Origin: a bacterium
GTDB taxonomy: Bacteria; Bacteroidota; Bacteroidia; NS11-12g; UBA9320
Direction: 5' to 3'
NCBI GenBank assembly: GCA_018223105.1
Contig: JAAEYY010000030.1
Span: 1-38,318, forward strand
DNA: 38,318 bases
Shown: positions 1 to 38,318 of the stretch, piece after piece
How the letters are laid out: each line of letters starts with the position of its first letter
How positions within the stretch are numbered: position 1 is the stretch's first letter
Notes under the pieces: model-generated
Database searches by the model: none
Told to the model about the DNA's origin: nothing
The model's input: the letters and a program-made list of their open reading frames with translations, nothing else
Program-made: the position numbers and the translations under genes

Positions 1-415
1 TTACAGTGCTGTACATGAGTGAATCTTCATTTAAGATTAGTATCTTTTTAAGAGTTGCAATACCCTGATTAATTGTTCTCATTATGCTGTCTGAAAGTAC
101 TTCCCAAGTTAAAGTATCTGCAACACTCATTTGGTTCGGACATAATTCGGATTGGGGGAATTTCAAATATTTCGAATCGTTCAGATACACCATGGAATCA
201 TCTAACAAACAATTGGGAACAGGATATCCAATTCGATCATCGCCGGTAAGCAAATAGAACTCGCCAAAATACCGCCAGGGATGTGCCATTAAGGCTTGCT
301 CGTGCTTTTCCATTTGGCTGAGTTCCTTTTGCTCTTCAGGTTCACTAGGTTCCTCTTTTTTACATGCCACAAAAGCCACTGCAATTAATGCAAGAATTAG
401 TAATTTTTGAATCAT
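1..415 (-). CDS. Lipoprotein, partial (C-terminus off the left edge)
   Basis: The reading frame starts at ATG 413-415 and stays open to the left edge, giving about 138 visible residues with no stop. It begins with a short hydrophobic segment and a lipobox (AFVAC, then KKEE), so it should be an envelope lipoprotein, with Cys18 as the lipidated residue. A charged Glu/Lys-rich linker (residues 19-40) follows. Next comes a segment starting HPWRYFGEFYLL, as in small Bacteroidota lipoproteins whose single domain opens with a Trp after a Lys/Glu linker. I do not recognise a specific family. The start is well set because the signal sequence begins at this Met. It is divergent from the small gene at 552. 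Confidence 0.8.
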   Translation of the reverse strand, partial: MIQKLLILALIAVAFVACKKEEPSEPEEQKELSQMEKHEQALMAHPWRYFGEFYLLTGDDRIGYPVPNCLLDDSMVYLNDSKYLKFPQSELCPNQMSVADTLTWEVLSDSIMRTINQGIATLKKILILNEDSLMYSTV

Positions 416-551
416 ATGAGTACCAAAATAAATCGGCTTATTCAAGTATCTATGGAATGTTTAACTACTGGTCTGCTACAATTGACAGACGTAGACCTTT
501 GAAATTAAGTGCTTTTAAACTATCTTGTAAACCATGGGCGGTGAAGGTTCA

Positions 552-809
552 ATGTCGGGTGCAATTCAGACGATTAGATACAATAAAGGACTTCGCGATC
601 GAATAAAATCTAGGAACTGGCGTACTAAAAACATGGGACGCTATGGAGATTTAAAAAAGAAGGTGGCGCAGTTTAAGGAGTTAAGCGTTGAAGACAAAGA
701 GCGAATTCGCAAAATGGTGAGGCGGGATTATATCAGAGCATATGTCAAGATCAGCGTCTTTACCCTAGTTATTGTAATTGCCTTGATCCTAATCATCTCC
801 TTGTTTTAA
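552..809 (+). CDS. Small C-terminally anchored membrane protein
   Basis: This encodes 85 residues from ATG 552. An in-frame ATG at 534 would add six residues, but the MSGAIQTIRYN start reads more naturally and a GAAGG lies just before it. Residues 1-60 are strongly basic and charged (NKGLRDRIKSRNWRTKN, then a Lys/Glu helix). The last 20-25 residues are one hydrophobic helix (VFTLVIVIALILIISLF) that ends the protein, so it is probably held in the inner membrane by its tail with the basic part in the cytoplasm. No catalytic motif is visible and function is unknown. Its stop lies 23 bases from the convergent stop at 833. Confidence 0.6.
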   Translation: MSGAIQTIRYNKGLRDRIKSRNWRTKNMGRYGDLKKKVAQFKELSVEDKERIRKMVRRDYIRAYVKISVFTLVIVIALILIISLF

Positions 810-832
810 AACTGCTAGTCTAAAACTTATTT

Positions 833-2998
833 TTAGTTCTTGATCATTTTCTCTGTAACTATTTGATCTTCATATACAAATTGCACAATATAAAACCCTG
901 AAGGTAAATGCGATAAGTCATAATACAGTTCATACACTCCAGTGGAGATCCTTTTATCAGTTTGATCACAAATTCGGCCTTGACTATTAATAACGCGAAT
1001 TGTGTAATTCATCTCATATCCCGACTCTATTTCATAGTAAATCTTTGAATGAAAAGGGTTTGGCCATACTGACTTCACTTTTAATTCTATTTTTTCATGG
1101 GCTCTGTAAGTATCATCGTAATAATACAGGTTTGAAGATGCTAAGACCCACATCTTATCGTGGTACAAAGCCATATCATAAATTTGAAGTGGAATATTAA
1201 AATCTAGATACCATTCAGGAGATTTCCCTGCTTCCATTTTAATTAATTGACTCCCATTAGAAAACACAAGTTCATCACTGGATATAGCGCTTACCGCCGG
1301 CAACCAATATAGCCCCTTATATTGATCCGGGAAAACATCATCTACCAACTCATTTGTAGCTAAATTAAGTGAGATCAGTTCCGCAGCTGTTTTGATATAG
1401 AGAAGAGAATCATTCCAGAAGTCATAGCTCTCCGGAATATTGTACAACTGCCCAAGCTCCAGCATTTCACTTGTAACCTTATTAAAACGATATAACTTTC
1501 TTTGGATCCAGATGAATATTTCAGTTTCGGTTTGTATCATTTGTGCTACCGGATCATTAATTAGAAAGGGACCTACATCCATCACATGGGCAACTTCCAG
1601 CTCGTCATTCTGACCAACTTCAAATAGATAAAACCGACTCTCAATTCCCGCGGCTAAATAATTACCCCATGCTTCATTTATGATCATATTGGCATGCATC
1701 AAGCTGGTATCCTTGTACATGTATGATTTTTCAGTTCCAAAAAGCAGATCATCCTCCGTAGAAAAAATGATGACCCCTTCCCTGCCACTGCTAATTAATG
1801 TTGAATTAGGGTCAATATTGAGTATTCTGGCATTCTCTGGTGTCATGCCCAAAATAGACTTCGTCATTTCGATCCAGTTTTTACCACCGTCAACCGTGTA
1901 AAACACATTCTGCCAGTCATCTACCATTAAAAGACTGTCTCGTTGAATAATATTTCTATTAAAGAAGTTTTGAGCTACATTTTCTTGGGTGAAAATGGTA
2001 TTCCATGATTTACCAAAATCATTTGATTCAATTAAAGAGACGGTCATATCTCTCATGACAAAGCCGGAAGGTTTTACAGCAACTTCATTATTGAAAGTAT
2101 AGATTACGGAGACAGTGTCATGTTCGATAAACTTCTTGGTATCATAATTGAACACAGCAGTTCTATGATGACCAACTTGCCAATCGTAAAAGTAAAATAG
2201 AGCAAATTGCTCATTTAGTTTTCGAATCGACTCGGCTGAGGCTGCAGGAATTTGAGCGATTGAAACCCATTGTCCAAACTTCTCATCAAATTCTTCAATT
2301 CTATTTTCAATCACACGTTGGTGTCCATCTCCTAAACCGGCCATTTTTCGAAATTTTTGGGTATTGTCTTGAAGCCACCATTCTCCAGCATTCTCAGTAT
2401 AATACGAGAATACACCGTCAAAAAACACCCAATACTTCTCCGAGAACACATAAAATTCTCGGTTTGGCCTTTGTCTTTGCACTTCGTATAATTCATATTC
2501 CCATGAATTTTGCTCCAGACTTCCATGTGCAACTACATTGGCCCAGTTCACATAAAACTCATCTCCATCCATATCTACTAAAACAGGCTCACTTGCTCTT
2601 GTGTAATTTTTTGCAGGGACCGGATCCGGCATTCTATAGACTTTTTCCCAATCACAACCACCATTATGCGTAGCATAAATCAAGACGCTATCACTATTGC
2701 TCGAAGTATACATTTGAGTGATAAGAATACCCTTGGTAGATGATAACATTTTGAAGTAAACAATATCAGCACGATCTGCTCCTTTGAGTGGAATCTCTAT
2801 AAAGCTCTTCCAATTATCTCGGGTTCTGTAAATAATACGTTTGTTATTGTGAGCGAAAGCCTCATTATCACTTACATATGAAATGTCGTTAAAAAATTTG
2901 GGATTGGTATCTTCAAAAACAGAAGTCCATTGGGCATGGATGCTCGGCATGATAAAATGCAATAATAAAACAGAGATCAACCTTCCATAAAGACGCAT
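833..2998 (-). CDS. T9SS-exported Asp-box (BNR/sortilin-like) beta-propeller protein
   Basis: A 721-residue secreted protein. Residues 1-22 are a signal peptide ending PSIHAQ. Asp-box motifs (S/T-x-D-x-G-x-S/T-W) recur: TRDNWKSF, THNGGCDWEKVY, SNDFGKSWNTIF, TVDGGKNWIEM. These mark blades of a sortilin/sialidase-type propeller. No sialidase arginine triad or FRIP motif is evident, so I do not call it an enzyme. Residues about 640-721 are a T9SS type A sorting domain (VWPNPFHSKIYYEI, SGFYIVQFVYED, ending EKMIKN), so it should cross the outer membrane by T9SS and be released or anchored at the surface. It stands alone; genes on both sides appear unrelated. A role in adhesion or monitoring is only inference. 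Confidence 0.85.
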   Translation of the reverse strand: MRLYGRLISVLLLHFIMPSIHAQWTSVFEDTNPKFFNDISYVSDNEAFAHNNKRIIYRTRDNWKSFIEIPLKGADRADIVYFKMLSSTKGILITQMYTSSNSDSVLIYATHNGGCDWEKVYRMPDPVPAKNYTRASEPVLVDMDGDEFYVNWANVVAHGSLEQNSWEYELYEVQRQRPNREFYVFSEKYWVFFDGVFSYYTENAGEWWLQDNTQKFRKMAGLGDGHQRVIENRIEEFDEKFGQWVSIAQIPAASAESIRKLNEQFALFYFYDWQVGHHRTAVFNYDTKKFIEHDTVSVIYTFNNEVAVKPSGFVMRDMTVSLIESNDFGKSWNTIFTQENVAQNFFNRNIIQRDSLLMVDDWQNVFYTVDGGKNWIEMTKSILGMTPENARILNIDPNSTLISSGREGVIIFSTEDDLLFGTEKSYMYKDTSLMHANMIINEAWGNYLAAGIESRFYLFEVGQNDELEVAHVMDVGPFLINDPVAQMIQTETEIFIWIQRKLYRFNKVTSEMLELGQLYNIPESYDFWNDSLLYIKTAAELISLNLATNELVDDVFPDQYKGLYWLPAVSAISSDELVFSNGSQLIKMEAGKSPEWYLDFNIPLQIYDMALYHDKMWVLASSNLYYYDDTYRAHEKIELKVKSVWPNPFHSKIYYEIESGYEMNYTIRVINSQGRICDQTDKRISTGVYELYYDLSHLPSGFYIVQFVYEDQIVTEKMIKN

Positions 2999-3116
2999 GT
3001 AGTCGTGAATATAATGTTTTGCTGTATTACAGATGCCCTGTTACTTTAAATACGGGAAAATATTGACAGTATAGTGAAATCCTGAGATTTTTTAAACTGG
3101 TAATGAAGCTGATTAA

Positions 3117-3587
3117 TCATTTAAAATATTGATGCAATGGTGTATTCCTCATCACCTCCAAAGCTTCCTTTTCCATCACACCTCCAATAACTTCCGGAGC
3201 TTGGGAAAAGATCATTCCTAAACGAGTGAGACCTTCATCTTTCAGAATAGGCCATTTGGAAGATCCGCCCATATGAGGCGATTTTATTCCGAAAACTACT
3301 CTTGATATTTTGTACTCTCGGATCATAAAAGAACACATGGGACATGGCTCACAACTTGTATATAAAGTACAGCCTCGTAAATCAGAGGTTCCTAGCTCTA
3401 AGTGCGCATGGTGCAGTGCTAAGATCTCTGCATGATCAGAAACTTTCTTATTTTTATCATTTACGCCTACGGCGATGAGTTGATCTGCCTTCGCTACAAG
3501 ACTACCAAAAGGAGCATCCCCTTTTTCCACCGCTTTGCGGGATAGGTTTATGCACTGTTGCATGAAATTAAGATCTAATTCTTCCAT
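3117..3587 (-). CDS. Nucleoside/guanine deaminase-type zinc deaminase
   Basis: A 156-residue member of the cytidine/deoxycytidylate deaminase fold. The zinc signature is complete: HAEI (His ligand and catalytic Glu) and, about 30 residues later, PCPMC with both Cys ligands (CEPCPMCSFMI). The PFGSLVAK segment forms the substrate pocket as in GuaD and TadA-like enzymes. The C-terminal region (SPHMGGSSKWPIL) differs from TadA, so a free base or nucleoside is the likelier substrate than tRNA. I chose ATG 3587 because family members begin here. A TTG at 3612-3614 would extend it by nine residues and overlap the preceding permease stop as TTGA, copying the 4-base overlaps elsewhere in this operon, so that start is a real alternative. 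It is the last gene of the TetR-ABC operon. Confidence 0.85.
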   Translation of the reverse strand: MEELDLNFMQQCINLSRKAVEKGDAPFGSLVAKADQLIAVGVNDKNKKVSDHAEILALHHAHLELGTSDLRGCTLYTSCEPCPMCSFMIREYKISRVVFGIKSPHMGGSSKWPILKDEGLTRLGMIFSQAPEVIGGVMEKEALEVMRNTPLHQYFK

Positions 3588-3610
3588 GATTCTCCGCGAA
3601 TAAAGCGGTT

Positions 3611-4321
3611 TCAATTAAAATGTTTCTTCAAGAAATGTCTTGATAACAGTAAGAACATGATCATCAGAAAAACGAAGCCAATGAGTAAATTCATCCAAAC
3701 CTCTTCCCCATTTGTAAGATTCTGAATGCTCTGAAAAACCCAATGGCTTGGTAATAGACCGAAAATCCATTCCCATTTCCCCGGAATGAAGAAGGCCGCA
3801 ATTGGAGCTAAAACTATTAAGTTAAAAGCTTTAATATAAACCATACCCTGCATTCTGTTTTTTACAATGCTGTTAATTCCAATGACATATACCGGCACAA
3901 TAAGCCCAACGAGCATCGACACGCTGATATTTTCAATCAGACCAATATGATAAAAGGGTTGAACAATGAAAAGAATTACATTCAAGCAAACCGTAAACAA
4001 GTACGGAATGGCAAGCCTAGATAATAGATATTCTGAATTGCTTAGAGGTACAACTCCGTATACCTGAGCTACAGAATTTTCCTTTTCATCAATCAAAACC
4101 ATACTACTAATGAAGCTAAACATTTGAGTATTTTCAACGGCTGCGACCACCATAAAGACTGAGATATAAGGTTCAAATCCGGGATATGTTTGCGCTAAAT
4201 AAGGTAAGAGCCAAATTACTAAGGCGAATAGTAAAATGGGCAAGCCCAGAAAAGACCGCAATGAAGGGTCGCGAAAAATGAGTTTAAAATCGGCTACAGA
4301 TAAAGTGATAATATTTTTCAT
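3611..4321 (-). CDS. ABC transporter permease subunit (second of two)
   Basis: A 236-residue integral membrane protein with about six hydrophobic segments (for example FLGLPILLFALVIWLLPYL near 25-45, VWMNLLIGFVFLMIMFLLLS near 210-230). It starts with ATG overlapping the stop of the previous permease by 4 bases and follows an ABC ATPase gene. This is the arrangement of small two-permease ABC-2-type exporters; fluoroquinolone-type exporters have the same layout and size. The loop with IDEKENSVAQVYGVVPLS resembles the cytoplasmic coupling region of ABC-2 permeases. Substrate is unknown. Control by the upstream TetR gene suggests export of a toxic compound. Confidence 0.8.
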   Translation of the reverse strand: MKNIITLSVADFKLIFRDPSLRSFLGLPILLFALVIWLLPYLAQTYPGFEPYISVFMVVAAVENTQMFSFISSMVLIDEKENSVAQVYGVVPLSNSEYLLSRLAIPYLFTVCLNVILFIVQPFYHIGLIENISVSMLVGLIVPVYVIGINSIVKNRMQGMVYIKAFNLIVLAPIAAFFIPGKWEWIFGLLPSHWVFQSIQNLTNGEEVWMNLLIGFVFLMIMFLLLSRHFLKKHFN

Positions 4322-5016
4322 GCGATTTGCTGAATTTTAACAATGAACATTCGATAAGCTAACCCATAAAAAATGGGTATAGAGGCCAGTGATCCATAGC
4401 TGTACCAGAAATGAATATCAGTTCCATCTAAGGCATAGGATATAAAATCTATACTTCCCTGAATAGGGAAAACATACTTGATGATTGATAAATCTACTAC
4501 TTTCAAGTACACCAGCATGGGGAGATTAATGAAAATCAGAAATACCGGAACTGAAATCATAGCGAATTTTAAAAATTCATCTGCAAAACGAATCATAATT
4601 ACTCCAAGCAAGGCCGACATTGCACAAATTGCAAATGAACCTAAAGTGTATTCCCAGATGAAAAAATCTAGTCCCACCACAGAAATAGCGAGCCCCAAAG
4701 AACAAATTGTTCCGAGAATAGACAATGTTAAAACTCTACTGATCAAGAAAAGGTGTAAGCTTAAGGGACTAACAAGAATGGCGCTAAGTATCCCCTGTTT
4801 AGTCTCTGTAAACAAGGCCAAAGCAATAAAGAAATACCCTATTACCGATGGATCGTTGAGCACCAATGCTACCAAAAGCTTATTCAAACCTTCGATATGA
4901 TTCAAGAAAAATAAGATCACCCCATAAATTAGAGTTACCACTAAGCTGATGCTAATAATGTTATTCTTTTGAAGCAAAGCAAATTGCCATTTTAGTTGAG
5001 ATAAGAATCCGCTCAT
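4318..5016 (-). CDS. ABC transporter permease subunit (first of two)
   Basis: A 232-residue polytopic membrane protein. It opens with FLSQLKWQFALLQKNNIISI, the N-terminal amphipathic stretch typical of ABC-2-type permeases, followed by about six membrane helices. The segment ETKQGILSAILVSPLSLHLF, between helices 2 and 3, corresponds to the coupling-helix region that contacts the ATPase. ATG overlaps the ATPase stop by 4 bases, so translation is probably coupled. It pairs with the next permease, and the two probably form a heterodimeric membrane channel. It resembles fluoroquinolone-type export permeases in size and start, but the substrate cannot be read from sequence. Confidence 0.8.
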   Translation of the reverse strand: MSGFLSQLKWQFALLQKNNIISISLVVTLIYGVILFFLNHIEGLNKLLVALVLNDPSVIGYFFIALALFTETKQGILSAILVSPLSLHLFLISRVLTLSILGTICSLGLAISVVGLDFFIWEYTLGSFAICAMSALLGVIMIRFADEFLKFAMISVPVFLIFINLPMLVYLKVVDLSIIKYVFPIQGSIDFISYALDGTDIHFWYSYGSLASIPIFYGLAYRMFIVKIQQIA

Positions 5017-5864
5017 ACGTGTAAGGTTTGTCCTGTTATCTGAATAAAAACTTCATCTAAACTTGCTTCAAGTGTGTGGATATGGCTCACTTCGCCTGAC
5101 TTAAGAAAATCAATAAAAGCTTGATTTTCCCCAATGGAAGGGAGTGCAAATTCTTTAATTTCACCTGATTTCAATTCCACACGCACTTCTTCTTTGCCAT
5201 ATTGATCTTTTAATGTTTGTGGCGAATCCGTTGCCCTTAGCTCTCCGTCCACGATGAACGAAACTCTATCACAGAGCTCATCTGCGGTATGCATGCTGTG
5301 GGTAGTCACAAAAATGGTTTTGCCATTAGCTTTAAGATCTAGTATGTGATTTCTTATTTTTTGTGCATTTACGGGATCAAGTCCGGAGGTTGGCTCGTCG
5401 AAAAATAGAATATCGGGGTTATGCTGAATGGCTCGTATAAAATTCAAACGCATTTTCATGCCTTTACTATAAGCTTCAACAGGTTTATCCATTGCATCTT
5501 GAAGCTCCACCATTTCAAAGAGTTCTCGTATATCTTTTATTGCGGAGTTTGGATAAAAGCTCCCAAATAATGCTAAATTCTCTCTGCCTGTAAGCTTGAG
5601 ATAGTGATTTGGCAATTCAAAGCCTACCCCAATTTTTGAGAAATAATCCTTACCCCAATCTTTGAGATCTTTACCCTCTATTTCTATTCTGCCGGTGTAC
5701 CCTTGTAATATTTTATAAAGTACTTTCTGTGCCGTGCTTTTTCCTGCACCGGAGGGTCCTAAGAAACCAAATACCTCCCCTCGTTCAATGGAAAAACTGA
5801 GCCCCTTGAGCGTTTTTACATCTGAGTTGGGATACTGAAATTGTAAGTCTTCTACTTTTATCAT
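5013..5864 (-). CDS. ABC transporter ATP-binding protein (export type)
   Basis: A 283-residue ATPase that should power the two permeases encoded next. All nucleotide-binding elements are present: Walker A GPSGAGKST, signature YSKGMKMRLNFIRA (SKGM form, usual in this exporter group), Walker B ILFFDEPTSGLDP and switch His in TTHSMHTADEL. After about residue 205 a C-terminal extension carries a short domain ending SLDEVFIQITG, common in ABC-2 and drug-resistance ATPases. I start at ATG 5864 (MIKVEDLQFQYP), one base after the TetR stop at 5866. A TTG at 5894 would overlap the TetR gene by 29 bases and adds no recognisable sequence. Confidence 0.92.
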   Translation of the reverse strand: MIKVEDLQFQYPNSDVKTLKGLSFSIERGEVFGFLGPSGAGKSTAQKVLYKILQGYTGRIEIEGKDLKDWGKDYFSKIGVGFELPNHYLKLTGRENLALFGSFYPNSAIKDIRELFEMVELQDAMDKPVEAYSKGMKMRLNFIRAIQHNPDILFFDEPTSGLDPVNAQKIRNHILDLKANGKTIFVTTHSMHTADELCDRVSFIVDGELRATDSPQTLKDQYGKEEVRVELKSGEIKEFALPSIGENQAFIDFLKSGEVSHIHTLEASLDEVFIQITGQTLHV

Positions 5865-5865
5865 C

Positions 5866-6528
5866 TTATTGCTTGTCAAACGCACTTCTGGCAAGTGCTA
5901 TATAATGGTTTAATGTTGCTATCAATTCTTTCTTTTTACCCTGATAAACAGGAGTTCTCGTCTCAATACTCTGTTGTGGGTTTATAATATTGTGATATTC
6001 AAGATGCTCCTGGACACCTGTACCGAGTTTGTATAACATAAACCCCAGTACATCGAGATCAACATCATCTCTAAATTTTCCTATTCCCACTTCGTATTTC
6101 ACCATTGCTGTAAAAGCTTCTACCACCTGCTTTTGAAGCTGATCAAATTGTTCTTTAACCGAGGGAGAGTTCAAATTCTGAGTTAAATTATGCAGGAAAT
6201 GGCTTTGCAGCGGATGATTAGCGTCGAATTTTAACCCCTCCAAGAATAATGCATGAAAGTACTCCCAATAATCAGGGTAATCTTCTCTGCTTACATGGAG
6301 CGTATACTGCATTTTAACTTTGGAGCATTCTTCAATGAGGTACATAAAAAGATCTAACTTGTCGTCGAAGTACTGATACATACTTCCTTTGGCAATACCG
6401 AGCTCTTTCACTACTTGTGTAATGGATGCTTCATCGTAGGTTTTTATTGCGAATTCTCTTAGGAATGCATTTGTGATGAGCTCTCTTTTCTCCTCTTTTA
6501 GCTTGTGAAATGTATCTCTAGGCATCAA
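5866..6528 (-). CDS. TetR/AcrR-family transcriptional repressor
   Basis: 220 residues. The N-terminal helix-turn-helix spans residues about 27-55 (SITQVVKELGIAKGSMYQYF, then DDKLDLFMYLI), the classic TetR signature. The rest is an all-helical ligand-binding domain with no family-specific motif I recognise. It is the first gene of the operon and is followed after one base by the ABC ATPase gene, so it probably represses its own operon and is released by a transported compound. Two inverted repeats of the form TGAC-N6-GTCA upstream flank a -7 box (listed separately), which supports autorepression. Start ATG 6528 is supported by a HTH that begins at the normal distance. Confidence 0.92.
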   Translation of the reverse strand: MMPRDTFHKLKEEKRELITNAFLREFAIKTYDEASITQVVKELGIAKGSMYQYFDDKLDLFMYLIEECSKVKMQYTLHVSREDYPDYWEYFHALFLEGLKFDANHPLQSHFLHNLTQNLNSPSVKEQFDQLQKQVVEAFTAMVKYEVGIGKFRDDVDLDVLGFMLYKLGTGVQEHLEYHNIINPQQSIETRTPVYQGKKKELIATLNHYIALARSAFDKQ

Positions 6529-6530
6529 TA

Positions 6531-6544
6531 TGACTATATGGTCA
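6531..6544. promoter_or_regulatory. Candidate TetR operator 1 (TGAC-N6-GTCA)
   Basis: TGACTATATGGTCA is an inverted repeat with TGAC/GTCA ends, 2 bases upstream of the TetR start codon and just downstream of the -7 box. Its half-sites and spacing match operator 2, and TGAC/GTCA arms are common in TetR-family operators. Binding here would block the transcription start or the early transcript. Confidence 0.6.
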
Positions 6545-6552
6545 CAAATGTA
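6545..6552 (-). promoter_or_regulatory. Bacteroidota -7 box of the TetR-ABC operon
   Basis: On the minus strand this reads TACATTTG, a full match to the TAnnTTTG consensus of Bacteroidota primary sigma. It lies between the two operators. Transcription would start about 5-7 bases downstream, inside operator 1. I find no convincing TTTG at the -33 position, where operator 2 begins. Confidence 0.6.
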
Positions 6553-6559
6553 ATTTAAT

Positions 6560-6579
6560 TTATGACCGGTTAGTCATAA
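6560..6579. promoter_or_regulatory. Candidate TetR operator 2 (strong palindrome)
   Basis: TTATGACCGGTTAGTCATAA has perfect 7-base arms TTATGAC/GTCATAA around CGGTTA. The core TGACCGGTTAGTCA is of the kind recognised by many TetR-family repressors. It covers the region of the -33 element of the operon promoter, so occupancy would exclude RNA polymerase. Confidence 0.7.
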
Positions 6580-6690
6580 TCGCTAACTTAATTTTAGCAA
6601 TATTCTTTAAACAACTACTAATCAAGGAAATAAAAATTGTGAATTACTTCGAATCCATTGAACATATATTGAGGGCCTTCTATTCATCAA

Positions 6691-7455
6691 ATGAACCTAA
6701 AAACTGCCACAAACACCGCGCTCACAAAGCTCTGCATCTTTGTATTTCTTGTAATTGCAATAGTAAATATCTCGGGCTGTAAACCGGCTGACCCACCACC
6801 CGACCCGGTTCCGGATTGCAAGCTGCTTAGTATGAAAAATGACAACAATTTATATCATTTCAAATACGAGGGTGAGCTACTTACAGAGGTTTATGATAGC
6901 TTGTACGACAATTACTACCGCCTTAGTTATAAAAACGGTTTACTAATTGAAATGGAGATACTAGAGTATAGCCTGGCACTTGATGCCACAGTGATTTATG
7001 ATTCAGTAAATACTGAACTAATATCCGAATTACGCTACTCTTCGGGACAGGAACCGGATCATTCTTGGGTCTACAACTACGATCAGGAATTCAGACCCAC
7101 CAAAATTCAGAAATTCGACAGCACCGGCTTTGTTGTCCAAACAATAAGTTTAAAATGGCAAGGACAAAACTTAGCACGATTTACCAATACGGGGAAATTT
7201 GGATCAATAGAGTACGAATATGATTCCTATGATACTGATCCCAGTCCATATACCTCCAATCTACTTCAATTTATATTCCTCACAAATCCATACGTTTACT
7301 CGTCTAATAATCCGGTAGAAGCAACTCGTAATATATCCGGCAATAAGACTGAGTATTTTCTGGAATATGAAAAAGAAGAAAATCGTGTTGTAAGCTTTGA
7401 AGAAGGGATTCCCGGGCAAACCATCAAAACTCAATTCACATATCAATGTGATTGA
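6691..7455 (+). CDS. Orphan lipoprotein with short YD-type strand motifs
   Basis: 254 residues. A lysine-poor N-region and hydrophobic stretch end in the lipobox ISGC (Cys30), followed by a Pro/Asp-rich linker (KPADPPPDPVPD). The mature part is built of short beta strands with motifs such as YKNGLLIEMEI, LKWQGQNLARFTNTG and IEYEYDSYD. This resembles the repeating strand pattern of DUF4595/YD-type lipoproteins of Bacteroidota, but I cannot assign a family with certainty. It is a single gene, divergent from the TetR operon and convergent with the TonB receptor gene (8 bases between stops). Outer-membrane location is inferred; no function can be given. Confidence 0.8.
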   Translation: MNLKTATNTALTKLCIFVFLVIAIVNISGCKPADPPPDPVPDCKLLSMKNDNNLYHFKYEGELLTEVYDSLYDNYYRLSYKNGLLIEMEILEYSLALDATVIYDSVNTELISELRYSSGQEPDHSWVYNYDQEFRPTKIQKFDSTGFVVQTISLKWQGQNLARFTNTGKFGSIEYEYDSYDTDPSPYTSNLLQFIFLTNPYVYSSNNPVEATRNISGNKTEYFLEYEKEENRVVSFEEGIPGQTIKTQFTYQCD

Positions 7456-7456
7456 T
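7442..7456. terminator. Weak convergent hairpin
   Basis: ATCAAT-GTG-ATTGAT forms a 6-base stem across the stop codon of the lipoprotein gene, just before the convergent TonB receptor stop. There is no clear T-run, so this is a low-confidence bidirectional terminator. Confidence 0.3.
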
Positions 7457-7463
7457 TGTTTGC

Positions 7464-9878
7464 TTATTTCTTAGTCGCCACCGAATAAGATACGCTCAAA
7501 TAAAAAGCACGCGGCTCTGCCGTAATGATTCCCGGTCCGGGATAACTCAATGCTCTTCTTGTGAAATAAGCCGTATTGAAGATGTTATTGACGCTGAGTT
7601 TAACGCTTAAATCCCCTTTATCGTAACCTAGGTTAACATCGTGAATACCGAAAGAGGGTATTAATCCGCGAGTGGCATCCGCCACAAATTCTGCATTTGT
7701 AGCATCTGTAAATTGCTCGCTTTGGTAACTGAATTGGTACGAGAAAAAATAATTCTTGTAGGCTGTCATCACCCCTGTTTTCAAAATGTGAGGAACCAAA
7801 AACTCAATCTGGTTTCCGTCAAACTGCGACATCGCCGTTTTATAATAACCTTGTGTATAGCTGTAATTCACAAAGCTGTTTAACTTCCATTGTTTCAACT
7901 TGCTTCCGGTAAGCTTCACCCAATCACACTCAACAAAAGATTCTAGTCCATAAGAATAAGCATCACCAATATTGGTTCTAAACGCCAAAAGTTGATTTAC
8001 TCCATTTTGTTCCACTTCCATCTCTCCTACTCCAATTCTATTCTTGTAGTTGAGGTAATACAAGCTGTAATCCACCCAAACTGACTCATTAAAAAGTTTA
8101 CCTCTAAAACCAAGATCAATATTATACCCGTTTTCATCCTGAAGGTCTTGATCAATCACAAGGTTAGGATTGCTCATGGTCATATCCGAGAAGTTAATTG
8201 ATCTGTAATTCTGGGTGAAGTTTGCTAGGAGTTCAATGTTAGGTTTGAGTTTATATGAAGTTCCCAAACCAAATAGAGGAAAGTATCGAGTATTACTGCG
8301 CGCATCTTCTACCTGCTCTTCAAAAATCACTCTCCCTCCTGATACCAGCCTATTGGTATAATATCCATTGGCATTTGTTTGGATATACTCCATTCTCAAA
8401 CCGGGATTTACAATCCATTTCTCATTGATATAAAACAAATCTTCCATGAAGAAAGCAAGGTTATATCCGGGAAAAGTGTAATCAGAAATTGAAACATTAT
8501 TCGGATTTAAGAAACTAAAATGAGCTTCATTAGTATTGTCTGCAAAACCTTGTCTGCTATGATTAAATCCTTTGTATGCTCTAAATCCGGTTAAAAACTT
8601 AGATAAATGTCCTCTCAGTCTAAAACTCTTAAGTACCCTGGTTTCCATTCCCAGATTTTGAAAATTTCCTGAGATCAAATTTCTTTCCCTGTAAGAGTCC
8701 GGTCTATTGGGTCTGCTCAAGTCTCCAACCGAACTTCTGCTTGCATCCAGCGCGAATAACTTGGCATTGAGTTTCCATTGATTCCCCCACTTGAGATTGT
8801 AATCAACTGCATATAAATTCCAGTTTACATCAAACCAGTTGCGGTCTCTTTTACTTTGATAGGGGTCTTGAGCATACTCCATATCTGTTAAGCCTCCCGG
8901 TTGCTGCGCGAGATAGTCCATATGAGTAAACTGAAATGAAATACTGCTGGCAGCATTCAGTTTTTGCTTTAAGCTAAGGTATACTGTATTTTGCTCGAAA
9001 CCGGAATTAGGTCGATAACCTTGACCTGTCTTACGCTGATAAAAAGCATAGTAATCTTGGTTTTCAGTAGAACCTCCGACACTAGTAAAGGACTGGAAAT
9101 AATTAAAAGAACCAAAGCTCAGATTTTGGCGTACTCTTAATTTCTCATCCTCTTTACTCTTCAATTTGAAGTTTAATAAGCCGCCAAAATGTGGCCCAAA
9201 TTGAAGTGATGCCGCTCCTCTAATCATCTCTATTTGCTCAACAGCAGCGATTGGCGGAGTGTAATAAGACTCTGGATAACCCAAGGCATCGGCGCTTATA
9301 TCATAGCCATTCTGACGCGTGTTAAAATTACTGGTTCTATTTGGATCCAAGCCTCTTGAACCAATATTAAGTTGAATACCAGAACCATCGTTTTCCCAAA
9401 TATTGAGTCCCGCAATGGATTGATATACCTGCCTGCTGTTATTCGTACTGATATTTACTTTGCGATGATCAGGAGCGATGAATTCCACTTTTTTAGTAGC
9501 ACATATTGTTAAACCGGAAATCGCTGTTGGTCTATTATCTCTATTGATTCTCGCTCGCACAATAACAGAATCTACTTGTTGGGACGCAGGACTCAAATGC
9601 AACATTAAACGGTTCATTCCCGGATTTAAAACAATAATCTGGTTCACCGTTTGATAGCCCTCACAGATAAACATCATTTGGTACCTTCCGGGTTCCAGCG
9701 ACTCAATAATTGTAATCGGTGATTGTACATCATAGCTCGAGCTATCTAGCAGCAACAAGCCTTGAACTTTTTTATAATTAACGGTGTCACTTATTCTAAC
9801 AGCCAGATTAGCACTTTGGGCCAAACCCTCAAAGCATGAAACCAAAAGAAACAGCGTTATAGTAATCCACTTTTTCAC
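7464..9878 (-). CDS. TonB-dependent outer-membrane receptor (FecA-like, iron type)
   Basis: 804 residues. Signal peptide 1-20 (CFEGLAQ), then a small beta-sandwich (25-100, PEGA/carboxypeptidase-regulatory-like, DSSSYDV to LHLSP). The plug domain follows, about 120-235 (YQSIAGLNIWENDGSGIQLN, IGSRGLDPNR, VEQIEMIRGAASLQFGPHFG). The remainder is a 22-strand type barrel ending in an aromatic-rich strand (FYLSVSYSV). Plug wording and length fit FecA/ferric-chelate-type receptors. It is the last gene of the DUF4856-imelysin-HTTM operon and overlaps the HTTM stop by 4 bases. Bacteroidota operons of this make-up are generally taken as iron-uptake systems; the substrate here is inferred. Confidence 0.9.
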   Translation of the reverse strand: MKKWITITLFLLVSCFEGLAQSANLAVRISDTVNYKKVQGLLLLDSSSYDVQSPITIIESLEPGRYQMMFICEGYQTVNQIIVLNPGMNRLMLHLSPASQQVDSVIVRARINRDNRPTAISGLTICATKKVEFIAPDHRKVNISTNNSRQVYQSIAGLNIWENDGSGIQLNIGSRGLDPNRTSNFNTRQNGYDISADALGYPESYYTPPIAAVEQIEMIRGAASLQFGPHFGGLLNFKLKSKEDEKLRVRQNLSFGSFNYFQSFTSVGGSTENQDYYAFYQRKTGQGYRPNSGFEQNTVYLSLKQKLNAASSISFQFTHMDYLAQQPGGLTDMEYAQDPYQSKRDRNWFDVNWNLYAVDYNLKWGNQWKLNAKLFALDASRSSVGDLSRPNRPDSYRERNLISGNFQNLGMETRVLKSFRLRGHLSKFLTGFRAYKGFNHSRQGFADNTNEAHFSFLNPNNVSISDYTFPGYNLAFFMEDLFYINEKWIVNPGLRMEYIQTNANGYYTNRLVSGGRVIFEEQVEDARSNTRYFPLFGLGTSYKLKPNIELLANFTQNYRSINFSDMTMSNPNLVIDQDLQDENGYNIDLGFRGKLFNESVWVDYSLYYLNYKNRIGVGEMEVEQNGVNQLLAFRTNIGDAYSYGLESFVECDWVKLTGSKLKQWKLNSFVNYSYTQGYYKTAMSQFDGNQIEFLVPHILKTGVMTAYKNYFFSYQFSYQSEQFTDATNAEFVADATRGLIPSFGIHDVNLGYDKGDLSVKLSVNNIFNTAYFTRRALSYPGPGIITAEPRAFYLSVSYSVATKK

Positions 9879-11197
9879 TCTTGTCTTTCCGGTAAAATCC
9901 AGGGTTTAGGCTTTATGCTGTTTTCAACTGAGATTAAATTCACAGCCGGGTCTACCAACTGCTCCGAGGTTCTTGCATTCACCGTAACATGCGCATCCAC
10001 CCTAACGATGGGTTCTACCCCTTTTCTGCTGTACTCATCGGCTAAGAATTGAGCAAACTGATGAATAAAATCCGGCTGAATGGCCATTTGCTTTTCTTGA
10101 AACTCGGTTAAATACCTTCGGTTATTCACTTCCATCCACTTACCAGATTCTTTATCTTCAATAGTAAAACGTGCAATTCCCGCCTTTTCAAGCAACATTA
10201 CCCTCCAACTGAAGCGATAAGCTTCTTCACTGTAAAAAACAGAATGAGGATAAAAATGAGAGCGCAGAGGAATGGCAATTTGCAAGATGAAATAAACGGC
10301 CAAAATGTATTGCATTGAAACTCTCGATTTTCTTCGATGTAAATCGCTTCTAAAAAACACCTTGAATTTTCTGTACCATTTAAGGTGAGTTTCCGGGCTA
10401 AAGAAGATCAAATTACTTAAGATCATTATAGCCGGGAAGATTCCAATATTGAAGAATAATGCTGTTAGACTATGGAAAATAATCACCGTAATAAAAGCCC
10501 AGGTTCTTGTTTTCTTCATGAATAAAAACCAGGCAATGGTACAATCGTAAATCATGGCAAACCAGCTAAAAACAAATGCAGTCGCCGGCAATGCAAGTAA
10601 AGAACCAATCAGCGGTAAAGCCGATTGCTCTTTCAACCAGATTTGTAGTGGCATTGCTCTCAACAACCAATCCGAATTGATTTTTGCAATTCCTGCAAAG
10701 CTGTAAACAATGGCAATTTGTAAGCAAAGAATAAAGATATAAGCATAAGGCACTTCATCTCTAGCTTCTACTCTTCTAAAGAAGAGATCCAAAGAAAAAG
10801 CGCGGTTTGCCGGAATAAAGAGTAACAAGAAAGCAAACAAAACAACCAGATAGTGATGGTTGAGGTAGTTACTCGCATCCAAAAGTTCGAAATAGCTAAA
10901 GCTCAGAATGAAGCCAATCAAAGCAGCTCTATATCTGTAACCTAAAGCGATTGCCAGACTGCAGATGATCATGAATAGAAAAACAGTTTTCAACCCTGTT
11001 TCAGGCAAGGCTTCCACCCAATGAAATCCGGGATACTTAAAAAAGAAATCCGGCTCTATAAACAAAGTATCAATCCAGCCTTTATACCAAAAACGAATAG
11101 AGGCAAAAAACATAAGCAAGCCAAATGCAACACGAAAGGTAACTAAAGGAGCTATACTCCTCTTTTGACTTAACTTATATCGTATTTCCTCTATCAT
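9875..11197 (-). CDS. HTTM-domain membrane protein (vitamin K gamma-carboxylase-like)
   Basis: 440 residues with about eight membrane helices. The HTTM domain opens with the usual pattern of a helix followed by a Trp-rich loop: SIAPLVTFRVAFGLLMFFAS, then IRFWYKGWIDTLFIEPDFFF and YPGFHWVEALP. A conserved YLNHHYLVVLFAFLLLFIPA helix follows. The C-terminal soluble part (about 310-440, YRFSWRVMLLEKAGIARFTI, then EDKESGKWMEVNN) matches the periplasmic portion of the family. Relatives include vitamin K-dependent gamma-carboxylases, but carboxylase activity in bacteria of this type is not established. Its place between imelysin and TonB receptor genes suggests a part in metal uptake. Start ATG 11197 is 5 bases after the imelysin stop. 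Confidence 0.88.
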   Translation of the reverse strand: MIEEIRYKLSQKRSIAPLVTFRVAFGLLMFFASIRFWYKGWIDTLFIEPDFFFKYPGFHWVEALPETGLKTVFLFMIICSLAIALGYRYRAALIGFILSFSYFELLDASNYLNHHYLVVLFAFLLLFIPANRAFSLDLFFRRVEARDEVPYAYIFILCLQIAIVYSFAGIAKINSDWLLRAMPLQIWLKEQSALPLIGSLLALPATAFVFSWFAMIYDCTIAWFLFMKKTRTWAFITVIIFHSLTALFFNIGIFPAIMILSNLIFFSPETHLKWYRKFKVFFRSDLHRRKSRVSMQYILAVYFILQIAIPLRSHFYPHSVFYSEEAYRFSWRVMLLEKAGIARFTIEDKESGKWMEVNNRRYLTEFQEKQMAIQPDFIHQFAQFLADEYSRKGVEPIVRVDAHVTVNARTSEQLVDPAVNLISVENSIKPKPWILPERQE

Positions 11198-11202
11198 TTA
11201 CT

Positions 11203-12318
11203 TCAATCGGAGTCGCTGGGGTTATCTACGTAAGTTATTGAAGTACAAAGGACACTTGGCATGTCGCTTTTCAAGTGTATTACTTGCTGATTTAGGCTAT
11301 TAAAAGCCCTCAACACTTGGTCTGTTTGTTGATCAACTGAATTCTTCAAAGGATCATCTATCTGTCCCATTTCAAACCTAATTTCTGAATACTGATTGAT
11401 AATGAGGTCTGCCAATAAGAGGTTGTTCTTTTCTGCACCAACATGCCTTAATAGCTCTTCCAGTCCTTCACCTGATCTTCCCTTAAACATTGCTTCAGAA
11501 GCCTTTATTGCCGACTCGGCTAACTCAACAGAAAAACCGCTATAGAATGCTTCCACCTCTGTAGGATTTGTAAATCCCAAGGATAAGGCACCGGAGGGAA
11601 TTCCTATTTTATTTCGTTTGATAAATTCGAAATGTTCGTTGATTGCATTAACGAGAAGACTAATTGATTCACCGGCTGCTGTTCCCGTACTGCTAATAAA
11701 ACCTTCTCGGTAAGTGCTCCATTCTGAAATCACTTCTGTCAAATGAAGATTGAGATGTACAATGACCTCTTTTGCATAGGCCAGGTACTTAGGATTACCG
11801 TTCAAAGAATCTATTACAATATCATTTTGCTCGGCTAGACCACTGAGAATAAAGTCTATTGCAGGTAAACCCTGTGCATAAGCCGACAAGTCTGAAAAAT
11901 CATAATCTTCGGCATCTATTTTGGCACGTGCTTGCGACTCATTTAAAGGGAAATTATTAAATCGATTTCTCAAAGCATGAGTTTCTGCAGGTCCAAATTC
12001 ATAAATAGCTGCGAATTGCCATTGATTATAGGCTTCTCTAAATAAGGACCGAGCTTCCTGGAGCTTCGAAAGATCCGCATTAGATTGCATATTGATAATG
12101 CTCTGTTCCAGATTTTGCAGATCTTCTTGCAGTTCAGCATATGAAGGCTGAATCAAGGAATCAGCATATTGAATAAGTAGAGGTTGCAGTTCGTAATTAT
12201 TAAGACAAGGATCTGCTTGCGGCTTGTCTTTACAGGAAGAATTAAATAGTAGAATCAGAGCTCCAAATAATAGAGCTCCGATTCTGAATATATTGACCTT
12301 GCTAAGCGGTAAGATCAT
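11203..12318 (-). CDS. Imelysin-family lipoprotein
   Basis: 371 residues. Lipobox LLFNSSC (Cys29) marks a lipoprotein. The rest is helical as in imelysin/EfeO-M75 proteins: YNQWQFAAIYEFGPAETHAL followed later by QGLPAIDFILSG. In classical imelysin peptidases and EfeO the corresponding motif is GxHxxE; here it reads GLPAID, so the metal-site His is replaced by Pro and Glu by Asp. That suggests a binding or structural role rather than catalysis. Imelysin-like proteins are linked to iron uptake (algal ferroxidase-like and EfeO groups). It lies 4 bases after the DUF4856 stop in the same operon. Confidence 0.88.
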   Translation of the reverse strand: MILPLSKVNIFRIGALLFGALILLFNSSCKDKPQADPCLNNYELQPLLIQYADSLIQPSYAELQEDLQNLEQSIINMQSNADLSKLQEARSLFREAYNQWQFAAIYEFGPAETHALRNRFNNFPLNESQARAKIDAEDYDFSDLSAYAQGLPAIDFILSGLAEQNDIVIDSLNGNPKYLAYAKEVIVHLNLHLTEVISEWSTYREGFISSTGTAAGESISLLVNAINEHFEFIKRNKIGIPSGALSLGFTNPTEVEAFYSGFSVELAESAIKASEAMFKGRSGEGLEELLRHVGAEKNNLLLADLIINQYSEIRFEMGQIDDPLKNSVDQQTDQVLRAFNSLNQQVIHLKSDMPSVLCTSITYVDNPSDSD

Positions 12319-12322
12319 GTTT

Positions 12323-13429
12323 TTAAAGTTGTTCTTTTATCGACTCAAGACCGGCTTTGCTTGCTAATTGGTCTCTGGCATCCATAAGGTCTGCTTTCGA
12401 TACATTGTAGAAATTCAGTAGAAGAACATCAGAGTTACCACCAATAAGAGTTAAAAATGATTCAACATCCGATTTACTTACTTGGCCGGCTGAATTAAAT
12501 TGTAATGAATATATGAATCCTGCCGCTTCGGAAAGCACATGTGCTCTTCTTGCGAAATCGTCATAACCACTGATAGCAGCATTTAAATAGTGAATAGCTG
12601 ACCCTGCTGCAACTAGTTCGAGTTCTTCTTCAAGCTCAGTAATAGCAACATCTCTTGTTTCTAAATCACCATTTGAAATTGCAGCTCTACCTTTAAGGAA
12701 AGCATCCATAATTTTTTGGTTGGAACCCAACAATTCATTTCTCGATTTGCTATACGACCCCCAGAATGCAGTATTATCGGTATTCATCGGAAAATCTTTA
12801 GGTACACCGAAATAGCCAAATGCTTCATCCCAATGATGCTCCATAGCGGTACCTTCACCGGGCTCTACAGTTGTGTTATCGACATTCATTTTAGCATCGC
12901 CGGTATAGACTTCACAAATCTGATAGTACATTAATGCCCCCATTAATCCTTTCTCAAACAATTGCGCCAATTCTACACCATTCGCGTCTAAGAGATAGCT
13001 ATTTGCTTGGTCTAAAGTGCTTGCAACTCCCGCTCTACCCTCAGCTGCCGCAGAATCACTTTTGCTCGCTTCTGCCAGATTGTTAAGTAGAGCAACAAAG
13101 GTTTGCTGAACGGATTCGAAGGTCTTATTCTTCATTTGCTTTGATTCATCGTAAGTCCCGGACCACATAGCATTTGCGGCATCATTAGCGTACATAGCAT
13201 TCAATCTGGTTTTATCCAGTTCTGTTCCGGCTGCCCCTGTTTTCATTAGAGCTTTAAGCTCTAAAAACTGTGAAAGGCGTTGAATTTGCCCATCATAGCT
13301 AACATTTTCGAAGTTGTATGTTTCCGGAATATCATAATTATCAGGCTCAATAGGATCTTCGCTGCACGACTGAAGAAGAAATGCAGCTGATATTACAAAA
13401 AACAAAGCGTAAGTTCTCAGTTTTATCAT
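12323..13429 (-). CDS. DUF4856-domain lipoprotein
   Basis: 368 residues from ATG 13429 (MIKLRTYALFFVI); a TTG start at 13450 would add seven residues before the signal peptide and is less likely. Lipobox LLQSC (then SEDPIEP) anchors it in the envelope. The body matches DUF4856: LSQFLELKALMKTG, then MYYQICEVYTGD, and the hallmark MEHHWDEAFGYFGVP. The family lies almost always beside imelysin and TonB receptor genes in Bacteroidota; its biochemical role is not known, though His/Asp-rich motifs would suit metal handling. A TAnnTTTG promoter lies 18 bases before the start, so this is the first gene of the four-gene operon. Confidence 0.88.
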   Translation of the reverse strand: MIKLRTYALFFVISAAFLLQSCSEDPIEPDNYDIPETYNFENVSYDGQIQRLSQFLELKALMKTGAAGTELDKTRLNAMYANDAANAMWSGTYDESKQMKNKTFESVQQTFVALLNNLAEASKSDSAAAEGRAGVASTLDQANSYLLDANGVELAQLFEKGLMGALMYYQICEVYTGDAKMNVDNTTVEPGEGTAMEHHWDEAFGYFGVPKDFPMNTDNTAFWGSYSKSRNELLGSNQKIMDAFLKGRAAISNGDLETRDVAITELEEELELVAAGSAIHYLNAAISGYDDFARRAHVLSEAAGFIYSLQFNSAGQVSKSDVESFLTLIGGNSDVLLLNFYNVSKADLMDARDQLASKAGLESIKEQL

Positions 13430-13447
13430 GGTTCTAAAATCTGCGGG

Positions 13448-13455
13448 CAAATATA
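13448..13455 (-). promoter_or_regulatory. -7 box of the DUF4856-imelysin-HTTM-receptor operon
   Basis: On the minus strand this reads TATATTTG, a full TAnnTTTG match, 18 bases before the DUF4856 start codon. A weak TTTAG lies near the -33 position. I see no clear Fur-type palindrome, although the AT-rich region does not exclude one. Confidence 0.5.
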
Positions 13456-13587
13456 TTATTTTGAATTAATCTAAATAAAAATAGAGGAAAAATTAATGTA
13501 TAAATAATATGCAAATATTGAGGTGATTCGAAGATGTAATATTACATGGTTTAGACCTATATTATTGATTGAAATCCGATAAATCCG

Positions 13588-13595
13588 TACATTCG
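13588..13595 (+). promoter_or_regulatory. Candidate -7 box directly before the T9SS protein gene
   Basis: TACATTCG matches TAnnTTTG at 7 of 8 positions and ends 5 bases before ATG 13601. A TTG about 20 bases upstream (13565-13567) could serve as the -33 element. Transcription would begin at or next to the ATG, implying a leaderless or near-leaderless mRNA. Confidence 0.4.
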
Positions 13596-13600
13596 CAGAC

Positions 13601-14284
13601 ATGAGATACTTGGTACTGTTAAGCTTTTTTATGACCTTCATTTCTGCCAAAAGTTCTAATTTAAACTTCGCAGATGATCCACATCAAACCCTTACTCTTG
13701 AAGATGGGTATAATGAATTTAGCATTGCTTTTTTCTCCCCTCTTCAGAAAGAGGTGACTTATAAATGGAAATTAGTTGAAAATACTTTACAAGAAGAATG
13801 GGATTATTCGCTTTGCGATTTTGGGAATTGCTATTTTTCAATCCCTGATTCCGGCAAAATGGTAAGTATTACCAAAGAACAAGCTGAATTTGAGCACAAA
13901 GGTTATTTCAAGCTTACGATCAATGGAATGAATATAGGAGGTACAGGTACTCTCAAGCTATATGTTTATGATGGAGACGACATTGAATTTGGAGACACAC
14001 TCAGTTTCACTGTGGTAAACAATGTTACTGCAAACCTTACTGATCTTGCGCTAGAAGGCGTGTCACTTTACCCTAATCCTGCAGAATCACAAGTTCAAAT
14101 CAAAACAAAGGCCGGCGATCATATCACTTTTATTTCTAGTCTGGGTTTAGAAGTAGAACATATTGAAATCCACAATGGAAGCGCTGTACTAAACATCAGT
14201 GAATGGGAGTCCGGTATTTATTTTTATTACATCGAGACAAAAGAAGGACTTAAGTCAAAAGCATCAGTTCTAATTGTCCAGTAA
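13601..14284 (+). CDS. T9SS-exported protein linked to cupredoxin genes
   Basis: 227 residues. Signal peptide about 1-17 (FFMTFISAKS). A single beta-sandwich of about 120 residues follows with a short Cys pair (LCDFGNCYF), then a T9SS type A sorting domain from about 155 (LYPNPAESQVQIKT, SGIYFYYIETKEG). The mid-domain (EFSIAFFSPLQKEVTYKWKL) has the look of an Ig-like fold and I see no catalytic residues. It is the first gene of a three-gene unit and overlaps the next gene by 11 bases, so it probably acts with the two cupredoxin proteins outside the cell. Not otherwise recognised. Confidence 0.8.
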   Translation: MRYLVLLSFFMTFISAKSSNLNFADDPHQTLTLEDGYNEFSIAFFSPLQKEVTYKWKLVENTLQEEWDYSLCDFGNCYFSIPDSGKMVSITKEQAEFEHKGYFKLTINGMNIGGTGTLKLYVYDGDDIEFGDTLSFTVVNNVTANLTDLALEGVSLYPNPAESQVQIKTKAGDHITFISSLGLEVEHIEIHNGSAVLNISEWESGIYFYYIETKEGLKSKASVLIVQ

Positions 14285-15155
14285 ATTTAAAGCGATCAAG
14301 AAGTTAGTTTTAATACTGTGCCTTGCCTTTGGTTATGAATCATTTGGGTTCACCGTTACAGATACACTCTACATCAACAGCGGCAAACTAAGTTTAGGTT
14401 TACAAGACAGTTTACAGCTCACTGTATTCGGCAGTTCCGAAAATTTTGACGGGCGAAATACCAAGTTCAAGCTCAATCCAAATGATATATTGGATCTAAT
14501 TATTATCAACTTAGACCAGCATACACATAAAGCAGCAATTCAAGGCTTAAATGAAACCTGGGAGACTTTAAATACCGGAGACTCTGCACATTATATTTTA
14601 ACTTTTCAGGATGAAGGAATATTTATTCTGGAAGACCTCTTGAATGATAAACTTTTTTCATACGCCGGTTTATCTACTACCATTGCTGTAAGTAAACGGT
14701 TCAGCAAGGATTTCCACTGGAATATCAAGGACATCAATTCTGAATGGTCAGAAGAAATTTCAAATAACGCTACAGCTGTTGCCGCCGCCGAATATGAGCC
14801 GGATTTCTTTCTGTTGAATGAATTGCGAAATCCGGGAATAGACCTAGACAGCACTGCTAAAGTAAGAGGCTCAGTTGGAGACACTTTGCATATTTACATC
14901 AGCAATACAGGCAATGCAATACATTCTATTCATCTGCACGGCTATCATGCTACATTGATTTATAGTTCCGGAAACCAAGTTAGATTAGGATGGGAAAAAG
15001 ACACTTATGGTTTAGAGCCCGGTGAATCCATAATTTTAGAGATTGTTCCGGATAAAACCGGCGAATACCCTGTACACGACCATAACTTGGTAGCAGTTAC
15101 AGGGGGTGGATACTACCCCAATGGAATTTTCACTACTATGGTGATAACAGAATGA
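14274..15155 (+). CDS. Cupredoxin/multicopper-oxidase-like protein A (no type 1 Cys)
   Basis: 293 residues from a TTG start at 14274, inside the end of the previous gene; no in-frame ATG lies near, and this start leaves a good signal peptide (LVLILCLAFGYESFG). Two cupredoxin domains: residues 30-140 with QHTH (82-85), and 180-293 with HSIHLHGYH (217-225) followed by YPVHDHN (266-271). These are the copper-binding strand pairs of multicopper oxidases, but the HCH motif that supplies the type 1 Cys is absent; its place is taken by HDH. Alone it could hold only part of a trinuclear site. It overlaps the next gene by 4 bases, which encodes the complementary half. Heteromer formation is inference. 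Confidence 0.78.
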   Translation: MSSKFKAIKKLVLILCLAFGYESFGFTVTDTLYINSGKLSLGLQDSLQLTVFGSSENFDGRNTKFKLNPNDILDLIIINLDQHTHKAAIQGLNETWETLNTGDSAHYILTFQDEGIFILEDLLNDKLFSYAGLSTTIAVSKRFSKDFHWNIKDINSEWSEEISNNATAVAAAEYEPDFFLLNELRNPGIDLDSTAKVRGSVGDTLHIYISNTGNAIHSIHLHGYHATLIYSSGNQVRLGWEKDTYGLEPGESIILEIVPDKTGEYPVHDHNLVAVTGGGYYPNGIFTTMVITE

Positions 15156-16357
15156 GGATTTGGTTTCACATAGCAATTATTCTTTTACCATTTGCGGTGA
15201 TGGCTCAAAGTACAGAGCTACTCATAGCAAGGAACAAAGGGGAGAAAGTTCTGGCTGATAGTCAGGTAATCCGTACCATGGGTTTTGCAAGAACCTTGAC
15301 TGAAAATCCGGGTGTTCCGGGTCCAACCCTCGTTTTTGAAGAAGGTGACTCGGCTGTTATAGATCTGTGGAATGTATCTCAAGGTGCTCCTCATACAATC
15401 CATTTACATGGATTAGATGTAAATCAAGAAAATGACGGAGTTCCTCATCTTTCATTTTCAGTACATCATATGGATCATGGTTACTACAGGTTTAAAGTGC
15501 CCCACCCCGGTACATATTTATACCATTGCCATGTTGTCTCCACACTTCACGTACAAGGAGGAATGTATGGAGTTTTGATTGTGTATCCGAAGGGAAGTCG
15601 CAACCTCACCTGGGAAAACGGCTATAGATATGAAAGAGACTATTCCATACTTACATCAGAAATAGATCCCATATGGCATAGCGATTCAGTTATGATACTC
15701 AGTCATGATTCTGCACATCAAAGGGTAAAAATCCCAAAATATCGTCCTACCCATTTTCTCATCAATGGCTATAGCGATCATCAAATTGATCAAGAATTAG
15801 GCCTCTATGAAATAAAAAAGGACTCTAATACCTTTTTTAGATTCTCAAATGTTGGGTTTACAGGGAATACGGTGTATTTCCCGAAAAATATGGATATTCA
15901 AATAGTAAGTTCAGACGGTCGACCACTTCCTGTTGCACTTCATCAAGACAGTATAAATATCTATCCCGGTGAACGCTACGGCGTAATCGTAAAGTCAAAT
16001 GAATTAAGCCAAGATAGCATTGTTATTCACTACTTCGACCTCAATAATTTGAAGCTGTTAAATAAGCAAAGAGTTATGGTGCAAACTAGGGCAGTTTCTG
16101 CATTAGAAACAATAGACAACATTGCAATCCTTGTATATCCTAATCCTAACAATGGTTTAATTAGAATTCAATCTACCTATAGCGGAAAAGCAGATCTATT
16201 GCTTTATACTATTCAAGGAATTGAAGTTGATTCAGAAACGATCCATGTTAATGGAGCATTCGAATGGAAGCTACAAGAAGGAATTCCGCCCGGAACTTAT
16301 ATTTTAGAGTTTCGTACTTCTAAGGGATTAATAAGAAAGACCGTACAGAAGTATTAA
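15152..16357 (+). CDS. Cupredoxin/multicopper-oxidase-like protein B with T9SS tail
   Basis: 401 residues. Signal peptide 1-19 (PFAVMAQ). The first cupredoxin domain (about 22-145) shows the multicopper-oxidase entry motif GVPGPTLVFEEGD, HTIHLHG (81-87), VHHMDHG (104-110) and a full copper motif YHCHVVSTLHVQGGMYG (124-140), giving Cys126, His133 and Met138 as type 1 ligands and His125/His127 for a trinuclear site. The second domain (about 155-310) is cupredoxin-like without obvious ligands. Residues about 325-401 are a T9SS type A sorting domain (ILVYPNPNNGLIRIQ). The C-to-H spacing differs from the HCHxxxH of laccases. Probably an extracellular copper oxidase or electron-transfer protein working with protein A. 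Confidence 0.82.
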   Translation: MRIWFHIAIILLPFAVMAQSTELLIARNKGEKVLADSQVIRTMGFARTLTENPGVPGPTLVFEEGDSAVIDLWNVSQGAPHTIHLHGLDVNQENDGVPHLSFSVHHMDHGYYRFKVPHPGTYLYHCHVVSTLHVQGGMYGVLIVYPKGSRNLTWENGYRYERDYSILTSEIDPIWHSDSVMILSHDSAHQRVKIPKYRPTHFLINGYSDHQIDQELGLYEIKKDSNTFFRFSNVGFTGNTVYFPKNMDIQIVSSDGRPLPVALHQDSINIYPGERYGVIVKSNELSQDSIVIHYFDLNNLKLLNKQRVMVQTRAVSALETIDNIAILVYPNPNNGLIRIQSTYSGKADLLLYTIQGIEVDSETIHVNGAFEWKLQEGIPPGTYILEFRTSKGLIRKTVQKY

Positions 16358-17466
16358 CGAGGATCAACTCGATTTACTTTGCTTTCTTTGGCATTCACAA
16401 ACCAAAGTTTGCCGCTGGGTGATAGCGTAATTCCGCAAATCCCTTCATCGCCGGTATCTATTCTCGCAAGTTCTTCTCTTGTTTCTACATTGTAGGCAAC
16501 AATCTCTCCGGTATTATAGTCCGAAACGAATAGTCTGTTATCCCTGATCGCGATTCCAGAGGGTTTATCTAAATTAACCTCAGTAAATATCTCCCATTCA
16601 ACTCCGGTAATTTCCCAATGTTGAGCCAAAGGCTCATTAATCAATGGTAAATCTTGAAGTTTAGTTCCGGATTGAATATTAACACGGATCACTCTACTGT
16701 TGTGCGGGTCTGCTATATAGAGCCATTTTTTATTGGCATCTAGCACCATATGTCCTGGAATTTCAGGCTCTCTAATCAATTCAATTTCTGTATATCTATG
16801 TACTCTTGCATCGCCGTGATAATCATTTCCCGGTCCGTGATCATCAACAAAGTCATATCGAACCAGATGTTCATGATACCCGTCGTTCACCCAAAAAATA
16901 TGCTCTTCTTCACTTGCAATCCCCATACCAAATGGTGTTGAATGAACCATGTCTAAATGACTTCCATTTCCACCTGATGGTTGTGCATATACTTGGGGAT
17001 GAGAAGACCATAGAGTTGGTCCGGTAAATGTTCCTCCTTGGTGATTTGCATCCTGCACATTGTGTGCGCTTGCCCAGTTTCCATTATTAGAGAATGCCAT
17101 AGATGATGGCAAAGACATGAAATGCCAAGCATTTCCATCTCTTCTCCAAGAACTTGTTTGGTTTTGCTTGCCCGGATTGTATATGGTAACTGTGCTTCCA
17201 CCAGTATTCTCAATATCCTTATTTATCACCCACAACTCATTAGTTTCTGTAGGATGAAACTCCAAATCTTGAGGAGTGCTTATTGTATTGAAGATATTAG
17301 CGTGGGTAGTTATCGATGGTGGGGTTTTTCCGTATTCTGCTGCAATAGCCGGACTGTAAAACTCAGGAACTGTGTTTACAGTCTCTTCGGGTTCATCTTC
17401 TTCCTTCTTACAGGCATTTAAAACAAAGACAATTAGTAGCAGTGGAAATAATTTTTGTATCGACAT
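16354..17466 (-). CDS. His-rich NHL-type beta-propeller lipoprotein
   Basis: 370 residues. Lipobox VLNAC (Cys19). After a Glu-rich linker come six strand-turn repeats of NHL/YVTN type: DLEFHPTETNELWVINK, HMVLDANKKWLYIADPHN, GIAIRDNRLFVSDYNTGEIV, GITLSPSGKLWFVNAK. Seventeen His are present, 14 of them between 115 and 255 (including DGYHEHLVRYDF and DARVHRYTE). The WVNDGYHEHLV and IADPHNSRVI strands recall the metal-binding faces of peptidylamidoglycolate lyase propellers, but this assignment is tentative. The gene converges on cupredoxin gene B, the two stops interlocking at TTAA, so a shared copper or redox job is plausible but not shown. Confidence 0.75.
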   Translation of the reverse strand: MSIQKLFPLLLIVFVLNACKKEEDEPEETVNTVPEFYSPAIAAEYGKTPPSITTHANIFNTISTPQDLEFHPTETNELWVINKDIENTGGSTVTIYNPGKQNQTSSWRRDGNAWHFMSLPSSMAFSNNGNWASAHNVQDANHQGGTFTGPTLWSSHPQVYAQPSGGNGSHLDMVHSTPFGMGIASEEEHIFWVNDGYHEHLVRYDFVDDHGPGNDYHGDARVHRYTEIELIREPEIPGHMVLDANKKWLYIADPHNSRVIRVNIQSGTKLQDLPLINEPLAQHWEITGVEWEIFTEVNLDKPSGIAIRDNRLFVSDYNTGEIVAYNVETREELARIDTGDEGICGITLSPSGKLWFVNAKESKVNRVDPR

Positions 17467-17547
17467 AATGATTTCGCAAGTTTAGGGTAAAAACATGTCT
17501 AGACACAAAAAAGTTTGTCAAAGTTCGGTATTGGTTCACAAACGGAG

Positions 17548-17582
17548 AATGAAAGTGACGCTTTTTTGTCGTCATTTTCATT
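17548..17582. promoter_or_regulatory. 13-base inverted repeat between divergent genes
   Basis: Arms AATGAAAGTGACG (17548-17560) and CGTCATTTTCATT (17570-17582) pair except for one G-T position, with a 9-base loop. It lies between the propeller lipoprotein gene (minus) and the small membrane protein gene (plus), so it could be an operator for both or a structured leader. No T-run typical of a terminator follows on either strand. Confidence 0.4.
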
Positions 17583-17610
17583 TTACGGCTAAATTCTTTA
17601 TATTGAAACC

Positions 17611-17784
17611 ATGATATTAGGCACACCAGGGGTTTCTCTAAACTTAGGTATTCCAATGTGGCTGCAACTCACAATTGCTGCAGGCCTAGTCCTGCTTTAT
17701 ATTGCTGCTAAGAAATTCTATCACTGGTACAAGCACCGCAATGATGAGCCGGAGGATTTAGAGGTACTCCATGACCAAGAATGA
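17611..17784 (+). CDS. 57-residue single-pass membrane protein
   Basis: ATG 17611 to TGA 17784. The product has a short N-terminus (MILGTPGVSLNLG), one hydrophobic helix (about 16-33, MWLQLTIAAGLVLLYIAA), a basic/aromatic stretch (KKFYHWYKHR) and an acidic tail (NDEPEDLEVLHDQE). The positive cluster after the helix suggests a C-terminus in the cytoplasm. Distribution of residues looks genuine rather than random, but there is no database support available here. It precedes the 902-residue protein gene by 60 bases and may belong to the same transcript or have its own promoter. Function unknown. Confidence 0.5.
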   Translation: MILGTPGVSLNLGIPMWLQLTIAAGLVLLYIAAKKFYHWYKHRNDEPEDLEVLHDQE

Positions 17785-17832
17785 TTGTAATTGTTTGGGA
17801 CAATTCGTTTTCAGGTTTGAAGCACATTCTTT

Positions 17833-17840
17833 TACCTTTG
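17833..17840 (+). promoter_or_regulatory. Perfect -7 box immediately before the 902-residue gene
   Basis: TACCTTTG is a full TAnnTTTG match ending 4 bases before the GTG start at 17845. A TTTG at 17816-17819 is too close to be a standard -33 element. A start site 5 bases downstream would put +1 on the GTG itself. Confidence 0.5.
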
Positions 17841-17844
17841 AACT

Positions 17845-20553
17845 GTGATCATCAGAACTCCACGTTATTTATTATTGGTTTGTGTTGCCTCCGCCATATT
17901 CGGATTAACATGTGCAAATAAGCGCTCGCTGAAAAGGACGAATGCAGCCTACTTCACCCTAGAACAGTTTGGTGGCGAAGCCTGGTATCTGCCCATGGAT
18001 GGTAGACTACAAGAAGATGAACAATATCCATTAATATCATATACTCCTTACTCTATTAATCCGGGAATACTGAAAGGAACAAAACTCAAAGGTGAAAATT
18101 ACACACTTATCACTGCTTTAAGCGATAAGAAAGTATTTGATGATGATATTGTAGGGAAGTCTTTTTGCGGATTGTTTGTCCATCAAAATCCGGCATCAAG
18201 CTCTCCTGAAGCAGTGGATGCCTATTATCCTCAAGAAGTTGGAAGTAGATACTCGAAAGTGGTGTATCGATTAAACCCTCAGCAAGTCATTGTAGATTTT
18301 GAATACAATGGTGGCAACCGTAATCAGATCCAATCGATTGACAGCGGTAAAGGCTATTTCTTCCACGATAATTCTAAAGCTTGGGAGGCTTTAAGACTCG
18401 CCTTCACAGAACTTCCTCATATAAAAAACGAAATTAGACTGGCCTCATTCGAGATAAATGATTGTGTTCAGAAAGTCTATGTGATTCCTCAATACAGAAC
18501 TTGGGAATTTGATGAAAGAGATTGCAAGATATGGAGCGGTACTGCCGAAATTCCACGCCTTAAAATTGGGTATGAGGATTATTACCGACATGAAAAAGAA
18601 AATGGAGTTACTATATTAAATCAAGATAGAGCACTTTTTAGTTTACCCGGTAGGCAAAAAGACCATAATCTAATTGTTCACGCTAAGATATATCCCCCAC
18701 ATCGAACGATAAAAGAGTCGAGCACCTTCATGAGAACAGTTTTTACCGGAAGAAAAGCAGGAGGAATTACGGCATTAGTAGGATCAACACAGTTAGATGA
18801 AGAGCGATTCATAAAAGTAGGAACCGGACTCAGTGATGAAACCTTTATTACATTCAACTTCAGTCAGATTAGTGCCGGAGGTAAATCTTCAGGTGCTAAA
18901 ATGGGAGTTTTAGAAGATATTGAGGATTACGGTTATGTGCTTTGTAAAAATTACGAACAGCGTGGACCATTCTTTACCTCCATGAATGGAGATGGTGGAC
19001 ATTTTCTGGTTGTGGAAGATGCAGATTTATACTTCCATCCACAGAAAGAAATTAATCCTCCGAGCCAAATGCTCGAGATAAAACTAGTTCAAGGAAGTGG
19101 TGCATATGACGGTTTCCCGGAAAACATTAAGAAAAGAAAAAGTAACTACCTTCCATATACTTTCGAGGTAACAGACCAAAATAACCTGAATAAAATCAAA
19201 AGTTTAGGAGGGTCAAACAGGACCAACCTCATAACCATAGAAGGAGAATCAAACAATCTCAGTTTTTTAATGAATACTCAGGGAATTAGAGCGGACAACC
19301 CCGGCGAATTCACGGGGTACTGGGACTTTTGCTATTCTACAGATCACAAGGATAATTACTGGGGATTTGATGGGATTAACTCCTACTACCCCGGTAGAAC
19401 TTCATCTAAAATGATGCTGGTTGAAGAGATACCTGTCAGCGGAAAGAAGTATTTAATTTCAAGAGAATATCTTGTTAAGGAGTCGTATGAAGAGTTAGGT
19501 AATGAGTCAAATGCAAAAATCGGAACTGTAAACAGAAATGGTAAAACAGCGAGTCGCGATCCCCAGAAAGGTAAAATGTATAGCAATGTTGTAAGAACTG
19601 CTATTTGTTGGACCACGGTATTAAATAAATATGCCAATGATATTAAGTCGAGTGAAATCCCAGAAAATGCCAAGCCTCTAGCATTGCAGCCCGGAGATAA
19701 ATTTAAGATTCCGTCTTACCCCGGTAGCAAACATGATCCAAACAAGATATATACTGTCCTGATTAAGGAAAGAGGAATTTTCCCGATGTTTCCAGCAGAG
19801 TTTGTAGGAATTAGAGATCGTAAGAATTGGCAATATAATTTTTCAAATGCTCAATCCTATAGATACTTCTGGTGCGAGCTCGACCAAGACTTGCCAAGCG
19901 ATGTAGGCTTAACCTTCGAAATTGAAATGGTGAAAAGCACTTCAGAAATATTACTTGATGGTAAACCAAGGAATGCTTGGCAAACATATAAAGGAGTTTC
20001 GCGGATTGGCCCGGATCATAGAGGTAAGCCAAATCAAAAACAAGGTAAAGGCAGATTTTACACTCAAGATCTTCCTTTCGACTCGGAAGCCTTTTCAGAA
20101 GGTGAACCTTTAGGTCACCTTTGTTATTCTCAAGTAGAACTCACAGAATGGTATAAAAATGTGCATTGGAACAATGGCTTTTACAGGCAGAATTCAAATG
20201 GAGGTCGAGGGTATAAGAAATACCCTATAAAAAATCAAAAAGGTAAAACAATTAAAACGGAACCAATCGCTAGATATAGCCACGGAAAGACTTTTATTAA
20301 TTGTACTGGAGGACCGATGGGCCAGTATAGTAATGGCTTGAACGATTTTGAAATGATTCATCAAATATTGTACTCGGAAAAAGGTCAGACTGAAATACCT
20401 TATAAAATGAGACTTTATAATAGTCCGGATGTTAGAACTGACGGCATGAGTAGTCCTGATTTTTATCTGGAAGTTTACGACAGCTCTGAAGGTGCACCCG
20501 ACATGCCAGAAGCATGCAGAAGACTTTTGAATAGCCTTCCCGGAGTGAATTAA
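17845..20553 (+). CDS. Large exported protein of unknown family (902 residues)
   Basis: GTG start at 17845; no in-frame ATG precedes it. A hydrophobic signal (YLLLVCVASAIFGLTCANK) leads to a Cys, but the residues before it are a poor lipobox (GLTC), so either lipidation or signal peptidase I cleavage is possible. There is no T9SS sorting domain, transmembrane segment or repeated domain that I recognise. The body is mixed alpha/beta and rich in aromatic and charged residues (GGNRNQIQSIDSGKGYFF, GYWDFCYSTDHKDNYWGFDG, GQYSNGLNDFEMIHQILY). Several Gly-Asn/Asp turns and a final helix (PDMPEACRRLLNSLPG) give a compact, all-globular look. It is followed by a hairpin terminator. Function unknown. Confidence 0.8.
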   Translation: MIIRTPRYLLLVCVASAIFGLTCANKRSLKRTNAAYFTLEQFGGEAWYLPMDGRLQEDEQYPLISYTPYSINPGILKGTKLKGENYTLITALSDKKVFDDDIVGKSFCGLFVHQNPASSSPEAVDAYYPQEVGSRYSKVVYRLNPQQVIVDFEYNGGNRNQIQSIDSGKGYFFHDNSKAWEALRLAFTELPHIKNEIRLASFEINDCVQKVYVIPQYRTWEFDERDCKIWSGTAEIPRLKIGYEDYYRHEKENGVTILNQDRALFSLPGRQKDHNLIVHAKIYPPHRTIKESSTFMRTVFTGRKAGGITALVGSTQLDEERFIKVGTGLSDETFITFNFSQISAGGKSSGAKMGVLEDIEDYGYVLCKNYEQRGPFFTSMNGDGGHFLVVEDADLYFHPQKEINPPSQMLEIKLVQGSGAYDGFPENIKKRKSNYLPYTFEVTDQNNLNKIKSLGGSNRTNLITIEGESNNLSFLMNTQGIRADNPGEFTGYWDFCYSTDHKDNYWGFDGINSYYPGRTSSKMMLVEEIPVSGKKYLISREYLVKESYEELGNESNAKIGTVNRNGKTASRDPQKGKMYSNVVRTAICWTTVLNKYANDIKSSEIPENAKPLALQPGDKFKIPSYPGSKHDPNKIYTVLIKERGIFPMFPAEFVGIRDRKNWQYNFSNAQSYRYFWCELDQDLPSDVGLTFEIEMVKSTSEILLDGKPRNAWQTYKGVSRIGPDHRGKPNQKQGKGRFYTQDLPFDSEAFSEGEPLGHLCYSQVELTEWYKNVHWNNGFYRQNSNGGRGYKKYPIKNQKGKTIKTEPIARYSHGKTFINCTGGPMGQYSNGLNDFEMIHQILYSEKGQTEIPYKMRLYNSPDVRTDGMSSPDFYLEVYDSSEGAPDMPEACRRLLNSLPGVN

Positions 20554-20581
20554 TTTGAACCCAATTTATAAATTATTAATG

Positions 20582-20600
20582 AAGAAAAAGCTTCTTTTTT
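20582..20600 (+). terminator. AT-rich hairpin followed by T-run
   Basis: AAGAA (20582-20586) can pair with TTCTT (20592-20596), or GAAG (20581-20584) with CTTC (20591-20594), and both are followed by a run of T to 20600. It ends transcription of the 902-residue gene about 30 bases after its stop. Confidence 0.45.
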
Positions 20601-20644
20601 AGCGGGATTCTCATTTTTTTGTATGTACCAAAACCAATTAAATC

Positions 20645-21031
20645 ATGGAAGAAAAAAACATTTTTCAGTATTATGTTGAAGCGATCACCAAGAATTACGG
20701 GAACTTCAACGGAAGAGCGAGAAGAAAAGAATATTGGGGATTTGTCCTCATAAATTTACTTGTATCATGGGGACTAGCACTAGGCCTGGGAGCAGTTTCT
20801 CCTGAATTATCTATTGTAAGCACAATTTATAGTTTGGCAGTTTTAATCCCATCTTTAGCCTTGGCAGTGCGAAGAATGCATGACGTAGGAAAAAGTGGAT
20901 GGTTTATTCTTATCCCAATCTACAATCTAATTCTTGCACTTACTGCGGGAGACGTTGGAGCCAATGAATATGGTCCAGATCCAAAGAACCCTGAAATGGG
21001 CTTAGAAGTAGATCAAATCGGAACCGAATAA
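20645..21031 (+). CDS. DUF805 small membrane protein
   Basis: 128 residues matching DUF805: an N-terminal amphipathic part (FQYYVEAITKNYGNFNGRARR), the hallmark RARRKEYWGF, helices VLINLLVSWGLALGLGAV and IYSLAVLIPSLALAV, then RRMHDVGKSGWFILIPIYN and a Gly/Asn-rich tail (GDVGANEYGPDPKNPE). The RRxHDxGKSGW motif is diagnostic. Members are inner-membrane proteins without a known reaction. It is monocistronic and converges with the RDD gene; a strong inverted repeat separates them. Confidence 0.93.
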   Translation: MEEKNIFQYYVEAITKNYGNFNGRARRKEYWGFVLINLLVSWGLALGLGAVSPELSIVSTIYSLAVLIPSLALAVRRMHDVGKSGWFILIPIYNLILALTAGDVGANEYGPDPKNPEMGLEVDQIGTE

Positions 21032-21039
21032 AATCTATT

Positions 21040-21076
21040 CTTCAACTACTACATCTGTTGGGTGTAGTAGTTGAAG
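21040..21076. terminator. Bidirectional terminator hairpin (14-base perfect stem)
   Basis: CTTCAACTACTACA (21040-21053) and TGTAGTAGTTGAAG (21063-21076) are exact complements around a 9-base loop. It serves the convergent DUF805 and RDD genes. The right arm and loop lie inside the last codons and stop of the RDD gene (stop at 21049), so the structure is partly coding. Confidence 0.8.
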
Positions 21077-21849
21077 TCTTTTAGTACAGTTGAGACAAAT
21101 CTTCGCTCATCAATATCACATTTCACTCCCATAACTGATTCCAGCTTATCTACCAATTGATGCATCAGTTTCTGGTTTTTCATTTTCACCGCAGTCCTAT
21201 ACGCTTCTTTAATAATTCTCGCATCATTATCTGAAAGTTTTAGAACTTGAGGATATTGAGGTTGATAGTCTTCTTTTAGCTCCTCCAAAATCGTAATATC
21301 AATATTCTTCACCTGCTTCGCCTTTACCACAGTTGTTCCTGCTACCAAATCTCCTAGCCTCTGCCCTTTCTTACTTCTCGAGATCACAATGAGCGCAACG
21401 AGTCCTGTAAGCACTTGTGCAAAAGCAAACACATAATTGCTATCAATTAAAATGACAAGCACTATCACGATATAAATATCTACAATCCTAAAAATCCACC
21501 GAATAAAGAAATCGACAAAGCTCGGCTGAAAGCCATCGATTTTCACCACTTTTATTTTAGTTAAATACTTTCCTAAGGTATAACCGCCACTCACAGTTTC
21601 ACTAATTAAAGTGTAAAACATAACGGGAATCATAATTAAAGAATACCAGCCCCATAATATCCTGCCTCTATCTTCATCAAAAGCTTCGCCTAAACTTAGA
21701 TCGAATGTTGACAGAATTTGGACAACAAGAAACAGGTATAATGAAATGGCTATTATATCGAGTATATATGCCAGTATCCGATTACCTAAAGTGTTGACAG
21801 ACAGGTTTAATTTTGTATTAAACTTTGTATTTACAGCTAATTTTAACAT
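21049..21849 (-). CDS. RDD-family membrane protein
   Basis: 266 residues. The RDD domain (about 18-175) shows NTLGNRILAYILDIIAISLY with the Arg and Asp of the first helix, GGYTLGKYLTKIKVV between helices and KKGQRLGDLVAGTTVV at the end. About four membrane helices. A soluble helical C-terminal part (180-266) ends DFNYYTQQM. RDD genes usually sit next to SpoIIM-like genes in this position of the MoxR locus in Bacteroidota. It is divergent from the SpoIIM-like gene with only 22 bases between start codons. A transport or envelope role is inferred. Confidence 0.93.
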   Translation of the reverse strand: MLKLAVNTKFNTKLNLSVNTLGNRILAYILDIIAISLYLFLVVQILSTFDLSLGEAFDEDRGRILWGWYSLIMIPVMFYTLISETVSGGYTLGKYLTKIKVVKIDGFQPSFVDFFIRWIFRIVDIYIVIVLVILIDSNYVFAFAQVLTGLVALIVISRSKKGQRLGDLVAGTTVVKAKQVKNIDITILEELKEDYQPQYPQVLKLSDNDARIIKEAYRTAVKMKNQKLMHQLVDKLESVMGVKCDIDERRFVSTVLKDFNYYTQQM

Positions 21850-21871
21850 AAATTAGAGCCCTTAATTTCCT

Positions 21872-22864
21872 GTGAGAGAGGCCTCATTCATAAAACAAAA
21901 TAAAGAGAATTGGTTAGAGTTTGAAAAATATCTTTATCACGATCACAAAGTGAGCGCGGAAAGATTAAGTGAATTGTTCGTTCAATTGAACAATGATTTG
22001 GCTTATACTCAAACTTTTTACCCTAAGAGCAGAGTTAATGATTATCTCAATGCTCTTACTTCGAATGCTTATCTCAAAGTTGTTAAGCCAAAAACAGCTT
22101 ACGGTTCAGTTTTAGATTTCTGGAAACACGATGTACCAAAAATCACCTATAAGTATCGTAAGTATATCTACTTTACCTTCATTTTATTCTTTTTAATGTT
22201 TGGTATTGGGATGATTTCATCCCTGTATGAAGATGGATTTATTCGTTCCATCTTAGGCGATCGCTATGTAAATCTTACAGAAGAAAACATAGCTCACGGC
22301 GACCCTGCTGCAATCTATACCAACCAAACCGGTTTAGGAGATATTGGATCTTTCCTGGGAATCACAATAAATAATATCAAGGTTGGTCTATTGATGTATA
22401 TCATGGGAATTACTTTGGGCATAGGCACAATTAAGGTACTTTTTTCCAATTGCATTATGCTGGGTTCTTTTCTTACCATGTTTTATAAATACGATGTGCT
22501 TGCAGAATCTATGAGAGCAATTTGGATTCACGGTGCCATGGAAATCTTTGGAATGGTAATAGAAGCATCCGCAGGACTATTACTCGGTATAGGATGGTTA
22601 TTTCCGGGTTCACTCACCAGAAAGCAAGCTTTTATGAGCAAAGGGAAGGAATCTCTTATGATAGTTATTAGTACCATACCTTTCACTATTGCAGCGGGTT
22701 TAATGGAAGGCTTTGTTACCCAGCTGTACAATGACATGCCATTATGGTTAGCGCTTACTATTATTTTTGGAACCCTAGCGGTTATCAGCTATTACTACCT
22801 CGTATACCCAATACGTTATAATAACAGACAAAATTTGACCTTTGAAGCTGCTTTTGCTGAATAA
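21872..22864 (+). CDS. SpoIIM-like (stage II sporulation protein M family) membrane protein
   Basis: 330 residues from a GTG start (GTG AGA GAG); no better ATG is near. A cytoplasmic helical N-terminus (1-95, MREASFIKQNKENWLEFEKY to YLKVVKPKTAYG) precedes about five membrane helices (YIYFTFILFFLMFGIGMIS, VGLLMYIMGITLGIGTIKV, AMEIFGMVIEASAGLLLGIG). The family name comes from sporulation, but in non-sporing Bacteroidota these proteins accompany RDD, DUF4129, MoxR and DUF58 genes and probably belong to an envelope complex. First gene of the five-gene plus-strand operon, 7 bases before the DUF4129 gene. Confidence 0.9.
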   Translation: MREASFIKQNKENWLEFEKYLYHDHKVSAERLSELFVQLNNDLAYTQTFYPKSRVNDYLNALTSNAYLKVVKPKTAYGSVLDFWKHDVPKITYKYRKYIYFTFILFFLMFGIGMISSLYEDGFIRSILGDRYVNLTEENIAHGDPAAIYTNQTGLGDIGSFLGITINNIKVGLLMYIMGITLGIGTIKVLFSNCIMLGSFLTMFYKYDVLAESMRAIWIHGAMEIFGMVIEASAGLLLGIGWLFPGSLTRKQAFMSKGKESLMIVISTIPFTIAAGLMEGFVTQLYNDMPLWLALTIIFGTLAVISYYYLVYPIRYNNRQNLTFEAAFAE

Positions 22865-22871
22865 ATACTGA

Positions 22872-23627
22872 ATGAAAATTAAGAATCTTCTATTGCCCCT
22901 TTTGCTACTTTTAAACTCTGCATTGTTTGCACAATTAGAGTACGAAGAAGTTGAAGAAGCTTACATAGAAGACGAATATTTCGAAGGACATAATCCCAAT
23001 CTTTATTTCGACTCAGAACAAGAGTATCACAATTGGAATTTTGAATACGACGATTCTTATACCGATAGATATGATAGTGAGGCTTTCAAATATGAGGAGC
23101 CGGAAGAAAAGGAACAGGAGGTTCCGCAGTTGGAAAACAAGATTGAAGTTGGTTTCAATGCTGTTGGGTTGATCATGAAAATCTTATTGATTGCTGCTAT
23201 TATTTTAGTCTTATATCTTGTAGTGAAAGCTTTAATGGATTTTAGGATTAATCGCAATAAGAAGATTGCAGATGGTCCGGTTTATACCACTCAGGAACAA
23301 GACATGGACGATTTAGAAGATCTCGAAACATCTGATCTTCACGCTTTAATAGATCGCGCTAAGAGCAACAATGATTACGCATTGGCAGTTAGATACTATT
23401 TCCTATTGTATTTGCAGGGATTACAAGAGTTAAATTTTATTACTTACCACAGAGATAAAACCAATTACGACTATCTCCTTGAAATTGATGATGAAGCGAG
23501 AAACCTCCAGTTCATCAAGGTTTCGCAAGTCTTTGAATATATCTGGTACGGTAAAAAACCGATAGATGAATCCAGTTTTCTCGGAATTGAGCTTCTGTTT
23601 AAAGAACAGATTTCTAAAGTGAAATGA
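22872..23627 (+). CDS. DUF4129-domain protein
   Basis: 251 residues. Signal peptide 1-20 (LLLLLNSALFAQ). An acidic, tyrosine-rich periplasmic region (21-85, YEEVEEAYIEDEYFEGHN) leads to one membrane helix (about 97-118, VGLIMKILLIAAIILVLYLV), and a cytoplasmic domain (130-251) carries the DUF4129 pattern: ALIDRAKSNNDYALAVRYYF, LLYLQGLQELNFI, YDYLLEI, VFEYIWYGKKPIDE. The DUF4129 helical domain often accompanies transglutaminase or MoxR systems. Its stop overlaps the next start by 4 bases, so it is translated with the DUF4350 protein. Confidence 0.88.
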   Translation: MKIKNLLLPLLLLLNSALFAQLEYEEVEEAYIEDEYFEGHNPNLYFDSEQEYHNWNFEYDDSYTDRYDSEAFKYEEPEEKEQEVPQLENKIEVGFNAVGLIMKILLIAAIILVLYLVVKALMDFRINRNKKIADGPVYTTQEQDMDDLEDLETSDLHALIDRAKSNNDYALAVRYYFLLYLQGLQELNFITYHRDKTNYDYLLEIDDEARNLQFIKVSQVFEYIWYGKKPIDESSFLGIELLFKEQISKVK

Positions 23628-24835
23628 AAGTGAAACTTCAACATATCGCTTTCACCTTGTTGCTTATAACTTCGGCTGCTTGCGGCAAACGGTCAACAGA
23701 CTGGTTTAGGTATTATGAGTCTCAATACAAATCGCCATACGGCACCTATATTTTAGTTGAAGAACTGGAACATCAATTTCCCTACTCATACGTAGATAAG
23801 ATTACAGGAAAATTGAATGAGAGCATGCAAGATTATCTGTACAATGATAATACTGCTTATCTCTACATTAATAGCACCATTTACCACGACAGCAGCGAGA
23901 TACAACAACTATTACAGTTTGCAGACCAGGGTAATTCAGTATTCATAAGCTCTACTAATTTCAACCAACCTGTTTTAGCCTCATTTGGCATTGAAATATC
24001 AAATTACGCCGGCAGCAAGCATCAATTAAGTCTGGAAACACCGGATGGGATCAAAAGCTGTGAAATCGAAACAAGATCCGGTAGTTTTCATTTCTTTTCT
24101 AAAGTCACAGAAAATTCGAGAATTTTAGAACGCTTAGGTTCACCCGACAGCAAATTGCCGGTACTTATTACTATTCCCAGAAGAAATGGAGGGCGATTAT
24201 ATTTTCATTCCGAACCCATCTTGTTTACCAACTACCACCTATTAAACAAAGAGGTAGGACCTTTTGCCTTCGAAACGATTTCGGTCTTAAAGCATACTGA
24301 GAACTTTCTATGGGATAATTATCACACCAGAAGAAGATACACACAGGCCGACTCAAACGGTGAAAATGAAGGTATGTTGAGGTTTATTCTACGAAATCCT
24401 TCATTGGCCAACGCATTGTACATTTTTGCATTAATTGTGGTCTTATTTCTGACATTCAATTACAAACGAATTATTAGACCACTGCCAATTTTTAAAAAAC
24501 CCGAGAATAATTCATTGGAATTCATGAAAATGGTAGCGCGTCTATTTATGTATCAGGATAATCATATTGACCTGGCGCGTAGCAGGATTAATTTCGTACT
24601 AGACCAAATTAAAAATAAGTACCATCTAGACACTTCGGTAACCGATGAACAATTTCAATTCAAACTTGCACAAAAATCAGGTTTGAAGCCTCCTGAACTG
24701 GAAAACCTGGTTTGGCAAATTAATACAATAAGGCAACTCGGAACACTTAACAAAAACGATTTTATTGCCTTCAATTCTCAACTTGAAAAAAATATTAAAA
24801 AATTAGATTTATATCATGGACGAATCACAACTTGA
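23624..24835 (+). CDS. DUF4350-domain lipoprotein-like membrane protein
   Basis: 403 residues. N-terminus ends in a lipobox-like SAAC (then GKRSTDWF). Residues 30-235 hold a GATase-like DUF4350 domain: SPYGTYILVEELEHQFPYSY, DNTAYLYINSTIYHDSSEIQ, QFADQGNSVFISSTN. One membrane helix (about 262-282, ALYIFALIVVLFLTFNYKRI) is followed by a cytoplasmic helical tail with FMKMVARLFMYQDNHIDLAR. This is the usual companion of DUF4129 and MoxR genes. Its end overlaps the MoxR start by 20 bases. Confidence 0.88.
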   Translation: MKVKLQHIAFTLLLITSAACGKRSTDWFRYYESQYKSPYGTYILVEELEHQFPYSYVDKITGKLNESMQDYLYNDNTAYLYINSTIYHDSSEIQQLLQFADQGNSVFISSTNFNQPVLASFGIEISNYAGSKHQLSLETPDGIKSCEIETRSGSFHFFSKVTENSRILERLGSPDSKLPVLITIPRRNGGRLYFHSEPILFTNYHLLNKEVGPFAFETISVLKHTENFLWDNYHTRRRYTQADSNGENEGMLRFILRNPSLANALYIFALIVVLFLTFNYKRIIRPLPIFKKPENNSLEFMKMVARLFMYQDNHIDLARSRINFVLDQIKNKYHLDTSVTDEQFQFKLAQKSGLKPPELENLVWQINTIRQLGTLNKNDFIAFNSQLEKNIKKLDLYHGRITT

Positions 24836-25826
24836 ACCTGAAAAAACACCAATTGAGCCTTCATTTGAAGCCAGTTTGGACCTGGGAAGAATCTTTAAAT
24901 CGATTAGCCAGGTAAGAAAAGAACTTAATAAAGTGATTGTTGGTCAGAACGATTTAATTGAGTTTCTGATTATTGGAATATTAGCAGATGGACATTGCCT
25001 CATAGAGGGAGTTCCTGGTATTGCTAAAACACTCTCGGCTAAGCTGTTGGCAAGAACCTTAAGTGTAGATTTCAGCAGAATACAATTCACCCCTGACTTG
25101 ATGCCTTCAGATATTTTGGGTACCTCTATTTTTAACCAGAAGACGACCAATTTTGAGTTTAAACACGGTCCTATCTTTTCTAATATTATTTTAATTGATG
25201 AGATTAACCGTGCACCTGCAAAAACTCAGGCTGCCCTATTTGAAGTAATGGCTGAGAAGCAAATAACAATAGATGGGAACACGTATACCATGGCTAACCC
25301 TTTCATTGTATTTGCAACACAGAACCCAATAGAGCAAGAAGGTACTTACAGATTGCCCGAAGCCCAGCTTGATCGTTTCTTATTTAAGATAAACCTAGAC
25401 TATCCCGATTTAGAAGATGAGATTAAGATCATAGAAAAGCATAACAGCAGAAAAGGAAGCTCTGAACTCGCTGAAATAAATGCCGTGCTCAATGCAAAAG
25501 ATATTCAGGAAATGCAACAGATCTGCAAACAGATTACTGTTGAAAAATCCATTGTAGAATATATCGCTAAGATTGTATATCAAACCAGAGTCCATCCTGC
25601 ACTTTATTTAGGATCATCACCTCGTGCTTCAATCGCTATTCTTTCTGCATCAAAAGCTAAGGCTGCAATTAGTGGAAGAGATTTCGTAATACCGGAAGAT
25701 GTAAAATACGTAGCTTCTGTATGTATGAGACACCGAGTAACTGTTTCTCCGGAGAAAGAAATGGAAGGTCTCACAGCAGACTATATCATAAAAGAAATGA
25801 TTGAAAGTGTAGAGGTACCACGATAA
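24816..25826 (+). CDS. MoxR-family AAA+ ATPase
   Basis: 336 residues. Walker A GVPGIAKTLSAK (about 69-80), Walker B IILIDEINRAPAKTQ (about 125-140), sensor 1 IVFATQNPIEQEGTY and the LPEAQLDRFLF arginine segment are all present, followed by the C-terminal lid (PRASIAILSASKAKA, DVKYVASVCMRHR). MoxR ATPases remodel or insert metals into partner proteins and in operons like this act with a DUF58 protein. An N-terminal extension of 20-25 residues (DESQLEPEKTPIEPSFEASL) precedes the core. The DUF58 gene follows after 5 bases. Confidence 0.95.
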   Translation: MDESQLEPEKTPIEPSFEASLDLGRIFKSISQVRKELNKVIVGQNDLIEFLIIGILADGHCLIEGVPGIAKTLSAKLLARTLSVDFSRIQFTPDLMPSDILGTSIFNQKTTNFEFKHGPIFSNIILIDEINRAPAKTQAALFEVMAEKQITIDGNTYTMANPFIVFATQNPIEQEGTYRLPEAQLDRFLFKINLDYPDLEDEIKIIEKHNSRKGSSELAEINAVLNAKDIQEMQQICKQITVEKSIVEYIAKIVYQTRVHPALYLGSSPRASIAILSASKAKAAISGRDFVIPEDVKYVASVCMRHRVTVSPEKEMEGLTADYIIKEMIESVEVPR

Positions 25827-25831
25827 ACCGG

Positions 25832-27163
25832 ATGAAGAAGTGGTGGAATAGCATATTTCTAGGCAATTTGTTTTTCATATTGCTTGCTGTTAGTGCAATA
25901 CTTTTTGTAATTGGACATTTCTTCCCTTTCTATCAAACTGCAGCATCCTCCCTACTCTTGCTCACGCTTCTTTTTACCATTCTTGATGCCATTATGCTCT
26001 ATTATAAGAAGGCCATATTCGCAAAGAGACAAATAGCGCCGGTTTTATCCAACGGAGATTCGAATAGCTGTACTTTGCAAGTGAGTAGCTCCTATTCATT
26101 TAAAACGTACGCTACAATTTATGATGAGATTCCATATCAATTTAACCTGAGAGAGTTAAAATTTGATATCAGCCTTAATTCTCTCAAAACCAGAACTTTA
26201 GAATACGAGATACTACCTAGTGTTAGAGGTGAATACCAATATGGAAATATTATAGTTTCTGTAAAGTCGCCTTTGCGTTTAGTAAATAGAAGATACGAGA
26301 TTGAAGCTGTAGAAACCGTAGCAGTGTATCCTTCTTTTGTTAATCTTCAGCGCTATAATTTGCAAAATTTCAGGATGTTCACTTCAGAATATGGAATACA
26401 GAAAACCAGAAGAATTGGTCACTCAACTGAATTTGAACAAATTAAGGACTATGTAAAAGGAGATGATATAAGACATATTAACTGGAAGGCCAGTGCTAAG
26501 AAAAATCAGTTGATGGTAAATCAGTACACCGATGAAAAAGCGAAGCAAATTTTCTCAGTGATTGATACCGGAAGAGCAATGGAAATGCCTTTCAATGGTT
26601 TGAGCCTCCTCGATCATGCGATCAATGCATCTTTGGCATTGAGTCAGGTCATTGTGAAAAATCAGGATAGAGCCGGACTGGTATATTTCAATAAGAAAGT
26701 AGAAAAAGTACTACCCGCAGACCGCTCTCTTTCTCAAGTACCGCGAATCCTTAATCTCTTGTACAACATCAAAACTGAATTCTTTGAAAGCAATTTTGAG
26801 AAATTATATGCTGAGATTAAGTTTAAAATTAATCACCGTAGCCTCATTCTATTATTTACCAATTTTGAGGATATGAATTCCTTGCACCGACAAATGCCCT
26901 ATTTAAAAGGTATAGCAAAGAATAATGTACTGCTCTTGATCTTCTTTAAAAACAGTGAAATTGAGTCGGTAATTACTGAAACAGTAGAAAGCACGCACGA
27001 CTATTATTACAAAGCGGTTTCAGAAAAGCTGGCTTATCAAAAACGTCTTATGGTGAAAGAATTAAACCGCCATGGAATTCAGACTTTGCTTACGAGTCCC
27101 GAGCATTTAACCAGCGATACAATCAATAAATACCTGGAGATAAAAGCAAAAGCTATTATATAA
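25832..27163 (+). CDS. DUF58-domain protein
   Basis: 443 residues. Two membrane helices at the N-terminus (about 9-30 and 37-55), a beta-rich middle and the DUF58 motif EFEQIKDYVKGDDIRHINWK followed by ASAKKNQLMVNQYTDEKAKQ. The C-terminal half has a von Willebrand A-like fold (IFSVIDTGRAM, with a partial MIDAS). DUF58 proteins are the conserved partners of MoxR ATPases and this pair ends the locus. A repeat hairpin follows 3 bases after its stop, before the convergent CHRD gene. Confidence 0.93.
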   Translation: MKKWWNSIFLGNLFFILLAVSAILFVIGHFFPFYQTAASSLLLLTLLFTILDAIMLYYKKAIFAKRQIAPVLSNGDSNSCTLQVSSSYSFKTYATIYDEIPYQFNLRELKFDISLNSLKTRTLEYEILPSVRGEYQYGNIIVSVKSPLRLVNRRYEIEAVETVAVYPSFVNLQRYNLQNFRMFTSEYGIQKTRRIGHSTEFEQIKDYVKGDDIRHINWKASAKKNQLMVNQYTDEKAKQIFSVIDTGRAMEMPFNGLSLLDHAINASLALSQVIVKNQDRAGLVYFNKKVEKVLPADRSLSQVPRILNLLYNIKTEFFESNFEKLYAEIKFKINHRSLILLFTNFEDMNSLHRQMPYLKGIAKNNVLLLIFFKNSEIESVITETVESTHDYYYKAVSEKLAYQKRLMVKELNRHGIQTLLTSPEHLTSDTINKYLEIKAKAII

Positions 27164-27165
27164 AA

Positions 27166-27191
27166 AGGTCCCCTACTCTCGCAGAGGACCT
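27166..27191. repeat. Dispersed hairpin repeat, copy 1 (likely terminator)
   Basis: AGGTCC (27166-27171) pairs with GGACCT (27186-27191) around a partly self-complementary interior. It shares the core TCTCGCAGAGGACC with copies at 31101 and 33802. It lies between the convergent DUF58 and CHRD genes, fitting a bidirectional terminator, with an A-run before it. Confidence 0.6.
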
Positions 27192-27214
27192 CAACACTTA
27201 CTAAACGTTTATAC

Positions 27215-30200
27215 TTAAAGTTTTATCACTTTTCGATTTATACTTAAGGCTTCACCGTTTATTACCACGGTGTAAACACCTGCAGTTAAACCGTTAAAAT
27301 CTAAGTTATCAGATCCCACTACTTGTTGTAGTATCACTCTTTCTCCAAGAGCATTATAAACTTCAACAGTAACTTCTTGATTGTAATTTCCAAGGTCGAT
27401 GGTCAATTCCTGATTCACCGGATTAGGATAAACTCCACCTTGATATGCTTCTAAGCTAGGCTGTATACTCAAGGTTGCCGGTGCTGTTGGACAATCTGTA
27501 GTATTATCAATTTGTCCTCTGATTGCACCATTTGGATAATCATCGGTATGCACATTGATATATGCATTTCCTTCTTTAATTACACGAATTACTCCTGTAT
27601 CAAATGCAGATGAATCGTCGTAAGCAAAGTAATTGCTTCCTGAAAGGTTAAGTGCAAATAGTACATTTCCGTTGGTACCTGCAGCTCCTTCGTGGATATG
27701 AGCAGCGTTCACTTCTTCACCAAAATTTGTACTTACCATCATAGTGTGCATGAAAGAACGATCTTTATCAATACTCAAGATCGCTGAGCCATATCCCGTA
27801 GAATTGCTCATTGGCATCTCTTGATTTCCGCAAAGATCAAAGGCATAACCGTCTCTGGCCATTCTGTATACCTGACCTCTAATCTCACCTGAAAGGAAAG
27901 CTAAACTGTGTGTATTTACGTAAATATCGCCTGAATTTAATGAGCTAATGAGTGAAGTAGAAATGTCTGCTTCCAGAATAACTCCGGCAGTAACATTGTC
28001 CATGATACCTGCTGAAAGATTCACAGCAACACCTCCGGCAACTCCTAGTTCACCATTGTGAAGGTGAATTGCAGTAATAACATCACTCAAACCTGAAGTT
28101 TGAACCCAATATTGCATGCTGTCCATGGTGAAATTCAATTCAAAAAGAGCGAGTCCCATAGCAGGGCTGCTGCTGTAAGGAACTGCCTGTGCTCCATTCA
28201 TCCAAGACTCATATACATAACCATCAGCCATGTTTAGTTGTCCTCTAATTTCACCGTCTGCATTAGCAGAAGTATGAACATTCAAGTAGATTTCACCATT
28301 CATCAATTCAGTCATGAAAGATGATGGATCTACAGAACCCATAATCGTGTTTCCATCTACCATAGTGGTAAGGTTTGAAACTACAGAACCATTCATTCCT
28401 TCTGCCGCTGCATGAAGGTGTGCTCCGGTTACCGGACCACTTAATTCATCAAATACCACCTTAAAACGAAGTTCTGTATTGTTATTTGTTAAGTAGAAAT
28501 GTGCTAGTCCTGAAGCATCTGTAGTAACTGCAGGTACTTCATTCCCACCATTTAGGTCTACTAAGAATGAAGTTTCAGTTTCAAGCATCAATTGAGCTCT
28601 GATTTCGCCGTTTGGAAAGTCTTCTGAGTGAATGTTAATGTAGTACATTCCTTGAGCTAACTTGTCCATCTCAAGCTCGGTAAGTTCTGCATTTACTTGA
28701 TTACTGTTTAAGTATTGCATTAAATCTACAACTACAGAACCATTCGTTCCGGCTGCCCCTTCGTGAATATGAATTCCGGTAAGATCTGAACTTAAATTAT
28801 CAAAAGTTAAGTTTAAATTCACTTTACTGAAGTCTGAAGCTACAATTAATCCTGCAACACCTGTTGCATTTGTATTTACCGAAGGTACTTCGTTCGAGCC
28901 GCTTAATCTAGCGGTGTAGAGTAGTCCTCCTTCAAACATTGGATCCATAGGAAGCATGCCATTGTTTATATCTTCAAACTCGGCAATTGCGAGTCCTCGG
29001 TCTGCCTGACCTCTGATTTCTCCATTTGCATAAGCATCTGTGTGGATGTTAATGTAAATTGCTTCATTTCTGAAAAGCACTGAACTGGCTGTGGTAAAAG
29101 CAGTTGAACTACTTCCGGTCCAATAACCAAAGGCAGCATCGTAATTATTCATCATCTCAAAAGAATTGCTAAGATTAAAAACAACATTTCCGTTCATTCC
29201 GGCAACGGCATTATGAAAATGAGCTCCGGTAATCGGTCCTGAAAGTTGATCTACCACAATCATATAATGTGCATTGCTTTGATCTCTATCTATAGATACA
29301 ATTCCAACACCATATCCATTAGTAATGGTGGATGGAACTTCTTGTAAGCCTGTAAGGTTAAAAGTATAGCCTTCTCTTGCAGTTCTGTAAATCTGACCTC
29401 TGGTTTCTCCATTTGGGTTCAAAGTGGTATGTACGTTAATGTAGATAGCACCGCCCAACATAGCTTCAACTAAATCATGGGTAATATCAGAACCAGTAGC
29501 CATTCCTTCAATCCAATTACCATTGATTCCGGATGAAAGATCAAGTACAACATTTCCGCTCATTCCAATAACTGCTTCGTGTAAATGCGCTCCGGTAATT
29601 GAACCGCTAAGTTCAGTAGCTAAGAATGAATACCATAATGTATCCATTGTAGGGTTAAGAGCAATATGACCTGTACCAATAGCATCGCTGCCAATTACGG
29701 TGGTGGTCTCCTGATCTGTAGTTAGTCTAGAATCAAATGCGATTCCGGCAGTCTTATACACTTGACCCCGAATTTCTCCATTTGGATTGTCAGATGTATG
29801 AACGTTGATATAAATATTTCCGCTCATTATATCTGCCAATAAAGTTGGATAAGATGAAATAGAAATAGAACCATTCAATGTGGTTCCATCAATTCCTGAA
29901 CTTAAATCTAAGGCTACTGTTCCGGCTTGTCCTAGCATTCCATTGTGAAAATGGGCAGCAGTAATATCACCGCTCAAACCATCCGTAACTACATAATAGT
30001 TTAGGGTTTGTTTATCTATGCTGACGTCAAAAATGGCAGCACCACTGGCATTATTTGTAACAGGGTGATTTTGTTGCATCGTATCAAGGCTAGAGTAAAA
30101 AGAATAATCGGTCTCTAATTTCAACTGACCTCTAATTTCTCCGCCGGGGTTGTCGTCCGTATGCACGTTTACATAAAATTGCTCGCTTAATAAACCAGCA

Positions 30201-30559
30201 ATAAAGTCCTCATCCACATCTGAAGACGGGATTGAACCAATAATTTGAGTCCCTCTAACATTGTTACTGAGGTTAATTAATACTCCTCCGTTAGTTCCGG
30301 CCATTCCATCGTGAATATGAATTCCGGTAATAGGTCCTGATAAATTATTCACCACAATATTGTAGTAAACACTATCAAAATGCTCAGAGATGGTGAAACT
30401 TGCGAGTCCAACGGCATCCGTTGTAACTGCAGGAACCTCCTGATCTCCTGTTAATTTGGCTGTCACCAGTAGTTCTCCACCCAGATGACCGGCCATTGAA
30501 CTTAATGAAAATACTCCCGTCAGGAGCATCGATAAGGCTAGTCTGTAAATTGTTTTCAT
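27215..30559 (-). CDS. T9SS-exported protein with eight CHRD domains
   Basis: 1114 residues. Signal peptide about 1-23 (SLSSMAGHLGG). Eight CHRD (chordin-type) domains fill residues about 28-1032, each ending in a clear INVHTxxxPxGEIRGQ-type motif with a GxHxHxxxxGxxG loop. They fall into two sets of four: domain 1 matches 5, 2 matches 6, 3 matches 7 and 4 matches 8 (for instance GYTFNLTGLQEVP in 4 and GYAFDLCGNQEMP in 8). The rest is a T9SS type A sorting domain (VYPNPVNQELTIDLG, GLTAGVYTVVINGE). CHRD domains in bacteria are surface or secreted, of unknown reaction; adhesion is plausible. The gene is monocistronic. Confidence 0.92.
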   Translation of the reverse strand: MKTIYRLALSMLLTGVFSLSSMAGHLGGELLVTAKLTGDQEVPAVTTDAVGLASFTISEHFDSVYYNIVVNNLSGPITGIHIHDGMAGTNGGVLINLSNNVRGTQIIGSIPSSDVDEDFIAGLLSEQFYVNVHTDDNPGGEIRGQLKLETDYSFYSSLDTMQQNHPVTNNASGAAIFDVSIDKQTLNYYVVTDGLSGDITAAHFHNGMLGQAGTVALDLSSGIDGTTLNGSISISSYPTLLADIMSGNIYINVHTSDNPNGEIRGQVYKTAGIAFDSRLTTDQETTTVIGSDAIGTGHIALNPTMDTLWYSFLATELSGSITGAHLHEAVIGMSGNVVLDLSSGINGNWIEGMATGSDITHDLVEAMLGGAIYINVHTTLNPNGETRGQIYRTAREGYTFNLTGLQEVPSTITNGYGVGIVSIDRDQSNAHYMIVVDQLSGPITGAHFHNAVAGMNGNVVFNLSNSFEMMNNYDAAFGYWTGSSSTAFTTASSVLFRNEAIYINIHTDAYANGEIRGQADRGLAIAEFEDINNGMLPMDPMFEGGLLYTARLSGSNEVPSVNTNATGVAGLIVASDFSKVNLNLTFDNLSSDLTGIHIHEGAAGTNGSVVVDLMQYLNSNQVNAELTELEMDKLAQGMYYINIHSEDFPNGEIRAQLMLETETSFLVDLNGGNEVPAVTTDASGLAHFYLTNNNTELRFKVVFDELSGPVTGAHLHAAAEGMNGSVVSNLTTMVDGNTIMGSVDPSSFMTELMNGEIYLNVHTSANADGEIRGQLNMADGYVYESWMNGAQAVPYSSSPAMGLALFELNFTMDSMQYWVQTSGLSDVITAIHLHNGELGVAGGVAVNLSAGIMDNVTAGVILEADISTSLISSLNSGDIYVNTHSLAFLSGEIRGQVYRMARDGYAFDLCGNQEMPMSNSTGYGSAILSIDKDRSFMHTMMVSTNFGEEVNAAHIHEGAAGTNGNVLFALNLSGSNYFAYDDSSAFDTGVIRVIKEGNAYINVHTDDYPNGAIRGQIDNTTDCPTAPATLSIQPSLEAYQGGVYPNPVNQELTIDLGNYNQEVTVEVYNALGERVILQQVVGSDNLDFNGLTAGVYTVVINGEALSINRKVIKL

Positions 30560-30562
30560 GAT

Positions 30563-30603
30563 GTGTTTTTTTCTGTTCTACTATCTATTACGAGAAAAAA
30601 CAC
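30563..30603 (-). promoter_or_regulatory. Leader inverted repeat of the CHRD gene
   Basis: In the leader of the CHRD gene, GTGTTTTTTCT (minus strand, 30603-30593) can pair with AGAAAAAAACAC (30574-30563), with one bulged base and an 18-base loop. The downstream arm lies 3 bases before the start codon, so folding could hide the ribosome site. Sequence is A/T-rich, so chance is possible. Confidence 0.3.
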
Positions 30604-30827
30604 GACCTGGATTTCATACTTTGAAAAAAATAAAAAAAGGAGCTTCGTTAATTTCGTACTATTTATTGATTAGAGTCGCAATTTCTAACCTTATCACTTG
30701 TCACTAATAGTGTGGTATAGGATTTACCAAAATATTGAAACCTATATCCTTAGTTTGATTCATTCACAAGCCGAGGTTTATTTTATATTTGACTCAGCCC
30801 ATATGGGATTAGAACATATTCTGAATA

Positions 30828-30967
30828 ATGCTTACGATTCTCATTATAGTATGTTTAGCCGCAGTAATTGTTGCCATAAAAGGTATTTACATGGTACCAA
30901 AAAAGATAAGGAGCGAAAAAGGCAGTGGGAGGAGTTTAAGAAGAAATACCCCGGGTCAGAAGATTAA
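30828..30967 (+). CDS. Small membrane protein requiring a -1 frameshift at A AAA AAG
   Basis: ATG 30828 opens a frame encoding a clear membrane helix (MLTILIIVCLAAVIVAIKGI, then YMVPKK). At 30899-30905 the zero frame reads CCA AAA AAG, a slippery heptamer A AAA AAG as in dnaX. After a -1 step the reading continues DKERKRQWEEFKKKYPGSED to TAA at 30965-30967, giving 46 residues with a helix and a charged tail, like many small Bacteroidota membrane proteins. Without a shift the frame ends at 30980 with an unlike tail (IRSEKGSGRSLRRNTPGQ). The alternative is a lost A in a homopolymer, either real or a sequencing error. The frame that extends upstream from TTG 30698 has no convincing N-terminus. 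Confidence 0.5.
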
Positions 30968-30975
30968 TCTTCTGA
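30956..30975. terminator. 20-base perfect palindrome at the stop codon
   Basis: TCAGAAGATTAATCTTCTGA is its own reverse complement. As RNA it gives an 8-base stem (TCAGAAGA/TCTTCTGA) with a TTAA loop that contains the stop codon of the small membrane protein. It could end transcription or stabilise the message. Confidence 0.45.
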
Positions 30976-30991
30976 AATAATCAATTCAAAA

Positions 30992-31013
30992 ACCTGCCTG
31001 CCGGCAGGCAGGT
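30992..31013. repeat. 22-base perfect GC-rich palindrome (intergenic repeat)
   Basis: ACCTGCCTGCC (30992-31002) and GGCAGGCAGGT (31003-31013) are exact complements with no spacer. It is strikingly GC-rich for this window. The downstream text to about 31080 consists of short, degenerate CCAAATTTCAA and CAATTCCCAA units, the usual partner of such palindromes in Bacteroidota intergenic repeats as far as I remember. Not tied to a gene. Confidence 0.7.
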
Positions 31014-31100
31014 CCCAAGCACCAAGAAAGTTCCAAATTTCAATTCCCAATTTTCAAAGCTTGAATTGGTCATGCTTAAAAGCGGGCACAATCCTATATC

Positions 31101-31122
31101 AGGGTCTCTCGCAGAGGACCCT
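31101..31122. repeat. Dispersed hairpin repeat, copy 2
   Basis: AGGGTC (31101-31106) pairs with GACCCT, with an inner CTC/GAG stem, a bulged T and a GCA loop. It lies just after the stop (31135) of the minus-strand membrane protein gene, between that gene and the plus-strand small gene, which fits a bidirectional terminator. Confidence 0.6.
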
Positions 31123-31134
31123 CGTATTTCGTAA

Positions 31135-31968
31135 TTAATTCTTCTTCAGCTTCCGGTCTGCTTCATATCGTCCTCGATAAACCTTCAGGAGATCATACAC
31201 TTCAAATCGGTCTTTCTCAAGATCGTCGAGGCAGACCTGTACCATATCGTCTTCTACATAATAGAAAAACCAAGAAGTCCTATGTTTTGTCGACCCTCGT
31301 AGTTCAGTATCTTCTCCTCTTATTTCATCCCATGAATGAAATCCTGATTCTTTAGTTTCGATACCTTTTGCGCTCAATGTAATTTGTGATTCTCTATTGG
31401 TATACTCCCGGTAATTTTTAACAATAAAATAGCCGACGAGGAGAGCACCTAATGCACCTAAGCCATATTTTGATTCAGTTAAGATGTAGATTGGTGCTGC
31501 CATAGAGGCGATGGATAAAATCAATTGAACCCCATTGGTTAGTTTATCATAATGGATATGCACTATTGGAGGTACTTCAAGATCATCCTCAAAATGATCT
31601 GGTATCTCAAATTTTGGGAGGATCCTCTCCCACTCTTCTCGATCACGAGGAGTCCAATCCGACCACTTACTCATGAAATGCTTATCCGAGTACATCATAT
31701 TGTGTTTGATGGCTTGCTTCTTGAGTTCATGTACATTTCTAACCTCATTAAAGGCCCATATCTGCCAGCGAACCGCAGCTTTTCGCCAATGTAAAATTGG
31801 AATGATAAAGCCTAGTACAATGAGAATTACCATTAAAACAACAGATGGATATACGAAAACATGAATCAAGACTCCCGCCGCAATAAATGCCACCATGATT
31901 AACAATTCCGGTAGATGGATCATTTTCCAACCTCTGCTTATGGCATCTTCTACGGTGACTTCTCGCAT
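31135..31968 (-). CDS. Membrane protein of unknown function
   Basis: 277 residues. Two helices near the N-terminus (about 21-60, IMVAFIAAGVLIHVFVYPSV then VLMVILIVLGFIIPIL) and two near residues 145-185 (GVQLILSIASMAAPIYIL, GLGALGALLVGYFIV). The intervening part is charged (FMSKWSDWTPRDREEWERIL) and a PH-like segment follows (ITLSAKGIETKESGFHSWDE to VQVCLDDLEKDRFEVYDLLK), a layout seen in bacterial membrane proteins with a DUF304/bPH2-like tail. I do not recognise the family with confidence. It stands alone between repeats; start ATG 31968 is the natural one. Confidence 0.78.
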   Translation of the reverse strand: MREVTVEDAISRGWKMIHLPELLIMVAFIAAGVLIHVFVYPSVVLMVILIVLGFIIPILHWRKAAVRWQIWAFNEVRNVHELKKQAIKHNMMYSDKHFMSKWSDWTPRDREEWERILPKFEIPDHFEDDLEVPPIVHIHYDKLTNGVQLILSIASMAAPIYILTESKYGLGALGALLVGYFIVKNYREYTNRESQITLSAKGIETKESGFHSWDEIRGEDTELRGSTKHRTSWFFYYVEDDMVQVCLDDLEKDRFEVYDLLKVYRGRYEADRKLKKN

Positions 31969-32127
31969 GAAACAAAGAAAAATAATCTTATTAAATTTTG
32001 GTTGTTCAATCTATTGCTTGCACTTCAAATATTACTAAATGAAGGAAGGCTCGGGCTACAAAATCATCGAGAGCGAGAGTAAAAGAGCATATAAGGCATG
32101 ATTCCGAGAGAGGTATTCTCAATAATC

Positions 32128-32838
32128 TCACACCTCCTTCTTCTGTTTTCCTCTAATTCTCATATTCAGCACCTCAACAACAAGTGAAAAGAAGACTGCA
32201 AAATAGATATAGCCCTTGGGCACATGATAATCAAATCCTTCGATGGATAACATAAAGCCAATGAGAATGAGGAATGATAGCGCCAGAATTTGGAGTGAAG
32301 GATTTTGCTCAATGAACTCACTAATTTTCCCGGCAAAAATCATCATTACTATAATTGAGATCACCACTGCAATGATCATAAGTACAATTTGGTCTGTGAG
32401 GCCGATCGCCGTAAGAATAGAGTCGAAACTAAAGATAATATCGAGTAAGACGATTTGAAGTATAGCAAACCTCGGCGTATTACTTGCGATTTTCTGTTTT
32501 TCCTCTTCTACCCCTTCTACTTTAGAGTAAATCTCAGAGGTACTTTTGGCGAGCAAAAACAATCCCCCCGCTATCAAGATTAAATCTCGAATACTGAAAT
32601 CTATAGCGAATAGAACAAATAACGTAGACTTTGCCTGTATAATCCAAGTGATAGTCAAAAGCAATAATATCCTGATAATCAAAGCTAAAGACAAGCCAAT
32701 GAGACGGACCCTTCTTCTTTTTTCAAGAGGCAGCTTATTTGAGACTACGGTTATGAAAATGATGTTGTCAACCCCTAGAACTATTTCTAAAAAGGTTAAG
32801 GTAAGAAGTGCGATCCAAGTTGCAGATTCGAGCCACAT
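32128..32838 (-). CDS. TerC-family membrane protein
   Basis: 236 residues with seven membrane helices. The TerC signatures are present: LTFLEIVLGVDNIIFITVV near residue 15-33 and DIIFSFDSILTAIGLTDQ near 130-150, each holding the conserved Asp residues that may bind metal. This is a short, YkoY/YceF-like form. TerC relatives are linked to tellurite resistance and to manganese or calcium export in other bacteria. No resistance genes adjoin it; its neighbour is a TauE-like exporter 86 bases away, and the two may not be co-transcribed. Confidence 0.93.
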   Translation of the reverse strand: MWLESATWIALLTLTFLEIVLGVDNIIFITVVSNKLPLEKRRRVRLIGLSLALIIRILLLLTITWIIQAKSTLFVLFAIDFSIRDLILIAGGLFLLAKSTSEIYSKVEGVEEEKQKIASNTPRFAILQIVLLDIIFSFDSILTAIGLTDQIVLMIIAVVISIIVMMIFAGKISEFIEQNPSLQILALSFLILIGFMLSIEGFDYHVPKGYIYFAVFFSLVVEVLNMRIRGKQKKEV

Positions 32839-32924
32839 TTGCGGTTTCTATTTCAGGCGTAAAATTAAAAAAGTGATCGAGATAATTCTACAATAATTAT
32901 TTGAGCATTGCAAACTTTTCGACA

Positions 32925-33695
32925 CTAGAAAAAGGATTGGATTTGTTTGAATAGCATTAACAATCCACTGATGAGCATTAGGATGATGACCCACTTTCTG
33001 AAGGTAGTACTTTTCATTTTTGACAAGAAATTCTTCCCTATGATATTTCCAATGGTAGCTCCAACACCTAAAGCAATACCGCACACCCAGAGTTGATTGT
33101 TTAATAGTCCAAAAAAGGCATATGAACCGATCTGTGAAAGGCCCATGATGAAAGAGTTTGCGGTTTTAGTTGCGATCATATCTTCCTTGTCTAGGCCAAG
33201 GTTGAGATAAAATGGATTTAACACAGGTCCCAGTGCACCGATAATGGTACTCAGAATGGAAACTAAGAGCCCCAATGGAATGAAGTACCATAATTTCATT
33301 TCAAATGATTTCGCTTTTTTACCAAAGCGATATTGCCAAACTGTGCTAATCAGGAATAATGCAACTAATATCTGAAGCCACTCGATTTTAAAACTACTAA
33401 AGAGAAATGAACCGAGCCAAGCTCCTACCATTGCAGCGGGAGCGTAATACATGCAGACCTTCCAATTGACGTGTTTCCAAAAGATGATGAGTCGGGAGGG
33501 CCTACCGATGAGCGTCCCCAAGTTTAGTACCGGCGCAGTTCTAGAAACTCCTATGAGCCAATTCAGAACCGGCACTAAAATCATAGCTCCTCCTCCACCG
33601 GAAATGGTGGAAAGAACAAAAGCTAAAAGGCCTAATACCAAGAGTACCAGGGTAGTACTTAGGTTTATATCAGCTAACAAATATTCGAGCAACAT
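32925..33695 (-). CDS. TauE/SafE-family sulfite exporter-like membrane protein
   Basis: 256 residues, about eight hydrophobic segments. It matches TauE/SafE: STISGGGGAMILVPVLNWLIG near the N-terminus (the Gly-rich first motif) and STIIGALGPVLNPFYLNLGL in the middle (the second, repeated motif). Such proteins export sulfite, sulfoacetate or related organic anions, but the substrate cannot be read here. It starts at ATG 33695. A helix-rich C-terminus (WVIILMLISGLLMLFKQI) ends the protein. Confidence 0.92.
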   Translation of the reverse strand: MLLEYLLADINLSTTLVLLVLGLLAFVLSTISGGGGAMILVPVLNWLIGVSRTAPVLNLGTLIGRPSRLIIFWKHVNWKVCMYYAPAAMVGAWLGSFLFSSFKIEWLQILVALFLISTVWQYRFGKKAKSFEMKLWYFIPLGLLVSILSTIIGALGPVLNPFYLNLGLDKEDMIATKTANSFIMGLSQIGSYAFFGLLNNQLWVCGIALGVGATIGNIIGKNFLSKMKSTTFRKWVIILMLISGLLMLFKQIQSFF

Positions 33696-33801
33696 TTGTT
33701 ATGCGAAATAAGAATTTGTTACCTTATCTTGTTAGTGTAAATCCATTTTAGTATGTACTTATTTAGAATTTATCAGAAGTAGGATTGGAGAACAATCTAC
33801 T

Positions 33802-33829
33802 GTCAGGGTCTCTCGCAGAGGACCTTGAC
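33802..33829. repeat. Dispersed hairpin repeat, copy 3 (best folded)
   Basis: GTCAGGGTC (33802-33810) pairs with GACCTTGAC (33821-33829) with one G-T pair, plus an inner CTC/GAG stem and GCA loop. It shares its core with copies 1 and 2. It lies between the T9SS LRR-like gene end and the TauE-like gene start. Confidence 0.6.
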
Positions 33830-33935
33830 GGAGTTTTGGAATCGGATAAGACGCTCTAATGATACTTACGACTTTATAATGAAATACGACTTACAATAAA
33901 TACCTCGATAGTGGATCACTAATTTAAGAAATGAT

Positions 33936-34772
33936 TTATTGTATATTGATCAGCTTCACTGACCGTAAATTCCCAGAATGAATAGAAACTTGATATAATC
34001 CGCTATTCAAATCAGAAAGGTCTAATCTTTTTTTATTGTTCGCTTCTATTAGGACTCTACCTTGCATATCTCGAAGAATTACAATGAAATTATTGACATC
34101 ACATTCAATAAATAATTGCTCAGTGACCGGATTTGGGTATACCTTGAAGTCAATAGTTTCTTCCTCAGTAATTCCTAGAGTACAATCCAGACTAATTCTT
34201 CCTTCGGGAGACAAATGGTCTTCCACTACTTCATATTCCATTGCAATTGAATCCACGCAGGCAAAGGTTATATCCGTATAAAATAACGAAAAGTACTTGG
34301 CCATAGATCCGTTTTTCAGATTGAGGTATTTAAGATGTGTTAGTCCTTCAAGATAAATACTTTCCAGCGCAGGTAAATCTGATAAATCTACCTTATCCAT
34401 ATCCGAAATATCTGTTACTCGAATATAGCTCAGGCTATCTAAAGCAAGATTTGAAACATCTTCAAGCTTAAAACCCCCTCCACCTATTTTTAGACTGTCT
34501 AGGTTTGAAAACTGATGTAATTCATAGACCTCTGAAATCTTGTAAGTTTCACTTGGATAGATAACTAAACTCGTTACATTCAGCGCTTCCTCCAGTTGTA
34601 TTTTTCCGTCATTATTCACATCAATCGCAGAATCTCCGAAGCCGTTACCGGTTATATCTACGGCTTTTTCATTAAGCAAGTATTGTTCTAATGCTTGATT
34701 TGAAAAGTTGAGGATTTGGGCCTCGCAAAAGTGATATAAAAAAAGTGCTATTAAAGTAAAGTATGTTTTCAT
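33936..34772 (-). CDS. T9SS-exported leucine-rich-repeat-like protein
   Basis: 278 residues. Signal peptide 1-18 (LYHFCEAQ). A short N-terminal block (FSNQALEQYLLNEKAVDI) precedes an EF-hand-like loop (DVNNDGKIQLEEA, about 50-62) likely to bind calcium. Irregular leucine-rich repeats follow (HQFSNLDSLKIGG, LSDLPALESIYLEGLTHLKY) and a T9SS type A sorting domain starts near residue 210 (VYPNPVTEQLFIECD, SGLYQVSIHSG). The order of dockerin/EF-hand-like start, LRR and T9SS tail is common in Flavobacteriia surface proteins. No neighbour suggests a pathway. Confidence 0.85.
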   Translation of the reverse strand: MKTYFTLIALFLYHFCEAQILNFSNQALEQYLLNEKAVDITGNGFGDSAIDVNNDGKIQLEEALNVTSLVIYPSETYKISEVYELHQFSNLDSLKIGGGGFKLEDVSNLALDSLSYIRVTDISDMDKVDLSDLPALESIYLEGLTHLKYLNLKNGSMAKYFSLFYTDITFACVDSIAMEYEVVEDHLSPEGRISLDCTLGITEEETIDFKVYPNPVTEQLFIECDVNNFIVILRDMQGRVLIEANNKKRLDLSDLNSGLYQVSIHSGNLRSVKLINIQ

Positions 34773-34935
34773 AATTTAATCTATTTATGTCCTTTGTCAA
34801 AGTCGTTGCTTTAAATTTTGAGCAACTTAACCTCAAATAAGATGCAACTAAATTAGAGGTTTATTCAGCTGTATCTAACTGGTCTATAAGATTATGACTT
34901 GCTATACATACTTCTCAATTGAAATGACACTGATT

Positions 34936-36024
34936 TTAAAATGGAGACGCGTATTCCGGGTTTGAAAGCAATTCATCATCTGTAAGCGTCTTCAGAAATG
35001 CTACAATATCCTTTATATCATCATCGTCTAACATTAAGCCGGTATCCATGGTCATGGCCAAGGCCGGATCAAGAGTTTCTGAATCTACCAAACCATCGTT
35101 ATAATGTTGAATAACTTCTTCCAAGGTCTGAAATCTACCATCGTGCATATAAGGAGGAGTCACCTCAATATTGCGAAGAGAAGTAACCTTAAATTTTGCT
35201 CGGTCTTTGGCATCTTGGGTCACATTTTCTCTTCCTTTATCAGCAACCACATTTCCATCAAGGCCATTATTCATGTATTCATTATTTGAGAAATTATCAC
35301 CTGAATGGCAGTGCGCACAATCGGCACCTGATTCATCCGGAAAGAACGGATTATACTCCTGAAAAAATAATTGCCGACCTCTTTCCTCACTTTCTGTAAG
35401 AGTGTCGGTCCCTGCTAGGTATCGATCGTATTTGGAACCGTGTGAAACAATAGAGTTCATAAACTGCTCCATCGCTTTTGATATTCTTTCAGTAGTAATT
35501 TCATCGGTACCAAAGGCACGTATAAACTGATCTCTATACGATTGATCATCACTTAGCTTGGCAATAACACTTTCCAATGTTTCATCCATTTCCAATTCAT
35601 CCTGAATCGGCATTAAAGATTGATCGCGCAATAGATGAGCACGTCCATCCCAAAAGAATTCATTGGAATTCCATGCCATATTAAAAACACTCATGGCTTG
35701 TCTTTTTCCTTCTAATCCACGAACTCCAATGGAAAATTTAGCAGTATCTGTAAAAGCGTGTTCTTGTCTATGACAACTGGCACAAGACATGCTGTTATCA
35801 CTACTCAATTTTGTCTCATAAAACAACATCTTTCCAAGTTTTACCCCTTGAACAGTAAGGGGATTATCCTCGGCGATATCCGGTGTCGGGAAGACCCCAA
35901 TATTTAAACTATATGGCGTATCGTCGTACACCACTTCTACGGGTGACTCCTGATCTTTACACCCTACCACAAATAGGGCTATGATCAGAAATATACTTCC
36001 AAATGCAATTATTTTCTTATTCAT
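34936..36024 (-). CDS. Di-heme cytochrome c peroxidase, MauG/CcpA type (copy 2)
   Basis: 362 residues. Lipobox VVGC (Cys22). Two haem-binding sites: CASCH (81-85) and CAHCH (236-240). The segment NEFFWDGRAHLLRDQSLMPI (121-140) contains the Trp between the haems, and TPPYMHDGRFQTLEEVIQHY (near 290-310) supplies the distal region of the second haem. The family reduces peroxide with two c-haems or, as in MauG and MbnH, oxidises a protein substrate. It lies 5 bases after a related peroxidase gene. Being a lipoprotein, it probably faces the periplasm. Confidence 0.92.
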   Translation of the reverse strand: MNKKIIAFGSIFLIIALFVVGCKDQESPVEVVYDDTPYSLNIGVFPTPDIAEDNPLTVQGVKLGKMLFYETKLSSDNSMSCASCHRQEHAFTDTAKFSIGVRGLEGKRQAMSVFNMAWNSNEFFWDGRAHLLRDQSLMPIQDELEMDETLESVIAKLSDDQSYRDQFIRAFGTDEITTERISKAMEQFMNSIVSHGSKYDRYLAGTDTLTESEERGRQLFFQEYNPFFPDESGADCAHCHSGDNFSNNEYMNNGLDGNVVADKGRENVTQDAKDRAKFKVTSLRNIEVTPPYMHDGRFQTLEEVIQHYNDGLVDSETLDPALAMTMDTGLMLDDDDIKDIVAFLKTLTDDELLSNPEYASPF

Positions 36025-36029
36025 ATCAA

Positions 36030-37034
36030 TTACTTCTTATTCATAAAATCTTCATCTGTTAATGTCTTAAGAAAAGCCACTAGTGCCTTTTTTTCTTGTT
36101 CCGTAAGATTCAAAGGTTTGATTAAGCTACTTTTTGACGGATGTTCTTCACCTCCTTCATTGTAATGATTAATTACTTCTTCAAGATGGCTAATACTTCC
36201 ATCATGCATATATGGTCCGGTTACTGCGACATTCCTTAAACTTGGCACTTTAAATCTTGCTCTATCTGTTGCATTCCCGGTAAAGCGTGCTCTACCGCTA
36301 TCCGCGTAGACATTGTACAAACCATTATTCTCAAAAAGGTTATTGGTGAAATTAAAACCTCCATGACAAGAAGAACAATTCGTTTTCTCACTATAAAATA
36401 GTCGAAGTCCTTCCTCCTCTTGATCAGTATATACAGAGTAGTTTCGCTCATAAACATACCGGTCAAATCGACTGGAGTTTGTAACTAAACTGCGTTCAAA
36501 ATTTGCGATTGCCCTCACTAAAACAAAAGCATCAAACTCTCGATTATAAGCCGCCTTGCTTAAAGCATCATATAGACTATCTGTGCTAAGTTGCTTCACA
36601 ATATTCACAATATTGTGATTGAACTCATTGTGCTCTTGGATAGGTACCAAAATTTGCATTTCCAAGCTCGGCACTCCGCCTTCTCGAGTGAAATAGGGCA
36701 AGTACCCCACATTTCCTAAGCTAGGGCTATTTCTAGTTCCCAGAGCATCGTTTACCCCTTTACTTACGGTCAATCCGTCGGAAAATGCCAATTCACTTTT
36801 ATGGCAGCTGCCACAACTTATTGAATTGTCAATAGATAAGCGAGTATCAAAAAACAAGAGTTTACCTAGTTCTTCACTCATTGCCGACTTTGGATTATCC
36901 TCAGGATAAACCATTTCCGGGAATTCCCCAATATCAGGAATAAAATGATCTAAGACTTTCCTAGGTCCGGGATCTTTAACACACGAACCTAATAAAGCTA
37001 AAATTGCATACGCTATGAGAGCAATGCGCTTCAA
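36030..37034 (-). CDS. Di-heme cytochrome c peroxidase, MauG/MbnH type (copy 1)
   Basis: 334 residues. Lipobox LLGSC (Cys18). Haem sites CGSCH (74-78) and CSSCH (220-224). In place of the WDGR segment of its neighbour it has YFTREGGVPSLEMQ and then VPIQEHNEF (114-138), so the tryptophan between the haems is missing, and TGPYMHDGSISHLEEVINHY near 270-290. It starts one base after the MbnP gene ends. In methanotrophs MbnH, a di-heme enzyme of this family, converts a Trp of MbnP into kynurenine to make a copper site; the gene order here supports the same job. Which of the two copies is the true MbnH is uncertain. Confidence 0.9.
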   Translation of the reverse strand: MKRIALIAYAILALLGSCVKDPGPRKVLDHFIPDIGEFPEMVYPEDNPKSAMSEELGKLLFFDTRLSIDNSISCGSCHKSELAFSDGLTVSKGVNDALGTRNSPSLGNVGYLPYFTREGGVPSLEMQILVPIQEHNEFNHNIVNIVKQLSTDSLYDALSKAAYNREFDAFVLVRAIANFERSLVTNSSRFDRYVYERNYSVYTDQEEEGLRLFYSEKTNCSSCHGGFNFTNNLFENNGLYNVYADSGRARFTGNATDRARFKVPSLRNVAVTGPYMHDGSISHLEEVINHYNEGGEEHPSKSSLIKPLNLTEQEKKALVAFLKTLTDEDFMNKK

Positions 37035-37035
37035 A

Positions 37036-38013
37036 TTATTCTATAACGATTAGCTTAGTTCTTGAAATTACAGCTCCTCTATGTATCAATTCAATAAAGT
37101 ATAATCCTGTTTGATCAATTTCAATACTAGTATTTGGTGCTACTGCTGCTAAGGTCTCTGAGCTGATCAATTCACCATTAGATGCATAAATATTATATGA
37201 ATCAAACACGATAGCAGAACTTTTTGAACCAATTAAGAATTTGCCATCATGTGATGGATTTGGATATGCTGATACGTTTGAAAGTTTTTCAGTTCTTAAG
37301 CTTGCCAAATTATTACCGGCACCATCTAAAGAAGTGAAAACATAGTCGCGAAAATTTTTAAGTAAATCCGCAGCTTCGTCATAGTCACCATGAGTCACTA
37401 CACTAGCGCTTACATCAATGCCTTCAATCGCTCTTGCATAATCAGCATTTAATTCGATAATTAAATCCCCATCAAGGTCTTGAGCATCGGTAGGAATTCT
37501 AATTTGATGATAGTTTTTATTACCTAAAGCATGGATTTGAAATGTAGTGTTAAGTGCATCACCTGCTTTTCCTTCCATAGCAACAAAGCGGTAACCGGCT
37601 GCCCATCCCCAATGCATACTTGGAGATTTAGGCGCTAAAGGATGAGTACTTGGCCATTTTGTTGGGTCATCGTTATTTTCTGGCGTATTAACCCCCACGC
37701 TGAACTGAATGGCTTCAACCGTTGTAATATCAAAATTGCCTAAATCTACCTCAGTGTTCTGACTTGCATTCACCAATGCATAAACACCTGATGCATCTGT
37801 AACAGTGCCTCCATCATGCACAATGCTCACCTTTGAAATGTAGTATTGGAGTCGGGTTACATTGAATTTTATACCGATATTATTTTGAGATTCGGTATTA
37901 AAAGCAAATGAATTCTGCCCCAGAAGGTGATTCAGTTTAAGCTTTACGTTAGTTTGCGCTGATACTGCGATACTTAAGATCGAGAACAACAAAATAGTAA
38001 TTGATTTTTTCAT
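37036..38013 (-). CDS. mbnP: MbnP-family copper-binding protein with T9SS tail
   Basis: 325 residues. Signal peptide 1-19 (SILSIAVSAQ). The MbnP domain (about 21-225) shows the family signature NVTRLQYYISKVSIVHDGG (51-69), IQFSVGVNTPENNDDPTKWP, HPLAPKSPSMHWGWAAGYRF (124-143) and EGKAGDALNTTFQIHALGN. His134, Trp135 and Trp137 mark the region whose Trp is oxidised to kynurenine in the methanotroph homologue. Residues about 248-325 form a T9SS type A sorting domain (NVSAYPNPSHDGKFLIG), which the methanotroph protein lacks, so this version should be delivered to the cell surface. Next to two di-heme peroxidases and a metal-binding lipoprotein. Confidence 0.92.
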   Translation of the reverse strand: MKKSITILLFSILSIAVSAQTNVKLKLNHLLGQNSFAFNTESQNNIGIKFNVTRLQYYISKVSIVHDGGTVTDASGVYALVNASQNTEVDLGNFDITTVEAIQFSVGVNTPENNDDPTKWPSTHPLAPKSPSMHWGWAAGYRFVAMEGKAGDALNTTFQIHALGNKNYHQIRIPTDAQDLDGDLIIELNADYARAIEGIDVSASVVTHGDYDEAADLLKNFRDYVFTSLDGAGNNLASLRTEKLSNVSAYPNPSHDGKFLIGSKSSAIVFDSYNIYASNGELISSETLAAVAPNTSIEIDQTGLYFIELIHRGAVISRTKLIVIE

Positions 38014-38030
38014 GATTTTTATTGATGTTT

Positions 38031-38318
38031 TTATTCGTTTTTAAGTTCTAATGCCATACCGCATTTTGAGCAAGAGTCGCCTGCAACTCCTGTAATTTCA
38101 GGGTGCATTGGACATATATAGACTTCTTGATCTGATTTATAATTCGGATTTTCTTGGTAGTCCATTCCGCATACAGGGCATTGTCCGGGTGCATCACTAC
38201 CACTACCTTCACAGTGCATTGGACAGATATATTGGGACGTGTATTCCTTTCCGGTTTTATCGCCATCTTCCTCTTGTTTACTTGAAAAGGTACAAGATGC
38301 TAAACCCACTATTAGTAC
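38031..38318 (-). CDS. Heavy-metal-binding-domain lipoprotein, partial (N-terminus off the right edge)
   Basis: Frame open to the right edge: VLIVGLASC then TFSSKQEEDGD, the end of a lipoprotein signal peptide, so the true start lies beyond the window. Two copies of the heavy-metal-binding domain follow: YICPMHCEGSGSDAPGQCPV then CGMDYQ, and YICPMHPEITGVAGDSCSKC then GMALEL. Each has the CPMH and CxxCGM ligands typical of copper-handling CusB- and CopA-associated domains. The gene ends 17 bases before the MbnP start, so it is probably the first visible gene of the same operon and may hand copper to or sense it for MbnP. Confidence 0.88.
   Translation of the reverse strand, partial: VLIVGLASCTFSSKQEEDGDKTGKEYTSQYICPMHCEGSGSDAPGQCPVCGMDYQENPNYKSDQEVYICPMHPEITGVAGDSCSKCGMALELKNE

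Follow-up and report, generated by a model that had tools for sequence, protein, structure and literature searches.

In Methylosinus trichosporium OB3b, the first tryptophan of the WxW motif of the protein MbnP reportedly becomes kynurenine, a result attributed to Manesis et al. 2021, and OB3b MbnP (7l6g) and its di-haem enzyme MbnH (6e1c) are the nearest solved structures for the proteins described here. Methanotrophs also carry the CorA/CorB and MopE/SACCP systems, each pairing a surface copper protein that contains kynurenine with a di-haem peroxidase from the same transcript. As CorA and MopE demonstrate, a kynurenine-copper protein can be located at the surface, its di-haem partner being either there or in the periplasm (PMC3912023); marked sequence similarity to MbnP is lacking in these proteins (PMC3621798). 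We describe here a set of genes from an uncultured Bacteroidota bacterium in which an MbnP domain is joined to a type A sorting tail of the type IX secretion system (T9SS) and is encoded beside two enzymes of the MbnH kind.

An operon encoding a T9SS-tailed MbnP

The window, a 38,318-nucleotide stretch of contig JAAEYY010000030.1, ends in a four-gene minus-strand operon coding for a double heavy-metal-binding-domain (HMBD) lipoprotein, an MbnP with a T9SS type A tail, and two di-haem lipoproteins, with intergenic gaps of 17, 1 and 5 bases. The HMBD gene (38031..38318, minus strand) matches PF19335 with 71.4 bits and contains two HMBD stretches, as the preliminary description of this operon had it; its 5′ end is cut, as the first codons are lost to a gap of 10 N in the assembly immediately beyond the window. 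A gene for an HYC_CC_PP protein, also on the minus strand, lies beyond the gap, and 163 bases downstream of the operon comes a further, separate gene with a T9SS tail, whose LRR matches are weak. The HMBD and HYC_CC_PP genes suggest a copper context, as do the metallochaperone-type and TonB receptor genes at a second MbnP–enzyme pair on contig 24 of the same genome. The HMBD gene is present in 9 of 71 loci, and the upstream copper genes are not conserved beyond near relatives; we therefore reject HMBD as a fixed part of the system outside that circle.

The MbnP protein, P0003 (37036..38013, minus strand), matches the Pfam MbnP family PF20243 with 102.8 bits against a cut-off of 27, and its residues 250–323 (37045..37266, minus strand) match the T9SS type A tail model TIGR04183 with 30.2 bits against a cut-off of 23; Pfam's own tail model falls below its threshold (24.6 against 27). 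TIGR04183 is matched by all 24 of the aligned tailed-MbnP members. TIGR04052, which models WxW MbnPs, gives a partial match (36.5 bits, cut-off 140), and the cysteines of that model are absent from P0003, which contains no Cys at all; a lipoprotein paralogue in the same genome is likewise below the TIGR04052 cut-off (39.9 bits). Because searches of the PDB by sequence gave little, with nothing useful from phmmer and no more than a weak match to 7l6g from the MbnP profile (E 0.077), the fold was compared instead. In a Foldseek search with an AlphaFold2 model of P0003 (mean pLDDT 90.2), the solved MbnP 7l6g was the only strong PDB match (E 8.5e-8, probability 1.00), and the C-terminal part matched the T9SS substrate tails 8gl6, 8gl8 and 8glk (TM approximately 0.75 on the tail, E approximately 0.007), a fold match to the RemA/NucA tails. 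The reading of an MbnP signature and a T9SS tail in one protein is thus borne out by both family models and by the fold. The genome also encodes PorU (1215.7 bits) and SprA (2418.3 bits), both above their cut-offs, and from its sorting domain and these T9SS genes P0003 is a predicted T9SS type A substrate, in agreement with the export route first proposed.

The WxW motif of P0003 is W135-G-W137 (37603..37611, minus strand), numbered as in the preliminary description and immediately preceded by M133-H134. In a profile alignment it coincides with the WNW of 7l6g, and W135 is the candidate kynurenine site. WxW is kept in all 27 members of a tailed set that was gathered with the Pfam profile and not selected on the motif, and the Met two residues before it is likewise kept in 27 of 27; of 39 untailed MbnPs, 24 have Met there and 10 have Leu, and four lack WxW.

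Two di-haem enzymes that differ between the haems

The two remaining genes encode P0002 (36030..37034, minus strand, with a TTG start) and P0001 (34936..36024, minus strand), and the tandem di-haem lipoproteins noted earlier are recognisable in both, each having two CxxCH motifs and a lipobox Cys (LLGSC in P0002 and VVGC in P0001). MbnH 6e1c is the best solved-structure match of both (1.1e-47 for P0002, 1.3e-49 for P0001), and it is also closest by fold to the AlphaFold2 model of P0002 (pLDDT 75.8, E 4.8e-18). The 477-residue di-haem chains 6nx0 and 6v59, which we take to be BthA, match P0002 weakly in sequence. Among family models, TIGR04039 fits both enzymes best, with 289 bits for P0002 and 248 for P0001 against a curated cut-off of 362.85 that no protein of this genome passes, P0002 being its top match. 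The axial residue of the second haem is Tyr in both and not Met as in CcpA; canonical CcpA identity is rejected on this ground, and both enzymes lie on the MbnH/MauG side. Two of the refutation checks named in the preliminary description, on the affinity of the peroxidases and on the presence of the aligned MbnP Trp, were run and left its reading standing.

MauG numbering (His35, Trp93, Pro107, Glu113, His205 and Tyr294) transfers cleanly to these enzymes. P0001 keeps the inter-haem Trp at the MauG Trp93 position (W125, 35650..35652, minus strand) within the sequence FFWDGRA. In P0002 the same position is Arg (R117, 36684..36686, minus strand), yet the haem ligands and distal residues (H35, P107, E113, H205 and Y294 by MauG number) are retained; P0002 contains no Trp anywhere. 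The inter-haem alignment with methanotroph MbnH is uncertain by one residue, and neither of the two candidate residues in P0002 is aromatic. It had been noted at first that just one of the two enzymes has WDGR, which is correct, and WDGR was taken as the dividing mark, which it is not; the real difference is the substitution of Arg for Trp. In methanotroph MbnH the inter-haem Trp sits in TWANPA and WDGR is missing, so absence of WDGR does not mark a non-MbnH peroxidase.

We refer to enzymes of the P0001 and P0002 types as W-type and R-clade, respectively. R117 is invariant in 22 R-clade sequences, a set that was chosen with Arg at this position; in the clade as a whole Arg is found in 91%, and a few members have Phe, Leu or Trp there. 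A mean column identity of 64% and the invariance of all haem ligands among the 22 sequences lead us to reject a decaying pseudogene. Loss of the inter-haem Trp is not exclusive to loci with a tailed MbnP, since enzymes with Ala, Leu, Phe or Tyr instead are found at other loci (L110, L093, L259, L265, L267 and L271). Nor is the R-clade confined to genomes that lack a Trp enzyme, as the two co-occur; a TIGR04039 search of 11 genomes found a Trp-bearing, Tyr-ligated enzyme in every one.

Distribution, trees and gene neighbourhoods

Of 58 relatives, 55 encode an MbnP, as do 97 of the 395 genomes that were sampled across the phylum. A scan of genome_contigs with the motif MHWGW[SAT][AS]G, and thus a motif-selected set, yielded 347 stretches that encode relatives with the WxW motif of the tailed MbnP; the tail is present in all 80 of the loci that were kept. 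Both a non-Trp and a Trp enzyme are present in 59 of these 80, in the order non-Trp then Trp in 50 and Trp then Arg in nine; the others have a Trp enzyme only (11), an Arg enzyme only (six) or neither called (four), and some of these single-enzyme or uncalled loci lie at the end of a contig or have their second enzyme upstream. Twelve single-enzyme loci fall in 11 draft genomes, eight of which hold both enzyme clades; of the rest, also drafts, one is without an R-clade enzyme and two are without a W enzyme of the tailed type, although these two carry other di-haem enzymes that score with the W model. A unique fusion or assembly artefact is rejected, as many loci show the same architecture, and the view of the operon as a one-off rebuilding of a copper operon gives way to that of a widespread, conserved operon of tailed MbnP and enzymes across Bacteroidota. 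A description of a T9SS-tailed MbnP was not found in the open-licence papers that were searched. The locus is carried by the named cultured strains Edaphocola flava, E. aurantiacus and Acidiluteibacter ferrifornacis, and is therefore open to experimental testing.

Tailed MbnPs form one clade (56 rows, support 100/99), sister to lipoprotein MbnPs (99/94 for the two jointly) among which is the contig 24 protein. No tail is detectable in one tailed-clade member, at L095. The W-type enzymes of tailed loci (39 rows, support 97) belong to a group of 51 rows (96) in which the enzymes of lipoprotein MbnPs are also found, and so mirror the MbnP tree. The R-clade (46 rows, SH-aLRT 99) consists entirely of enzymes from loci with a tailed-clade MbnP. 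CcpA references group at 100, apart from P0001 and P0002, whose join to MbnH/MauG is without firm support in this tree. A phylum-wide search with an R-clade profile gave 11 matches above 380 bits, and all of those whose surroundings were read adjoin a tailed-clade MbnP except the one in G102 (L271), an enzyme with inter-haem Ala and axial Phe beside a lipoprotein MbnP and a Trp enzyme; the enzyme tree was built without L271. As L271 has two enzymes beside a lipoprotein MbnP, the two-enzyme layout also exists outside the tailed clade.

An R-clade enzyme directly adjoins the tailed MbnP in about 25 of 27 loci, compared with 17 loci that have a W-type enzyme. In a mirror-tree comparison, MbnP distances track those of the W-type enzymes (partial r 0.51) more than those of the R-type (0.05), a weak result. 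It may mean no more than that the W-type is the least noisy clock.

Proposed maturation and relation to known systems

On balance, with confidence little better than even, we favour a reading in which the operon makes and displays a kynurenine-copper MbnP that is exported by T9SS and matured by the W-type enzyme with the Arg-type enzyme as partner. P0003 would be exported by Sec and then fold; kynurenine would arise at W135 by peroxide-driven oxidation; and the protein would exit through T9SS via its type A tail and bind copper at the surface, to which it would stay attached or from which it would be shed. P0001 would be the MbnH that this MbnP lineage inherited and the most likely Trp oxidiser. 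P0002 would be a further enzyme of the MbnH kind, specific to tailed MbnPs, that most likely serves as its partner, whether by handling peroxide, supplying electrons or carrying out another step of oxidation. We favour the W-type enzyme as oxidiser because of its co-inheritance with MbnP, its Trp relay and the weak mirror-tree signal.

The place of the reaction may differ from this sequence of events, which like the preliminary description puts modification before export. It is possible, although we lean against it, that both enzymes are surface lipoproteins and meet MbnP extracellularly, once T9SS has exported it; this variant is compatible with any assignment of their roles. In Bacteroidota the signal for surface lipoproteins is K-(D/E)2 after the lipid-bearing Cys (PMC5080379), which is resembled by the W-type enzymes, with an acidic residue at +4 in 75% and Lys at +2 or +3, so that these may face outward; in a loose test such residues were also common in canonical MbnP lipoproteins (13 of 23, against seven of 37 other lipobox ORFs). 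SACCP, moreover, is located with MopE on the M. capsulatus cell surface (PMC3912023). Against this, R-clade enzymes show the signal less strongly, the two enzymes of the window fit it in part (CKDQES and CVKDPG), and those seven other ORFs score as well. The periplasm is where haems are attached, and it is also the main location of CorB and of the corresponding M. alcaliphilum protein (PMC3912023).

The gene neighbourhoods point the other way on the identity of the modifier, as it is the R-clade enzyme that accompanies the tailed MbnP more constantly. It is sometimes the only enzyme there (L077, L103 and L107), and at L105, which has two MbnPs in a row of four genes, the lipoprotein one is followed by a W-type enzyme and the tailed one, next in line, by an R-clade enzyme. 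The R-clade enzyme could thus be the dedicated kynurenine former of the tailed MbnP, with the W-type removing peroxide or serving another substrate; we consider this rather unlikely, and keep it in view because of the adjacency and the precedent of BthA, in which Ser replaces Trp and bis-Fe(IV) is still formed (PMC6405878). P0002 also has the higher TIGR04039 score of the two. However, hole transfer in the Trp-free P0002 would need other residues, it is the W-type that shares its inheritance with the MbnP lineage, and the genomes searched with TIGR04039 all had a Trp-bearing, Tyr-ligated enzyme as well. It seems improbable to us that the Arg-type and Trp-type enzymes are an obligate asymmetric pair, in which the electronically uncoupled haems of one subunit supply or meter oxidising power for the other, the two together being a kynurenine-forming machine that acts on a T9SS cargo before or after export. 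Very unlikely, finally, is that these are ordinary peroxide-removing peroxidases beside an unmodified MbnP, in a gene order reflecting shared stress regulation only, for although the fold is that of a peroxidase, the kynurenine chemistry is predicted and BthA is a good peroxidase despite being MauG-like (PMC6405878), axial Tyr replaces the CcpA Met in nearly all members, enzyme and MbnP are strictly paired over the phylum, and the tailed MbnPs keep WxW throughout.

If W135 becomes kynurenine, Bacteroidota would carry a large set of surface-displayed kynurenine-copper proteins, and MbnP chemistry would be linked to T9SS cargo. The clade with Arg in place of Trp is a natural test of the need for an inter-haem Trp in protein-modifying di-haem enzymes, a question raised earlier by MauG and BthA.

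Compared with known systems, the locus resembles OB3b MbnP/MbnH in its MbnP domain with WxW and its adjacent axial-Tyr di-haem enzyme, and differs in the T9SS tail, the lack of Cys, the presence of two enzymes rather than one, the missing inter-haem Trp in one of these, and an operon without methanobactin genes. The contig 24 pair of the same genome is related by descent, its MbnP and W-type enzyme belonging to the sister clades of P0003 and P0001, but that MbnP is lipid-anchored, has NSLHWSW and no tail, and is served by a single enzyme, with a TonB receptor gene and an HMA-MauE fusion upstream that the window operon does not share. CorA/CorB and MopE/SACCP operate without T9SS and with one enzyme, and contain a kynurenine that for P0003 is a prediction. 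MauG shares the axial Tyr and the distal Glu and Pro with both enzymes, but makes TTQ in methylamine dehydrogenase and has Trp93 where P0002 has Arg. BthA of Burkholderia is like P0002 in being a Tyr-ligated di-haem protein without the inter-haem Trp, encoded next to a predicted surface protein (PMC6405878); it differs in having Ser rather than Arg at the Trp position and a phosphatase as its partner.

Neighbours of the operon in the window and on its contig

The operon at the window end is followed, 163 bases downstream, by a minus-strand gene (33936-34772) for a further T9SS-tailed protein, with matches to LRR and EF-hand domains that are both weak. Another protein, of 1114 amino acids, carries eight CHRD stretches and a T9SS type A tail and is also encoded on the minus strand (27215-30559). 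At the other end, the start of the HMBD lipoprotein gene is interrupted by a 10-N assembly gap on the contig, beyond window position 38318, and the gene directly past this gap, on the same strand as the HMBD gene, encodes a HYC_CC_PP protein.

Further di-haem proteins in the same genome

Other contigs of this genome also encode di-haem proteins. On C5, two similar Trp-bearing di-haem lipoproteins lie in tandem (L009, 35-2205), distant from any MbnP match, and on C7 a 636-residue protein has an N-terminal extension followed by a fused di-haem peroxidase domain (L008, 1423-3333).

Gene order and gene names in relatives

In the public gene tables for loci L247 (2462-3622) and L248 (2411-3562), an MbnH-like di-haem protein is annotated as 'methanobactin export MATE transporter MbnM', and the L247 gene bearing the name mbnM is listed as 'hypothetical protein'; these MbnM/mbnM names appear to be erroneous. 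In L074 (1315-3734), the two di-haem enzyme genes are followed directly by genes for a putative CopA-type ATPase and a putative small HMA chaperone, likenesses judged from the N-termini (MTCASC in the ATPase).

Locus L271 (2031-4875) has an MbnP gene with two enzymes but without a T9SS tail: a lipoprotein MbnP is followed by an enzyme with Ala at the inter-haem position (that of MauG Trp93) and Phe as the axial residue, and then by a Trp enzyme. Two consecutive MbnP/enzyme pairs are present in L105 (4875-8671), the one a lipoprotein MbnP with a W-type (inter-haem Trp) enzyme, the other a T9SS-tailed MbnP with an enzyme of the R-clade (mostly inter-haem Arg).
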